From NCBI RefSeq assembly GCF_014705715.1, contig NZ_JACXLC010000001.1, positions 850,457 to 914,456 on the forward strand: DNA of 64,000 nt, read 5' to 3'. Shown piece by piece: positions 1 to 64,000 of the stretch. Position numbers and translations under genes: made by a program. How positions within the stretch are numbered: position 1 is the stretch's first letter; each line of letters begins with the position of its first letter. The DNA is from Erythrobacter rubeus (GTDB lineage Bacteria; Pseudomonadota; Alphaproteobacteria; Sphingomonadales; Sphingomonadaceae). Below the pieces are notes generated by a model. That model had not been told where the DNA came from, did no database searches, and was given only the letters and a program-made list of their open reading frames with translations.

Positions 1-2120
<2,120 letters not shown>

Positions 2121-2196
2121 ATGGGTTCTCCAAGGGGAGGAGGAGTGAGGTGCGGCCCTATGCTCAGGCCATTTCTTTCAGCCCACTCGCGTCTGT

Positions 2197-3087
<891 letters not shown>

Positions 3088-3099
3088 CTCTGATCCTTT

Positions 3100-3278
3100 T
3101 TAGTCATCGCCATTAATCAGGCGGTCAAAGTCTTCTGGTCGTATTCGCCTGAGTTTCTTCTGAAACTCGTGGTCATATCCGCGGTCGTTTGGCTCCACAC
3201 CTTTCTGGGCCTTGCGACCTGTCTTCTTGAAGAAGATGGCAGCGTCTTTGCGCTGCTTCTCGGTGCGACGTTCAGCCA

Positions 3279-3279
<1 letters not shown>
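3100..3279 (-). CDS. small basic protein encoded between mdh and sucD
   Basis: An ORF of 59 codons that begins with GTG. The G of the mdh stop (TAG) is the first base of this GTG, so the two are coupled as TAGTG, and its own stop lies just ahead of the sucD ribosome site. The product begins VAERRTEKQRKDAAIFFKK and ends RIRPEDFDRLINGDD. It is highly charged, with a basic N-terminal two thirds and an acidic tail, and has no membrane segment. No clear ribosome site is visible apart from coupling. I do not recognise a family. Its exact fit between two operon genes argues for a real gene; the missing SD and the GTG start leave doubt. Confidence 0.6.
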
Positions 3280-4552
<1,273 letters not shown>

Positions 4553-6514
4553 CTAACCGCTCGCCTTGCGAGCGTCGCCTTCGCGTTCCTGCGCCAGCAG
4601 CATCGCCGCGAGATAATCCGGCACTGCGCGGCTGAAATAGTATCCCTGGCCAAGCGTACAGCCCGCTTCCCGAACGGCGTTGACCTGCTCGAGCGTTTCG
4701 AGCCCCTCGGCAACAATTTCCATCTCCAGCGTCGATCCCATTTCGGCGACGGCGCGTATGATCGCATCGCTCTTCCGACCGACATTCTTGCCCGAGACGA
4801 AGCTGCGATCGACCTTGATCTTGTTGAAGGGATAATTGTTGATGTAGCCGAGCGAGGAGTAGCCGGTGCCGAAATCGTCGAGCGCAAACTTGACGCCGAT
4901 GGCCGACAGTTCCTGTATGAAATTAGCGGTGGCGTGGTTGTCTTCGACAAACAGGCTTTCGGTGACTTCCAGCTCGAGCCGGTGCGGGTCGAGCCCCGCT
5001 TCGCGCAGCGCGTTCTGGATGCCGAGCGCTGCACCGGGTGCGCGGATCTGAAGCGGCGAAAGATTGACGGCGACCGTCACGTCTTCGGGCCACTGCGCAG
5101 CGATGCGAGCGGCCTGAGCGGTGATCCAGTTGCCAAGCGTGACGATGACGCCGGTTTCCTCGGCGACGGGTATGAACTCGTCGGGTGCGAGCTCGCCCTT
5201 TTCGGGATGGAACCAGCGGATCAGCGCTTCGAATGCTCTTATGCGCCCGGTTTCCAGATCGACGATCGGCTGGAAGAAGATCGACAGTTCCTCGCGCTGC
5301 AGCGCTGTGCGCAGCTCATCTTCGATTTCACGGCGGCGCACGAGATCGCGCGTCATTGACTTGTCGAAGAAACGCGTCTGACCGCGCCCGCCGATCTTGG
5401 CGTGGTACAGCGCAAGGTCTGCGCATTGCATCAGCGTGTCGCTGTCCGAACCGTCTTCGGGCAACAGTGCAACGCCGAGCGACGCGCGCACTTCGAGCCG
5501 ATCGCCGTCGATCCGGAACGGGCGCATGATTTCGAAGTGGATTTCGCTGGCGAGACGTTCCGCATGCTTGCGGTCGAGCACCGGTGCGGAAACGACAAAT
5601 TCGTCGCCTCCAAAGCGTGACACGGTGGCATCGTCGGGGCACACCTGTCTCAATCGCCGCGCGACTTCGCTCAGCACCCGGTCACCGACCGGATGGCCCA
5701 GCAAATCGTTCACTTCCTTGAACCGGTCGAGGTCGATCCAGAAGAGTGCAAGGTTGGCGTCATCCTCGATCGACATCATGGTCTCGACCATCGCGTGGTT
5801 CAGCCCGGCGCGATTGGCGAGCCCGGTGACGACATCGGTCCGGGCGAGCAACTTCATCTTTTCAGCCAAGCGGGCGCTGGTTTCCGCAGAGGAGATCGAA
5901 TCCCTCAAGACCTTGAAGATGTTCATCGTGATCGATCCCATCGCCGGCAGAAGCAGCGCCATGGTAATGAACAGCGTGAAATAACCAGCGCTCGTCATCG
6001 CCAGCGCGGCGATCATGATCGGCAGACAAGTGAGGGTGAGCTGACCAATTGCGATGCTCGGCCGGCCGGCATTGCGGGCAGCGACTGCGACGCCGTAGCA
6101 GACGGCGTTGGCAACCAGCAGCACCTGTACCTCTGCGCTCGTTTCCAGCCAGATGGCAAGCGCAGCGATCCCGCCGATTGCGAGGGCATAGCTGAATGCG
6201 CCGATCTCGTAGATGATCTCGAGCGTCTGGGTGCTCGTCTTCTTCGATTCCGGCGATATTCCCAGCGCCGCAGCGACCCGCGCAACCGCGATGATGGTGA
6301 GGACCATGCTGCCGACCCAGAGTTCGGGCAATCCTGAAAACCATGCTGCAACTGCCGTGGCCGCAATCCCGTTGAGCGCGCCGATGGCGAGGCTGCCGGG
6401 CTGGGTATAGAGCGTGGTGACGAGCAAGCGGCGGACGCGGGCGGACAGTTTGTCCGACCAATCGCGCTCGAGACGCAAGGTGCGAAGTCTCGCCAGTGTG
6501 CTCAACACTTTCAT
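4553..6514 (-). CDS. membrane-anchored GGDEF-EAL cyclic-di-GMP enzyme
   Basis: A 653-residue protein. The N-terminal 200 residues hold about five hydrophobic segments (for example 43-60, 66-84, 105-123, 130-147, 160-195) and serve as membrane sensor. A diguanylate cyclase domain follows with an intact GGDEF at 302-306, then a phosphodiesterase domain with EAL at 429-431 and DDFGTGYSS from 546. The inhibitory I-site RxxD five residues before GGDEF is not conserved (PDDA). Both motifs look catalytic, so it may synthesise or degrade c-di-GMP, and the net activity cannot be read from sequence. It is transcribed alone; the product would sit in the inner membrane. Confidence 0.93.
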   Translation of the reverse strand: MKVLSTLARLRTLRLERDWSDKLSARVRRLLVTTLYTQPGSLAIGALNGIAATAVAAWFSGLPELWVGSMVLTIIAVARVAAALGISPESKKTSTQTLEIIYEIGAFSYALAIGGIAALAIWLETSAEVQVLLVANAVCYGVAVAARNAGRPSIAIGQLTLTCLPIMIAALAMTSAGYFTLFITMALLLPAMGSITMNIFKVLRDSISSAETSARLAEKMKLLARTDVVTGLANRAGLNHAMVETMMSIEDDANLALFWIDLDRFKEVNDLLGHPVGDRVLSEVARRLRQVCPDDATVSRFGGDEFVVSAPVLDRKHAERLASEIHFEIMRPFRIDGDRLEVRASLGVALLPEDGSDSDTLMQCADLALYHAKIGGRGQTRFFDKSMTRDLVRRREIEDELRTALQREELSIFFQPIVDLETGRIRAFEALIRWFHPEKGELAPDEFIPVAEETGVIVTLGNWITAQAARIAAQWPEDVTVAVNLSPLQIRAPGAALGIQNALREAGLDPHRLELEVTESLFVEDNHATANFIQELSAIGVKFALDDFGTGYSSLGYINNYPFNKIKVDRSFVSGKNVGRKSDAIIRAVAEMGSTLEMEIVAEGLETLEQVNAVREAGCTLGQGYYFSRAVPDYLAAMLLAQEREGDARKASG

Positions 6515-6622
6515 CGCACACGGGATTAAAGCACAGACGTCAAGCTCAGGTTAACGCGGTACTTACCTTTTTCATCGTTATGTTTCTGTGGGTTAGGCCG
6601 ATGTCTTATCGCTCGGCAGGCT

Positions 6623-6949
6623 TCAGGAGAGCTCTGCTGCCTGCATTTGGCTGTCCGCCTCGGCCGCAAGACGCTTGTCGAGCGTGCGTGTGATGCCCAG
6701 CCACCAGTCATAGGCTTGCCGATCGCCGCGGAAAAATGCGTCCTCTGCTTGTTCGCGCGCTGCGCGGGCTGCGCCAAGACCGTGCTTTGCAAAATGGCGC
6801 AAGGCGGCGCGCATCAAGTCATCTGCCGGTCCTGTGTCTCCATTGTCATTCGCTGCGTGCTCCACCGCGCGGCGGGCCATTGCGCGTGCGATGGGAGAGC
6901 AGGCCGGAGAACGCCCCGGAGTTTTCGGGGCGGCAAATCGGATCGACAT
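6623..6949 (-). CDS. conserved hypothetical protein
   Basis: 108 residues from the preferred ATG (MSIRFAAPKTPGRSP). A start 45 bases upstream is possible, but the added residues look unnatural; neither start has a strong ribosome site. The protein is soluble and Ala/Arg-rich. The middle (ADDLMRAALRHFAKHGLG) and end (DRQAYDWWLGITRTLDKRLA) look like amphipathic helices. No catalytic motif is visible and I cannot name a family. It lies alone between the GGDEF/EAL gene and the divergent ABC importer operon. Confidence 0.65.
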   Translation of the reverse strand: MSIRFAAPKTPGRSPACSPIARAMARRAVEHAANDNGDTGPADDLMRAALRHFAKHGLGAARAAREQAEDAFFRGDRQAYDWWLGITRTLDKRLAAEADSQMQAAELS

Positions 6950-7204
6950 GAACAAAATCAACCAGTTAGGGGCGCGGCAACTCGTCATTTTCAACCATGC
7001 GCCTTCGTGACGGGCGGTGGCTGCGGGGCGGCTGCGCGCTTCAATTTGTAGCGGGAGTTTGCATTTACTTGCGGGCGCTTAAGGCTTGGTATTTTGACAG
7101 GGTTTCCAGTGCATTAACCCACCCACCGGTGATATTACCGAGCACCTTAGGATCGCGCCGCTTGCCGATTGCAGCGGGCTTGCCTATCGCGGCGAAGAGG
7201 GGTC

Positions 7205-8071
7205 ATGCCGCCGAAACTTTTCGCCTTATCCGCCGGGTATACCCGCTTGCTGGCCTCTCTGTTGCCAGCGCTCGCGCTTACCGGCTGCGTCGAGCCCGGC
7301 AGCCGTGAAAGCGAGCCTCAGGCCCCGCCAACGGTCGTTAGCCTCAACCCGTGTATTGACGCGATCCTGGTCGAGGTGGCGGCTCCGCAGCAGGTTCTTG
7401 CCCTTTCGCATTACAGCCGAGATGCCGCGTCGAGCTCGATCGCACCCGATGTCGCTCGGCAGTACCGCTTCACCGGCGGCACAGCCGAGGAAATACTCGC
7501 GCTCGAGCCGGACCTTGTCCTCGCATCAACTTTCATCGCGCCGAGCACGCGCTCCGCTCTCGAACGGCTTGGCCTGCGGGTCGAGACCTTCGGCAGCCCT
7601 AAGAGCGTGGAGGAAAGCTATGCGCAGATCGCGCGCGTTGCAGAATTGACGGGCGGTGAGTCCGATAAGCTCATTTCGCGCATCGAAGCAGCCGTCACCG
7701 GTCTGGACGAGATGCGCGCCGCGCGCGGCGATGTCGACACATTGCTGTGGCAATCGGGCCAGATCGTCGCGGGCGAAGACGCGCTGGTGACGACCATGCT
7801 CGAGCGCGGAGGACTGCAGCGGAGCGTAGATGGCGAGAGGCTGGGGCAAGGCGATTACGTTTCGCTCGAAAGCCTGCTCGCCGATCCTCCCGAACTGATC
7901 CTCATTGCAGGGAAAAGCACAGGCCAGCACCATCCGGCGTTGCAGGACCTCTCTGACACCCGGACCGAGGCTTTGGACCCATCTCTGTTCTATTGCGGCG
8001 GTCCTTCCTTGATCGCGCTCGCCGAGCGTCTGGAGCGCCTTCGCACACCGAAAAGTAGCGCGACGCCATGA
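7205..8071 (+). CDS. ABC transporter substrate-binding lipoprotein, BtuF/FecB-like
   Basis: Extracytoplasmic solute-binding protein of the cobalamin/siderophore/haem type (class III fold with a rigid helix linker). From the chosen ATG it has 288 residues and a lipoprotein signal with lipobox LTGC (Cys28). The N-lobe begins PTVVSLNPCIDAI, and EEILALEPDLVLA is the usual BtuF-like signature. The ATG has AGAGG just upstream; an ATG 36 bases earlier would put a long charged tail before the signal peptide. The gene overlaps the permease start by four bases, so it is the first gene of an importer operon. Substrate: vitamin B12 or an iron chelate; no riboswitch or Fur box was recognised upstream. Confidence 0.88.
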   Translation: MPPKLFALSAGYTRLLASLLPALALTGCVEPGSRESEPQAPPTVVSLNPCIDAILVEVAAPQQVLALSHYSRDAASSSIAPDVARQYRFTGGTAEEILALEPDLVLASTFIAPSTRSALERLGLRVETFGSPKSVEESYAQIARVAELTGGESDKLISRIEAAVTGLDEMRAARGDVDTLLWQSGQIVAGEDALVTTMLERGGLQRSVDGERLGQGDYVSLESLLADPPELILIAGKSTGQHHPALQDLSDTRTEALDPSLFYCGGPSLIALAERLERLRTPKSSATP

Positions 8072-9048
8072 ATCGCGCCGCTGTCGTCTTTGCGCTTCTA
8101 CTTGCGGCGCTTGTCCCGCTTTCGCTGCTTGCCGGCAGAGTGTGGATCGACCCCGCGACGACGCCGAACGCTGCGATCATCCTGATGGAGTTGCGACTGC
8201 CGCGCGCGGTGCTTGCAATCGCGGTGGGAGCGGGGCTAGGCGCAGCGGGCGCGGCGATGCAGGGTTATCTGCGCAACCCTCTCGCCGACCCCGGCTTGTT
8301 CGGCATCGCGCCAATGGCGGCATTGGGCGCGGTTGCGAGTTTCTGGTTCGGCGCGCTTCTTCCGCCCGCGATTGCGGCGTGGAGCCTTCCAGCCTTCGCC
8401 CTGATCGGAGCAGGGCTGGCGATGGCACTGCTCGCGCTCATCGCAGGGCGCACGTCATCGGGCGCAGGAGGCGGCATTGCCCTGTTCACGCTTGCCGGAC
8501 TGATGATTGCAAGCCTCGCCGGATCGCTGACCGCGCTCGCCATAACGCTTGCGCCCAATCCCTTTGCCCTGAGCGAGATCGTGCTGTGGCTTAACGGCGC
8601 ACTCACCGACCGGTCGTGGCGCGAAGTGGCGATCGCCGCACCCTTGACGGGGGCCGGCATTGTCGTGCTGATCCTTGCATCGCGCTCGCTCGACGCGCTC
8701 ACCCTGGGCGAAGACGCGGCGCGCTCGCTCGGTATCGACCCGCGGCGACTGCTCGGATTGCTGATTGTCGGCGTGGGGCTGACCGTCGGCGCCGGAGTGG
8801 CGGTGGCAGGCATCATCGGCTTTGTCGGTCTTATCGTGCCGCACCTGGTCCGCCCCCTGACCGACCGGTTGCCATCGAGCCTGATCGTGCCGAGCGCGCT
8901 TGCCGGCGCGTGTCTCGTTCTGATCGCCGACAGCTCTGTGCGGGTGTTGCCGCTGATAACCGAGCTGCGGCTGGGGATCGCTTTATCGCTGATCGGCGCG
9001 CCATTCTTCCTCTGGCTCCTGCTGCGAATGAGGAGCGGCAGCCTATGA
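8068..9048 (+). CDS. FecCD/BtuC-family ABC transporter permease
   Basis: Inner-membrane permease with 326 residues and about ten hydrophobic segments. Family features include LRLPRAVLAIAVGAGLGAAG near the N-terminus, MQGYLRNPLADPGLFGI, and GFVGLIVPHLVR toward the C-terminus, where the coupling helix contacts the ATPase. The ATG overlaps the preceding stop (ATGA), and its own stop overlaps the next start, so the three importer genes are translationally coupled. It imports cobalamin, haem or a ferric siderophore together with its neighbours. Confidence 0.93.
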   Translation: MNRAAVVFALLLAALVPLSLLAGRVWIDPATTPNAAIILMELRLPRAVLAIAVGAGLGAAGAAMQGYLRNPLADPGLFGIAPMAALGAVASFWFGALLPPAIAAWSLPAFALIGAGLAMALLALIAGRTSSGAGGGIALFTLAGLMIASLAGSLTALAITLAPNPFALSEIVLWLNGALTDRSWREVAIAAPLTGAGIVVLILASRSLDALTLGEDAARSLGIDPRRLLGLLIVGVGLTVGAGVAVAGIIGFVGLIVPHLVRPLTDRLPSSLIVPSALAGACLVLIADSSVRVLPLITELRLGIALSLIGAPFFLWLLLRMRSGSL

Positions 9049-9788
9049 AACTGGTCGCAAACGATCTTACGCTGGAGCGCGGCGGGCAAAGCGTTCTGAA
9101 AAACGTCGACACAGAATTCCCGCCCGGCACAATTACCGCGATTGTCGGACCTAACGGAGCCGGAAAATCGAGCCTGCTCCTCGCTTTGGCCGGGCTGCTC
9201 GAACCTGTGTCCGGCACGGTCGAACTGGACGGTGAGCGACTGAGCGAATTGCCCCCGCTAGAGCGCGCAAAGACTCTCGGATATCTGCCGCAACACACGG
9301 AAATTGCTTGGGATGTCGCAGTCGAGAACGTTGTCGCGCTTGGCCGGTTGCCGCACCGTGACCGAGGAACCGCTGAGATAGAGACGGCCATCGCGGCGCT
9401 CACGCTCGAGCCGCTGCGCCATCGGCCCGCCCGCCAATTGTCAGGGGGGGAGCAGGCCCGTGTCCTGCTCGCACGCGTTCTGGCAGGCGAGCCGCGCTGG
9501 ATCCTCGCCGATGAACCGCTGGCGGCGCTCGATCTCGCGCATCAGCTGAGCCTGGTTTCACATCTGCAGAACTGCGCGCACTCAGGCCAAGGGGTCGTCA
9601 TCGTCCTCCACGACCTTGCCCTCGCCATGAACCATGCCGACAACGCAGTCGTGCTGCACGAAGGAAAATGTGCGGCGAGCGGGCCTGTCGAAGATGCGCT
9701 GTCCAGCGAGACGATCCGGAGCTGTTGGGGTGTCGATGCCCAGTGGATCGGAGATCGCGGCAGCCGCGCGCTCATTATCGAGCATTAA
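9045..9788 (+). CDS. ABC transporter ATP-binding protein, BtuD/FecE-like
   Basis: ATPase of the importer encoded by the two preceding genes. It has 247 residues. Walker A GPNGAGKSS is at 35-43, the Q-loop at LPQHTE (81-86), the signature LSGGEQA at 132-138, Walker B ILADEP at 153-158, and the switch histidine in VLHDLALAM. The true start is ATG 9045, inside the permease stop; the same frame is open far upstream, but that part is antisense-like and unrelated. A hairpin at 9799-9841 probably ends the transcript. Confidence 0.94.
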   Translation: MKLVANDLTLERGGQSVLKNVDTEFPPGTITAIVGPNGAGKSSLLLALAGLLEPVSGTVELDGERLSELPPLERAKTLGYLPQHTEIAWDVAVENVVALGRLPHRDRGTAEIETAIAALTLEPLRHRPARQLSGGEQARVLLARVLAGEPRWILADEPLAALDLAHQLSLVSHLQNCAHSGQGVVIVLHDLALAMNHADNAVVLHEGKCAASGPVEDALSSETIRSCWGVDAQWIGDRGSRALIIEH

Positions 9789-9798
9789 CCACCCGCGC

Positions 9799-9841
9799 AA
9801 AAAGACGCGCCGTTCCGGGGAGTGGGAGGGAACGACGCGTC
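9799..9841. terminator. probable bidirectional terminator between convergent genes
   Basis: Inverted repeat GACGCGCCGTTCC / GGAACGACGCGTC. On the minus strand it is followed by a run of five T, a good intrinsic terminator for the lysozyme-like gene. On the plus strand only a weak T-rich tail (ATTTCTCT) follows, for the ABC importer operon. Confidence 0.65.
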
Positions 9842-9988
9842 CAATTTCTCTAGAGGTACCGAAACGGCGACCCTCTGGTGCGACCCGAAAGGCGTCCTGG
9901 CAAACCTTGCTAAGAGGCCTTCGATAATAAGGTTTCTGGCCGCACGCGGAACTTCAGATTTCCTGTAGGGCTCTCCGGGGAGAGTGGA

Positions 9989-10615
9989 TTAAACTTCCCT
10001 CGGATCGCTGTAATCGCTTGCCATGAAGATGCGCTGGCGGCGCTCGCTTCGATAAACGAGTCCCTTCGCCACTCTGTTTCCGGCAGTGGTATAGTTAAGT
10101 TCGTCGGCAATGCGGTCGTAGTCCGCAGCTTCGATTGCGCGGTTGAGCCGCGGACTTTCGTCGGCCGAGAGTGTGCCTTCGCCAACATTGAAGGCGAGGT
10201 CGACCAGAGCGTCGAATTCGTGCTGATTGATCGGAAGATCGCCGACCAGGCGCACAACGATGTCTTCGGCTTTGGCGATGTCGCTTTCGAGGAAGTCCAT
10301 CGCTCTCTCGTGAGAGATGGTGTCGCCCACGCGAAGATTGTCTTCGGGAAGCAAAAGGTGCCCGACCCCTACGGTCGGATAGCCTGCGACGTCGCGGTAC
10401 ACATCATAGCGCACGCCTTCTTCCTCTATCATCGCCTCGATCAGCCGTTCACTCGCCGTCAGTTCACTGGCGGCGCGGCGCTCTGTCGGGTCGAAAAGAT
10501 CGTACGAGGCCGCATCTTCAACATCGGCAATCTGCGACTGTGCGGCAATCGGCCCGGCGCTGAGTGCCAATTGTGACGTACCAGTCAACGTGGCAGCGCT
10601 AAATCCCAAGGCCAT
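9989..10615 (-). CDS. GH24 lysozyme-like protein
   Basis: 208 residues with a glycoside hydrolase 24 (phage lysozyme) domain from about residue 55. The catalytic triad pattern E-x8-D-x5-T is intact: Glu66, Asp75, Thr81, followed by GVGH. An N-terminal hydrophobic stretch (ALGFSAATLTG...LALSAGPIA) may be a signal or anchor. The frame stays open for 44 codons upstream with a very basic run (SSKRKRKRTA) but has no ATG, GTG or TTG, so ATG 10615 is the only standard start. No holin or other phage gene is adjacent, which suggests a domesticated cell-wall enzyme. Confidence 0.85.
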   Translation of the reverse strand: MALGFSAATLTGTSQLALSAGPIAAQSQIADVEDAASYDLFDPTERRAASELTASERLIEAMIEEEGVRYDVYRDVAGYPTVGVGHLLLPEDNLRVGDTISHERAMDFLESDIAKAEDIVVRLVGDLPINQHEFDALVDLAFNVGEGTLSADESPRLNRAIEAADYDRIADELNYTTAGNRVAKGLVYRSERRQRIFMASDYSDPREV

Positions 10616-11181
10616 TGCCGTTCGTTTGCGCTTGCGCTTGGACGAACGGGTGCTGCGCGAAGCGGTCGCACTCGTGGAAGGGAACGCACGTGCGCGTCGT
10701 GCTCGACGCCGCTCGCGGCGGTCGGCCCAGCGTTTGCGGAATTGTTTAAGAAATCGGCGCTTGCGGAGTTTGGCGGGAGTTTTGTCCGGCGAGGGAATGG
10801 CAACTTCGCCAGTGCTATGCCTGATAATTGGCGTTTGCGATGTCGAAAGTCTGGTGGATTTTTGGGCGTTTGATGTTTTGTCAGTGGCAGTCTGGATTGT
10901 CGGTTCTCCTTGGAGTCACCGACATTATCGGATGGCAGCTGTTTCAATTGACGCTGCGGATCGGTGCTCGCTTTATCTGTCTGGCCCCCATGTTGGCGCG
11001 GTTTCTGGGTGCGCCGAAATATGAAAACCGTTTATTTTCAATTCACTAAATCAACGGGTGATCAGTGGTGAAAGGTCCACGGTTCATCTCTCATCAGGCA
11101 CGGCCCAGGCCGCGCAAAAGGCGCCGGGAAGCAGCCGACGCCGGTTTGCAACAGGGCATTTCAGACAATATCAGGAGCGAT
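10616..11181. other. gene-poor stretch upstream of the lysozyme-like gene
   Basis: About 570 bases between two minus-strand genes. The first 130 bases extend the lysozyme frame with Arg/Lys-rich codons but contain no start. The rest is AT-richer. A 68-codon plus-strand ORF with hydrophobic character (from 10843) has no ribosome site and is not called. The lysozyme-gene promoter should lie here; nothing else was recognised. Confidence 0.4.
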
Positions 11182-11508
11182 TTACCGCGCGCAGTAGCGG
11201 TAATCGCCAGCCTGGCAGCGTCTCACAGCTTCGCGCCAAGCCGCCATTTCGCGCTCGTACCGGTCCATTTCCGCTTCGTGATTGCGGGTTGCGGCCCAGC
11301 CTTTCGCATATTCTGCATCGCGCCGCTTGACGTAGCGTGCCTGCTCGCGGTTGAGACGCCGGATTTCGGCTTTGTCGCGCGCCAGCTCTTCGGCGCTGAG
11401 ACTGCCTTTGCCGCAATCGTCAGGATTGCAGGCCAGCGATTGCGTGGGCGTGGACACGAGCGCCATTGCCAAGGCGGCGGTGGCGGGCGCGAACGCGAAT
11501 TTGAACAT
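11182..11508 (-). CDS. small secreted charged-coil protein
   Basis: 108 residues with a clear signal peptide (MFKFAFAPATAALAMAL...SLA) and then two cysteine pairs, CNPDDC near residue 27 and CQAGDYRYC at the end. The middle (SAEELARDKAEIRRLNREQARYVKRRD) is a long charged helix, probably a coiled coil. AGGGG lies eight bases before the ATG. I do not recognise the family; a periplasmic location with disulfides is an inference. It shares its strand with the UrcA-family gene 215 bases upstream. Confidence 0.7.
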   Translation of the reverse strand: MFKFAFAPATAALAMALVSTPTQSLACNPDDCGKGSLSAEELARDKAEIRRLNREQARYVKRRDAEYAKGWAATRNHEAEMDRYEREMAAWREAVRRCQAGDYRYCAR

Positions 11509-11723
11509 CGAACATCCCCTTACCGTCCCACCGTGGTCGAGCCTATCACAGAGAGGGGCAAAAGCATTGTTAACGCGTGAAATTTCGCCGCGCGCCAGAA
11601 ACATGTCAGCGCGAACGAATGAAGGACGTTCACGAAAAAGGCGACCCCGGATGCAATATCCGGAGCCGCCGAGTGAGGCGCGAGGAGAATGGCCGCGCGC
11701 CCAGGGTAGGAGGGTTGCTGCGT

Positions 11724-12065
11724 TTATTGCGCGGCGAAACGGATGGAACGGTCGGATGCCGCCAGCTGATTGGTGCGATAGGTCTTCACTGCAAGGTCGC
11801 GCTGTCCGCTCACGGTCAGCTTGGTCTTCGCCATGCATCGACGCACCTTCATACCGGCGTTCACATCGCGAGGAGCCGGTCCGCCGCAGATCTTCTCGAT
11901 CGCGTTGTCGATCCGCCGGTCGAGGATCGCGGTGCCTTCGTCGGTTGCCAGGTTGAGGTCGGCGTAACTTACCGCAATCGTGTGCTCCTCCGGCGCGGCG
12001 AATACGGCAGCGGGTATGGCTGCGAGACTGAGGGCAAGTGCGGCTTTCTTGATGAAAGTGTTCAT
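11724..12065 (-). CDS. UrcA-family secreted protein
   Basis: 113 residues with a signal peptide (MNTFIKKAALALSLAAIPAAVFA). The body carries the UrcA pattern: VSYADLNLATDEG, a second half LDRRIDNAIEKICGG, and a conserved RRCMAKT cysteine. The function of UrcA proteins is not established. The second of two close ATGs (12065) is chosen because GGGAG lies seven bases from it and too close to the first. It is divergent from the CadC-like regulator gene, with a shared 222-base promoter region. Confidence 0.8.
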   Translation of the reverse strand: MNTFIKKAALALSLAAIPAAVFAAPEEHTIAVSYADLNLATDEGTAILDRRIDNAIEKICGGPAPRDVNAGMKVRRCMAKTKLTVSGQRDLAVKTYRTNQLAASDRSIRFAAQ

Positions 12066-12287
12066 GGTCATTCTCCCGGTTTGACATGATCCGTCGTTCG
12101 GATGGTTGGAGAATGGTGGGAACGTTCTTATCGCGCTGCGCACAAACGCTGAGAATCCAATGATTTTGAGCTTATGGAAAGTTTATGTTGGCCCTGAACA
12201 GGTGACTTCGCCGCGATTTCCTGCACTATTCATGAAGCAAGGTCAGGGAATCGCCTTGGCCCGAGATCGGTTGACGGGAAAAGCGAC

Positions 12288-14588
12288 GTGAACAGTCCAT
12301 TCGCGGCATCGCCAGAGGAATTGCAGACGCGCTCGCGTCGGATCGATCTTGCGCATCAGCCCGACTTCTCGCTCGGCCCGGTTCAAGTCCAGCCGGCGCT
12401 GCGCACCATTTCCGGCCCTGCTGGTGAGACCATGCTCGAACCGAAGGTCATGCAGGTACTTGTCGCGCTAAGCGATCCGATCGGGGCTATCCTGTCGCGC
12501 GAAGATCTGACCGAACGGTGCTGGGAAGGGCGCATTGTCGGAGACACCTCGATCAATCGCGTGATCTCTCTGCTGCGATCCGCATTCAAGATCGCTGGCG
12601 GCGATGCCGTAATGGTCGAGAACGTGCCCAAGGTCGGCTACCGGCTGGTGGTGAATGGCGGGAAGATCGGCGAAGAGCCTGCTCCGGTGGAGTCAGGACC
12701 AGCTGCGAATATCCCGATCTCTCGTCCCATGCCGCGTTCGAAAGCTGTGATGGCCGGGGTGCTCATGCTTTTCGTGGCCGCGATTGCAGCTCTTGCGATG
12801 TGGCAGTTGCCCTCTCAGCCACCCGTCGAGCGGCTCAAGATTGCGATGTTGCCGCTGGATATCGCGGAAGGAACCGACCCGCTTTACGGGCGCGGTCTCG
12901 AAGCCGAGCTGCGCGCTCAATTCGCTCGGATTGGTTCAGTTGAAGTTACGAGCGGAGATAGCGCAAGGCATCTTATGGAGAAGGGCCTCGATCCGACAGA
13001 GATAGGCCGTAAGCTCAACGCCGATTATATCTGGACTGGAAGCCTTCAGGTCGGCGCGGAACGCGTCACCTTGGCCGCAAGTCTCGTCGATCCGCAAGAC
13101 AGCCAGCAGGTCTGGAGCGACCAGCTGGCGAGTGGGCGCAACGCAGCCCGATTCCTGCCGATGCGCACGGCTCGCGAAATGGCAAGCGCGTTGGGCCGGA
13201 CCGTCGCCGAACGCACACCGGACAGCGCAGTTTCAAGCGAGGACTACAGCCTCTACCTCACGGCAATGGGGCTGATTAAAACGCGCGGGGATGACCAGCG
13301 TGTGGCGGCGCTGCAGATCATGCAACAGGTGACGCAGCGTAGCCCGGAATTCGCAGAAGGATGGGCAGGTCTTGCAAAAGCGTATTTCCTGCTGCCCGAG
13401 GGCGATGAGAATGCCAATGAAGCACTCGCGCTTGACCTGGCAAACACCGCTCTGGCGTTAGACCCTCAGTCGGTGGATGCCCTCAAACTGGCTGGAATGC
13501 TCCGGCAGGACGGAGAAGAACGTCTTGCCTTGCTGAAGCAAGCCATTGCGCTTGACCCGGGGGATGTCGAAGCTTGGTTTTGGCTCGCCCTTACACAGCG
13601 CGATTTTCAGCTCGTTGCCGCGCCTCACATCGAGAGCTCGCTGCGCATGATCGAACTGGATCCACTCTGGCCTGCGAGTTGGCGCGCTTCGAGCGATGCG
13701 GTGCAATTCGGCCAGATCGATCTGGCGCGTCGGATCGAGCGTGATATTCTGGCGGCGGCAGTCACCCCATCGCAATCGGCGCTGGCGGAGGGGCGTCTGG
13801 CTCGGATCGACGGTGACCTCTCGACTTATGTGGAAAAGGCACAAGAGGCGTCGGGATCAATCACGACGACCGAAAGACGGTACAGTTTGGATATGCATAT
13901 GGGCATGATCGAGGTGCTGCTTGGCGTGCAGCTGCCCGGAGAATTGCCATATCTCCGCACTCCGGAAAAGCAGCTCATGTACCGGATGCATCGACGCGAA
14001 TTGCCAAGTGTGGATGAGATCCGCGCAGTGACAGGCGGCGACGGTGACCTATGGGATATGGCTGAATTCGTGGGTCCGGCAATACCGCTTTTCCTCGAAA
14101 ACGGGCGCGCTGCAGAGTTGCTTTCACTGTATGATGCCCGCTTTTCCTCGCATGCAGATTTCCTTGCCTATGCCGAAGCCGGGGGCAGGCCGGAATTTAT
14201 TGTCCCTCAGATATCCCCTTTCCTGGCCCTGGCGCTGCGAGACGCCGGGCGAGAGTCCGAAGCTGAGGCGCATCTTTCCAGCGCGGAACAGCAGATTGAG
14301 CGCTGGAATGACACCGATAAAGGATGGATCATTCCCATCCTTTTCGAACTCGATCTGGCCGCGGCCAGGGACGACCGGGCCAAAGCCACCGAAATAATCG
14401 AAGCGCTGCCCGCATACGGCTGGCCGTATGTGATGGCAGACCCCGATATCTCCGGCGGGCTGCTGCTGGGAAGCAATCCGCTGTATGCGGCCATACGTGA
14501 CTTGCCGCAGGTTCGCGCAGTGTTGGATCCAATTCGTGCGAACCTTGAACGTGAGCGCGCCGAAATCCTTGCCCTTGGCGTAAGCTGA
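12288..14588 (+). CDS. CadC/ToxR-like transmembrane transcription regulator with TPR-like repeats
   Basis: 766 residues. Residues 27-122 form an OmpR/PhoB-type winged helix ([46 protein letters not shown]). A single membrane segment at about 153-172 follows. The periplasmic part begins with a TolB-N-like piece ([15 protein letters not shown]) and continues with helical TPR-like repeats. It probably senses an envelope signal and regulates genes directly from the membrane. The start is GTG, after GGGAAAAGCGAC. It faces the UrcA gene, which could be a target, though that is only positional. Confidence 0.82.
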
Positions 14589-14710
14589 GTTTCATACGGC
14601 CGTTCAGGTCCTTCTGAAACCGCCAGCTGTTTCGCGCATTGTAAAAGAGGCCGCGGGCAACCATTTGCAGTGCATTGCTCGCGTAGGCTCCGCGATCCCC
14701 TTGACACTGT

Positions 14711-14725
14711 GAACATTACCGGAAC
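14711..14725. promoter_or_regulatory. LexA operator (SOS box) of uvrA
   Basis: GAAC-N7-GAAC (GAACATTACCGGAAC), the reverse complement of the alphaproteobacterial LexA site GTTC-N7-GTTC. It lies 10 bases before the uvrA ATG and right after TTGACA at 14701, so LexA would block transcription start or early elongation. Confidence 0.85.
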
Positions 14726-14735
14726 ATAGCGCCCT

Positions 14736-17651
<2,916 letters not shown>

Positions 17652-17655
17652 CCAC

Positions 17656-17741
17656 CGTCATTGCGAGGCGACGCCGTCGCCGTGGCAATCCAGAGCGTCT
17701 CAAGAGCCACTCTGGGTTGCTTCGCTTCGCTCGTAATGACG
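17656..17741. repeat. imperfect palindromic intergenic repeat
   Basis: An 86-base element whose ends are inverted copies: it opens CGTCATTGCGAG and closes CTCGTAATGACG. Inner arms GGCAATCCAGAG and CTCTGGGTTGC pair as well. It starts five bases after the uvrA stop and could fold into a long hairpin acting as a terminator or mRNA stabiliser. The form is that of dispersed palindromic repeats seen in many copies in sphingomonad-type genomes (recollection, not checked). Confidence 0.7.
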
Positions 17742-17886
17742 AGTTAATGCGACGGCGTCTGCGGCGGCGAAACAATTGCAGAAGACACGCCAAACCTAGC
17801 GGTCGAGTAGATTCTCGTTTTTGCGCATCCGACTCTTATCCGAGCGAGCAAATTGATGACCGGCTCATTGTTGATGGAGACAAGAA

Positions 17887-19173
17887 TTGTCTAACGGGAA
17901 ATCGATCAATTCCGTATTTTTAGACTCAGTTTCAAAGACGCCAGAGCAACTTCTGTCCAAGTTGCTTGAGGGAAAGCTAAAGGAAGCTGGGGTCAAACAA
18001 TATCGAAAAGGGGCCAAGGCATTAGCCTCTCATATGTTAGAGAATGGAGATCAAGAGTTTCATTTTGAAGATGAGGACGACGAAGAACTTGACATATCTA
18101 TCCAGATCAGCGCCGATGATATTGCACTTTTGGAGAAGCAAGCTGACGCGTTAGTTGGCGAAATTCCGGAGATAGTTGATAGGCTTGCCCGCGAACAATC
18201 GCGAGAAATGCTCGATGATTATCGTAAAGACTGGTTTAGATACAGAAGGGCGGAGGAAAGAGATTTTTCCGCATTTAGATGGCGTCTAGAGGCTCGATGG
18301 GGCGAGGCGTTGGATGACCTCCGACTCTTAGTTGATCTCTGTACCGATGAAGGTGAGAAGGAGAGAGCGCGCCTTTCGAAATCGAAAGCAAAGCGCGCTC
18401 CCATTGCCCGACATGCGTTGGTTCAGCTTCACGTTCGTGCCTGCCAAGTGGCCCGGGAAATACTCACATTGATTGAGAACGGCTTTCCCGATGGAGCGAT
18501 GGCTCGCTGGCGAACCCTGCATGAGATTGAGATAATTGCATTGCTTCTGCACGATGGCGGCAATGAGTTGGCGCGACGCTATTTCGATCATCAGGTGGTG
18601 GAGAGAAAGAAAGCTGCGGATCTTCATCAACGAACCTGCAGAGTTTCTGGCTCAACGCCTCTCAGTCAAAAAGAGATGGCTGAAATAGAGGAAGACTTCG
18701 ATAGCGTTGTGAAGCTCCATGGAAAAGAGTTTGCCGGGGACTACGGCTGGGCATCACGATATCTAAACAACCCAAACCCAAGGTTTGCAAATCTTGCAGA
18801 ACGAGCAGGGGCGGAGGCTTCGAAACCAGAATACAAGTATGCGAGCTATAACGTTCATGCTTCGTCCACCGCCTTGCGTGTCCGCGTTGGTTCTCTAAAC
18901 GGGCAGGGAAATCTGTCTGCAGGGTCGACAAATGCTGGTTTGCAAGAACCAGCGCAAAAGACTGCACAATCCATCCTGCTAATTAGCTCGCTGCTCTCCT
19001 CCCGCTCCCGGTCGATCGACCATGCTATTCTCTTGCATGCTCTCGTTCGTTTGCGAGACGATGCCATTTTGAAATTTGAGACCGCGGCACAAGTTTTACT
19101 TGTTGATCACCAGAGCATCGAGGAAGCCTTGTTCGAACAGCAGATCGAAGACATCGATTTATCGATGATCTAG
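17887..19173 (+). CDS. DUF5677-type protein
   Basis: 428 residues. The central region (ARWRTLHEIEIIALLLHD ... ARRYFDHQVVERKKA) matches the DUF5677 pattern as I remember it; function unknown. The N-terminal 100 residues are acidic and helical (FEDEDDEELDIS). The start is TTG, with GGAG eight bases upstream. The gene is clearly AT-richer than uvrA and rlpA on either side and uses more A/T-ending codons, which suggests recent horizontal gain. A repeat element borders it on the left. Confidence 0.75.
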   Translation: MSNGKSINSVFLDSVSKTPEQLLSKLLEGKLKEAGVKQYRKGAKALASHMLENGDQEFHFEDEDDEELDISIQISADDIALLEKQADALVGEIPEIVDRLAREQSREMLDDYRKDWFRYRRAEERDFSAFRWRLEARWGEALDDLRLLVDLCTDEGEKERARLSKSKAKRAPIARHALVQLHVRACQVAREILTLIENGFPDGAMARWRTLHEIEIIALLLHDGGNELARRYFDHQVVERKKAADLHQRTCRVSGSTPLSQKEMAEIEEDFDSVVKLHGKEFAGDYGWASRYLNNPNPRFANLAERAGAEASKPEYKYASYNVHASSTALRVRVGSLNGQGNLSAGSTNAGLQEPAQKTAQSILLISSLLSSRSRSIDHAILLHALVRLRDDAILKFETAAQVLLVDHQSIEEALFEQQIEDIDLSMI

Positions 19174-19333
19174 TTGCGATTTTCCTACTCAACCCAAACC
19201 CGCTAACTGAAAGAGTCCAAACGGCCCGAAGGGTCGCAAGGCCGACCGGCCGCCCGCAGCGACGCGGCCTGTAGGCCGTGTGAGCGAGGAAATCGCACGC
19301 CGGATGGCGTGCGCAACAAAAGGACTCTCCACC

Positions 19334-19576
19334 ATGCCCAAGACCTCGAACCTCCCGACCATCTCCCAACAAATGCGCCGCCACACTCAGCACGAAGCTC
19401 GCGATCATCAGCGCGAGTGGGAGCGGCATGTCGATGCCGGGCGCATCGGGAGCGGCTCGCAGATGACGGGCGAGCAACGCGCGCAGCTTGCTCGCAATGA
19501 GATGATCCTGTGCGGTTACCGCGTCCTCCCGAACCATGACAGCACGGGTGCGGACGCCTCGACCAGATACTGCTGA
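19334..19576 (+). CDS. small hypothetical protein
   Basis: 80 residues from ATG 19334, preceded by AAAGGA about ten bases upstream. The product is hydrophilic and rich in Arg, His and Gln (QMRRHTQHEARDHQREWERH), with no membrane segment. A short hairpin (GCACGCC/GGCGTGC) lies just upstream. No family recognised. It could be a small regulator or a chance ORF; the ribosome site and composition favour a gene. Confidence 0.5.
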   Translation: MPKTSNLPTISQQMRRHTQHEARDHQREWERHVDAGRIGSGSQMTGEQRAQLARNEMILCGYRVLPNHDSTGADASTRYC

Positions 19577-19635
19577 CAGTTGCGCTTAAGCGGCGCATCA
19601 CGTGCCACTGCGCGTCTCCTTAACCTTTGGGCGCT

Positions 19636-19941
19636 ATGCTCGCGCCCATGCTCCACACACGCGTCATCCTCGCCGTCGCCGTTCTCGGCTCGCTTTCCGC
19701 CTGCAACGCGCCCGATCCGGACGATTATGGCGGCGGAGCGAAAGGCGCGGCGGTGGTGAAGTGCATCTCCCGCACCGAGCGTGCCGACAGCTCCATCACC
19801 CGCGAGCAGGCGGGAGAGATGTGCAACTGCGTCACCGACAAGACCATGGCCGCGCTCGGCGGCAGCGGCATGAGCCGCTCCAGCATGGAACGCGCGCTCA
19901 TCGGCTGTGCCACGGATGCGGGGATCGAACTCACCGACTGA
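19636..19941 (+). CDS. small putative lipoprotein
   Basis: 101 residues with a lipoprotein signal (MLHTRVILAVAVLGSLSAC) and lipobox LSAC. The mature part carries three further cysteines (VKCIS, MCNCV, IGCA), giving possible disulfides. ATG 19636 is used; ATG 19648 gives a more typical signal and is equally possible, and neither has a clear ribosome site. No family recognised. Confidence 0.6.
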   Translation: MLAPMLHTRVILAVAVLGSLSACNAPDPDDYGGGAKGAAVVKCISRTERADSSITREQAGEMCNCVTDKTMAALGGSGMSRSSMERALIGCATDAGIELTD

Positions 19942-20025
19942 GCAGATCGTGCCTAATCCGCGCACGTTTTCCTACCTCGGCTTTCATGTGTAGTTGGGAT
20001 GGCTCCCTCACGAAGGAGCTTTCCC

Positions 20026-21330
20026 ATGCACCATAACCCCGACCCCTTCATTCCAGCCGAGGGTGCCTCGGCCTCCGCTGCGCTCCCGGCGATTATCGAG
20101 GCGCTGCCTGCGGATGCGGCGCATCCCTCACACGTGCAGTTCACGCGGGCGCGGCAGGCGGCTTTCCTCCGCCGCCTTGCCGATTGCGGCGAGGTGCGCA
20201 GCGCGGCGAAGGCGGCGCGGGTTTCGCATCAGACAGCCTACCGCATGCGGCGCGCTTGCCCGGACTTTGCGCGGGCCTGGAACGCGGCGCTGCTCGTCGC
20301 GCGCGAACATGCGGAAGAAGCGCTCGCCACGCGCGCGATGAACGGGGTGGAGGAGCAGGTGTTCTACCACGGCGAGGTCGTCGCGGTGCGGCGGCGCTTC
20401 GATTCGCGGCTGCTGCTGGCGCATCTCGCGCGGCTCGATCGGCTCGCCGAAGGGGCGGACACCGCGATGCTCGCGGGCGAGTTCGACGAGGTGGTTGCCG
20501 CGTTCGAGGCGGCGGAAGGGGACGCGGCGCCGGACCTGCCGGAAATACCCTCTGGACCGTGTAACATGCGGTCCAAGTCTCAGGCCAAGTCTGAGGTGGC
20601 GCCCGGTGACGGGGCCGGGGAGGAGGCGTGGGACCCCTACGCTCCGACCGAGCTCGACCTGCGGCTTGCCGCGATGAACGACGCCCGGCCAGAAGGAGTG
20701 CTCTCGCCCGATCAGGCGGCAAACAGCGTGGCGGAGGCCGATGCGCTGGAGGCGGTGCAGCTCGCCGCGTTCGAGGAAGGGGCCGCGCGCTGGTGGCAGG
20801 TGACAAGCGAGGAGGAAGCGGCCGAGGCGATCGCGGCGGCGCAGGCGGAGGGCCTGGAGGATGTCGGCGAGCTAGCGGAGGATGTCGAGCTCGACCCGGG
20901 CGTGGCCTCTGGCGATCATGCCGATCTCACGCGCGGCGGCGCGCGACAGGTCGATGGTGCGCCCGCGGGTGAAGGGGCCGCGATCGTTGATGCGCACGAC
21001 GACGCTGCGCCCGTTGCGCGGGTTGGTCACGCGGACCTTGGTGCCGAAGGGGAGCGTCTTGTGAGCGGCGGTCATGGCGTTCATGTCGAACCGCTCGCCA
21101 TTCGCTGTGCGGCGTCCGTGGAACCGCCTGCCGTAGAAGGAGGCGACGCCGGTGCCGAGGGTGCGGAGGACCGGGTCCTCGATCGGTGGCTCGATCTCGG
21201 ACAGGTCGACCGCAGTGGGCGGGACGTTGAGATCGGGGCGGGGGCCGATGAAGGGCGCGAACTCGCTGACGAGCGGCGGGTCGATGCGGGGGCCGGTTTC
21301 GGCGAGGGACGTCTCGGCAAGGGCGGTTGA
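20026..21330 (+). CDS. HTH-containing protein, C-terminal third antisense to rlpA
   Basis: From ATG 20026 (AAGGAG eight bases upstream) the frame runs 434 codons. The first 170 residues look real: a helix-turn-helix at about 45-85 ([30 protein letters not shown]), like terminase-small-subunit or Sigma-like HTHs, then a helical region. The last 150 codons lie opposite rlpA and have the Gly/Ala/Asp composition of an antisense shadow. The native protein may therefore have ended near 20870, with a lost stop or a frameshift extending it. Function unknown. Confidence 0.6.
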
Positions 21331-21465
21331 GCGGGCGGAGCCCGGCTCGGGATCGTCGGCGGCGCTGGTGGATGCGCCGCACAGAAGCGCGGCGAGCGGG
21401 ATTGCGGCGCGGAGGCCGGGCAGGGTGCTAAGGGCGCGGCGGGGCGTGAGTGCTCGTGATGCCAT
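20872..21465 (-). CDS. rlpA: RlpA-like septal ring lytic transglycosylase
   Basis: 197 residues. A signal-like N-terminus ([23 protein letters not shown]) is followed by a linker and a C-terminal double-psi beta barrel: [55 protein letters not shown]. These are the RlpA signatures, including the catalytic-region glutamate and the DRGPF aspartate. The usual SPOR domain is absent. RlpA cleaves denuded glycan strands at the division septum. ATG 21465 is preferred over two further upstream. Its 3' two thirds overlap the convergent HTH frame. Confidence 0.85.
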
Positions 21466-21646
21466 TAGACGGGGCTTATAGGCGCTGCGCATGGCGAGGC
21501 GCAAACAGGGCAAGGCAGCGACAGTTCGAACCGAGCGAAATGCGCGCCGGAATGATAGGCGTTAACGCTTTGCGGATTGGTAGCGGATGTACCTGATCGC
21601 GAGGCAGGTGTGAGTGCGGGTGATGGCCCGGCAGCGCACCGGAAGG

Positions 21647-21682
21647 CGCAAAGCAAATGGGGCCGGCATTGCTGCCGACCCC
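21647..21682 (-). terminator. intrinsic terminator (minus strand)
   Basis: On the minus strand GGGGTCGGCA-GCAA-TGCCGGCCCC forms a ten-pair stem (one G-T), followed by ATTTGCTTT. It marks the end of a leftward transcript coming from 21.7-22.1 kb. Confidence 0.6.
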
Positions 21683-21686
21683 ACTC

Positions 21687-22082
21687 TCACCAGCGCGTGG
21701 TCTTCCGTCTCTTTCGCACCCGAAGGTGCGTCCGTTCCGGAAGCGCTTGGCGCCCGGTGTCTTTCCGCGTGCTCGAAAGCCCGCGTTCTGTCACCGGCGC
21801 TCGCGCCGGCATCCGACTTCGCTTGCGATCTGCCGCGTTTCCTTCCGGCCGAAACCTTCCGTTCTCACGGCTTCTCCTAGGGCAAAGCCGAGACCGATGA
21901 TCTGTATTGTCCTTGATCTCAAACGGCTGCTTCCGGTTTGACCCTTCCACTTCCTCGACCACTGACCAAATCTTCGGTCTTATCCGATGACGTCGTTTCG
22001 CACTTTCCTCAAACGATCCGACTTGCATTTGGCCGAAGCCTCCTGCACCTCGTCTCTCGGACAGCGCGTGGACAGTCGCCAC
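21687..22082 (-). other. possible leftward transcript, coding status unclear
   Basis: An open frame of 131 codons ends four bases before the intrinsic terminator at 21647-21682. The conceptual product is very Arg-rich and resembles no family I know. The DNA holds several short inverted repeats (CACCCGAAGGTG, CACCGGCGCTCGCGCCGG), so the unit could equally be a structured RNA. I checked by eye for tmRNA, RNase P, SRP and 6S signatures and found none convincing. Confidence 0.3.
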
Positions 22083-22393
22083 CGCATTCTTGGAACATGA
22101 ATTTCATTGAAAATCAGGGCCTTGCGCTCTGTTTCTCAATGTCTTCCTGTTCCGAAGACATGATCAAATTGACTGCGAATCCGTTCGTTCGCAAGGCTGG
22201 CAAGGGTGAGTTTTCCACTTTTGCCCAGATCACTTGTGGACGGCAGTGGATAAGTCATCAATTCGTCGCATTCGGGAAATTCGCGGGAACGAAACCGTGC
22301 GTTTTGCGCTCCAGTTGGTGTGCAAATGTGCTCGATCGGTCGAGATGACCAGATGCGAATCGGGCCGACTCGCCTATCCGCGTAAGCCAGCCC
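22083..22393. other. AT-richer intergenic region with DnaA-box-like sites
   Basis: A stretch of 311 bases downstream of argG without a convincing gene. Within 43 bases it carries TTTTCCACT (22211), TTGTGGAC (22234) and AGTGGATAA (22245), which match the DnaA box TTATCCACA at about 7, 6 and 8 of 9 positions on either strand. No other origin hallmark was seen. Confidence 0.35.
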
Positions 22394-23608
22394 TCACGAG
22401 TCGCGCTTCGCCAGCAATCTCAGCCGCAGGGCGTTCAACTTGATGAAGCCTTCGGCGTCCTGCTGATCGTAGGCGCCTGCATCGTCTTCAAAAGTCACAT
22501 GCGCTTCGGAATAGAGCGTGTGCTCGCTCTTGCGCCCGACCACGCTTGCCTGGCCCTTGTACAGCTTGAGCCGCACTGTCCCGGATACCTTCTCCTGGCT
22601 GAGATCGATCGCTGCCTGAAGCATCTCGCGCTCGGGACTGAACCAGAAACCGTTGTATATGAGCTCCGCATATTTCGGCATCAGCTCATCCTTGAGATGC
22701 GCTGCGCCGCGGTCGAGTGTGATCTGCTCGATACCGCGGTGTGCGCGAGCATAGATCTCGCCGCCTGGCGTTTCGTACATGCCGCGGCTCTTCATGCCGA
22801 CGAAGCGGTTCTCGACGAGGTCGAGCCGTCCGATCCCGTGCTTGCGGCCGAGATCGTTGAGCGCGGTCAGCAAGGTGGCGGGGCTCATCGCCTCGCCATT
22901 AAGCGAGACGCCATCACCGCGCTCGAAACCGATCTCGATATATTCGGGTGTGTCGGGCGCGTCCTCGGGGTGATCGGTACGCGAATAGACATAGTCGGGG
23001 GTCTCCTCCCACGGATCCTCGAGCACCTTGCCTTCAGACGAGGTGTGCAGGAGGTTCGCGTCGGTCGAGAAGGGACTTTCGCCGCGCTTGTCGGTCGGCA
23101 CCTTGATCTGGTGAGCCTCAGCCCAGGCGATGAGTGCGGTTCGCGAGTTGAGGTCCCATTCGCGCCACGGAGCAATCACTTCGATATTCGGATCGAGCGC
23201 ATACGCCGACAGTTCGAAGCGAACCTGGTCGTTGCCCTTGCCGGTGGCTCCGTGCGCGATCGCGTCGGCGCCGGTCTCGTGCGCGATTTCGACCTGTCGT
23301 TTGGAGATGAGCGGACGGGCGATGGAAGTGCCGAGCAGGTAATCGCCTTCATACCGCGCATTGGCGCGCATCATGGGGAAGACGTAATCGCGGACGAATT
23401 CTTCGCGCAGGTCTTCGATGAAGATGTGCTCGTCGGGAATGCCCATGGCGTGCGCTTTTTCCCGCGCGGGTTCGATCTCTTCGCCTTGTCCAAGATCGGC
23501 GGTGAAGGTCACCACTTCGAGCCCGCGTTCGACGCTCAGCCACTTGGCAATCACGGACGTATCCAGCCCTCCGGAATAGGCAAGCACCACGCGTTTAATA
23601 TCGGACAT
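22394..23608 (-). CDS. argG: argininosuccinate synthase
   Basis: Joins citrulline and aspartate with ATP to give argininosuccinate in arginine synthesis. It has 404 residues, the standard length. The ATP-pyrophosphatase P-loop AYSGGLDTS is at 10-18, and [12 protein letters not shown], the citrulline/aspartate-binding region, near residue 120. The chosen ATG (MSDIKRVVL) matches known N-termini; a longer frame upstream adds unlikely residues. GGAG lies about 12 bases before the ATG. No arg neighbour is present. Confidence 0.97.
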
Positions 23609-23766
23609 TTCGGAACACACTCCTCGTTTGCAGCGCGCCCTATTCGCCTGCGGGATGCGATGCAAGGGCGCTGGAGCGAAGGCGCGAGGCGGCCTGCAAT
23701 AGCGATAGTCGACTGAGTGTATGGGCGCGCGCTAATCAAACGCGAAAAGAAGGAGATAGTGCGACT

Positions 23767-24591
23767 ATGGACCTCGGACTTGCGGGAAAGAAAGTGATTA
23801 TCAGTGCGGCGACGCGCGGTATCGGCCTCGTGACGGCACGCAGCTTTCTGGAGGAAGGAGCCGAAGTTGCGATTTGCGGCCGGAGGCCCGGCGGCGACAG
23901 GCCGTTCGAGGCGGGTTTCCAAGGAGAAGGACATCCGCTCGCGCAATCAGGCGTCGCAGAGGCGGTCGAACACCTGTCTGGGTTCGGTACCGTCCACGGC
24001 GAGGTCGTAGACTGCGCCGATGGCGATGCCGTGAGAGCGTGGGTGGAGCAAGCTGCCGATGTAATGGGCGGAGTGGACATTGTCGTTTCGAATGCCAGCG
24101 CTTTGGGCGGGAGGCCCAACACGCGGGAAAGCTGGGATCTGAGCTATGAAGTCGATCTCCTCTCCAGCGTTGCGATGTTCGAAGCCGCATATCCCTGGTT
24201 CAAGAAAGCGGGCGGCGGAGCCTTCGTGCAAACGGGAAGCGTCGCCGCGGTCGAGGACCACCCCTTCGGCGAAAACCTGAGCTATGCGGCGATGAAAGCC
24301 GCTCTCATCAACATCGTTCACCAGCTGGCCCACCGGCACATGGGGGAGGGCATACGCTGCAACACGGTCTGCCCCGGACCAACCCGGATCGACGATGGCA
24401 GCTGGGGCTTCCTCGAAGACTACATGCCTGATTACTACGCTGAGAACCTCGCCCGCCATCCCGCGGGGCGGTTCGGCAGGCCGGAAGAAATCGCCAACGC
24501 GATCCTGTTTCTGGCGAGCGAGAAAGCGAGCTGGATCATGGGGCAGAACCTGATTGTCGACGGGGGGTATTCGACGCATGTAAAGTACTGA
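23767..24591 (+). CDS. SDR-family oxidoreductase
   Basis: 274-residue short-chain dehydrogenase/reductase, NAD(P)-dependent. The cofactor loop is SAATRGIG (residues 18-25), with Ala in place of the usual first Gly, a variant known in some SDRs. NASALGG gives the NNAG-like motif, QTGSVAAV the catalytic serine and SYAAMK the Tyr-x3-Lys pair. IVDGGYS near the C-terminus is typical of the FabG-like classical group. Substrate unknown. It is transcribed alone, divergent from argG. Confidence 0.88.
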   Translation: MDLGLAGKKVIISAATRGIGLVTARSFLEEGAEVAICGRRPGGDRPFEAGFQGEGHPLAQSGVAEAVEHLSGFGTVHGEVVDCADGDAVRAWVEQAADVMGGVDIVVSNASALGGRPNTRESWDLSYEVDLLSSVAMFEAAYPWFKKAGGGAFVQTGSVAAVEDHPFGENLSYAAMKAALINIVHQLAHRHMGEGIRCNTVCPGPTRIDDGSWGFLEDYMPDYYAENLARHPAGRFGRPEEIANAILFLASEKASWIMGQNLIVDGGYSTHVKY

Positions 24592-24684
24592 TGGTTTGCT
24601 GAGCGTTAGTCCGGTTGGACATGAAAAGTGACAGGTAGGCTGGACGCTGATAAGAGCGGGTCATCGTCCAACAGGAGCCGGCCC

Positions 24685-25110
24685 ATGAAATGTCTCGTTT
24701 TTGTTCTCGCAGCAGCGTCTTCTCTTTCCAGCGCAGCCTCCGCTCATGAGATCCTGCACGCCGATCACGCATCGCACACCCACGCGGCGGATTGCGGACA
24801 TACTGCGCTCGAGCATGGCGGGCACATCGACTACATTCATGACGGGCATCTGCATCATGGCCATGACGGTCATGTGGACGAGCATATGATCGTCGTCAGC
24901 AGCACCAATCCCGAAGCGCATGAGCTGGCCACCACGGTGACGTCGGACGACCATCCCCACGATCATGAGGGTGAGGAGCACCAGATGATCCAGCACGGCT
25001 CACACATGGATTTCGTCCATAATGGCCGCCTGCATCACGTGCATGGCGACCACACCGACGATCATGGTCCCGTGAAGCTTGTCACGGATGAAATGCTCGC
25101 TCTTCGCTAA
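24685..25110 (+). CDS. histidine-rich secreted metal-binding protein
   Basis: 141 residues from ATG 24685 (AGGAG eight bases upstream), with a signal peptide MKCLVFVLAAASSLSSAASA. The mature part is packed with His/Asp pairs and holds two related blocks, HIDYIHDGHLHHGHDGHVDE and HMDFVHNGRLHHVHGDHTDD, implying an internal duplication. Such proteins bind Zn, Cu or Ni in the periplasm. The metal and pathway are not shown by the neighbours (an SDR and a cyclopropane synthase), and no clear Zur site was seen. Confidence 0.75.
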   Translation: MKCLVFVLAAASSLSSAASAHEILHADHASHTHAADCGHTALEHGGHIDYIHDGHLHHGHDGHVDEHMIVVSSTNPEAHELATTVTSDDHPHDHEGEEHQMIQHGSHMDFVHNGRLHHVHGDHTDDHGPVKLVTDEMLALR

Positions 25111-25119
25111 GGCGGCTTC

Positions 25120-26367
25120 TTAGCTGCCGAGCAGCCGCTTCTCTTCCGCTTCCATGTAACCGCGTGTGATCGGTAGGGCATGGCGGCTGCGCGCGTACTG
25201 GATCTGGTAATTGCACATGCTGCCATATTCGAAGACGGTCGCCGCTCCGGCGAGGTAGAACGTCCACATTCGGTAGAAGCGCGCATCGTACATCGCGATG
25301 ATGGCATCGCGATTGGCTTCGCAATTCTCGTACCATTTGTGGATCGTCTTCGCGTAGTGAAGGCGCAGGGTTTCGACATCGGTGGCGATCAGGCGAAACT
25401 TCTCCGACGCAGCGACCGTTTCGGACAAAGCCGGGATATAGCCACCCGGGAAGATGTATTTCCGAGTGAACGCATCGGTTGCACCGGGCACGCCCATGCG
25501 GCCAATGGTATGGAGCAGCATCGAACCGTCATCGGTGAGCAGGTTCGCGCATGCTTCGAAAAACGTCTCGAACTGCGGCTGGCCGACATGTTCGAACATG
25601 CCGACCGATACGATGCGGTCGAACTTGCGCCCTGCGGCTGCGAAATCGCGGTAATCGACAAGCTCGATGCTGACCTTCTCGGTGACGCCCGCATCGGCGG
25701 CACGCTCACGGGCAAGTTGGGCCTGCTCTTCCGACAGCGTGATCCCGGTTACGTGCACATCGTAATTCTTGGCGAGATAGATCGCCATACCGCCCCAGCC
25801 GCAGCCGATATCGAGGACGGTCTGCCCCTTGGATAGCGTAAGCTTTGAGGCGATATGGGCGAGCTTCGCCTCCTGCGCTTCGCCCAACGTCATGTCATCG
25901 GACGGCCAATAGGCGCAGCTGTATTGCCAGTGCTCGTCGTCTAGCATCAAGGCATAGAGATCGTTGCCGATATCGTAGTGGTGCGCCACATTGTCCTTGG
26001 CGCTGACGGCATTGTTGACCTTTTCGACCGCCCAGGTCGCGCGGTCGACGATCCGGCGCATCAATTTGGGCGAGGCGATATCGCCGCCCTGATCCCACGG
26101 ACTGTTCGCCCGAAGCAGGGTGACAAGGCCCATGACATCGCCTTTTTCGATGATCAGGCGGCCGTCCATGAAGGCTTCGGCTGCGCCAAGGCGCGGGTCC
26201 ATGATGATGTCGCGCGGTACCTTGCTGTCGGTGAAGCGGATGACGATTTCCGGAAAGCCTTCCGCGGCCTCGCCGAAAGTGTCGGCGCTGCCATCTGCGA
26301 ATACGACACCAAGCCGTCCTTGCTTGATACCTTTGTTCAGGAATTTTTCGAGTAACGTCTTGCTCAT
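25120..26367 (-). CDS. cfa: cyclopropane-fatty-acyl-phospholipid synthase family methyltransferase
   Basis: Adds a methylene group from SAM to unsaturated acyl chains of membrane lipids. It has 415 residues. The family block NVAHHYDIGNDLY is at 126-138, the SAM site VLDIGCGWGG at 184-193, and GGYIPALSE and the YEN/CEANRDAI segment lie toward the C-terminus. The N-terminal 100 residues form the usual lipid-binding domain. ATG 26367 starts MSKTLLEKFLNKG. It ends ten bases from the convergent His-rich gene. It may raise membrane stability under stress; regulation is not visible. Confidence 0.9.
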   Translation of the reverse strand: MSKTLLEKFLNKGIKQGRLGVVFADGSADTFGEAAEGFPEIVIRFTDSKVPRDIIMDPRLGAAEAFMDGRLIIEKGDVMGLVTLLRANSPWDQGGDIASPKLMRRIVDRATWAVEKVNNAVSAKDNVAHHYDIGNDLYALMLDDEHWQYSCAYWPSDDMTLGEAQEAKLAHIASKLTLSKGQTVLDIGCGWGGMAIYLAKNYDVHVTGITLSEEQAQLARERAADAGVTEKVSIELVDYRDFAAAGRKFDRIVSVGMFEHVGQPQFETFFEACANLLTDDGSMLLHTIGRMGVPGATDAFTRKYIFPGGYIPALSETVAASEKFRLIATDVETLRLHYAKTIHKWYENCEANRDAIIAMYDARFYRMWTFYLAGAATVFEYGSMCNYQIQYARSRHALPITRGYMEAEEKRLLGS

Positions 26368-26453
26368 TGAATCGTCGCGCCTTTTTGAGGGACCCCATTG
26401 GCGTACAAAGCCATGCCTTTTGCTCCTGTCAACAATAGGATACTCTGATTGGC

Positions 26454-26894
26454 ATGGCCGAGCCGAAAACAGCGAAAACCGATGCGACTGTCAGTGATTT
26501 CCTCAATGCAGTGGAGCCCGAGAAGAAGCGGGCCGAGGCGCGCACGCTCGATGCGATGTTTCGCAGGGTGACGGGCGAGGAACCGGCGCTCTGGGGGCCA
26601 AGCATTATCGGGTACGGCGAATACCGGACGGTCTACGACAGTGGACGCGAGGTGCACTGGATGCGGACCGGTTTCAGCCCGCGAAAGGCCAAGCATTCGC
26701 TGTATCTCATGGGCGGCTATTGCGACGATATCGCCGCGAAAGAGCGCGACGATGCGCTGTCGCGGCTGGGCAAGTACAAGACCGGCAAAAGCTGCCTCTA
26801 CGTCAACAAGCTGGCTGATGTAGACCTGAATGTACTCGAAGAACTTGTCACGAATGACTGGGCTGCGATGAAGCGGATCTATCCTCCGGAGTGA
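26454..26894 (+). CDS. DUF1801 domain protein
   Basis: 146 residues. The pattern VSDFLNAVEPEKKRAEARTLDAMF, then WGPSIIGYG and the GFSPRKAKHSLYLMGGY segment, is characteristic of DUF1801 (YdhG-like) proteins, small soluble alpha/beta proteins of unknown role. Its last 16 bases overlap the end of the convergent SDR gene. The start ATG follows GGC with no strong ribosome site. Confidence 0.85.
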   Translation: MAEPKTAKTDATVSDFLNAVEPEKKRAEARTLDAMFRRVTGEEPALWGPSIIGYGEYRTVYDSGREVHWMRTGFSPRKAKHSLYLMGGYCDDIAAKERDDALSRLGKYKTGKSCLYVNKLADVDLNVLEELVTNDWAAMKRIYPPE

Positions 26895-27670
26895 TCGCTC
26901 GCTTGCCGAGCCTTCACCTGCTCACGCGCAAGCCAGATCACGTCGCGATCCTGATCGAGCAGGTGCTGACCGCTGTCGATGTAGAGTGTCTGCCCGCTCC
27001 GCGCCGCACCCGTCGCGAGAAACAAAGCGGCATCCACAATCTCGCTTGCGCCGGTTTTCCGCTTCAGCAGGTTGAGCCGGTGCGAGACTTCGGTCTCCTC
27101 TTCGCTCTGGTCATGGCTCGCGAGGATCGCACCCGGTGCGATCCCGTAAATGCGAGTTCTCGGCTGGTCCGCGCTCTTCGCAAGCATGCCGATGGTTGCA
27201 GAAAGCGCATGCTTGGACATAGTGTAGCTGAAGAAATCGGGATTGGGATTAGCCAGCTTCATGTCGGTGATCTGGATCACGCAGCGAAGATCATTGCTTT
27301 GCGCGCGTTGCAGGAACAGCTGGGACATGCGCGCGGGGGAAAGCGCATTGATCTGCATCGCTTCCCGGTTTGTCTCCGGGTCAAGATCGGTCGCACCGTC
27401 ATAGCTGAAGACCGATGCGGAATTGATCAGGCAGCGCCAATCCGAAATTCGGCCAGCAAGCTCCAGTATCATTTCTACTGCAGCCTCATCGTCGCTCAGA
27501 TCGCATTGCACGATCTCGGCGGAGGGTAGAGCTGCAGCAAGCTCCTCGGCAGGCCCGGACGATGAGTTGTAGTGGACTACGACGTGCCAGCCGGCTTTCG
27601 CGAAACCTCGCGCCATCTCCGCACCAATTCGCGTGGCACCTCCGGTAATCAGGACGGCAGGGCGTGTCAT
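26879..27670 (-). CDS. SDR-family oxidoreductase, pteridine-reductase-like
   Basis: 263 residues from ATG (MTRPAVLITGGATRIG); a GTG nine bases upstream is an alternative. The loop TGGATRIG, with Arg following, is typical of pteridine reductase / FolM-type SDRs. Other motifs are NSASVF (NNAS-like), the catalytic Tyr-x3-Lys in YTMSKHAL, and GIAPGAI after it. It probably reduces dihydropterins with NADPH, but no folate gene is adjacent, so the substrate is open. Confidence 0.82.
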   Translation of the reverse strand: MTRPAVLITGGATRIGAEMARGFAKAGWHVVVHYNSSSGPAEELAAALPSAEIVQCDLSDDEAAVEMILELAGRISDWRCLINSASVFSYDGATDLDPETNREAMQINALSPARMSQLFLQRAQSNDLRCVIQITDMKLANPNPDFFSYTMSKHALSATIGMLAKSADQPRTRIYGIAPGAILASHDQSEEETEVSHRLNLLKRKTGASEIVDAALFLATGAARSGQTLYIDSGQHLLDQDRDVIWLAREQVKARQASDHSGG

Positions 27671-27726
27671 CGTCCGCACGCCTATCAGCGCACGCCTACA
27701 GGTTCAATTGTGGGGCTAGCAGCCGA

Positions 27727-27765
27727 ACAAAAAAGGCGCTGCCGACCGATGGGATCGACAGCGCC
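27727..27765 (-). terminator. intrinsic terminator of the glycine-zipper gene
   Basis: On the minus strand the stem GGCGCTG...CAGCGCC is followed by a run of seven T-rich bases (CTTTTTTG). It lies about 25 bases after the stop of the gene at 27791. Confidence 0.8.
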
Positions 27766-27790
27766 AATAGCCTAGTGATTTGTTCGAGAC

Positions 27791-28297
27791 TTAGCGGCAG
27801 CGTGCTCCGCCGCGGTCGATCTCACGGCCAAGGACCGCGCCCAGTGCGCCGCCGAGCAGCGTGCCGACGGTGCGATCGCCTCTTGTATCGATTGCGCGGC
27901 CAAGCAGCGCACCACCGGCTGCACCGATGATCAGGCCGGTCGTGCCGTTGTCGCGGCGGCAATAATACCGTCCGTCCCGGCCACGCCAGACGCGATCACC
28001 GCGGCGAATGCGCCGTGGCTCGATGTACCGGCCGCGGCGATCGTAAATCCGATCACGCCGACGGTCATAATAATCGTCATCGTAATAATCATCGTCATAC
28101 CGGACGTAATCACGATACTTTCCTCGACGACCATATGCGCGCGCATGTGGCGGCGGGTCGCGCGTCAGTTCGACAGGCGCGGTACCGGTCCAGCTTGCGA
28201 TAGGAGCGACAGCGGTCGGCGCAACCTCAGCGGCCTGCGCCGGAGCGGCGATGGTGGAGAGGGCGGCGGCGGAAACGAGTGCGGTGAGAATCTTCAT
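27791..28297 (-). CDS. glycine-zipper 2TM domain secreted protein
   Basis: 168 residues with signal peptide MKILTALVSAAALSTIAAPAQA. The middle is rich in Arg, Asp and Tyr (YDDDYYDDDYYDRRRDRIYD), and the C-terminus has two glycine-zipper helices (GLIIGAAGGALLGRAI and VGTLLGGALGAVLGREI). Such proteins insert in or attach to the outer membrane or periplasm; the precise role is not known. A clear terminator follows. Confidence 0.82.
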   Translation of the reverse strand: MKILTALVSAAALSTIAAPAQAAEVAPTAVAPIASWTGTAPVELTRDPPPHARAYGRRGKYRDYVRYDDDYYDDDYYDRRRDRIYDRRGRYIEPRRIRRGDRVWRGRDGRYYCRRDNGTTGLIIGAAGGALLGRAIDTRGDRTVGTLLGGALGAVLGREIDRGGARCR

Positions 28298-28423
28298 GGT
28301 GGGTTGCCTTTCCCTTGATTGGGTTTCCGCTATTTGGTTCAGGTAAGGCGAACCTAAGATGAACGATTTGTTGGAGGGTGCTCGCCATGGTCGAGCCGTT
28401 GATCCTACGCGACGAAGTGTTTT

Positions 28424-29074
28424 TCAGCCGAGTTTTTCGGTAGCCTTGGTACGCAGTTTCGGGGCGAGCCGCCCAAGGGACGCCAGCTCCTCCAACTCCT
28501 CGCGACTCGCCTTTCCCGCGACCAGCGCAGAAAACGTTCGCGCAACGCTCCATTTCTCGTGGCCTGTCTCAAGACGCTCAAGCACATCGCCCGCCTGCGC
28601 ATTGCCGATTTCGAGCACACGGAAGTACCATCCGCACCGTCCGGTCTTGATGATCCTTGCTACCATGCCTTTCGAATCGGTCTCTGCTCCGAAGCGGTGC
28701 TCGATCTTCCAGCAGGGCTGACGCGGCTGGCTGATCTCGAGCAGCGCGTCGCCAAAGCGGAAGCGGTCCCCGATATGCACATCGTGCTCCGAAATGCCTT
28801 CGACCGCGAGGTTGGAGCCAAAGGCTCCGGGTTGATCAAGCAATTCGAGGTCGCCCAGCTGCTCTCGCCAGTATGCATGGTGGTCGAGCGGGTAGAGGTG
28901 CACCGCCATCTCAGGGCCTCCGTGTACCCGCCGATCGGCCTGCTCATCGGGTGCGAAGCCCTCTTCAAGGATCTGGACCACGCCCTCGCGAGGACGCTTT
29001 GCAATCGCGCTCGTTTCCGCTCCGTTGAAGGGACGGGCGGTGCCGGTGCAGATAGCGGTGACTGTGTGTTTCAT
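28424..29074 (-). CDS. MOSC domain protein (YiiM-like)
   Basis: 216 residues. The MOSC fold carries RRVHGGPEMAVHLY near residue 50 and the conserved cysteine Cys121 in PRQPCWKIEHRF, thought to bind sulfur or molybdenum cofactor. YiiM proteins reduce N-hydroxylated compounds with Moco, and the C-terminal three-helix part is present here. The ATG overlaps the stop of the methyltransferase gene (ATGA), so the two are co-translated. Confidence 0.87.
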   Translation of the reverse strand: MKHTVTAICTGTARPFNGAETSAIAKRPREGVVQILEEGFAPDEQADRRVHGGPEMAVHLYPLDHHAYWREQLGDLELLDQPGAFGSNLAVEGISEHDVHIGDRFRFGDALLEISQPRQPCWKIEHRFGAETDSKGMVARIIKTGRCGWYFRVLEIGNAQAGDVLERLETGHEKWSVARTFSALVAGKASREELEELASLGRLAPKLRTKATEKLG

Positions 29075-29667
29075 GGTTTCCTGACAGTTAGAGCGATCCA
29101 GTCGCGAGGCGTCCCATCGCTGCCTTTTCCGGCGTAAATCGTTTCGTCGACGAGCTCGAAGCCGGCTTCGGTATAAGCATTTCGAAGCCAGTCAGCCGAG
29201 GGAAAGTTATGAAGCCTGCCCAGCAGATCGCGCCCTTCGCCATCGCCAAGCTTGAAACTCGCCAAGTGCAACCCGGCGGGGACCAAGGCATCTTTGATCC
29301 GGCCAAGCACGCCCGGCAACTCGGCTCGCGCGCAATGCAACAAGCAGGCATGGGCCCAGACTGCATCGTAGTTGGCAGTGAGAGAGAGCTCATCGAACCG
29401 CATTAAGCGGGCGCCGACATCATGACGTTCGTTGGCTTTTGCGACCATGGCGGGAATGCCGTCGGTTGCGTCGAGTTGGAAACCCCGTTCTTTGATCCGT
29501 GCGGCATCCCGTCCGGCTCCGCATCCCAGTTCGAGAACACGGGCGCCCGGTTTCAAGAGGTCGAGAAATTCGTCGAGGAACCGGCTGTGAGAGACTGCGG
29601 AGCTGAGCGAGAAAAAAGGCGCTCCGCTCTGATAGAAATCGTAAGTGGCCTGATCGATACCCGTCAT
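29071..29667 (-). CDS. class I SAM-dependent methyltransferase
   Basis: 198 residues from ATG 29667 (MTGIDQATYDFYQSGAPFF), preferred over an ATG 54 bases upstream because homologues of this kind begin at this motif. The SAM-binding site VLELGCGAGRDA is near residues 44-55, and YDAVWAHACLLH gives the post-II motif. The substrate is unknown. Its stop overlaps the MOSC start by four bases. Confidence 0.82.
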   Translation of the reverse strand: MTGIDQATYDFYQSGAPFFSLSSAVSHSRFLDEFLDLLKPGARVLELGCGAGRDAARIKERGFQLDATDGIPAMVAKANERHDVGARLMRFDELSLTANYDAVWAHACLLHCARAELPGVLGRIKDALVPAGLHLASFKLGDGEGRDLLGRLHNFPSADWLRNAYTEAGFELVDETIYAGKGSDGTPRDWIALTVRKP

Positions 29668-29731
29668 TTGACTCGCAAAGGCTGAGGGCGCGCCGACTGC
29701 TTTAGTCGAGCGCGTCCTCATGGTTCAATCA

Positions 29732-30127
29732 TTAGTAGCGATATCCGAAGCGTTTGCCTTTGAACTTCTTCTTGGTGATGTGATGCTTGCGGTCGTCGTG
29801 ATGATCGAATTTGCGGTCATGGAAATACGCATCGTGGTGGCGATCATGGATGTGGTGCTTCTTCTTGAAACCACGGTGGCCTTTATGAAAGCCCTTGCGG
29901 TGGAAACCCTTGCCATGGCGGAATTTGCCGAAGCGCTTTCCGCGAAAGCCGCGATGATGTCTCTTTCCGAGTTCCGAAGTTTGCACGGTGGTGGGCGATT
30001 GCACATCAAGCACGGCGCTTTGGGACACTGCGGGAGCAGCGGATGGTGCGACCGACGTGGCAGCGCCGGCAGGGGTAGCGAGAACCGCAAAGGCTGCGGC
30101 GGAGAGAGCGATCAGGGACTTTTTCAT
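29732..30127 (-). CDS. secreted His/Lys-rich low-complexity protein
   Basis: 131 residues with signal peptide MKKSLIALSAAAFAVLATPAGA. The second half is almost wholly His, Lys, Arg, Phe, Gly and Asp (KGFHRKGFHKGHRGFKKKHH). It is strongly basic and would bind metals or polyanions. AAAGGA precedes the ATG. No family is recognised beyond small basic secreted proteins of sphingomonads. Confidence 0.65.
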   Translation of the reverse strand: MKKSLIALSAAAFAVLATPAGAATSVAPSAAPAVSQSAVLDVQSPTTVQTSELGKRHHRGFRGKRFGKFRHGKGFHRKGFHKGHRGFKKKHHIHDRHHDAYFHDRKFDHHDDRKHHITKKKFKGKRFGYRY

Positions 30128-30243
30128 TTCCAGTGTTCCTTTAATTTAACGCTTCGAATGATCCGAGCGTGACACTGGAAAGTTCGCTGGTAATCGCGGT
30201 CAGGTTACCAACTTGCAATTATAACAGGGTGTTAATGTAGCGT

Positions 30244-31482
30244 TCAGCCGCTGAGCGCGGCTGCTTCGCGATCGCGCTGTGCCCGGCTTTTCTTTTGCGC
30301 AGCCGTCTTCAACTGGCCGCAGGCAGCATCGATATCCCGCCCGCGCGGCGTGCGCACCGGAGCGCTGATGCCGCCTTCGAAAACGATCTTGGAAAAGCTT
30401 TTGATCCGGTCGGGGTCGGAGCATTCATATTCTGCGCCGGGCCACGGATTGAACGGGATGAGATTGACCTTCGCGGGAAGATCGAACTTCTTGAGCAGGC
30501 GGACAAGCTCGCGCGCATCTTCGTCGCTGTCGTTCTTGTCTTTCAGCATCACGTATTCGAACGTGATCCGCCGCGCATTGGACGCCTTGGGGTAATCCGC
30601 GCACGCCTGAAGCAGTTCTTCGATCCCGTATTTCCGATTGAGCGGTACGATCTCGTCCCGCACCGTCTTAGTGACGGCGTGGAGGCTGATTGCGAGGTTC
30701 ACGCCGATTTCTTCGCTGCACCGTTCCATCATCGGCACGACACCGCTGGTGGAAAGGGTGATGCGCCGTTTGGAAAGGGCGAGGCCGTCCCCGTCCATGA
30801 CGAGCTGCATCGCGTCGCGAACATTGTCGAAATTGTAGAGCGGTTCGCCCATGCCCATCAGGACGATATTCGTGAGGAGACGGCCGTCGGCGGTGTAATG
30901 GCCCGTGTCTTCGGTGTCATCGAGCCCGTCCATCCGACCCTTCGGCCATTCGCCGAGCGCATCGCGCGCCAGCATGACTTGCCCGACGATTTCGCCGGGC
31001 GTGAGGTTTCTTACGAGCCGCATGGTGCCTGTGTGGCAGAAGGTACAGTTCAGCGTGCAGCCGACCTGGCTCGAAATGCATAAGGTCCCGCGATCTGCAT
31101 CGGGTATGAACACCATCTCGAAATCGTGGCCATCGGCGGTTTGCAGCAGCCACTTGCGAGTGCCATCATTGGAATGCTGCGCCTCGACCACCTCTGGGCG
31201 GCCGATGACGAAACGCTCGGCGAGCCACGGGCGCATGGTCTTCGCGATGTCGGTCATCGCTTCGAAATCGGTGACGCCGCGATGATAAAGCCAGTGATAC
31301 ACCTGCTTTGCGCGCAGCTTGGCCTGTTTCGCATCAAGCCCGGCGTCTGCAAACAATTCGCGGATACGCGACTTCGGCAGACCGATCAGGTCGATGCGGC
31401 CGTCTTCGCGCGGCGTAATGTCACGCGCGACGGGGACGGGATCCACCTGGCCGGGGATCGACATGAGTTCGGTATCTGCCAT
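30244..31482 (-). CDS. rlmN: 23S rRNA (adenine2503-C2) / tRNA methyltransferase
   Basis: Radical-SAM enzyme that methylates C2 of A2503 in 23S rRNA and A37 in some tRNAs. 412 residues from ATG 31482. The 4Fe-4S cluster motif CTLNCTFC (Cys142, 146, 149) and [10 protein letters not shown] are present. The catalytic Cys of the C-terminal region is in [12 protein letters not shown]. The frame stays open for 67 codons upstream, but that part is antisense-like. It follows slt-greB-IalB-like on the same strand. Confidence 0.96.
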
Positions 31483-31523
31483 GATTGAACGCGCATATAA
31501 TGTGCGCTTGCCGATTTGACCAG

Positions 31524-31988
31524 TCAGCTGGCCTGCGAACAGCCGATCACGGCGGCATCCATGGCGGTGGCGACGCCCGCAAGATTGTATCGATCGGTAA
31601 ACCCGCGCACGCGCACCTGCATCGAATTGGCGGAACGCAGGGCGGCCACGATGGCGGCATTCATCTGCCGATCCTCTGCCCAAGCATTGCGTCCTTGGGC
31701 GATGAGGTTGAAACCTGTCCGACCTACGCGCACGCGCACTCTGCCGCTCGAAGGCGCCTCGCGTGAAAGCCTGATATGCACCTGATTGCGGATGCCTCGC
31801 TTTGGCCAGCTGGCGACAGTGGCATAGGCTACGCCGAGTTCGCGATTGGTCGCCTTGGCTATGGCATAGCAGTTCGCGACGTCACCATCGCGAAACGCTG
31901 CCCAATCCGAATAGACGCCAAGGCTGTCTTTCGCGATTGCGGGCGTGGCAAGGGCGCCTAGCGCCAAGAGGAGAGCAAGCTTACGCAT
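31524..31988 (-). CDS. secreted protein, IalB-like (weak)
   Basis: 154 residues with signal peptide [19 protein letters not shown]. The mature N-terminus [20 protein letters not shown] resembles the start of invasion-associated locus B proteins, and a second Cys lies near the end (IGCSQAS). The ATG overlaps the end of greB by eight bases, so it is probably co-translated with it. Family assignment is tentative; a periplasmic protein of unknown role is the safe reading. Confidence 0.65.
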
Positions 31989-32463
31989 AATCGATGGAGA
32001 TTACTTCCCATTCCTTGGCGCCGCCGGGAAGCCTTACCACCCGCAAATCCCCGACGGATGCGCCGCGAAGCGCCTTTGCCATCGGTGAATTCCATCCGAT
32101 CCGGCCATTTCCTGCGTCTTGCTCATCATCGCCCACCAGCGTCACGGTCTGCCGCTCGTCATCCTCATCGGCAAGCTCGACCCGGGCGCCGAAGAAGATA
32201 CGGGTCCGGTCAGGCTGGTTGGCGGGATCGACCACGCGCAGGATCTTCATCCGGCGCGCGATATAGGCAAGCTCGCGATCGATCTCGCGCATCCGCTTGC
32301 GTCCGTAGATATAATCGCCGTTCTCCGAACGATCGCCATTGCCCGCCGCCCAGCTGACGATCTCCACGATCTCCGGGCGCTCCTTGCCGAGCAAATGATC
32401 GTAGCGCGCCTTGAGCGCCGCCATGCCTTGCGGTGTTATAGGAGGGCCGGGCTTGGTCGCCAC
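31981..32463 (-). CDS. greB: transcription elongation factor GreB-type
   Basis: Rescues backtracked RNA polymerase by stimulating transcript cleavage. 160 residues from GTG 32463 (ATKPGPPITPQGM). The coiled-coil tip carries RSENGDYIYGRKRMREIDREL, the GreB form, with acidic residues for catalysis. The C-terminal FKBP-like domain ends at the stop. The GTG lies eight bases after the slt stop. A longer frame exists upstream but runs through slt. Confidence 0.92.
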   Translation of the reverse strand: MATKPGPPITPQGMAALKARYDHLLGKERPEIVEIVSWAAGNGDRSENGDYIYGRKRMREIDRELAYIARRMKILRVVDPANQPDRTRIFFGARVELADEDDERQTVTLVGDDEQDAGNGRIGWNSPMAKALRGASVGDLRVVRLPGGAKEWEVISIDYA

Positions 32464-32471
32464 TATCTGCT

Positions 32472-34436
32472 CTAAGGCAGGAAAGTGTCGACCGTGCGCG
32501 GCAATCCGGCTTTTTCGGGATACATGTGCGAATAGGTCACCGCGTTCCCGATTACCCGCATCACGTAATAGCGGGTTTCGAAATTGGCTGGGATCTTCTC
32601 GATCCAGGTGACCCAATCGATCTCGCCGCGGCGCGGATCACCATTTAGCTCAAGCCATTGCCGCACTCGTCCCGGACCCGCATTGTAGGATGCGATGGCG
32701 AGCGGGTAAGCGCCGCCGTAAAGGTCCATCCTCCGAGCGAAATGCGCATCGCCCAAGGTGATATTGTATTTCGGGTCTTCGGTCAGGCTGGCGCTCATGT
32801 ACTGGATGCCGAGAATGCCCGCTTCTTCGCGCGCGGTGCTTCGCAGAAGCTGCATCATGCCGATGGCGTTGGCGTGGCTGCGGCGGGTGCGGTCGAATTC
32901 GCTTTCCTGCCGGGCAATTGCATGAACCATCGTCCAGTCATTCACTACCGGCACGTCCACCGTGGGGAAGCCTACCCGCTCGTACCCGACAAGCCCGTTG
33001 GCACCAGCCTCCATGCCGACCACGACTGCCATTTCCTCAAGTCCGGTTTCGGCAGCGAGGTTGTTGACGAGGAGCAGCTCCTCCGGCGTTTCAGCGCTTT
33101 CACCGATGGCCTGGAAGAACCGGCGCTCAGTCCGCCAGTCTCGGCGATTGGCTGCAATCGATCGTATTGCTTTCGTAAGGGAGTCCTCTTCGAATTGAGC
33201 ACGGGTGGCGGCGTCCACCTGAACCTGTGGCAGCTCTTGGAAGTCCGGCATCGGTCTGTCCAACGCGCCAAGCGCGAGCTGCCCATAGTAATAATGCGGA
33301 AACGCAGCCGCCATCTCGAAATAGTTCGTCGCTTCTTGCGTCATGCCGGCCTCGCGTGCTGCGCGGCCTGCCCAATAGAAGCCCTTGGCCTTGGTGAGGG
33401 GAGTCCTCGCAGCCTTGCCATACCGTTCAAACAGCGGCGCGGCGCGCGCACCATCGCGCAGCCGCCACAGCGCATTCGTGCCGCCCATCCACATGAGATC
33501 GGTGTAACGGTCGCGCAGACGGAACGAACCTTGCGAAATATCCTGCCCCGGCTCGAACAGATCATCGATCTTGCTCGTGATCCGCACGGTGTCCGACGCA
33601 CTTGCCGCTTTCGCCACCGCGAGCATGTCGCCGAGGAAATCTTCCGCTTCAATTGCGGGCGCATCGAAGGTCTGGCGGTTCGCAAGCAGCTGTATCGCCG
33701 CATTGGTCTGGCCGCTTCCGCGATAGTAATTCAGCAGATTATAAATGTAGCCCGCGTTCCGCATGGCGTTTGAGGGCACTGTCAAACCGGATTCAAGCGG
33801 GCTCGCTCCGCGAATGAGCGCAAGCCGCGCCAGCGCCATCTCTCTTTCGGATGCGGGGATATTGATGAGCTGCCGCGTCGCCGCCTCACTGTCTCCCTGC
33901 CAAAGCAGCGCATCCATGCGCGCCGCGTGATCGGCATCCGTGAACTGCGAACCGAACAGCCCGAGCATGTACACCTCGGACGGGTCGCTCATCGCGCCGC
34001 CACGCCATGCAGCGCGGGCGACCTCGAGAGCTTCAGGCCTTTGTGCTCCGCCAAGAGCGAGCGCATATCGAGCCCGGCCCGCATTGGTGATCGGCGGATG
34101 CGCATCGAAGAAACTGAGAATTTCGGACTGCACGGGCGCTTCGTCATTCAACCGGTTTTCGGCCCTGATGCGAAGCAGGTTTCCTCGCGGGAAGTCAGGG
34201 TAGGCCATGACAAACCCGGCATAATCGCGAAAGTTCAGTTCATCACTGGCCTGCAAACGCTCCCACTTGCTGATCGCCGCGCCGATCTGCGTCGGCTGCT
34301 GCGCAACCAGATTTGCACTGCGATCAATGCTGCTCGATTGAGATAATGCGGGAACGGAGAGTGCCGCCAAACCGCTTGTGAGGATTGCCGCGAGAGCGAG
34401 GGGGGAGGATTTGATTTTGAAGGCCATGCTGGACAT
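32472..34436 (-). CDS. slt: soluble lytic murein transglycosylase (GH23)
   Basis: Cleaves peptidoglycan glycan strands with 1,6-anhydro product. 654 residues: signal peptide, a long alpha-superhelical domain, then a C-terminal GH23 domain from about residue 500. The catalytic glutamate is in ARQESEFD near residue 509, with GMMQLLRSTA and ASYNAGPGRV after it. AAGGAG lies 12 bases before the ATG. It is the first gene of the slt-greB-IalB-like-rlmN run, divergent from dapA. Confidence 0.93.
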   Translation of the reverse strand: MSSMAFKIKSSPLALAAILTSGLAALSVPALSQSSSIDRSANLVAQQPTQIGAAISKWERLQASDELNFRDYAGFVMAYPDFPRGNLLRIRAENRLNDEAPVQSEILSFFDAHPPITNAGRARYALALGGAQRPEALEVARAAWRGGAMSDPSEVYMLGLFGSQFTDADHAARMDALLWQGDSEAATRQLINIPASEREMALARLALIRGASPLESGLTVPSNAMRNAGYIYNLLNYYRGSGQTNAAIQLLANRQTFDAPAIEAEDFLGDMLAVAKAASASDTVRITSKIDDLFEPGQDISQGSFRLRDRYTDLMWMGGTNALWRLRDGARAAPLFERYGKAARTPLTKAKGFYWAGRAAREAGMTQEATNYFEMAAAFPHYYYGQLALGALDRPMPDFQELPQVQVDAATRAQFEEDSLTKAIRSIAANRRDWRTERRFFQAIGESAETPEELLLVNNLAAETGLEEMAVVVGMEAGANGLVGYERVGFPTVDVPVVNDWTMVHAIARQESEFDRTRRSHANAIGMMQLLRSTAREEAGILGIQYMSASLTEDPKYNITLGDAHFARRMDLYGGAYPLAIASYNAGPGRVRQWLELNGDPRRGEIDWVTWIEKIPANFETRYYVMRVIGNAVTYSHMYPEKAGLPRTVDTFLP

Positions 34437-34535
34437 CGTGGCGATCGGCTCCTTATCAGGCGCTTAACAAAGGGCTCGTCGGTTACGATAATGCCCCGTT
34501 TTCAAAGAATATTGGTACAAACAGGAAGATTAACA

Positions 34536-35423
34536 ATGTTCAGCGGATCAATTCCCGCTTTGGCGACTCCTTTTAAGGACGGATCGTTCGACGAACCGAC
34601 ATTTCGAGAATTGGTCGATTGGCAAATAGAGCAAGGGAGCGCCGGTTTGGTTCCCTGCGGGACGACCGGCGAGGCATCAACTCTATCAAATGCCGAACAT
34701 CACCGCGTGATCGAGGTTTGCATCGAACAAGCTGCCGGGCGCGTTCCGGTGATCGCAGGTTGCGGCAGCAACGACACCATGAACGCTGCGCTTCACATGA
34801 CCTTCGCCAAGAAAGCAGGCGCATCTGCCGGACTATGCGTTGCGCCGTACTATAACCGCCCAAGCCAGGAAGGACTGATCGCGCACTTCAGCTATCTTGC
34901 GGAGAACTGCGAGCTTCCCATCGTGCTCTACAATGTGCCGAGCCGAACAGTGACCGACATCGAAGATGATACGGTGGTGGCGCTCGTGAAGAAGTACCCC
35001 GACCGCATCATCGCGATAAAGGATGCCAGCGGCGATCTTTCACGCGTGGCCGACCACCGGATGGGCCTAAGCCACGAATTCTGCCAGCTCTCCGGCAATG
35101 ACGAGCTTTGGCTTCCGCACGCAGCAGCAGGCGGGAGGGGCGCGATTTCGGTCACGGCCAATGTGGCGCCGGCGCTGTGCGCGGAGTTTCATGAAGCGAT
35201 CTCGGCCAACGATCTGAAGAAAGCACGTCAACTCAATGACCGGCTGTTCCCGCTACACTATGCGATGTTTTCCGACGCCTCTCCGGGACCGGTAAAATAC
35301 GCGCTTAGCCGTGTGCGCGAGGGATTTGAGCCCGACGTGCGGCTGCCGCTGACCAACGCGAGCGAGGCCTCGCAAAAGGCGGTCGACGAAGCCCTCGTTC
35401 ATGCTGGCCTGATTGAAGCTTAG
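34536..35423 (+). CDS. dapA: 4-hydroxy-tetrahydrodipicolinate synthase
   Basis: First step of the lysine/DAP branch: condenses pyruvate with aspartate semialdehyde. It has 295 residues. The Schiff-base lysine is Lys162 in IAIKDASGD. Other active-site residues are Thr44 (CGTTGE), Tyr106 and Tyr132, and Arg137 (LYNVPSRT). AGGAAG sits eight bases before ATG 34536. It leads a plus-strand series with smpB and later cckA and recA. Confidence 0.96.
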   Translation: MFSGSIPALATPFKDGSFDEPTFRELVDWQIEQGSAGLVPCGTTGEASTLSNAEHHRVIEVCIEQAAGRVPVIAGCGSNDTMNAALHMTFAKKAGASAGLCVAPYYNRPSQEGLIAHFSYLAENCELPIVLYNVPSRTVTDIEDDTVVALVKKYPDRIIAIKDASGDLSRVADHRMGLSHEFCQLSGNDELWLPHAAAGGRGAISVTANVAPALCAEFHEAISANDLKKARQLNDRLFPLHYAMFSDASPGPVKYALSRVREGFEPDVRLPLTNASEASQKAVDEALVHAGLIEA

Positions 35424-35505
35424 TGGGCGCGCCGCTCCTTAGGTGCGCGATTTATGCAATTGAGCCCTTTGCTAGCACGGAAACAGCGCCTATCTCGCCC
35501 GACCT

Positions 35506-35988
35506 ATGGCAAGGCCCAAACCACCCGAATTCGATAAGCAGAAAACCGTCGCGGAAAACCGCCGTGCACGGTTCGATTATCATATCGACGAGAAATTCGA
35601 GGCTGGCCTGGCCTTGCAGGGCACCGAGGTAAAGGCGCTGCGCGCTGGCGAGGCGACAATCGCCGAAAGCTATGCCGAGGTGAAGGATGGCGAAGTGTGG
35701 CTCATCAATTCGAACATCCCTGAATACAGCCACGGCAACCGCCTTAACCATGAACCGCGCCGCCCGCGAAAGCTGCTTTTGAATGCACGTCAGATCGGGA
35801 AGCTGTTCGGCGCGGTTGAGCGTAAAGGCATGACGCTTGTCCCGCTGTCGATCTATTTCAATGGGCAGGGACGCGCGAAAGTCGAGCTAGCGCTCGCCAA
35901 AGGGAAGCAGGCGCACGACAAGCGCGCGACCATCAAGGAGCGCGACTGGAAACGCGACAAGGCTCGGCTCATGCGCGATCGCGGCTAG
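35506..35988 (+). CDS. smpB: SsrA-binding protein SmpB
   Basis: Binds tmRNA and brings it to stalled ribosomes for trans-translation. 160 residues with [20 protein letters not shown] at the N-terminus, [10 protein letters not shown], and the basic tail [20 protein letters not shown], all typical. No tmRNA gene was recognised in this window. Confidence 0.96.
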
Positions 35989-36138
35989 CGCCTGCGATTT
36001 TTCGATGAAAAATGACCGGATTCACCCACTGGTCACTTGGGCAATGCTACCCATATGATCATTCATGGAAGCCGCGCTGCATCTTGACGACAATAGCTTG
36101 TGTTTCTGGGCCATGGCGCACAGGGGCGGCGATCAGTG

Positions 36139-36738
36139 ATGAAGAACGCTCGCACCAGACCATCAGGCGGAAAAACCTGGGCTTCGGACATGATCCGAAA
36201 GCACATGCCCAAGCGCGAGGAGATGGCGCGCAACAAATATCTGGCGCCGATCGCACACAGGTTTCTCTCTCCTGAGCTGTGGCGCTTCACCCGCAGGTCC
36301 GTACCACGCGGAGTTGCTCTCGGCCTGTTTTCCGCGTTCATCATTCCGATCGGCCAGATCTTCCTCGCTGCGTTCTTGGCTTTGCCTTCGCGGGCAAATG
36401 TTCCTCTGGCTGCGCTGGTCACTTTCGTGACCAACCCGTTGACGTTTCCGATCTGGGCGGTCGTTGCCAATCGTGTCGGACGCTTCACCTTGCAGATCGA
36501 CGCCGCGACTTCGGGCTATGCCAATGAGCAGCTGCAGAGCGGCGCATGGAGCTGGCTTTCCGATTTCTTTGAGCTCGCCGGGGTCACCGCGTTCGGGTTC
36601 ATCGTTCTTGCGGTCCTGTCCGCAGCTGCCGGTTATCTCCTTTCTAGCGCAATCTGGCGTGTGGTTATCGCGCGCCGCCGGGCAAAACGTCTAAAACGGA
36701 TGGAAGCCCGGCTCGACCAAAGGCTCAAGGCCAATTAG
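36139..36738 (+). CDS. DUF2062 membrane protein
   Basis: 199 residues. The DUF2062 pattern VPRGVALGLFSAFIIPIGQI, then LAALVTFVTNPLTFPIW, gives two to three membrane segments, with another near residue 160-178. The tail is very basic (RRRAKRLKRMEARLDQRLK). The function is unknown. ATG 36139 is preferred over GTG 36100. It sits just ahead of cckA on the same strand, 36 bases apart. Confidence 0.83.
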   Translation: MKNARTRPSGGKTWASDMIRKHMPKREEMARNKYLAPIAHRFLSPELWRFTRRSVPRGVALGLFSAFIIPIGQIFLAAFLALPSRANVPLAALVTFVTNPLTFPIWAVVANRVGRFTLQIDAATSGYANEQLQSGAWSWLSDFFELAGVTAFGFIVLAVLSAAAGYLLSSAIWRVVIARRRAKRLKRMEARLDQRLKAN

Positions 36739-36774
36739 GGCTATTTCCGCTGACGCCATTGGGATCAGGTTCGC

Positions 36775-39276
36775 TTGAAACATACGACCGACATGGAAAT
36801 TGGTTATCCCCGCCGAAAGACGGGCGGCCTGACTGAAAGTAGCCGATTGATGATAGCCGCATTGGGCGGTGCGGTTGTCGTGAGCGCGCTGGTGCTGCTC
36901 GCCATTACCTCTGACTGGCTGCTGGCGCTCGTTTTCGTGCTCGGCATCGGGCTGCTGCTTACGGGCGTGTTTCTGTTCGACCGCGCCCGCGCGGCGCCGG
37001 AGCAGGTTGCGCTGGCTGCTCCGGACTGGTCGGTGACGTTGGCCGCAATCGAAGGTGCTGCAGCCGAAGGAGAGGCCATCGCCATCACAGACCGGGCCAA
37101 CCGGCTGGTTTGCGCAAACTCTGTGTTCATCGAAACTTTCGGCGTTGGCAGCGCGCCTCCTTCCTTGCCGCTCGACCGTCCCGCGCTCGAGGCGATGACG
37201 AAGCTTGCCCGCGAAGCGTGGCGCGATGGTGCCGGCACGCTGGAAAGTCTTGAAACAGTCTCGACCGAGGAAGCCTGGCGCGTATCGGTGCGGCGCGCAG
37301 GCCGGGCCGACGATCATCTCGTCTGGCAGTTCCAGGGCCTTGCGACCGAAAAAGACGATACGATCAGCGATCTAGATCTGTCGGGGCCTTTCGGGCGGAT
37401 GCTCAGCCGCGCCGGCATCGAGACTGCGATCACGACCGCGACAGGCGTAGTGCGTTCGGTAAGTTCGGGCTTTGCCGAACGGGCTGCCGGTGATCCCACC
37501 GCGACCCTTGCCGGTCAGGATTTCGTATCCTTCCTTCGTTCGGATGATCGCGACCGGATTTATTTCGCAAGGGAAGGCAGGGGTGGCACTCCCCAAACAC
37601 TTGTCGATGTTCCCCTTCAGGACCCTGTAACGGCGCGCAATGCCAGCTCCGATGCCGGGGCGACACTCATGCTGATGATCGACAGCGGCGTCGGGATCGG
37701 CAGCGGCTGGGATGGCTCGTCGCAAGCAGGTGTTGCGCAGCTGGACGCCTTGCTCGGCCAATTGCCGCTGGGCCTTGCCATGACCGATCGCGATGGACGG
37801 TTTCTGTTTGGTAATGACGCTTTCTTGCGCTCGGTGGACCGGGAAGGGCGCGGGCTGCCTGCGTTTCCCACGGACCTCGCCGTGCATGAGGACAAGGCGG
37901 CGCTGTCGGACGCGGTGCGCAGACATGGCCGCGGCCCCGCCACCAGCGGCGATATGGCGGTCCGGCTTATTTCTCATCCCGATGAGCCGGTATCGATCGG
38001 GCTTGCGGGCGTGCGCGGATTGGGTGAGGCCGCAGTTCTCATAAGCCTCGCCGATTCCAGCGAGGAGAATCAGCTCAAGCGTCAGGTGGCTCAGGCCACA
38101 AAGATGCAGGCGGTCGGCCAGCTCGCCGGCGGCGTCGCCCACGATTTCAACAATGTGCTGACAGCGATCATTGGCACCTGCGATCTGATGCTGCTCCGCC
38201 ATACGCCCGGCGATAGCGATTACGACGATATCCAGCAGATCAGGGCCAATTCGAACCGCGCGGCATCGCTTACCAGGCAATTGCTGGCGTTTTCGCGGCA
38301 ACAGACGCTTCGGCCCGAGATCCTGCAGCTGCCGGATGTGGTGAGCGAGGTGGGGCCTCTCATCAAAAGGCTGCTGGGCGAGAAGATTACGTATTTCGTA
38401 CAGCACGACCGCGATCTCGGCCCGGTTCGTGCCGACCCTCAGCAGCTCGAGCAGGTCATCATGAACCTGGCGGTGAATGCGCGCGATGCGATCCAGTCCA
38501 ACGGGACCGGGGCAGGGCGGATCTCGCTGCTTACGCGCAGCATCGGTGCGGACGAGGTCGTGAAGCTCGGCTCGGAGATTTTACCGACGGCCAATTACAC
38601 GGTGCTGATCGTGCAGGACACCGGCGGAGGCATTCCGCAAAAGGTGCTCCCGAAACTGTTTGAACCTTTCTTCACCACGAAAGAACAGGGGAAGGGGACT
38701 GGGCTGGGGCTCTCAACGGCCTACGGTATCGTCAAGCAATCGGGCGGTTTTATCTTCGCCGATAATGTAACGGACAGTTCCGACAAGCCGGTCGGCGCGC
38801 GCTTCACCATCTACTTCCCGGTCCACCGCGGGGAAGCGCCAAAACGCCGCGAAACGCCAGCACCGGTTTCCTCCGATTGGTCGGTGGGCGGCAAAATCCT
38901 GCTGGTCGAAGACGAAGACATGGTTCGCGCCGTGGCTGAGCGCGCGCTGGTGCGGGCCGGCTACGAAGTGACTGCGTGTCCCGGCGGCGAGGAGGGGCTC
39001 GAAGCGATCGAAGAGGGCGGCGAGTTCGACCTCATCGTCAGCGACGTGGTGATGCCAGGCATGGACGGCCCCGCAATGGTGCGCGAGATTCGCAAGGACC
39101 TGCCTGACATGCCTGTCCTGTTCATGTCTGGCTACGCCGAGGAACAGCTTCGCAAGGACATCGACATACCGGACATGCACTTCATCGCGAAGCCGTTCAG
39201 CGTCTCGGCGATCGTCGAAAAGGTGGGCGGGGTGATGCGCGCGGTGAAGCAGAAAGCCGACGTTTCTGACGCTTGA
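36775..39276 (+). CDS. cckA: CckA-type hybrid sensor histidine kinase
   Basis: 833 residues. Two membrane segments (about 26-45 and 47-68), a PAS-like region, the HisKA domain with the phospho-accepting His in GVAHDFNNVLTAIIG near residue 455, a HATPase domain (DTGGGIP, GKGTGLGLSTAYGI), and a C-terminal receiver (LLVEDEDMVRAV; phospho-Asp in SDVVMPGMDGP near 758). This order and the H-box match CckA, which phosphorylates ChpT and through it CtrA, the alphaproteobacterial cell-cycle regulator. The start is TTG 36775 with AGG nearby; ATG 36793 is an alternative. It directly precedes recA. Confidence 0.9.
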   Translation: MKHTTDMEIGYPRRKTGGLTESSRLMIAALGGAVVVSALVLLAITSDWLLALVFVLGIGLLLTGVFLFDRARAAPEQVALAAPDWSVTLAAIEGAAAEGEAIAITDRANRLVCANSVFIETFGVGSAPPSLPLDRPALEAMTKLAREAWRDGAGTLESLETVSTEEAWRVSVRRAGRADDHLVWQFQGLATEKDDTISDLDLSGPFGRMLSRAGIETAITTATGVVRSVSSGFAERAAGDPTATLAGQDFVSFLRSDDRDRIYFAREGRGGTPQTLVDVPLQDPVTARNASSDAGATLMLMIDSGVGIGSGWDGSSQAGVAQLDALLGQLPLGLAMTDRDGRFLFGNDAFLRSVDREGRGLPAFPTDLAVHEDKAALSDAVRRHGRGPATSGDMAVRLISHPDEPVSIGLAGVRGLGEAAVLISLADSSEENQLKRQVAQATKMQAVGQLAGGVAHDFNNVLTAIIGTCDLMLLRHTPGDSDYDDIQQIRANSNRAASLTRQLLAFSRQQTLRPEILQLPDVVSEVGPLIKRLLGEKITYFVQHDRDLGPVRADPQQLEQVIMNLAVNARDAIQSNGTGAGRISLLTRSIGADEVVKLGSEILPTANYTVLIVQDTGGGIPQKVLPKLFEPFFTTKEQGKGTGLGLSTAYGIVKQSGGFIFADNVTDSSDKPVGARFTIYFPVHRGEAPKRRETPAPVSSDWSVGGKILLVEDEDMVRAVAERALVRAGYEVTACPGGEEGLEAIEEGGEFDLIVSDVVMPGMDGPAMVREIRKDLPDMPVLFMSGYAEEQLRKDIDIPDMHFIAKPFSVSAIVEKVGGVMRAVKQKADVSDA

Positions 39277-39310
39277 ATCGGCATTTATGGCTTGTCGAGA
39301 AAAAAGTTTT

Positions 39311-39325
39311 GTTCCGCTCTTGTTC
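39311..39325. promoter_or_regulatory. LexA operator (SOS box) of recA
   Basis: GTTC-N7-GTTC (GTTCCGCTCTTGTTC), the alphaproteobacterial LexA consensus, 87 bases before the recA ATG. A further inverted GAAC follows at once (GTTCCATGAGAAC), so the site has three half-elements. Confidence 0.9.
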
Positions 39326-39411
39326 CATGAGAACAAATCAGATACATCATACCTTCACAAGGGCGGTCGATAAAACCGACTCGCATCTAGGCAAGTGAAG
39401 GAGAGCGTGCG

Positions 39412-40476
39412 ATGGCTACTAATCTCAAGCTGGTAGAGAAGGAAAAAGACGTGGACCGTCAAAAGGCGCTCGACGCCGCACTTGCTCAAATCGATCGGGC
39501 ATTCGGCAAGGGGTCGGCGATGAAGCTGGGCTCGAAGGAAACGATGGAAGTCGAAGCGATTTCGACCGGATCGCTGGGGCTCGACATCGCTCTTGGTATT
39601 GGCGGCCTGCCCAAAGGCCGTGTAATCGAAGTCTATGGTCCGGAAAGCTCGGGCAAGACGACTTTGGCGCTGCATGTCATTGCCGAGGCGCAGAAGGCGG
39701 GCGGAACGGCCGCTTTTGTCGATGCGGAGCATGCGCTCGATCCGGTCTATGCCCGCAAGCTGGGCGTGGATATCGACGAACTTATCGTCTCGCAGCCCGA
39801 CACCGGCGAGCAGGCACTCGAAATTACCGACACTCTCGTGCGCTCCAACGCGATTGATGTGTTGGTGGTCGACTCGGTCGCGGCGCTTGTCCCGCGCGCT
39901 GAAATCGAAGGTGAAATGGGTGATGCCCATGTTGGCCTTCAGGCGCGACTGATGTCCCAATCGCTGCGCAAGCTGACCGGGTCGATCAACCGTTCGAAAT
40001 GCATGGTTATCTTCATCAACCAGCTGCGCATGAAAATCGGGGTCATGTACGGAAACCCGGAGACGACGACGGGTGGCAACGCGCTTAAATTCTATGCATC
40101 GGTGCGTCTCGACATTCGCCGCACCGGCCAGATCAAGGACCGCGACGAAGTGATTGGCAACTCGACTCGCGTAAAGGTCGTGAAGAACAAGGTCGCGCCT
40201 CCGTTCAAGCAGGTCGAATTCGACATCATGTACGGCGAGGGCGTCTCGAAGATCGGCGAGATCCTCGATCTGGGCGTCAAGGCGGGGATCGTGGAGAAGT
40301 CGGGCAGCTGGTATTCCTATGACAGCGTTCGCATTGGCCAAGGCCGGGAGAATGCGAAAACCTATCTCAAGGAAAATCCTGAAGTTTGCGACCGGTTGGA
40401 AGCCGCCATACGCGGCTGCACCGACGAGGTTGCCGAGGAGATGATGGCGGGGCCGGACGCGAACCCCGACGACTGA
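39412..40476 (+). CDS. recA: recombinase RecA
   Basis: Strand-exchange protein and co-protease for LexA cleavage. 354 residues. Walker A GPESSGKT is at 76-83; loop regions [17 protein letters not shown] and [20 protein letters not shown] (DNA-binding loop 2) are intact. GGAG lies upstream of ATG. Control is by the LexA box at 39311-39325. It lies between cckA and alaS. Confidence 0.99.
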
Positions 40477-40699
40477 TCCTCAAGCGGGCTAAGACTGCGA
40501 TCGCTGCAGCGCCCGGAAGACCGGAAAGCCGGCGTGCGCCAGCCCACCCCTAGGGCTATCGGCCGCGCCGGTTTTTCTGTGTTTGGAGCGATCGGGTGGC
40601 AAACGCGATTGATTTCGGCGCGTTGCACGTTTGCAGCTTGTCGCGGAGATGACACGCGGTGTCTTGTCGCCGCCCCGTGCATTGCCTAACTGCCCTTTC

Positions 40700-43360
40700 A
40701 TGACGTCCACCAACGATATTCGCCGCTCGTTTCTCGATTTTTTCGGCAATGCCGATCATGTCGCTGTGCCCAGCGCCCCGCTGGTGCCGTACAACGATCC
40801 CACGCTCATGTTCGTCAATGCGGGCATGGTGCCTTTCAAGAATGCCTTCACAGGACTTGAAACGCCTCCGGGGCCGAGGGCTGTATCGTCGCAGAAATGC
40901 GTGCGCGCAGGCGGTAAGCATAACGATCTCGACAATGTCGGGTACACTGCGCGGCATCACACATTTTTCGAGATGCTCGGCAACTTTTCGTTTGGTGATT
41001 ACTTCAAAGAGCAGGCGATCCAAAATGCTTGGCAACTGCTTACACGGGAGTGGGGTCTCCCGGCAGACAGACTGACCGCCACGGTCTACCATACCGACGA
41101 CGAGGCGTTCGATCTCTGGCGTAAGATTTCCGGCCTTCCCGAAGACCGAATTATCCGCATCGCAACGAGCGACAATTTCTGGTCGATGGGGGAAACCGGT
41201 CCATGCGGCCCGTGTTCGGAAATCTTTTACGATCATGGCGAGCACATTGCGGGCGGACCTCCGGGGAGCCCCGACGAAGATGGCGGTCGCTTTGTCGAGA
41301 TATGGAACCTCGTTTTCATGCAATTCGACCAGCAGGCTGATGGCACCCGCAAGGACCTGCCGCGCCCATCGATCGACACGGGCATGGGGCTCGAGCGCAT
41401 TGCAGCGGTGATGCAGGGCGTTCACAACAATTACGACACCGACACGTTCAAAGCGCTGATCGCAGCGTCCGAGCAACTCACCGAGGTCAAAGCCGAAGGG
41501 AACGAAGCCGCAAGTCATCGCGTGATCGCCGACCATCTGCGCTCGACGAGCTTCCTCATGGCGGACGGCGTGCTCCCCTCTAATGAAGGTCGCGGCTACG
41601 TTCTGCGCCGGATCATGCGCCGCGCGATGCGGCACGCGCACCTGCTTGGTGCAAGCGAACCGTTGATGCACCGTCTTGTCCCGAGCCTCGTTTCAGAGAT
41701 GGGGCAGGCCTATCCCGAGCTCTCGCGCGGTCAGGCATTGATCGAGGAAGTGCTTGAGCGCGAGGAAACACAGTTTCGCAAGACGCTCGAAAAGGGCCTG
41801 AAACTTCTCGATGAGGCAACCGGCGATATGGAAGAAGGCGGCGAACTCGACGGGGAGACCGCTTTCAAGCTCTATGACACTTACGGTTTCCCTTATGATC
41901 TGACCGAAGATGCCCTGCGCGCTCGCAGCATCGGGGTCGACCGCGAAGGCTTTGACGCCGCCATGAACCGGCAGAAAGAGGCTGCTCGCGCCGCCTGGAA
42001 AGGCTCGGGCGACGCGGCATCGGGTGAGGTCTGGTTCGACATCGCTGAGCGCGAAGGGGCCACCGAGTTTACCGGCTACGCTGCAACATCCGGCGAAGGC
42101 ACGGTAGTGGCGATAGTCAAGCATGGCGGGGAAGTTAGATCCGCTGATGCCGGTGACGAAGTCGTGATCCTCACCAATCAGACGCCGTTCTACGGTGAGA
42201 GCGGCGGTCAGACCGGCGATACCGGCTCGATTTCAACGCCCGATGGATTCGCGGCGAAGGTGAGCGATACAAGCAAACCGCTCGGCCGCCTGCATGCGCA
42301 CCATGTCCAAATCGGTGTAGGGACAATTGCGGTGGGCGACAATGTGCAACTGGAGGTGGACGGTGAACGGCGCACGCAGATTCGCGCGAACCATTCGGCC
42401 ACGCACCTTGTTCACGCGGCTCTGCGCAGCCAGCTGGGCGACCATGTGACCCAAAAGGGCTCTCTGGTTGCGGAGGATCGCCTCCGCTTCGACTTCTCCC
42501 ACCCGAAGGCACTCAGCGATGATGATATCTCTGCCATCGAAGCGGAAGTGAACGCCGAAATTCTCGCGAACGAGCCTGTCTCGACGCGCCTGATGAGCCC
42601 GGACGATGCGGTCGAAGCGGGCGCGCTGGCGCTATTCGGCGAAAAGTATGGCGATGAAGTTCGCGTGCTCTCGATGGGGCGCGCTGCCGATGGAGGTAAG
42701 AATTACTCCGTCGAGCTTTGCGGTGGCACTCACGTGAAGGCAACCGGCGATATCGGCTTGTTCCGCATCGTATCCGAAAGCGCGGTTTCTTCCGGAGTGC
42801 GGCGGATTGAAGCTCTGACCGGGAAGGCTGCACGAAGCTGGCTCGTCGAACGCGAAGAGGCGCTGAAAGCCGCGGCAAGCGCAATTCGCGCGACCCCTGA
42901 AGAGGTGCCAGCGCGCGTTTCCGCACTGCTGGCCGACCGCAAGCGGCTTGAGAAGGAACTCGCCGACGCGAAGCGGGCTCTCGCTCTTGGCGGAGGCTCA
43001 GCCGACAGCAGCGGATCGCAGTCGGCAGATGAAAATATCGGCGGCACGAAGTTTAGCGGTCAGGTGCTGGAAGGGCTCAGCCCCAAGGAACTCCGCCCCC
43101 TTCTTGACGAGGCCAAACAGCGTCTGGGGTCAGGTGTGGCCACTATCGTCGCGGTGAACGATGGCAAGGCAAGCATCGCTGCGGCAGTGACCGATGATCT
43201 GACCGATCAATTCAGCGCAGTCGACCTCGTTCGTGCTGGCGTCGAAGCTTTAGGCGGAAAAGGCGGAGGCGGACGACCGGATATGGCCCAGGGCGGCGGC
43301 CCTGACGGCAGCAAAGCGAATGATGCGATCGCTGCCGTCAAGAATGCGCTGCAAGCCTAA
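40700..43360 (+). CDS. alaS: alanyl-tRNA synthetase
   Basis: Charges tRNA-Ala. 886 residues. Class II core at the N-terminus: [54 protein letters not shown]. The editing domain has [12 protein letters not shown] and [11 protein letters not shown] for zinc binding, and the C-terminal DHHA1-like part ends [12 protein letters not shown]. The start ATG 40700 ([15 protein letters not shown]) matches the family; the frame is open 69 bases upstream. No strong ribosome site is visible. Confidence 0.98.
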
Positions 43361-43383
43361 GACTTAGGCTTGGCGCAACGCAC

Positions 43384-43572
43384 TCAGGAAGCGTCAGGCG
43401 TTTCCTTCGTTACGCCGTCGCTGCCCTGCGGGACGTCGTTGCCGCCGGTGTCGCCTGGCTGCCCACGGTTGCTTGATGTCGGCGCCTGATCTTTCAGAGT
43501 GCCTTGCACATTTTGCGGTTTGAACTTCTCATCGTTCGGAATGGGTTTGGTCGGGTCGATAGTGTCGGCCAT
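43384..43572 (-). CDS. small hydrophilic hypothetical protein
   Basis: 62 residues, rich in Pro, Asp, Gly, Thr and Gln (MADTIDPTKPIPNDEKFKPQ), with no hydrophobic segment; likely disordered. AAAGGAG seven bases before the ATG is a strong ribosome site and the main reason for the call. It lies downstream of the antiporter reading frame on the opposite strand to alaS. No family recognised. Confidence 0.6.
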   Translation of the reverse strand: MADTIDPTKPIPNDEKFKPQNVQGTLKDQAPTSSNRGQPGDTGGNDVPQGSDGVTKETPDAS

Positions 43573-43638
43573 GCGATTTCTCCTTTCTCATCCAACGCGT
43601 AAGCGATGAAAAAGGTTCGGGCTTTCTCAAACGAAGTT

Positions 43639-45408
43639 TCAGTTCTCGACCCCCGTTGAAGAGGTGCGAAGCTTGGGCTTTTCTGCAAGTCCGCCGTCTC
43701 GTTCGAGCTTCTCGCGGAATTCATCGCGTTTTTCGTGAATCGAAGCGATGACCGGACCCATGGCCACTCCGATATCGACCAGGACAGCTTCCGATAGCTG
43801 TAACGAGCTCTCGAGCGTCTCGGGGACTGCATGACTTGCACCGGCTCGATAGAGTGACGCTGCATGATCGGTATCGCGCGCGCGGGCGACGATGAGCAGG
43901 TCGGGGTATTCGCCCCTTAGCTTCGAAACCAACCGCTGCGCCAAGACCGGCTCGTCCATCGTCAGCACCAATGCTGGCGCCTTGTCGATACCGAGATTGG
44001 TCAGCGCGTCCCCGCGCGCGGCATCGCCGAAGATTGCCCGATATCCGCCGCGCTTGGCCCGGTCGATAATGTCCGGATCGGAATCGAGGATAATGTAGGT
44101 CTGGTCGTGCGATTGCAGCATGTCGGCGACGAGCCGCCCGACGCGGCCGCCGCCGACGATGATCGTTCTCGCTTCATCCTCGTCTTCTTCGGGCAGCTCG
44201 GGTGTCGGCTCGACGCGGCGCGCGATCGAGCGGCCAAGCTTCGCCAGAAGGGGCGTGATCGTGAGACCGATGGCGGTGACAATCTGCCAGAATTGCGCGG
44301 TTTCGCTATCGATAACCAGCGCGCTCGTCGCGGCGGCGAGCACGATCAAGGTGGTTTCACTGGGGCTGGCCATGAGCACGCCGGTTTCGGCGGCGGTGCT
44401 GCGGCGCGCGCCCATCATCTTGAGCAGCGATCCAGTCACGACCGCCTTGAAAACGAGCACTCCGACGACGGCGAGTGCGATGTTCGTCCAGTCGCCGATG
44501 ATGGTAAGGATGTTGATGCTCATCCCGATCGTGATGAGGAAAATACCAAGAGCGAGGCCCTTAAAAGGCTCCATGATCGATTCGACTTCTGTGTGGTATT
44601 CGGTCTCCGCGATCAGCAGGCCAGCGATCAGCGCGCCCACGATTGGAGAAAGTCCGGTCGCCGCCGTCGCGAGGCTTGCTCCGATCACCACGAGCAATGA
44701 TGCGGCGAGGAACAGTTCAGGGCTCTTGGTGCGCGCCGCTTGAGAGAAAAGGCGGGGAAGGGCGAATCGCCCGATCACAAGCAGGAGCAGGATGACGAGG
44801 CCGCCCTGCCAAAGCGTATCTGTGAGCGCAGTCCAGCCTTCGCCATCATCGTTGGGTGCAAGCGCGCCAAGGATGAAGATGATCGGCACGATCATGATAT
44901 CTTCGAAGAGGAGCATAGATAGCGCGGCTCTGCCCACCGGCGATCTCGTGCCCGAGATGGGGAGCACGATTGCTGTCGAGGAGAAGGCGAGCGCAAACCC
45001 CAACGCGAGCGCCGAGGTCGTTTCCATACCGCTGTAATAGCCGAAAAATACCGCTGAAATGCTGCCGATGATCAGCAATTCGAGCGATCCCAGACCGAAT
45101 ACCAGCCTGCGCAATTGCCAGAGCCGGTTGAATGACAATTCGAGACCGATGGCGAAGAGGAGCAGGATGATCCCGAAATCCGCAAAGGGTTGCAATCGCT
45201 CGGGATCGGAAATCGTGACATATTGCAGCCACGGTATCTCGCGCACCAGTGTGCCAAGCCCGAAGGGGCCGACAAGCACACCGATGAGGATGAAACCGAT
45301 GATCGGCGTGATGCGGAAACGGGCGAACACCGGAATAACGATGCCGGCCGCCCCCAGGATTACGAGCGCATCCTGCATAACTGGGGACATTGAGAGTTCG
45401 CCTGCCAT
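43639..45408 (-). CDS. CPA2-family monovalent cation:proton antiporter (Kef-like)
   Basis: 589 residues. About twelve membrane segments in the first 385 residues (PIIGFILIGVLVGPFGLGTL, SSTAIVLPIS, LSPIVGALIAGLLIAETEY), then a TrkA-N/RCK domain (TIIVGGGRVGRLVADML) that binds NAD(H). It exchanges K+ or Na+ for protons across the inner membrane. The SSTAIVLP motif and RCK domain point to the KefB/KefC group; no glutathione-regulated partner gene is present. Confidence 0.9.
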   Translation of the reverse strand: MAGELSMSPVMQDALVILGAAGIVIPVFARFRITPIIGFILIGVLVGPFGLGTLVREIPWLQYVTISDPERLQPFADFGIILLLFAIGLELSFNRLWQLRRLVFGLGSLELLIIGSISAVFFGYYSGMETTSALALGFALAFSSTAIVLPISGTRSPVGRAALSMLLFEDIMIVPIIFILGALAPNDDGEGWTALTDTLWQGGLVILLLLVIGRFALPRLFSQAARTKSPELFLAASLLVVIGASLATAATGLSPIVGALIAGLLIAETEYHTEVESIMEPFKGLALGIFLITIGMSINILTIIGDWTNIALAVVGVLVFKAVVTGSLLKMMGARRSTAAETGVLMASPSETTLIVLAAATSALVIDSETAQFWQIVTAIGLTITPLLAKLGRSIARRVEPTPELPEEDEDEARTIIVGGGRVGRLVADMLQSHDQTYIILDSDPDIIDRAKRGGYRAIFGDAARGDALTNLGIDKAPALVLTMDEPVLAQRLVSKLRGEYPDLLIVARARDTDHAASLYRAGASHAVPETLESSLQLSEAVLVDIGVAMGPVIASIHEKRDEFREKLERDGGLAEKPKLRTSSTGVEN

Positions 45409-45439
45409 TCAGATGGCTTACCCTGAGCGCTTCACGCTG

Positions 45440-47089
45440 TCATCCACCGCCGGGTGAATGTGGACCGATTGGCCGTGCAGGGCCATCCTGCTCATCTGCC
45501 GGGAGACCAAGAGGATCGGAGATGTTGCCAACGCGGCGGTCCCATTCGATGCGATAGAGGTCAAAGCGGCGATCGTGCAGGTTCTGCACCGTCCCCTCCG
45601 CCCGGGCCCAGCTGAGGTCTGCCAAATTGACGTCGCTGATCGTCAGCGTTTCGACATTCTCACTCGCTTCAGCCGCAATCCCATCGCGAGCAAAGGGGAA
45701 GTCGCATGGGGTGAGGATGCAGCTTTGCGCATACTGGATGTCCATGTTCGCGACGTTGGGCAGGTTGCCGACATTTCCGCTCATCACGACGTAGCATTGG
45801 TTCTCGATCGCGCGGGCCTGCGCACAGTAACGGACGCGCATGTAGCCCTGTCTGCTGTCAGTGCAGAAGGGAACGAAGATAATGCGCGCGCCTTCATCAA
45901 CGAGACGGCGGGCGAGTTCGGGGAATTCGCTATCATAGCAGATGAGAACGCCGATCGGGCCACAATCGGTTGGGATGGCATCGATGCTGTCTCCACCTTT
46001 GATGTTCCACCAATAGGCTTCGTTCGGAGTGGGGTGGATCTTCTCCTGCGCATGGATCGATCCGTCACGCAGACAAACATAGGCGACGTTGTGAATGTCA
46101 CCATCGGGCATGCGCGTGGGGTGTGAGCCGCCGATGATGTTGATGTTGTAGCTGAGCGCCATTTCGGACAGGCGCTTGCGAATTCGCGGCGTGTATTTGC
46201 TCAGCAGTTCGATGGATTCGAGCGGGCTCTGCTCCTCCTCCTCGGCGCTTAGCAGCATGAGCGTGAAGAGCTCGGGGAAGACGATGAAGTCGCTTTCGTA
46301 GTCCGCCGCCACATCGACGAAATATTCGACCTGTTTCATGAACTCGTCGAAGTCGGCGACCGCGCGGGCCTGCAATTGGCAGGTAGCGATGCGGACGCTT
46401 TCCACGTCGCGCGGCAGACGGTGCTTGGGCGGCGCATCCACGTCGACATACGGATTGCGCCAGATCATGCGCACGGCATACGCCTTGGACTGCTTATCTT
46501 CGGGTAGATAGTCGGAGAGAATTCCATGTGGTTCGAAACCATTCGCCAGCTGGAAACGCAGCACAGGATCGTGGATTTTGGTGTCGATGACCTTCTGGAG
46601 ATATTCCTCCGGCGTCTCCGCGCGGTTCGTCTTGCGCCGCATCGCTTTGGCCAGACCCGGCATGCGCCCGCCGAAAACGATCCCTTTCAGATCGAGCCGT
46701 TCCGCCAGCGCGCGGCGTTCTTCATACAGCCTGCGCCCGATCCGCGTACCACGCACGCCCGGATCGACGCACATCTCGTATCCATAGAGCCAGTCGCCGG
46801 TGGGATCGTGCCGAGAACCGAAACCGTTGCCGGTTACCTCGTCCCATGAATGATCGCCGAGAGCGACATGCTCATCGAGCCGCATCGATGCGCAATAGCC
46901 GACGATCTTGCCGTCGAGCTTCGCGATGAAGCAACCATCGGCATAATTGTTGATCTGCCCGCGGATTTCGCCCTGTGTGTAGGCTGGCAGATCGGCATAG
47001 GCGCGGCGCACCAGATCGCCGATCGCGCGCACATCTTTCAGCTTGGCCTGGCGTATTTCGAGACGGGCCTTCGGGCGGGGTGCGGTCAT
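45440..47089 (-). CDS. GNAT acetyltransferase-nitrilase superfamily fusion protein
   Basis: 549 residues with two domains. Residues about 8-205 are a GNAT domain (DPGVRGTRIGRRLYEERR, the acetyl-CoA loop). Residues about 225-540 are a carbon-nitrogen hydrolase with the triad Glu (VFPELFTL), Lys (AQEKIHPT) and Cys (VLICYDSEFP). The fused layout is a recognised family, but its substrate is not known. It follows icd on the same strand after a terminator. Confidence 0.92.
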   Translation of the reverse strand: MTAPRPKARLEIRQAKLKDVRAIGDLVRRAYADLPAYTQGEIRGQINNYADGCFIAKLDGKIVGYCASMRLDEHVALGDHSWDEVTGNGFGSRHDPTGDWLYGYEMCVDPGVRGTRIGRRLYEERRALAERLDLKGIVFGGRMPGLAKAMRRKTNRAETPEEYLQKVIDTKIHDPVLRFQLANGFEPHGILSDYLPEDKQSKAYAVRMIWRNPYVDVDAPPKHRLPRDVESVRIATCQLQARAVADFDEFMKQVEYFVDVAADYESDFIVFPELFTLMLLSAEEEEQSPLESIELLSKYTPRIRKRLSEMALSYNINIIGGSHPTRMPDGDIHNVAYVCLRDGSIHAQEKIHPTPNEAYWWNIKGGDSIDAIPTDCGPIGVLICYDSEFPELARRLVDEGARIIFVPFCTDSRQGYMRVRYCAQARAIENQCYVVMSGNVGNLPNVANMDIQYAQSCILTPCDFPFARDGIAAEASENVETLTISDVNLADLSWARAEGTVQNLHDRRFDLYRIEWDRRVGNISDPLGLPADEQDGPARPIGPHSPGGG

Positions 47090-47114
47090 GTATTCTTCTG
47101 TCCCTGTCCAGATG

Positions 47115-47147
47115 AAAAGGGCGGCCCTCCCACTGGAAAAGCCGCCC
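47115..47147 (-). terminator. intrinsic terminator of icd
   Basis: On the minus strand GGGCGGC ... GCCGCCC forms a stem and is followed by TTTTC. It lies 39 bases after the icd stop and before the GNAT-nitrilase start. Confidence 0.75.
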
Positions 47148-47185
47148 CCTTGCTACGCTGTGTAGATGCGCTGGTTCCGATTAGA

Positions 47186-48406
47186 TCAGGCCCAGCTTTC
47201 CATCTCTTTTTCGAGATTGGTGACGATCGATTCGAAGAACTGCTCGGTCGTTTGCCAATTCTGGCCGGGTCCGATGAGGAGCGCGAGGTCCTTGGTCATC
47301 TGGCCCTTCTCGACGGTCTCGATGCAGACCCGCTCAAGCGTTTCGGCGAATTTCACGACGTCAGGCGTGCCATCGAATTTGCCGCGATACATCAGGCCGC
47401 GCGTCCAAGCGAAGATTGATGCGATCGGGTTGGTCGAGGTTGCCTTGCCCTGCTGGTGCTGGCGATAGTGGCGGGTGACGGTGCCGTGTGCGGCTTCCGC
47501 TTCGACGGTCTTGCCATCGGGCGTCATAAGGACGGAGGTCATCAGGCCGAGCGAGCCAAAGCCCTGCGCGACGGTGTCAGACTGAACATCGCCATCATAA
47601 TTCTTGCAGGCCCAGACGAACTTGCCGCTCCATTTCAGTGCAGATGCGACCATGTCGTCAATCAGGCGGTGTTCGTAGGTGATGCCTGCCTCGGCGAATT
47701 TATCCTTGAATTCGCTGTCGAACACTTCCTGGAACAGATCCTTGAAGCGGCCATCATAGGCTTTCATGATCGTGTTCTTGGTCGAAAGGTATACGGGCCA
47801 CTTGCGGTCGAGGCCGTAATTCATCGAGGCCCGCGCGAAGTCGCGGATGGAGTCGTCCAGGTTGTACATCGACATTGCGATGCCAGCGGACGGGAAGTCG
47901 AACACATTGAGGTCGATCTCGGTCCCGTCATCGCCCTGATACACCATCCGGAGCTTGCCGGGGCCAGGGATCAGGGTATCGGTGGCGCGGTATTGATCGC
48001 CGAACGCGTGACGACCCACGACGATCGGGTCAGTCCAACCGGGGACCAGACGTGGGACATTCTCGATTACGATCGGCTCGCGGAAGACCACGCCGCCAAG
48101 TATGTTGCGGATCGTGCCATTCGGCGACTTCCACATCTTCTTCAGGTCGAATTCTTCTACGCGTGCTTCGTCGGGTGTGATCGTTGCGCATTTGACGCCC
48201 ACGCCGTGTTCCTTGATCGCATTGGCCGCATCGACCGTAATCTGATCATCCGTTTCGTCGCGTTTCTCGATCGAGAGATCGTAGTACTTCAGATCGATAT
48301 CGAGATAGGGGAGTATCAAGCGCTCACGGATCCATTGCCAGATGATCTTGGTCATCTCGTCGCCGTCAAGCTCGACAACGGGGTTTGCTACTTTGATTTT
48401 TTGCAT
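47186..48406 (-). CDS. icd: isocitrate dehydrogenase (NADP+), eukaryote-like class
   Basis: Oxidative decarboxylation of isocitrate to 2-oxoglutarate. 406 residues. The N-terminus [20 protein letters not shown] and the segments [34 protein letters not shown] and [12 protein letters not shown] are those of the NADP-dependent IDH class shared with eukaryotes (type II), not of E. coli-type Icd. It is separate from the mdh-sucDA operon but in the same pathway. Confidence 0.96.
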
Positions 48407-48565
48407 GGCTAGCGCCTCATCCCTTCTGGACTTGGTGTGTTCGATCGGATGTCTGATTGATCCTTCCCGCGCGCTCTAGCAGAGGTGGGCTGGCATTCAA
48501 GATAGACATGCACTCGGGATCGAATCGGCGCGTCTGACCTTATGGCCGTGGTTTCGCAGGCAGCG

Positions 48566-49261
48566 TCAGAAGGGAAGCAGTTCTTCGATAAGCGCAGGCG
48601 GCGTTTCGAGCGCGATGCTCTCCTTTCGCGCAATGAAGGGCGTTTCGTGCACATGCAGACCGTCCAGCGCGCAATCGAGCATGAACTGCGCAAGGTCCGC
48701 CCGGCGCGTGCGAAGTTTCCCAGCCGGCAAGTCTTCAAGGGACACTTCGAAATCTCCTGTCTGCACGCGATTAAGGAGCCAGCCGGGGCGTACGGCCGTC
48801 CATTCAATATCGTCGCAGACCCTGAGCACGCGCTCCATCTCGCCCATCTGGCGGAAAATCCGGTCGAGTGGCGCGGTGGCGGCCTTGAACCACAGCGGGA
48901 CGGTTGCATCAGGATCGGCAAAAGCCGCCGAAATGGTGACAAGCCGAGTCACGCCGGCCGCGCGCATCGCTTTGACCATCTGCACTGCGCCTTCGGTATA
49001 AAGTGCAGGCGGATTGATGAGCGTTTGCGGATCACGCCCGAGCCCGACTGCGGAGATTACGCAGTCGATACCGTCCATCAACGATGCGAGGCGGCCCTCG
49101 ATCAAGTCGCCTTCGCGTTGCTCGAACCTCTTGTGATCGCAGAAATTTGTGGGCCATTCACGTTCCGCACCGCGCACCGAGTGTCCGCGTTCGAGGGCCT
49201 GGTCGAGGACATGCCGACCGGTATCACCGGTTGCGCCAAATAATAGGATTTTCTTGGTCAT
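48566..49261 (-). CDS. NAD(P)-binding protein, atypical SDR (NmrA-like)
   Basis: 231 residues. The N-terminal Rossmann loop GATGDTGR (residues 9-16) is the atypical SDR form. The usual Tyr-x3-Lys pair is not evident, as in NmrA or complex-assembly-factor-like proteins. VTRLVTISAAFADPD and WTAVRPGWLLN fit this group. Substrate unknown. It is the last chromosomal gene before the integrated element. Confidence 0.83.
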   Translation of the reverse strand: MTKKILLFGATGDTGRHVLDQALERGHSVRGAEREWPTNFCDHKRFEQREGDLIEGRLASLMDGIDCVISAVGLGRDPQTLINPPALYTEGAVQMVKAMRAAGVTRLVTISAAFADPDATVPLWFKAATAPLDRIFRQMGEMERVLRVCDDIEWTAVRPGWLLNRVQTGDFEVSLEDLPAGKLRTRRADLAQFMLDCALDGLHVHETPFIARKESIALETPPALIEELLPF

Positions 49262-49317
49262 GCGAGCCCAACGGACGACACCCGCCGAAGTGCCTGAAGC
49301 GGACTTGAATTATGCGG

Positions 49318-49348
49318 AAAAAAAGAAAGGCGCCGTACCCGCGGCGCC
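49318..49348 (-). terminator. intrinsic terminator of the disrupted tRNA gene
   Basis: On the minus strand GGCGCCG-CGGGTA-CGGCGCC is followed by TTTCTTTTTTT. It stands 18 bases after the tRNA CCA end and would have ended the tRNA transcript. Confidence 0.85.
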
Positions 49349-49365
49349 TGTTCTAGCTGGTTCGA

Positions 49366-49389
49366 TGGTGGGCGTAGGAAGAGTTGAAC
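49366..49389 (-). other. tRNA 3' end remnant, probable attachment site
   Basis: On the minus strand the sequence reads GTTCAACTCTTCC-TACGCCC-A-CCA: T-loop with the invariant TTCAA pattern, 3' T-stem, acceptor strand, discriminator A and CCA. The matching 5' T-stem (GGAAG) is not kept upstream (GAGAG stands there), and no anticodon arm follows. This is what remains at the distal border when an element integrates into a tRNA 3' end; the restored tRNA should lie past the right edge. Confidence 0.7.
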
Positions 49390-49684
49390 TCTCTCGGGGG
49401 TTGAATTTGTCGCTAGAAAACAAAGGCTTGCATTGGCTGGCTGTAATGAGTGTGATAGCGCGCTGTAATAGCCCGGTCAACAACGCGTGGGGATAAGCGC
49501 AAGTAGGCCCTTCATTCTGGGCCCAATGCCGATGGTTGCTGTTAAGAAATAGCGGGCGAGGAACCCGGGCTTGGCCAGGATAGAGTACACCGGGTTGCGG
49601 TTGCTCCACCTGAAAACAGAGTAACCAGTCGGACAAAAGCCCCTGCGCGATGGAAAAATGCCGGAGACGGTCTAGATATAAGCT
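49390..49684. other. non-coding left end of the element
   Basis: About 295 bases between the attachment site and the PIN-like gene. ORFs here lack ribosome sites. It should hold the element-side arm of the attachment site and the promoter of the following gene; no clear repeat or promoter boxes were recognised. Confidence 0.4.
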
Positions 49685-50983
49685 ATGAAGCGCTGCCTTA
49701 TTCTCATTGACATAAACGTGTGCGGATATTTTCAGCGCATGGATCAAATCGACTGGCTAAAGCTAACCGGCTACGACGAATGCACGGTCGTAATTGCTCC
49801 GGTGCTGCTTCGCGAGCTGGAGCGGAAGAAGATCAATGCTAGCTCTCGCAAGTTTAAGCAGCGCTGCGACAAGACCATCAAATTCCTGTCTGCGAAAATG
49901 GAGGAAAGCGATCCCATCCCGCTTAGGCAGTCTGTAGCCCTTATGTTCCGCGATCAAGAGCCTCTGCTGGACTTTAGTGAACACAGGCTCTCTGAGGCTG
50001 TCGATGACGACCATTACATTGCGAGCGGAATTGAGCTTGAAAGCGAAACTGGGAAACAGGTCTTTATCGCGTCAGGTGATACCGGCTTGAAAATGAAGCT
50101 CCGGTCACGCTCCATAGACATTTTAGAACTTCCCAATGAGTTGCGGCTACCCGAGGAACCAGATGATGATGAAAAGGCTAGGCGTGCGGACAAGGCTGAG
50201 TTGGAAAGGCTTCGCAACTCGCTCCCTACGCTTTCCTTAGGTGGGCTAGGGGATAAACCTGTCGCGATAAGTGTATTTCGCGAGATCATACCCGACACTC
50301 TGCCAACTAATGAGGAGATGCTCAAATACCCGCCAAGAAAAGCGCAAACTGATTTCGTTACTGATGAAAGCTTGCGAGGATTAGTAGCCTATTCGAACCT
50401 TATAAACGAAAAGTCAGCAGAACGATGGAATATGCGCCGTGAGAAATATGAAAGCGCATACGAAACTTGGCTGGATCAGCATAAAGCCTGGCTGGCTCGC
50501 ATAAGAAAGATCGAAAGTTTGCGCCTCGCGTTGACAAACGAGGGTTGCTCTATCGCAACTGACGTCGATGTGCATATGTTTGCTCCGCCGGGCATCCGGT
50601 TCTTAGATAGGGACAATGTGCCGGTAGCCCCAGAGCTACCTGATCCCCCTGACTCAAAACGACAAATTTACGATCCCCTAGATTATATCCATAACCTGAC
50701 TTCGCCGCGTATTTCATATGATCAAGAAACCGCTTACGCGGATGACAACGGTAAAGGAGCGATTTTATCAGTTCCTAGCGTAAAGCCAGGCATGACCCGT
50801 GACCTGCCAGAGATATTCATTGAGATCGAAGATGACGCGTTGATCGGGCAGCCCATTCAATTCGCCACGAGTATCAGCTGTGTCGAACGAGAGCCCCAAG
50901 AGGCGAGAATTGAAGTCAGAATTGATGATGGCGGGATCATGCCTCGAAAACGAATACGGTCCGCGCGCGAGATAGGTGAGTGA
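49685..50983 (+). CDS. PIN-like domain protein with long C-terminal extension
   Basis: 432 residues. The first 150 resemble a PIN ribonuclease fold: CLILIDINV (Asp9), VLLRELERKK (Glu44), DDDHYIASGIELE (Asp108/109) and FIASGDTGLKMKL (Asp132), which together give the usual acidic metal-binding set. The remaining 280 residues have no motif I recognise; a coiled part near 210-270 is followed by a beta-rich end. It is AT-richer than the chromosome. As the first gene at the element border it looks like cargo, possibly a defence or abortive-infection nuclease, but this is inference. Confidence 0.65.
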   Translation: MKRCLILIDINVCGYFQRMDQIDWLKLTGYDECTVVIAPVLLRELERKKINASSRKFKQRCDKTIKFLSAKMEESDPIPLRQSVALMFRDQEPLLDFSEHRLSEAVDDDHYIASGIELESETGKQVFIASGDTGLKMKLRSRSIDILELPNELRLPEEPDDDEKARRADKAELERLRNSLPTLSLGGLGDKPVAISVFREIIPDTLPTNEEMLKYPPRKAQTDFVTDESLRGLVAYSNLINEKSAERWNMRREKYESAYETWLDQHKAWLARIRKIESLRLALTNEGCSIATDVDVHMFAPPGIRFLDRDNVPVAPELPDPPDSKRQIYDPLDYIHNLTSPRISYDQETAYADDNGKGAILSVPSVKPGMTRDLPEIFIEIEDDALIGQPIQFATSISCVEREPQEARIEVRIDDGGIMPRKRIRSAREIGE

Positions 50984-51019
50984 GTGACGATAGCGAAGAA
51001 AATTCCCCGCTATCGTCAC
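50984..51019. terminator. hairpin between convergent genes
   Basis: A perfect 12-base inverted repeat, GTGACGATAGCG and CGCTATCGTCAC, separated by 12 bases. It begins at the first base after the PIN-like stop and ends six bases before the stop of the convergent phage-type gene. It has no T-run, but its position suggests a bidirectional terminator. Confidence 0.65.
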
Positions 51020-51024
51020 CTGCA

Positions 51025-54000
51025 TTATTCGTCCCACGACTCACGCAGCGCTGTGATGAATGGCGCTACGTAGGGGAGGTTGCTTCCCGGAAGCGACCGG
51101 ATGAGCTTATGCGGATCGCCGCCAATCGTCCCGCCGAATAGATCATCAGCTAGCCCGGCTCCGGGAGCTACAACGCCTCCAAAGAGCCGGTCGGCCCGTT
51201 TGCCGCGAACACCATAGCTGTCGCTCAGGCTCTCTCCCAAATCCCCGCCATAGTTCGACGCGAAGCTTACGCCTAAGTCCATGATGTCGCCGGAGAGACC
51301 GGCGGTGGAGGCGTAGTTAAGCGTGGCGCGGGTCAGCGCCAGCGGCTTGAGGTTGTTCTCCAGGTACTTCTCCCTACGATCCTCAGACATACCGGCCGTC
51401 TTGAGGCCTACGCGGGTCATGTGGATCGGCAGAGCGAAGCTCATGGCAGCCATCAGGTACATGAAGGATTTCATGGCCCCGTAGTTGCGCATGTTTCGAC
51501 CCCACTGTTTTTCAACAGCGGTGATCGAGAAGGTACGGAACTGGAAAAGCATCTTTAGGAAGCCGTTGTGCGCCCACTTCCCGGTCTCCCCGGTGAAGGT
51601 CCTTTGGATGATCTGGGCAGAACCGCGCTCGACTGCCTGGGCCAGTTCGTTGACCTTGTCGGGGGTCAGCGCCTCGCCTTTGAACAGGTCGAGCTTAGTG
51701 ACGCGGCCCTTGCTGTCGAACTCCGCGATCTTGTCCATGTCCTTTCGGAGAGCATCCCGGATCGCGGGAGTGATCCCGATGTCATCCAGGGCTGTATCAT
51801 CGGCCCCGCTCTTGGCGTACTTGACGGCTCGGCGGAGAACCTCCTCGGACATCATCCGGGTCTGCGCAGCCATAATCATCCGGTGCCCGGATAGGATCAT
51901 GTTGGCATGTGCCCCGCCGCGCACGGCGCGCGTCAGGACGCCCATGTCGCTGCCGTTGTACAGCTCGACATCGTTGTCGCGTACATCGAACATGCGGGTC
52001 ATCCAGTAGTCGTCCATACCCACGCCGCCACCCATCTGGTCGATGCTGCGAAGCAGGTCGTTAGGAGCCGTGTGGCCCATGGCGATCTCCCGGACCTCTT
52101 TCATCATACGGGGCATCTCTTTGATGCTGCGGAAAGCAGCCTGGACGCCCAAGGCCGGGATGGCGTTGCCGAACTCGGCGAACTGGGTGAAGGCCATGCC
52201 ACCGAGGCGCGAGGCGCTCGTGGCGAGCCGGATGTTCTCCATCCAATTCCAGTTGGCCTCACCGAACGGGGTGTTGAGGAACTCCGCTGCGATCTGATCG
52301 AAAGCAGCGACATCCTTAGGAGAGGCTCCCGAGGCGATCATGGACTTCTTGAGGACATCCAGGCCCTTCTTGCCCATTACGCCGTACTGCGCGAGAGCAA
52401 CCTCGCCGGAGACCCGGCGGGCGTACGAGCGGTACAGGGCAGGGACGTCAGTGACGAACAGGTCCATAAGTTTGGTCCCGTCCCCGATCTCCTCATCCAG
52501 GTCCAGGCGGAGACGCCGCTTGGTATGCCCTGCGCCGCCCCGGCTGAACTTGCCCATGATCTTGTCGATCTCGGCAGGGTCCATGCTCATGGCTTCTAGG
52601 GCATCCCGGACGATCTGCCCGGCCTCCGGGGAGTGGAGGTTGAAGGGCACCTGGTACATACCGTTGGCAGCGTCGATGCTGCGCTCCAGGTAACGGGCTG
52701 CGAGGCGGTCTGAGAACGCACTGTCGAACCCTTCGATCTCTTGGAACTGACGAGCCAGCACTGTGCGTACTGCGCCCATCTGGTCTGCCGAGAGGGCACG
52801 AACCTTACGGGGGTCTAGGCGGTGAGGCACGTAGCCCACACTGTTGTCTCCGAGCCGTGCGTTACCGATGGTACCGGCGCGCTGCTGCTCTATCCGCATT
52901 TTCTCCATACCGGCCTGAAACAGGTCGGCGGCTTCCACCACGAAGGGGTTGCGATCAAAGGTAGTGCCTGCGGCCTTGCCGTTGCGGCGCTCGATCTCGG
53001 TGAACACCCGGCGATTGAACTGGTTGCGAGCTGAGCCATCCCAGAAGTCCCTGACCACACCGATATTCTCGCGCTTGCGGAACTGGTGAGCCAGATTGTC
53101 GAACCCGTGGAACTGCTCGTTGTACACGCGCTCCCGCATGAACTGCGAGATGGCTGCCGTACGCTGCCGCCCACCGGCACCCTGCGGGTTCTCCAGGAGG
53201 GTGACACCGACGGCTCTAGCTACCGGGCTATCGGAGAGGAGCAGCCGGGTACTTGTGGCCTCCAGGTCTACGCCTGCGAGGATCGTTTTGAGGGCGGCCT
53301 TGTTCACTGGGTTGGCGTCGTCGATCCGAGTTGCCCGTGCGATGGTCTCTTCGACCAAGGCACGTTCGGTTTCATCGGCCACACCGGCCAGGTCGCCACT
53401 CTCTGCCACGCGGGCCTGGAAGTCATCCGACTGGGTCAGCAGCTCTTCGGCTACGCCAAGGCGCTGGCTCTCTGGGATGTCTGCCAGGGCATAGTCCAGG
53501 ACTTCCATGTGCTGATCCCGGATGCGGGAGTTGAGCGCCTCGGTCACCTGCTCGGGGCTGGCACCTTCGCCAAGCTCTAGCTCGACCTGCTCTCGCATCT
53601 CTGCGGAGTAGCGTTCCCGAGCTGCGCGGGCTTGAGCGATCTGCTCAGATACGATCCCGTCGCGGCCTAAGCGATTGGAGGCTGCACCGGCTGCCCATCC
53701 AATCCCGGCACCCGTGAGGGCAGACAGGAGGTACTCGGAGGGGTCAACGTAGTCGCCTGTTGCATCGAGCCCGGCAGTCACCGCAAGGTTACCTACCGCG
53801 CCTTCTCCGGCGGCGGAGGCGAGGGATGCGCCAGGACGCCCCGCTACTGCGAGCGCTCGGCTACCGACACCTGCTAATTGCGCGGCTTTGCCGACGCCGA
53901 GGCCAGCGGCCCATCCAAGAGGATCGAGGATGCCGGTGCCGATCAGGAGGGCGGTGGGCGATGCGGCACTGCCTATCACCTTCTCGCGCTCTCGCTGCTC

Positions 54001-54900
54001 GTCGATCTGCTGATGGATTTGTGTAAGCTCCTCAGAGCTGTTCGCGTCCCGAAGCATTGCGACCTCACGGTCATTCTGGGCGTAGCTCTCGATGTCCTGC
54101 CAGTTCTTTAGGTAGAACGAGTGGAACTCGGGGTCGCCCTCAATCGACTGCTCGCTGAGAGCATCCACGACTTCGCCCGCAAGGGTTTCGGCCATGCCTG
54201 CCTTGAAGCGATCCCAGGCGGTGATTGCCTCTTCCTCTGCCACAGCCTGCTCAGTCGCATCGCGCATTTGTAGCTCGGCACCCGCAGCCGCTTCGTTGAC
54301 CGGCGCGAGGGTCATACCCTCTGTGAGCTTTAGGCTTACCAGCTCTGATACGCTGGGCTTCTTCGGTCGTGGTCGCCGCTTGATCTCACGCAGCTCGGCC
54401 TCAACATCGCCGAACAGCTCACCGGGTGTGCTACCGAGCATCTCGGAGACGGTTGGAACCTTCGGGCGCGGTACGACGGAGTTGCGGGGAGACGCTGGCG
54501 AGACCTCGCCCCCGAGAACACGGGAGCGGTAGGCCTCGTTTATGCGTCCCCAGCGCTTTCGGTCGGGACCGCCGTGGTACTCACCTACGGCAGCCTCCCA
54601 ACTGTTGTCGTTGCGATCCATGCTTTCTTTGAGGTGGAGGGCAGCGACACGCGCTGCGCTCTCCGGGTTTGCGTAAGCATCCACCCCGTACTTATCGAGG
54701 AACAGCTTTCGCGTCTGCGGCATGATCTGATAGACCGTGCGAGCGCCAACCGGGGAAACCTGGTTAGCGTTAGACCGTTCGCCTTTGGTGCGGATCGCGT
54801 TCATGCCCCCCACCGGGAGACCCATCTCGCGCTCCAGCTCGGCCTCGATCTGGTCGTACATGGGGTCCTTGTAGGAAAGGCCCCGGTTAGAGTTACTCAT
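51025..54900 (-). CDS. phage-type internal virion protein with lytic transglycosylase domain
   Basis: 1,291 residues. The N-terminal 130 residues form a SLT/transglycosylase domain: the catalytic-type glutamate Glu41 in TKGERSNANQVSPVGA, then YQIMP and VGEYHGG. A long helical middle follows, with an Ala/Gly-rich hydrophobic stretch near 310-380. The C-terminal part contains further hydrophobic patches and ends in DPHKLIRSLPGSNLPYV. Size and layout recall podovirus internal/ejection proteins (T7 gp16-like), which breach the cell wall during DNA entry. The ATG overlaps the previous stop by eight bases. It is the last gene of the element's operon. Confidence 0.75.
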   Translation of the reverse strand: MSNSNRGLSYKDPMYDQIEAELEREMGLPVGGMNAIRTKGERSNANQVSPVGARTVYQIMPQTRKLFLDKYGVDAYANPESAARVAALHLKESMDRNDNSWEAAVGEYHGGPDRKRWGRINEAYRSRVLGGEVSPASPRNSVVPRPKVPTVSEMLGSTPGELFGDVEAELREIKRRPRPKKPSVSELVSLKLTEGMTLAPVNEAAAGAELQMRDATEQAVAEEEAITAWDRFKAGMAETLAGEVVDALSEQSIEGDPEFHSFYLKNWQDIESYAQNDREVAMLRDANSSEELTQIHQQIDEQREREKVIGSAASPTALLIGTGILDPLGWAAGLGVGKAAQLAGVGSRALAVAGRPGASLASAAGEGAVGNLAVTAGLDATGDYVDPSEYLLSALTGAGIGWAAGAASNRLGRDGIVSEQIAQARAARERYSAEMREQVELELGEGASPEQVTEALNSRIRDQHMEVLDYALADIPESQRLGVAEELLTQSDDFQARVAESGDLAGVADETERALVEETIARATRIDDANPVNKAALKTILAGVDLEATSTRLLLSDSPVARAVGVTLLENPQGAGGRQRTAAISQFMRERVYNEQFHGFDNLAHQFRKRENIGVVRDFWDGSARNQFNRRVFTEIERRNGKAAGTTFDRNPFVVEAADLFQAGMEKMRIEQQRAGTIGNARLGDNSVGYVPHRLDPRKVRALSADQMGAVRTVLARQFQEIEGFDSAFSDRLAARYLERSIDAANGMYQVPFNLHSPEAGQIVRDALEAMSMDPAEIDKIMGKFSRGGAGHTKRRLRLDLDEEIGDGTKLMDLFVTDVPALYRSYARRVSGEVALAQYGVMGKKGLDVLKKSMIASGASPKDVAAFDQIAAEFLNTPFGEANWNWMENIRLATSASRLGGMAFTQFAEFGNAIPALGVQAAFRSIKEMPRMMKEVREIAMGHTAPNDLLRSIDQMGGGVGMDDYWMTRMFDVRDNDVELYNGSDMGVLTRAVRGGAHANMILSGHRMIMAAQTRMMSEEVLRRAVKYAKSGADDTALDDIGITPAIRDALRKDMDKIAEFDSKGRVTKLDLFKGEALTPDKVNELAQAVERGSAQIIQRTFTGETGKWAHNGFLKMLFQFRTFSITAVEKQWGRNMRNYGAMKSFMYLMAAMSFALPIHMTRVGLKTAGMSEDRREKYLENNLKPLALTRATLNYASTAGLSGDIMDLGVSFASNYGGDLGESLSDSYGVRGKRADRLFGGVVAPGAGLADDLFGGTIGGDPHKLIRSLPGSNLPYVAPFITALRESWDE

Positions 54901-55408
54901 GTGATCCTTGTGTTTTCGTGTTCTGAGCTTCGGAGGCAGCCGCGTTCGATTGAAAGCCGGTCGGTCCCCAGCCGTCGCGGTCTGGAGTGCTCGGTGCGGA
55001 CGGTTCCGCAGGGGCAGGGGCTTCGCCGGGGAGCATTTCGGTATAGCCCGCGTCTCCGGTTTCGTTAGAGAGCTGGGCCAAGTCGGCAGCGACCGTCGGT
55101 GCGATGCTGTCTAAATGAGCTTGATCGCCCGAACTCATGTAGTTCGTGAGGGCGACGTTATAGCGCGCGACAGTCGGTATGTCCGACCGAGCAACAAGGG
55201 TTTCGATCCTCTGGAGCGGCCCGCGAAGGGAGGGCCGGGTGCTTAGTAGCTTGGCGAAGCTGCGCTGATAGGCCTTGCCCTCAGGTGTACCCATCCGGAT
55301 CAATGTTGCGGCGGTATCGGTAACCTCTCGCGTATCGATCCCACGGCCCCGAATCTCTAAGAGCGCGGCGGCAGCGGTTGCGCGCTCTCGTTTCGTTAAT
55401 TGGCTCAT
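54893..55408 (-). CDS. small phage-operon protein
   Basis: 171 residues from ATG 55408 (MSQLTKRERATAAAALLEIR). The first 110 residues are helical and charged; the last 60 are Pro/Ala/Ser-rich and probably disordered (GEAPAPAEPSAPSTPDRDG). Start and stop overlap both neighbours (ATGA upstream, eight bases downstream), so it is translated with the 1,291-residue protein and may be its partner. No family recognised; a structural or chaperone role is inference. Confidence 0.65.
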   Translation of the reverse strand: MSQLTKRERATAAAALLEIRGRGIDTREVTDTAATLIRMGTPEGKAYQRSFAKLLSTRPSLRGPLQRIETLVARSDIPTVARYNVALTNYMSSGDQAHLDSIAPTVAADLAQLSNETGDAGYTEMLPGEAPAPAEPSAPSTPDRDGWGPTGFQSNAAASEAQNTKTQGSHE

Positions 55409-55917
55409 GCGATCTCTTTCGCAGGGCCGCGCGTGTAACCGCGTCGGCGGGCAGCGAGGTATTCGCACATGGCCTCACGAGGATCGCCGGGGCAGAGCGC
55501 CAAAATCTCTGCCGGGATTTGTTCGGGTGCCTCATCAAGCAGGTACTCCATGACGTTCGTCCGCAAATCGTAAAACCCGTGTGCAGTGTGCCTACCGACA
55601 GGAGACGTGTTGGTGCGGTGATCCCACTTGGGCGCATCCCAGTCGATCTGCCAAACGCGGTGCAGGACGCCGCCTTGGGCCGAGGCGGCGGAGCTTGTCT
55701 TGTCGGTTACGCGGACATTGCTGATGCGTCCCAGACGCTCAGCCCGGGCCGCTTTGGCGGCTTCTTCTTGCTCTTGCCTGTATTCGGCTTGGGCGTCTGC
55801 CAGCTTACCGGAAAGGTCTGCCACTCGGGCTCTTGCGGTTTTGATCCGCTCAGCCAGTTCCAGGTCAGCTTGCGCCGCTTCCAATTCTGAGGAGAGCCGG
55901 GATATTTCAGTGTTCAT
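55405..55917 (-). CDS. coiled-coil protein of the element operon
   Basis: 170 residues. Residues 1-65 form a long coiled coil (ISRLSSELEAAQADLELAER, DLSGKLADAQAEYRQEQEE). The C-terminal part (GFYDLRTNVMEYLLDEAPEQ, GDPREAMCEYLAARRRGYTR) is globular and unknown to me. AAAGGAC precedes the ATG, and both ends overlap neighbours by four bases (ATGA). It is part of the translation-coupled chain. Confidence 0.65.
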   Translation of the reverse strand: MNTEISRLSSELEAAQADLELAERIKTARARVADLSGKLADAQAEYRQEQEEAAKAARAERLGRISNVRVTDKTSSAASAQGGVLHRVWQIDWDAPKWDHRTNTSPVGRHTAHGFYDLRTNVMEYLLDEAPEQIPAEILALCPGDPREAMCEYLAARRRGYTRGPAKEIA

Positions 55918-56147
55918 TCGGGGGTTGTCCTTTGTGAATGCGGGCGGGTGTCGCCTCGCGTCGATTGTCTGTTTTTATGTCGTGGAGTGCGCCGGGCGCG
56001 CCACTTTGCTGCCTTCGCCCTACGCCGCTCAGCGGCTTTCTCTTCGCGTTCTCGGGTGGTCCGAACCTTTTCTGCGAGAGCAGCAAGGGCGGCTTCCACT
56101 TCTGGCGACGGTGGGGTTTCGTAGGTCGGGCTTTCCTGCTTACCCAC
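55914..56147 (-). CDS. small basic protein of the element operon
   Basis: 77 residues from GTG 56147, which lies inside the end of the previous gene (GTGGGTAA), so it is probably coupled. The N-terminal half is a helix (SPEVEAALAALAEKVRTTRE); the C-terminal half is strongly basic (RRRAKAAKWRARRTPRHKNR) and may bind DNA. A longer frame from ATG 56267 would overlap the previous gene by 128 bases and is less likely. No family recognised. Confidence 0.5.
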   Translation of the reverse strand: MGKQESPTYETPPSPEVEAALAALAEKVRTTREREEKAAERRRAKAAKWRARRTPRHKNRQSTRGDTRPHSQRTTPE

Positions 56148-56460
56148 GGCGGCAATCCACTCGGTAGGCGTTGTAGGCGAGGCGGTATCGAGCCACGAAT
56201 ACACGGTTCTTCTCCGCAGCCTCGGGGGTCTCTTTGGCCCAAGAGGGGAGCTTTTGCCCGGTGGCAATGAGAACGCCTCGGAATACCGCTCGGCGGAATG
56301 CGCAGCGGATTACGTAGTATCTGGCGATGATGCCGAAGCGGCCATCAGGCGTAAGCCGCCCGGCGATGTTCTCATAAACGGGGCAGCGGTCGGGGTCGGC
56401 TGCGAGATACGCAGCGAGGCGCTCGCACCCGGCGTCGGGGGAGCGGGGGAAATTTAGCAT
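56140..56460 (-). CDS. small conserved-looking protein of the element operon
   Basis: 106 residues. AAGGA precedes the ATG. The product contains CERLAAYLAADPDRCPVYEN and IIARYYVIRCAFRRAVF, giving an Arg-rich amphipathic helix pattern and four cysteines. No membrane segment is clear. The family is unknown. It starts 15 bases after the stop of the 298-residue gene and overlaps the following GTG. Confidence 0.55.
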   Translation of the reverse strand: MLNFPRSPDAGCERLAAYLAADPDRCPVYENIAGRLTPDGRFGIIARYYVIRCAFRRAVFRGVLIATGQKLPSWAKETPEAAEKNRVFVARYRLAYNAYRVDCRRG

Positions 56461-56474
56461 AAGTGTCCTTGAGA

Positions 56475-57371
56475 TTAGGCGTCAGTGGCGGCCGCCTTAA
56501 GCGCGGCGATGTCGTCGGGTGAGACTGAGGAAAGGGGATCGAATGGGCCCGGCCCGATAAGGGATTCTTCGGCGTCGTCTGCCGATGGTCCCGGCCCGGT
56601 AAGAGAACTACCCTGCGGCGGCGCGTCATTCCCCGAATGGGCCCGGGCTATGTAGTTACTACGTAACGTAGGGGAGTGCTCCCCCGGGGTATCATCTGCT
56701 TGCAGCAAACCAGCCATCCAAAGAAGATCGTCGAGATGCAGGCGGCGTTTTGCTCCATTGATGCGCGGTCGTATGCACTCATGGGAGCCATGCTTTGTGA
56801 TGGTGTATTCCTGACCGGCTAGAAGCAGCTTGTTCCCTTTGCGTCGTCCGATGTTGCCGAACGGTTTAGTGTCCGGATCAGCTTCTCTATGGGCAGCTTT
56901 CACCGCTTCCCGCACCTGCGAAAGGGTGTTGAGGCGTGTCCGGTCGTAGTGTGATCCATTATCTGCGAATACCTTGGCGAGGCGTTCTTTCCGGGCTGGC
57001 GATAGGCTGGTGTTGAAATGATTGGTCGGAACGAAAGAGCTTTCGAGCTTGGCGTTTAGGCGTTTGACATCGGCTGTGTTGGTTTCTGCGCAGGCTGTCC
57101 TGCTATTGAACCAATGCTCGACCATCGAAGCGATTGCTGCCGTGTATCCTGCCGGTTTGGGGAGGTAGGCGCGGGGGTTGCCAAGCTGATAGCGAACCTG
57201 CGCTGCCTCGGGGTAGCGTTTCTTGTAGCGCTCGGCACCTTCCGTGCCTTGTCTTGGTAGGATGGCTTGAATGTTGCGACGATGTACTTTCTCGCGCTCC
57301 TTGCGCGGCAGGCTGTCGAAACCTGGAGGAAAGTTGATGTCGCTGGTGAGCGACGGGGATTGATCGTTCAT
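56475..57371 (-). CDS. hypothetical element protein, possible DNA-binding or replication role
   Basis: 298 residues, with AGGAAACC right before the ATG. The N-terminal region (FPPGFDSLPRKEREKVHRRN) and middle (LSPARKERLAKVFADNGSHYD, LSQVREAVKAAHRE) are charged and helical; the stretch GRRKGNKLLLAGQEYTITKHGSHECIRPRI looks like a small beta domain. The C-terminus is acidic and Pro/Gly-rich, with two similar SLTGPGPSADDAEE / SLIGPGPFDPLSS units. No known replicase or primase motif is visible. It is the first long gene of the operon downstream of the tandem repeats. Confidence 0.55.
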   Translation of the reverse strand: MNDQSPSLTSDINFPPGFDSLPRKEREKVHRRNIQAILPRQGTEGAERYKKRYPEAAQVRYQLGNPRAYLPKPAGYTAAIASMVEHWFNSRTACAETNTADVKRLNAKLESSFVPTNHFNTSLSPARKERLAKVFADNGSHYDRTRLNTLSQVREAVKAAHREADPDTKPFGNIGRRKGNKLLLAGQEYTITKHGSHECIRPRINGAKRRLHLDDLLWMAGLLQADDTPGEHSPTLRSNYIARAHSGNDAPPQGSSLTGPGPSADDAEESLIGPGPFDPLSSVSPDDIAALKAAATDA

Positions 57372-57410
57372 GGTTTCCTAGTTTTGTCGGCGGGAGTATC
57401 GCCGAGGATG

Positions 57411-57665
57411 TTAGCGGGACGCCGCCTCGTCAGGATTGTCGGCTTTCCAGCGGTCGATGGCGGCCTTGTGGACCGACGCCCGGCCTGAGAGGCTACGGCG
57501 CGACCAATCCGGGGCTGGCAGATCGAGGAGGCTTATGATGGCTCTTACTGAGGCGAGCCGGTGAGCATTTCCACGAAAGTACGCGGCCACCTCAGGGTTA
57601 TTCAGGCGGTCGGATACAGTGGCGAGGTCGATAGCGTCGTCCAAGGGGACGGCGGGCAATTCCAT
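57411..57665 (-). CDS. small hypothetical protein, first gene of the element operon
   Basis: 84 residues from ATG 57665 (MELPAVPLDDAIDL), with AAAGGA nine bases upstream. The C-terminal half (RRSLSGRASVHKAAIDRWKA) could form a helix-turn-helix-like pair, but this is weak. A frame open further upstream lacks a ribosome site. It directly follows the tandem repeat region and so is probably the promoter-proximal gene. Confidence 0.55.
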   Translation of the reverse strand: MELPAVPLDDAIDLATVSDRLNNPEVAAYFRGNAHRLASVRAIISLLDLPAPDWSRRSLSGRASVHKAAIDRWKADNPDEAASR

Positions 57666-57876
57666 ATGTTGTCCTTTCGGGGATCGTGTGTTTCGAGTGT
57701 CAATAAATCGAGATAGAGGGTCCGCGCTCATGGCGGCGGTAAATCCATAGAGGAGACCCCCGCCCTCACGGCAGGCTACGAGCAGGGGTCTCCAAAGGAT
57801 CATTGCGCATCAAAGCGCTGAGCACCCCGCGACAAGGACTAAGAAGCGCGGGGGAGAGGGCGGGGAAACCGCCTTG

Positions 57877-57944
57877 TCTCTATGACGGTACCAATTCAGA
57901 TGTCACTGACGCGATGCCGTGCTCTCTATGACGGTATCAGTTCA
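57877..57944. promoter_or_regulatory. tandem 22-base direct repeats, likely operator sites
   Basis: Two copies of TCTCTATGACGGTA(C/T)CA(A/G)TTCA at 57877-57898 and 57923-57944 agree at 20 of 22 positions and start 46 bases apart. They lie in a 311-base gap upstream of the minus-strand operon and just after the two small regulator genes. This is the expected place for binding sites of an element-encoded regulator controlling the operon. Confidence 0.6.
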
Positions 57945-57976
57945 TATAAACGAATACTTTTATGAACGCATTCCTG

Positions 57977-58240
57977 CTAATCACCAGGGGCAATCCGGGT
58001 CATGCGAGCTATGGTCGATGCGTCCACCTCAGGTGGCTCTACGGGCTCATCCGCCGGAGGTTGGGCAGTCTCGCTGCCTTGCTGCTCATACGCCTCTACG
58101 GCGGCGAGTGGGATACGCCAGAGCTTGCCCAGCTTGAAGCCCTTCAGCGATCCGGCATTGAGCAGATCATAGATGAGGGTGGTGGATACGTCCCACCGCT
58201 CGGCGAGCTGCGCAGGGTTGAGCGGAGCTGCGGTGCTCAT
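57977..58240 (-). CDS. excisionase/AlpA-like helix-turn-helix protein
   Basis: 87 residues from ATG 58240 (MSTAAPLNPAQLAERWDVST). The first 55 residues match a MerR-type winged helix (LAERWDVSTTLIYDLLNAGS LKGFKLGKLWRIP...AVEAYE), the excisionase/helix-turn-helix-17 form. The tail is acidic. The ATG overlaps the stop of the upstream regulator (four bases). It could act as a recombination directionality factor for the integrase or as a regulator of the repeat-controlled operon. Confidence 0.75.
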   Translation of the reverse strand: MSTAAPLNPAQLAERWDVSTTLIYDLLNAGSLKGFKLGKLWRIPLAAVEAYEQQGSETAQPPADEPVEPPEVDASTIARMTRIAPGD

Positions 58241-58515
58241 GCGGCCACCCGCTGCGGAGCCGCTGCATTCCACGTGGGCTGCTCTTGGAGCCAGCATTCC
58301 TCATCCGCTAGCTGGTCCGCCCAATGGAGCTGGAGGCGCTCAAGCAGAGCTATCATGGGACCTGCCTTCGGCTGCCTGCCTTGGCGTAGATCGCTTATCA
58401 TCCGCTCACCGCCGCCGCATAGCTGTCCTATTCGCCGTTCACTGAGCAGCGGGCGCGTCTCCAAGAACTCCGCTACGCCCGTGAGGATGAAGGTGCGATC
58501 TGTATTCGTAAGCAT
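58237..58515 (-). CDS. small putative DNA-binding regulator
   Basis: 92 residues from ATG 58515; AGGAGG eight bases upstream is the strongest ribosome site in the element. FLETRPLLSERRIGQLCGGGERMISDLRQGRQPK has the spacing of a Cro/XRE-like helix-turn-helix. No further domain. It is coupled to the excisionase-like gene by ATGA. A repressor of the element is likely but not shown. Confidence 0.65.
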   Translation of the reverse strand: MLTNTDRTFILTGVAEFLETRPLLSERRIGQLCGGGERMISDLRQGRQPKAGPMIALLERLQLHWADQLADEECWLQEQPTWNAAAPQRVAA

Positions 58516-58645
58516 TCGTATTCCCTCCTGTGTGAGGCCTTTAGCATCCCCAAGTCCGGCTTTCCCGCCAAGCCCCTTGTAGCCTTTCCAGCCATTCTCT
58601 GTTGCGCCACGCACCGATAGCTCAGAGGCTCGCAGGTATTCTTGG

Positions 58646-59356
58646 TCAGTCAGCCGCTTGCTCAGTAGCTACCGCATTCAAGACCCGGCTAACCTGTGTT
58701 GCCTGCCACTTGCCGCCTCGACGGGTACGTATTCCCTCGGCATTCAGGCGGCGGGCAATCTCAGCCATGCTATCGGCCCCTTCTGCGCGCATCTCAGCTA
58801 TGACCTTGCCTACCCTGGCGCTGAACTCCGCCGCTTTGCTCTGGCGAGCGGTTGTGCCTTTCGTGTGATCGACGGGGACGCGTTTCTGGCCATACTTCGG
58901 GTGCTTCTCTCCGTATTCTCTCCAGCCGCCCAGCTTTGTGCCTCGATCCTTTGCCGCCTTTAGCGCTTCCTTTGTCCGCTTGCTGATTGCCTTCCGCTCG
59001 TGTTGCGCCATTGCGGCCATCACGTGAATGGTCAGCTCATTCGCCTCCGGCATGTCCGCCGCCACGAAGCGCACACCGGCATCCTGTAGCGTAGCGATGA
59101 AGGCCACATTACGGCTCAGTCGGTCGAGCTTGGCGACAAGCAACGTCGCTCCGGTGAGCTGGCACCGGTTAAGTGCCTTTTCCAATTCCGGCCTGTTGTC
59201 CTGCTTGCCGCTCTCCGTCTCAACGTAGGGCGGCGAGAGCAGCTTATCGCCTTCTCGTAGGAAGCCGTTGATAGCCGCTTGTTGTGCCTCCAGCCCGAGG
59301 CCACTGCGCCCCTGCTTTGCCGTAGAGACGCGCATGTAGGCAACGTAGTCAGTCAT
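58646..59356 (-). CDS. serine recombinase (resolvase/invertase family)
   Basis: 236 residues. The catalytic serine is Ser11 in YMRVSTAKQG, with conserved LVAKLDRLSRN and ADMPEANELTIHVMAAMAQ HE. The C-terminus has a helix-turn-helix of the resolvase type (SMAEIARRLNAEGIRTRRGGKW). It is a small-resolvase-like recombinase, not a large serine integrase. AGGAG precedes the ATG. Together with a tyrosine integrase it makes this element unusual; it may resolve multimers or invert a segment. Confidence 0.92.
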   Translation of the reverse strand: MTDYVAYMRVSTAKQGRSGLGLEAQQAAINGFLREGDKLLSPPYVETESGKQDNRPELEKALNRCQLTGATLLVAKLDRLSRNVAFIATLQDAGVRFVAADMPEANELTIHVMAAMAQHERKAISKRTKEALKAAKDRGTKLGGWREYGEKHPKYGQKRVPVDHTKGTTARQSKAAEFSARVGKVIAEMRAEGADSMAEIARRLNAEGIRTRRGGKWQATQVSRVLNAVATEQAAD

Positions 59357-59642
59357 AGGTTTTGCTCCTGAAAAGCCAATGATTACGTTATAGACTACGT
59401 CCGTTGTCAGAAATGTAAAGAGCTAATTGCGGCCCGATGCAGTCGAGCTTTTTTCTGTGCGCTGGGCCAGCCGGGGGTATGGGGGTAAATTCGCCCCTAC
59501 ATACTTGGAGGTCCCCCCTCGCATCAGAATGTCATTTTCAGGTCGCCACAAGATGCTGCCATCTAGGGTTGCAATTCCGGCTATCCCCGACTTTTCCAGT
59601 ATTGAGTTTTGTCTACCGGCTCCCGCGCTCCATAGTTCAGCG

Positions 59643-60215
59643 ATGGGCAATGTTCCGGCAATATGCAGGCGATGCACGCATGTTTTCTTGGCGAGCATTC
59701 AAATCACACAAGGCCTGAATGTCAGTCTGTCGGGCTGTGAGGAAACATGCCCGCGTTGCGGGGCCTGGGCAGATATTGTCGCAGGGACTTTCGACGTGAC
59801 CGGAGGTCCTCATCCGACATTCACTCAAACCGCTGGCGAGCCAGTTGACCCGGAGCTGTTCACGAGGCTCGGCATCATCCTGGTCAACGCGAAGCTCGAC
59901 AATCTCAAACCTGCGGAGGTTGTCGAGAAGGTCGGCCCCCTTTCGCCAGGATTAGCCAGGAGTCTCCGCGGAGTGATGGACGATCCGAAGGCGTTTGCAT
60001 CGGTTTTGCAGGCCGCAATTGCAACATTTGGGGTCATAGCGGCGGCTGCCATTGGTGCTGCAGTTGCCATCAGCACTGCAGACAATACGAAGCCGGACCC
60101 CGCTGAAATAGAGGTTCAACGGGACGATGGGCAACTGAGGCGAGACCGAGATCGGCTCCAAGAGATGCGTCAACGAAACCTACCCGTACCAGCGTGGGCA
60201 ACAGAGCTGCTGTAG
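59643..60215 (+). CDS. zinc-ribbon membrane protein
   Basis: 190 residues from ATG 59643. The N-terminus carries Cys pairs CRRC (Cys8/11) and CPRC (Cys36/39), plus Cys32, probably a zinc ribbon. A helical region follows, with one membrane segment near 130-150 (QAAIATFGVIAAAAIGAAVA) and an acidic/basic tail. The frame is open 72 codons upstream, but this adds poor sequence. No family recognised. Divergent from the serine recombinase; a cargo gene that could be a sensor or defence protein (inference). Confidence 0.55.
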   Translation: MGNVPAICRRCTHVFLASIQITQGLNVSLSGCEETCPRCGAWADIVAGTFDVTGGPHPTFTQTAGEPVDPELFTRLGIILVNAKLDNLKPAEVVEKVGPLSPGLARSLRGVMDDPKAFASVLQAAIATFGVIAAAAIGAAVAISTADNTKPDPAEIEVQRDDGQLRRDRDRLQEMRQRNLPVPAWATELL

Positions 60216-60275
60216 GGGTGCCTGGCTTTGGTATTAGGATTCGTGAATCTGCTTGCGCGGCTGAATGTTCTTTGT

Positions 60276-60578
60276 ATGTTCCACGCCGTGCCCAGGCGAT
60301 CCACTCCGCAATCCCGTTATGACGACGACGCATTTCCGATACGGGTCAAAGTGGCTGTGCCCGGAGACGGCTTGGGGGTGTTGCTTGACGAAATCACAAT
60401 TTGGTTGCGAGAGAACCTGCCCAAGGAACGCTATGCGACCCATGCGACGCGCTCCATAGGAACCTTCGCCGTTGCGTATTACTTCCGGAGTATTGAGGAA
60501 GCCGAGAGTTTCCTAACCGCATTCCCGCAAGCAACCTTGGCCGATGGCACAACATTTCGCTCGTATCGGCGGGTTTGA
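60276..60578 (+). CDS. small conserved hypothetical protein
   Basis: 100 residues from ATG 60276. The core FPIRVKVAVPGDGLGVLLDEITIWLREN, then GTFAVAYYFRSIEEAESFLTAFPQ, forms an alternating beta/alpha pattern like a small ferredoxin-like fold. I recall similar proteins of unknown function in alphaproteobacterial mobile elements, without a name. No strong ribosome site; a start 48 bases upstream is possible. It lies between the zinc-ribbon gene and the SRAP gene on the same strand. Confidence 0.55.
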   Translation: MFHAVPRRSTPQSRYDDDAFPIRVKVAVPGDGLGVLLDEITIWLRENLPKERYATHATRSIGTFAVAYYFRSIEEAESFLTAFPQATLADGTTFRSYRRV

Positions 60579-60623
60579 GCGATTGCGGTTGACCCCGCGA
60601 GCAGTGCGGCCTCTAGCCAGAGC

Positions 60624-61229
60624 ATGTGTAATCTATATCGCATGACAAAGAATGCCGACGAGGTCGCGAAGTGGTTTTCGGCGATCAATGAAGCAGGGGG
60701 CTCCAATTTCGGCAGCGAAGTCTACCCCGGCTATCCGGGTTTGGTGATCGCAGAAGGCAAGGCCCAGAAGATGACCTGGGGGTTTCCGCTTGCTTTGAAG
60801 AGCAAACGGACCGGCCAGCCGCTGAAGCCAAAGCCGGTGAACAATGCGCGCACTGACAAGCTCGATAGCTTCATGTGGCGCTACAGCTTCGAAGAGAGGC
60901 GCTGCTTGATCCCGCTCACTGCTTGGGCAGAGGCGCAGGGGCCCAGGGGTGGGATGACGCGCACTTGGATGAGCCTTCCGAATACCGAGCTGTTCGCGGT
61001 GGGCGGTATATGGCGGGACAGCGACGAGTGGGGACCCTGCTATTCCATGGTGATGACGGATGCCGCTGGAGACGCTGCGGAGGTGCACAGCCGTATGCCG
61101 GTGCTGCTGGGTTCTGAGGATTACGGCAAGTGGACTGAGGGGACGCCAGAAGCGGCGCGGGCGCTTTGCAGGCCATGGGCGGGGCCGCTCAATATCGACC
61201 GCACCTCTGAGCCTTGGTTCAAGAGATAG
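60624..61229 (+). CDS. SOS response-associated peptidase-like (SRAP/YedK/HMCES) protein
   Basis: 201 residues. All the SRAP active-site elements are visible: the N-terminal Cys2 exposed after Met removal (MCNLYR), the NNAR asparagine, the AWAE glutamate and the HSRMPV histidine. SRAP proteins form a covalent thiazolidine link to abasic sites in single-stranded DNA and protect them. It is a cargo gene of the element, in line with single-stranded DNA or damage during transfer. No LexA site was seen upstream. Confidence 0.9.
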   Translation: MCNLYRMTKNADEVAKWFSAINEAGGSNFGSEVYPGYPGLVIAEGKAQKMTWGFPLALKSKRTGQPLKPKPVNNARTDKLDSFMWRYSFEERRCLIPLTAWAEAQGPRGGMTRTWMSLPNTELFAVGGIWRDSDEWGPCYSMVMTDAAGDAAEVHSRMPVLLGSEDYGKWTEGTPEAARALCRPWAGPLNIDRTSEPWFKR

Positions 61230-61244
61230 ACAGCCTTAGGCAGT

Positions 61245-61272
61245 AAAAAAGACCCCGCACGATGGCGGGGCC
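61245..61272 (-). terminator. intrinsic terminator (minus strand)
   Basis: On the minus strand CCCCGC-CATCGT-GCGGGG is followed by a run of six T (TCTTTTTTAC). It would end transcripts coming from the membrane-protein gene at 61483 and lies 16 bases after the SRAP stop. Confidence 0.75.
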
Positions 61273-61482
61273 TAGTGTTGTCGGGCCAAAATAAATTCCA
61301 GGCCCTTCGGGTCGCAAGAGCGTTGTGGCCGGAAAATGTTGCAGGTGCGGGGCGTTAGGCGGAGTTGTACAACTCTGGGACTGCGCGGGCCCAACAAGTG
61401 AACCGATGACTGGCCCCAGCTCAACTCAATCGACCGCACGTCTTACCACTAGGCAGCCTAGCTCACTATGCTAGAGCCCGCC

Positions 61483-62526
61483 TTATTGCATCTCAGAAAT
61501 TGCGGCAGGCGTCGCTGTAGGATTGACTGGGAGTTCGCCCCGGCCTGCCTCGATAGCTTTCGGCCCACCATCCGGAGGGCTGGCTTTGACCGAAGAAGCT
61601 TGTTCGACTTGCTCCGACGGAAAGGCGTAATCGAGGGCGGAATAAAAACTTTGCGGTATGAATAACCGCGCGGCTGCAATAAATATTGCAAATATGGTCA
61701 GTGCGATCACCGGAAAGCGGTCATGCCAGAAGAAATACCGTCGATAGCGCTCGCCAATTGCGTCGGCAAACCCAGTGATGTCGGAAGCAAGTGCCCCCAC
61801 TTGACTGACCCAATTCGCACTCTCACCCGGATGATTTTGATCGGCGTTTTCTAGTGATTTCTTTACAAGTTCAAGAGTCAATCGGTGCTGTTTGCGCGTC
61901 AATTCAGTTAGGGCGGTAGGGACCCAATCGTAAATATCCTTCAACATCAGCCGAATGCGCTTTTCCTGCGTCACCCCATCGCTGCCCCGTTGCTTCTGGC
62001 CTACGTTATCTCGAAAATTTTCCCACTCATATACTTGATTTTTAGCCTGATCCGCGACGCGCAGCTTTTCGAACTGATCCGGGTCATTTAATTGTTCAAA
62101 GACGAGCGAGAACGCATCCTTTTTATGCTCCAGTCCTTCAAGTGCGCCCAACACAGTGTTTGCTCTGTTGGAGAGTTCTCTCAGCGCGTCGATCTCACCC
62201 CCTATACCGCTTGCCCTCATTAACGGAGTGTTGTGCGCCAACATGCGCTGCTCTGCCCGCCAATAACCAATAGTCATAAAGGCCAGTATAAAGCACGAGC
62301 CGAGAACTAGTAATTTGGGCGAAAATGAAAGGCCGTAGGTGAGGCTACCAAGTCCGACTATGTCCTCACTTCCCGCAGTCCCGGTAGCAACCACGACGGT
62401 AAGCACGCCCCAAAGTAATACGTTCCGCTTTGCTCTCCTATACTCCTCACTTTGATGGAGAGAGGTATCGGCGAAGTTGTCGGGTCGAGATGTGCTAATA
62501 GACATAGAGAAGTGCGTGCTCCTCAT
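61483..62526 (-). CDS. coiled membrane protein of unknown function
   Basis: 347 residues. Two membrane segments near 35-52 and 70-88, then a long cytoplasmic helical/coiled region with Glu, Lys and Arg (LSNRANTVLGALEGLEHKKDA, RKQHRLTLELVKKSLENADQ), and a third segment near 271-291 (FPVIALTIFAIFIAAARLF). A Pro/Ala-rich tail ends the protein. The gene is AT-richer than the phage operon. ATG 62505 is an alternative start. No family recognised; the design resembles anchored effectors or sensors in defence or exclusion systems, which is speculation. Confidence 0.6.
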   Translation of the reverse strand: MRSTHFSMSISTSRPDNFADTSLHQSEEYRRAKRNVLLWGVLTVVVATGTAGSEDIVGLGSLTYGLSFSPKLLVLGSCFILAFMTIGYWRAEQRMLAHNTPLMRASGIGGEIDALRELSNRANTVLGALEGLEHKKDAFSLVFEQLNDPDQFEKLRVADQAKNQVYEWENFRDNVGQKQRGSDGVTQEKRIRLMLKDIYDWVPTALTELTRKQHRLTLELVKKSLENADQNHPGESANWVSQVGALASDITGFADAIGERYRRYFFWHDRFPVIALTIFAIFIAAARLFIPQSFYSALDYAFPSEQVEQASSVKASPPDGGPKAIEAGRGELPVNPTATPAAISEMQ

Positions 62527-62588
62527 TCAGACGCTTCGTCAATGCGCCGCAATCGGCAGATGGGGATAAGCGCGACCCGCCATGCCAG

Positions 62589-64000
62589 CTAGGCACCATC
62601 AATCTCGTAACGAGGCAGGCTTTTCACAGCCTCGTGTAGGATAGCAAGAGGCGTCTCCCCATAGCGCCCGCCCTCATTCGACGGGGCGTGGCCTTGCAGC
62701 ACATCCATTGTCGCCGCCTCGATCCCCGCCCCGCGCGCTACAGTCTTGAACCTGTGTCGCCATGAGTGATTTGGCTGGGGCGCTTCGACCCCCAGCGAGC
62801 GCACCCACTCGCCAATTCGCGCCGCTCGGAGCTTGGGGGCGGGGTTGATCTCGCTCCCCGTCCCTGTGTCGTAGAATAGCGGGGTTTCGTCTCCCGGCTT
62901 GCTCAATCGCATGATGCCTTGTTCGACAAGATGTGGATGAAGCGGGACGGTACGCGCCTCATGGGTTTTAACTGGCCCGGCTTCGGGCGTGATAACTATG
63001 ACGGGGATACCGCCTTCCTCCCGAAGGTCCGTTCGGCGAAGTTGGCAAACCTCAGCCACCCTCGCGCCGGTATAGGCCATAATCCATGGCACCCAACGTC
63101 GGGCGAGGGCATGGCTTTGCGCGAGCGAGTCCGGAGGTGGCTGTAGGGATGCCTCCAAGATTGTCCGCGCTTCCGCATCGGAGAGGTCGCGGCTGCGAAG
63201 CTTGGCCGCCTTTGGGGCGCGCACAGTCAGCCCCTTCGCCGGGTTGTCCGGGATGAACCCGTCGTCGTGCGCGATTGATAATGTGAGCCGCACCGCCGCA
63301 AGGTATTGTCCCGTGATCGTTTTCTTGGCGAGGCCCTTGGCGACCAGTGAGGCAATCCAACCTGTCAGGTCCGCACGAGTGACGCGTGCCGCGTCGTCAT
63401 GCCCGAGATGTTCGATCAGGCTCCGCACCTTGGGACGCCATTTGCTGATGACGACAGAGCTTGCAGCCCCTGTCTCAGCGTAGCGCTCGAAAAGCGCCAT
63501 TAGGGGGATTCGTCCTGCGGTGCGGTCGTTCTCGACAGCGAGGCGATCATTGAAGGCTCGTTGGCCCTCGACCGCCTCTCGAAGCGTCTCCAGCTCTTGT
63601 TCGCGTTCTTTGACAAGATCACGCCAGGAAGCCTCCTCTTCGGTCAACTCGACCGTGCTTAAGAGCATCCGTTCCCGTGCCAACTGCCGATATTCGCTCC
63701 GGGCCTCATAGCGCGCCTCTGTGCGCCGCTGCACGGCGTCCGCCGCCTTGGCCTCCTCAGCCTCTTTTCGGGCCTGAGCGGAATCCTGCCGGGTTTCTAG
63801 GGCAGCTTCCTCTTGGGCGACAGCAAGGCGGGAGCGAGCCTCGTCGATCAGCTTGTCGGTATCGGCGGCGTGGGGACGGAGAAGCCGTTTCGCTTCTTCC
63901 CGGTCGTCCGTGTCGAGTGTGTGCCGCCACTCTGTCCGAGGCTTGCCCGTCGCGGTTTGGAATTGCCCAACTAAGTCCTTCGGGACTTGCCGCCGGAAAT
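62589..64000 (-). CDS. tyrosine recombinase/integrase (partial, N-terminus off window)
   Basis: 470 residues are readable; the first ones lie past the right edge. The visible start FRRQVPKDLVGQF is the DUF6538-like N-terminal domain of integrases. A coiled spacer (EEAALETRQDSAQARKEAEE) follows, then the core-binding domain and the catalytic domain. It shows Arg in TGARVAEVCQLR, His-x-x-Arg in NHSWRHRFK, the His/Gly box in LQGHAP, and Tyr in EGGRYGET. It probably drives integration into the tRNA gene. Confidence 0.92.
   Translation of the reverse strand, partial: FRRQVPKDLVGQFQTATGKPRTEWRHTLDTDDREEAKRLLRPHAADTDKLIDEARSRLAVAQEEAALETRQDSAQARKEAEEAKAADAVQRRTEARYEARSEYRQLARERMLLSTVELTEEEASWRDLVKEREQELETLREAVEGQRAFNDRLAVENDRTAGRIPLMALFERYAETGAASSVVISKWRPKVRSLIEHLGHDDAARVTRADLTGWIASLVAKGLAKKTITGQYLAAVRLTLSIAHDDGFIPDNPAKGLTVRAPKAAKLRSRDLSDAEARTILEASLQPPPDSLAQSHALARRWVPWIMAYTGARVAEVCQLRRTDLREEGGIPVIVITPEAGPVKTHEARTVPLHPHLVEQGIMRLSKPGDETPLFYDTGTGSEINPAPKLRAARIGEWVRSLGVEAPQPNHSWRHRFKTVARGAGIEAATMDVLQGHAPSNEGGRYGETPLAILHEAVKSLPRYEIDGA

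Follow-up and report, generated by a model that had tools for sequence, protein, structure and literature searches.

The best reading of the sequence data is that a 14.8-kb element of Erythrobacter rubeus (W), which begins within the 64-kb stretch of DNA analysed here (the window) and extends just past its right end, belongs to a new satellite family that parasitises T7-like phages and would be transcribed by the RNA polymerase of the helper, and whose large members bring a gp16-type ejection protein. We consider it quite probable that the element is a satellite of a T7-like phage, and only slightly less so that W is an integrative satellite parasitising T7-like phages (Autographiviridae) of Sphingomonadales with the gp16 operon as its main operon. 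The first-pass annotation had singled out this operon; the attachment repeats with their empty sites, the family of related elements and the T7-type promoter-like sites before the operon go beyond it.

Table 1. Features of element W, in window numbering
Feature	Position	Strand	Remarks
Left attachment repeat	49363..49390		28-bp copy of the tRNA-Val(GAC) 3' end
Accessory gene	49685..50983	+	PIN_4-like domain, weak (21.1 bits vs cut-off 21.9)
gp16-type internal virion/ejection protein (P0001)	51025..54900	-	N-terminal transglycosylase domain; 1,291 aa
P2	54893..55408	-	Helical part at the N-terminus, kept in small relatives; tail rich in Pro
P3	55405..55917	-	Long helix and small beta/alpha domain (model); no fold match; kept in small relatives
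P4	55914..56147	-	Short and basic; start at GTG deduced from overlap
P5	56140..56460	-	47-48% to Qipengyuania element
P6	56475..57371	-	34-36% to Qipengyuania element; weak relatives in 2 further islands
P7	57411..57803	-	Small protein, operon head; relatives in G203, G206, G097, G166a
Promoter-like site	57877..57899	-	T7-type-phage motif; PWM 18.6, top score in whole element
Second, tandem promoter-like site	57923..57945	-	46 bp upstream of the first; PWM 13.0
HTH_17 protein	57977..58297	-	Excisionase-like, DNA-binding
Serine recombinase	58646..59356	-	Resolvase/invertase
116-aa protein	60228..60578	+	40% to Qipengyuania element
SRAP	60624..61229	+	SOS-response-associated peptidase family; present too in Qipengyuania element
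347-aa protein	61483..62526	-	Hydrophobic stretches (read from sequence)
Tyrosine integrase	62589..64000	-	486 aa; continues to 64049; adjoins tRNA-Val
Right attachment repeat	64127-64154		28 bp, just outside window; tRNA ~64130-64204

The 1,291-residue protein corresponds over its whole length to ejection proteins of the T7 gp16 type. It matches PHROG 342 ('internal virion protein with endolysin domain') with residues 11-1290 on profile positions 11-1227 of 1235 (E=3.4e-220), and is 43% identical over 99% of its length to gp16 of Sphingomonas phage Scott (Autographiviridae), which agrees with its first-pass description as a podovirus cell-entry protein. The N-terminal SLT domain noted there was recovered by Pfam at residues 44-122 (E=3e-8); the long body behind it is present too, though not as a generic helical region, as the homology to gp16 runs end to end. 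The catalytic glutamate of the T7 transglycosylase is given as E37 in PMC8954989. Its candidate counterpart E41 (GERSN) is invariant in 3/3 but aligns one column off, as it does in Scott and in a T7-like prophage of the same bacterial family (G437), an offset that is likely to reflect a local gap shift. At T7 position 737 the element proteins have a gap, as do the phages, at 754 they share the T7 residue and at 761 that of most phages. The gp16 proteins of W and of a second element, in Qipengyuania, are 68% identical and conserved throughout, including the transglycosylase part; with dN of 0.27 and dS of 1.51 the gene is intact and under purifying selection. The two form a 100/100 clade within the alphaproteobacterial autographiviruses in a tree of 21 rows, which omits L076 (no usable ORF), L054 (Scott itself), L062, L066, L067, L069, L070, L072, L074, L075 and L077. 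The element protein resembles T7 gp16 and phrog_342 over its full length, including the transglycosylase domain, but belongs to a separate, well-supported clade and is encoded without gp14, gp15 or capsid genes.

In the order, 163 of 396 genomes match phrog_342 at E<=1e-20; among the best matches listed all cover only the SLT end except those of W, the Qipengyuania element (G203) and one genome (G141) in which the match lies at a contig end, contains two stops and has no Scott-like genes around it. The gp16 body alone was found in 2 of 397 genomes of the family (E. rubeus and the G437 prophage) and in 2 of 385 of the class (E. rubeus, and a weak match in G951 accompanied by MCP and tail matches). 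A search of genome contigs with the W protein alone returned nothing, alignment A1 as a query found only Qipengyuania, and a plasmid search gave partial matches in 2 records. In all, the searches turned up no more than two elements with gp16. The E. rubeus genome contains no second full gp16, so a resident helper was not seen.

The five genes of the operon run on the minus strand in the order P5, P4, P3, P2 and gp16, and their junctions overlap by 8, 4, 4 and 8 bp, as the reported coupling by 4-8 bases had implied; for P4 a longer ORF extending to 56267 is an alternative to the GTG start at 56147. Because the relative in another genus retains the order P7-P6-P5-P3-P2-gp16, the operon is more than a chance arrangement, although the tight coupling into gp16 is not kept there: P3 and P2 overlap by 4 bp and gp16 starts ~50 bp after P2. 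The proposal that the small partners are counterparts of gp14 and gp15 was dropped, since neither P2 nor P3 has a PHROG match below E=0.01 or a match in phage records at E<=0.01, and Foldseek comparison of the P3 model (pLDDT 83.7) with PDB and BFVD gave nothing at E<=0.001; the P2 model, with a pLDDT of 51.5, is too poor to rely on. Profile searches of IMG/VR with P2, P3, P5 and P6 returned no relatives, the P2 profile is present in 5 of 206 genomes, and among 106 genomes of the class P3 occurs only in that of the small element G206.

W has the marks of site-specific integration by its own integrase: 28-bp attachment repeats at tRNA-Val, an adjoining integrase gene, and empty sites, seen as one contiguous match over the joined flanks in three congeners (G020, G004 and G019) among 40 relatives searched. 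Genes for particles of its own were found neither by tblastn with Scott proteins nor by Pfam and PHROGs on the predicted genes, which bears out the first impression that no capsid genes are in view. The Scott set comprised 12 proteins (portal, scaffold, capsid, two tail proteins, gp14, gp15, gp16, fibre, two terminase subunits and RNAP), and at E<=1e-5 gp16 was its sole match in the window and 5.5 kb to its right. The same set matched nothing in a further 35 kb, and the idea of a prophage reaching past the window was rejected on these 40.5 kb. RNAP, portal, MCP, tail and terL were likewise negative by tblastn in W and the following 35 kb, so that W is not an Autographiviridae prophage in gene content. 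The G437 prophage shares with W a gp16 of the same kind (44%), the promoter motif and an integrase adjoining a tRNA. It differs in its genes for RNAP, portal, capsid, tail, gp14, gp15 and terminase, none of which was recognised in W; its attachment repeats were looked for and not found, and its ends are undefined.

The second gp16-bearing element, from Qipengyuania qiaonensis, measures 13.4 kb and occupies tRNA-Tyr. The 12 Scott proteins again matched gp16 only, and no recognised phage gene surrounds the operon; the PIN_4-like accessory gene of W has no blastp match in it. Three smaller complete elements (G206, G097 and G166a; 7.2-7.6 kb) in tRNA-Ala (two) and tRNA-Thr have P7, P3 and P2 in common and lack gp16, giving five complete elements; G166b, at a contig edge, is left out of this count. 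Two islands with related integrases (G428, with a repeat of 16 bp only, and G535) bear type I restriction genes according to Pfam. Homologues lying always in complete podoviruses had been named as the case that would reduce the operon to a simple prophage remnant. The phage loci fit this, with capsid, tail or gp15 genes near gp16 in 20 of 24 IMG/VR loci and likewise in G437, but the Qipengyuania element breaks the pattern, and P2, P3, P5 and P6 occur in none of the 24 loci.

A motif shared with T7-type phages, first noticed while W and G203 were compared with phages, lies in the gap before the operon. The PWM describing it was built from 15 sites of T7-type phages only, chosen by eye and by pattern from the stretch behind gp16, and omits Babayka (a near-copy of Cd1) and L055 (a near-copy of Scott). 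We infer that the motif is a phage promoter; the sites in the elements are promoter-like and not mapped. In four of the five complete elements the top-scoring site is found in the gap ahead of the operon and on its strand, that of G166a lying outside the gap. The product of the four gap fractions is 3.3e-7, a figure that uses only the four fitting elements, treats them as independent and takes the gaps from our gene calls. Among 300 Markov-simulated elements the top score was reached by 1 for W, 8 for G203, 1 for G206, 0 for G097 and 8 for G166a. The best sites of G203, G206 and G166a are exceeded by two in the host flanks, which score 18.0 and 17.6 and both lie to the right of W. Across thresholds of 14 to 17, a range given because the threshold of 15.5 was fixed after the score of G203 had been seen, the elements (50.3 kb) hold 5 to 3 sites and the flanks (186 kb) hold 2. 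By themselves, the PWM scores are weak. The same gap also contains phage-like non-coding DNA: 84 of 105 columns are identical between G166a and Scott, 68 of 86 between G097 and phage contig L064, and 23 of 25 between G206 and Scott. The long stretches are confined to the small elements, with only short sites in W and G203, and motif B, common to phages and small elements, has no exact match in these two. The exact W/G203 core occurs in 4 IMG/VR contigs, none with a Scott-like protein match, and falls inside long ORFs in two of them (L116 and L117). The PWM scan covered 4 of the 24 IMG/VR gp16 loci and the motif B scan took in 7 of the other 20; looking for phage promoters among over-represented 18-mers yielded nothing but repeats resembling coding low complexity.

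Several other explanations have to be weighed against a satellite. The element might be an anti-phage island that spreads by other means, with gp16 (and P2/P3) acting as an infection-induced decoy in the helper core, or blocking it, such that the progeny cannot inject. Phage-type promoter-like sites would indeed turn gp16 on only upon infection, G428 and G535 have restriction genes, and interference of satellites and prophages with phage tail or virion assembly has precedents in PMC11364771 and PMC10884400. A decoy would not need all domains, yet gp16 is conserved whole, transglycosylase part included, in both elements, and the small relatives retain P7-P3-P2 and phage-like DNA without gp16. 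We regard this explanation as improbable, though it is compatible with a satellite and does not exclude one. That W is a genomic island of the usual kind, which picked up gp16 by accident, and that the motifs of W and G203 arose by chance, is very unlikely: its integrase and resolvase are shared with restriction islands, the motif scores of single elements are not high and are equalled by two sites in the host flanks, but the place of the top motif in 4 of the 5 elements, the long phage homology of the same gap in G166a and G097, and the conserved adjacency of P3, P2 and gp16 argue against it. Decay of an integrated T7-like prophage to gp16 alone, conceivable in a family that has the integrase-bearing G437, is already contradicted and scarcely credible given an intact gp16 under purifying selection, the same P7-P6-P5-P3-P2 neighbours in two elements from two genera and at two tRNAs, the occurrence of P7, P3 and P2 in gp16-less elements, and the absence of P2, P3, P5 and P6 from all 24 phage loci.

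Among known satellites the closest parallels are with the phage-inducible chromosomal minimalist islands (PICMI) of Vibrionaceae, which, according to PMC10803314, sit next to fis and carry a primase; one of them, PICMI115, enters particles as a concatemer roughly as long as the helper genome. Both are small, integrative and devoid of capsid genes, with use of helper particles proposed, and W has an HTH_17 gene where PICMI has alpA. The present elements differ from PICMI in occupying tRNA-Val, tRNA-Tyr, tRNA-Ala (two) and tRNA-Thr rather than the fis site, in the lack of a primase match in W, in their T7-phage-like promoter-type sites and in the gp16 of two of them. With PICI, cf-PICI, P4-like elements and PLE, as outlined in PMC10803314, W shares site-specific integration with an integrase and an excision factor of its own, a small size and a proposed dependence on phage, but it has no family match for pri/rep, terS, capsid-size or capsid genes, its proposed helper is T7-like and the phage part that it carries is an ejection protein. 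Neither primase, terS nor capsid-remodelling families were matched among the predicted genes of W in Pfam or PHROGs. PICI are defined by an AlpA/Stl-type regulator, pri-rep and packaging-redirect genes; W has the HTH_17 gene without pri-rep or terS matches, and the own capsid genes that characterize cf-PICI were not found. No satellite of T7-like phages was found in print among the matches listed from open-licence PubMed Central papers.

A satellite of this kind could work as follows: 1) an incoming T7-like phage would bring its RNA polymerase, by which the operon would be transcribed. 2) Xis and integrase would excise the element. 3) It would be copied by the phage replication machinery and packaged by the phage terminase, perhaps in the form of multimers joined head to tail. 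4) The element gp16 would join or replace the helper gp16 in the core. 5) In the next cell it would open the wall and pull the DNA in. As the element has no recognised phage RNA polymerase gene, helper transcription could not draw in its DNA. P2 and P3 may be helper-facing factors. The gp16 of the two large members is probably destined for helper-made particles, which the first-pass annotation had named as one possibility. That it is carried there for delivery has in our estimate an even chance, and that it mainly spoils the helper is rather unlikely. More tentatively, the satellites may copy helper transcription signals, with the small members carrying a promoter-plus-ATCTAT module, perhaps for origin or packaging-initiation functions, and the gp16 of the large members letting multimer particles inject without phage transcription. 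T7 has its origin at phi1.1A/B, a phiOR site, and ATCTGTT as its pause sequence. The ATCTAT module might, on an equally tentative reading, resemble the phage stretch that follows the RNAP gene, or the one lying downstream of the genes for packaging and lysis, and is perhaps analogous to the T7 concatemer-junction pause. It is speculation that the 7.2-7.6 and 13.4-14.8 kb classes correspond to about six or three copies per 43-kb head.

If this interpretation is true, the T7-like phages, the model of transcription-driven DNA entry, would possess satellites of their own, and the private RNA polymerase of the helper would be the trigger of these satellites. An ejection protein without a capsid in a satellite would separate the building of particles from the control of entry, and whether gp16 alone decides which DNA enters would become testable. 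For work on defence and on transduction by autographiviruses of Sphingomonadales, the elements would also be natural partners.

The five-gene overlapping operon claimed in the first-pass annotation is present (see table), and P1, the phage-entry protein with an SLT domain in which it ends, is by sequence a gp16-type internal virion protein along its full length: in profile searches PHROG 342 matches residues 11-1290 (E=3.4e-220), and Pfam recovers the SLT domain only. The closest phage match of P1 is the autographivirus Scott of Sphingomonas (43% identity over 99%), and 73 of the 433 matching phage records cover at least 80% of the P1 query in one place. That no capsid genes are in view also held up, as tblastn with 12 Scott proteins returned gp16 as the sole match in the window plus 5.5 kb and no match in the next 35 kb. 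A genome search found no second full gp16 in the window's own genome.

Features of the gp16 operon, its integration site and the smaller complete elements
Feature	Position or size	Strand or site	Remarks
Repeat	49363-49390	tRNA-Val(GAC) 3' end	exact, 28 bp
P1	51025-54900	minus	gp16-type internal virion protein
P2	54893-55408	minus	8-bp overlap with P1
P3	55405-55917	minus	4-bp overlap with P2
P4	55914-56147	minus	putative GTG start; 4-bp overlap with P3
P5	56140-56460	minus	operon gene; 8-bp overlap with P4
Repeat	64127-64154	tRNA-Val(GAC) 3' end	exact, 28 bp
G206	7.3 kb	tRNA-Ala	complete element; 24-25-bp repeats; without gp16
G097	7.2 kb	tRNA-Thr	complete element; 24-25-bp repeats; without gp16
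G166a	7.6 kb	tRNA-Ala	complete element; 24-25-bp repeats; without gp16

The repeats bound an element (W) that carries a tyrosine integrase, a serine recombinase, an HTH_17 excisionase-like gene, a SRAP gene, a PIN-like gene, the genes P7 to P2 without assigned family, and gp16. When the two flanks of W are fused at the repeat and used as a query, one contiguous match spans the junction in G020, G004 and G019, three congeners in a set of 40 relatives (own genome not counted), revealing the empty site; in the remaining listed relatives the query matches mostly the right flank or the tRNA alone, which speaks neither for nor against such a site. Qipengyuania qiaonensis 6D47A (G203) harbors an element of 13.4 kb, bounded by 28-bp repeats and located at tRNA-Tyr, in which P7, P6, P5, P3, P2 and gp16 follow in the same order, along with SRAP and its small neighbor, an HTH gene and a serine recombinase. 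The SRAP-family gene and small partner are common to both gp16-bearing elements (window 60624-61229; L052:2747-3340), and two tyrosine integrases accompany the serine recombinase of G203 (L051:14176-15216, L052:3840-5603). The two gp16s are 68% identical, the other compared pairs 27-54%, and the spacing between P2 and gp16 is about 50 bp in G203, so the overlap into gp16 seen in W is not conserved. As dN is 0.27 against a dS of 1.51 (Nei-Gojobori; dS close to saturation), gp16 is maintained rather than decaying. In the tree both gp16s form one clade (support 100/100) within the alphaproteobacterial autographiviruses. A distant gp16-like stretch with two stops lies at a contig end in another genome, G141 (L023/L053), with no Scott-like genes around it.

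Among 206 genomes of the order, a P2 profile matched five, at six places: the own genome, G203, G206, G097 and, twice, G166. The three smaller elements contain a recombinase, P7, P3, P2 and an integrase, plus one further gene that is clear in G206 and G166a and doubtful in G097. Pfam covered three of their integrases and one recombinase; in two of the integrases it sees the DUF6538 part only, and the integrase call is one of similarity to that of the window. Their P2 tails are longer, with repeated PTGEKAR-GVP-like motifs (L108:12465-13295, L112:13100-13924, L114:433-1263), in place of which W and G203 have GWGxxGFQ; these may possibly be short binding motifs. A P6 profile matched 3 of 298 genomes, namely the own genome, G428 and G535, the latter two in islands with type I restriction genes and integrases related to that of the window. 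In these islands (L094/L095 and L096/L097) the integrases share 39% identity with that of the window, and a resolvase and a protein weakly similar to P6 are also encoded; GAATTGATACCGTC adjoins the P6-like gene in G428.

Capsid, tail or gp15 genes occur at 20 of the 24 gp16-related loci from IMG/VR, and a tail fibre or terminase at the other four (L062, L072, L074, L075), the gp16 match beginning within about 0.5 kb of the stretch end in three of these four; P2, P3, P5 and P6, the four proteins searched, occur in none of the 24. A T7-like prophage of the same bacterial family, in G437 (L082/L083, joined coordinates from 3450), has RNAP, portal, capsid, tail, gp14-gp16 and terminase genes and an integrase adjoining tRNA-His, and is probably a temperate autographivirus.

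The T7 record annotates phi17 behind gp16, and T-[TC]-GATACCGTC or a variant lies at most 140 bp behind gp16 in seven of nine phages compared. The promoter-like motif is 250-380 bp behind gp16 in L058 and L064. In Scott and G437 it also follows the RNAP gene at 21-22 bp, and in these two and L064 it occurs downstream of terminase or lysis genes, a stretch taken as the genome end. A matrix built from 15 sites in the nine phages gave, at score 15.5, 14 gene-strand sites and none on the other strand of the phage stretches, a partly circular test. In four elements, W (18.6), G203 (15.7), G206 (17.1) and G097 (25.1), the highest-scoring site of the whole element falls on the operon strand in the non-coding gap before P7; in G166a the top site is outside the gap (14.8), the site within it reaching 13.5. 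The W gap has two promoter-like sites, 46 bp apart. First-order Markov elements reached the top score in 1, 8, 1, 0 and 8 per 300 for W, G203, G206, G097 and G166a, and the four gap fractions multiply to 3.3e-7 (G166a aside). At threshold 15 there are four sites in 50.3 kb of elements versus two in 186 kb of flanks, and the window's right flank has sites scoring 18.0 and 17.6; by themselves the scores separate elements from flanks poorly.

Longer shared DNA, though found in the small elements, is stronger evidence than these scores: 84 of 105 alignment columns are identical between the G166a gap and Scott behind the RNAP gene, 68 of 86 between the G097 gap and phage contig L064, and 23 of 25 between the G206 gap and Scott. 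In Scott, G437 and L064 the end promoter is followed after 23-48 bp by a second motif, [CT]ATCTATnTG. Four copies of it, all on the operon strand, lie in the gaps of the small elements (G206, G097 and G166a), against one in 186 kb of flanks; a motif scan found none in W or G203. It has seven matches in 16 phage stretches, including one in Scott and one in L068 without tie to a known promoter and one in G437 outside the prophage. For the odds of the readings, the limited weight of the motif statistics is roughly balanced by the greater weight of the shared non-coding DNA.

Taken together, the element, its relatives, the contrast with phages, the promoter-like sites and the shared non-coding DNA are best explained if W and its relatives are satellites of T7-like phages. 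The operon would be transcribed by the RNA polymerase of the helper phage. In T7, transcription drives entry of most of the genome, and in gp16 mutants the whole genome enters without it (PMC8954989); an own gp16 would obviously be useful to a satellite with no recognised RNA polymerase gene. Three T7 gp16 mutant positions, checked in the element gp16s, gave no support for such an entry role. T7 polymerase is described in PMC3276506 as pausing at the concatemer junction, starting packaging, and one guess is that [CT]ATCTATnTG might act as a pause signal of this type. In the open-licence literature searched we found neither a satellite of T7-like phages nor one with an internal virion protein, the nearest described kind being PICMI (PMC10803314). 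As W lacks the tested defining features of PICI, cf-PICI and PICMI, we assign it to none of these and file it as a new variant among phage satellites.
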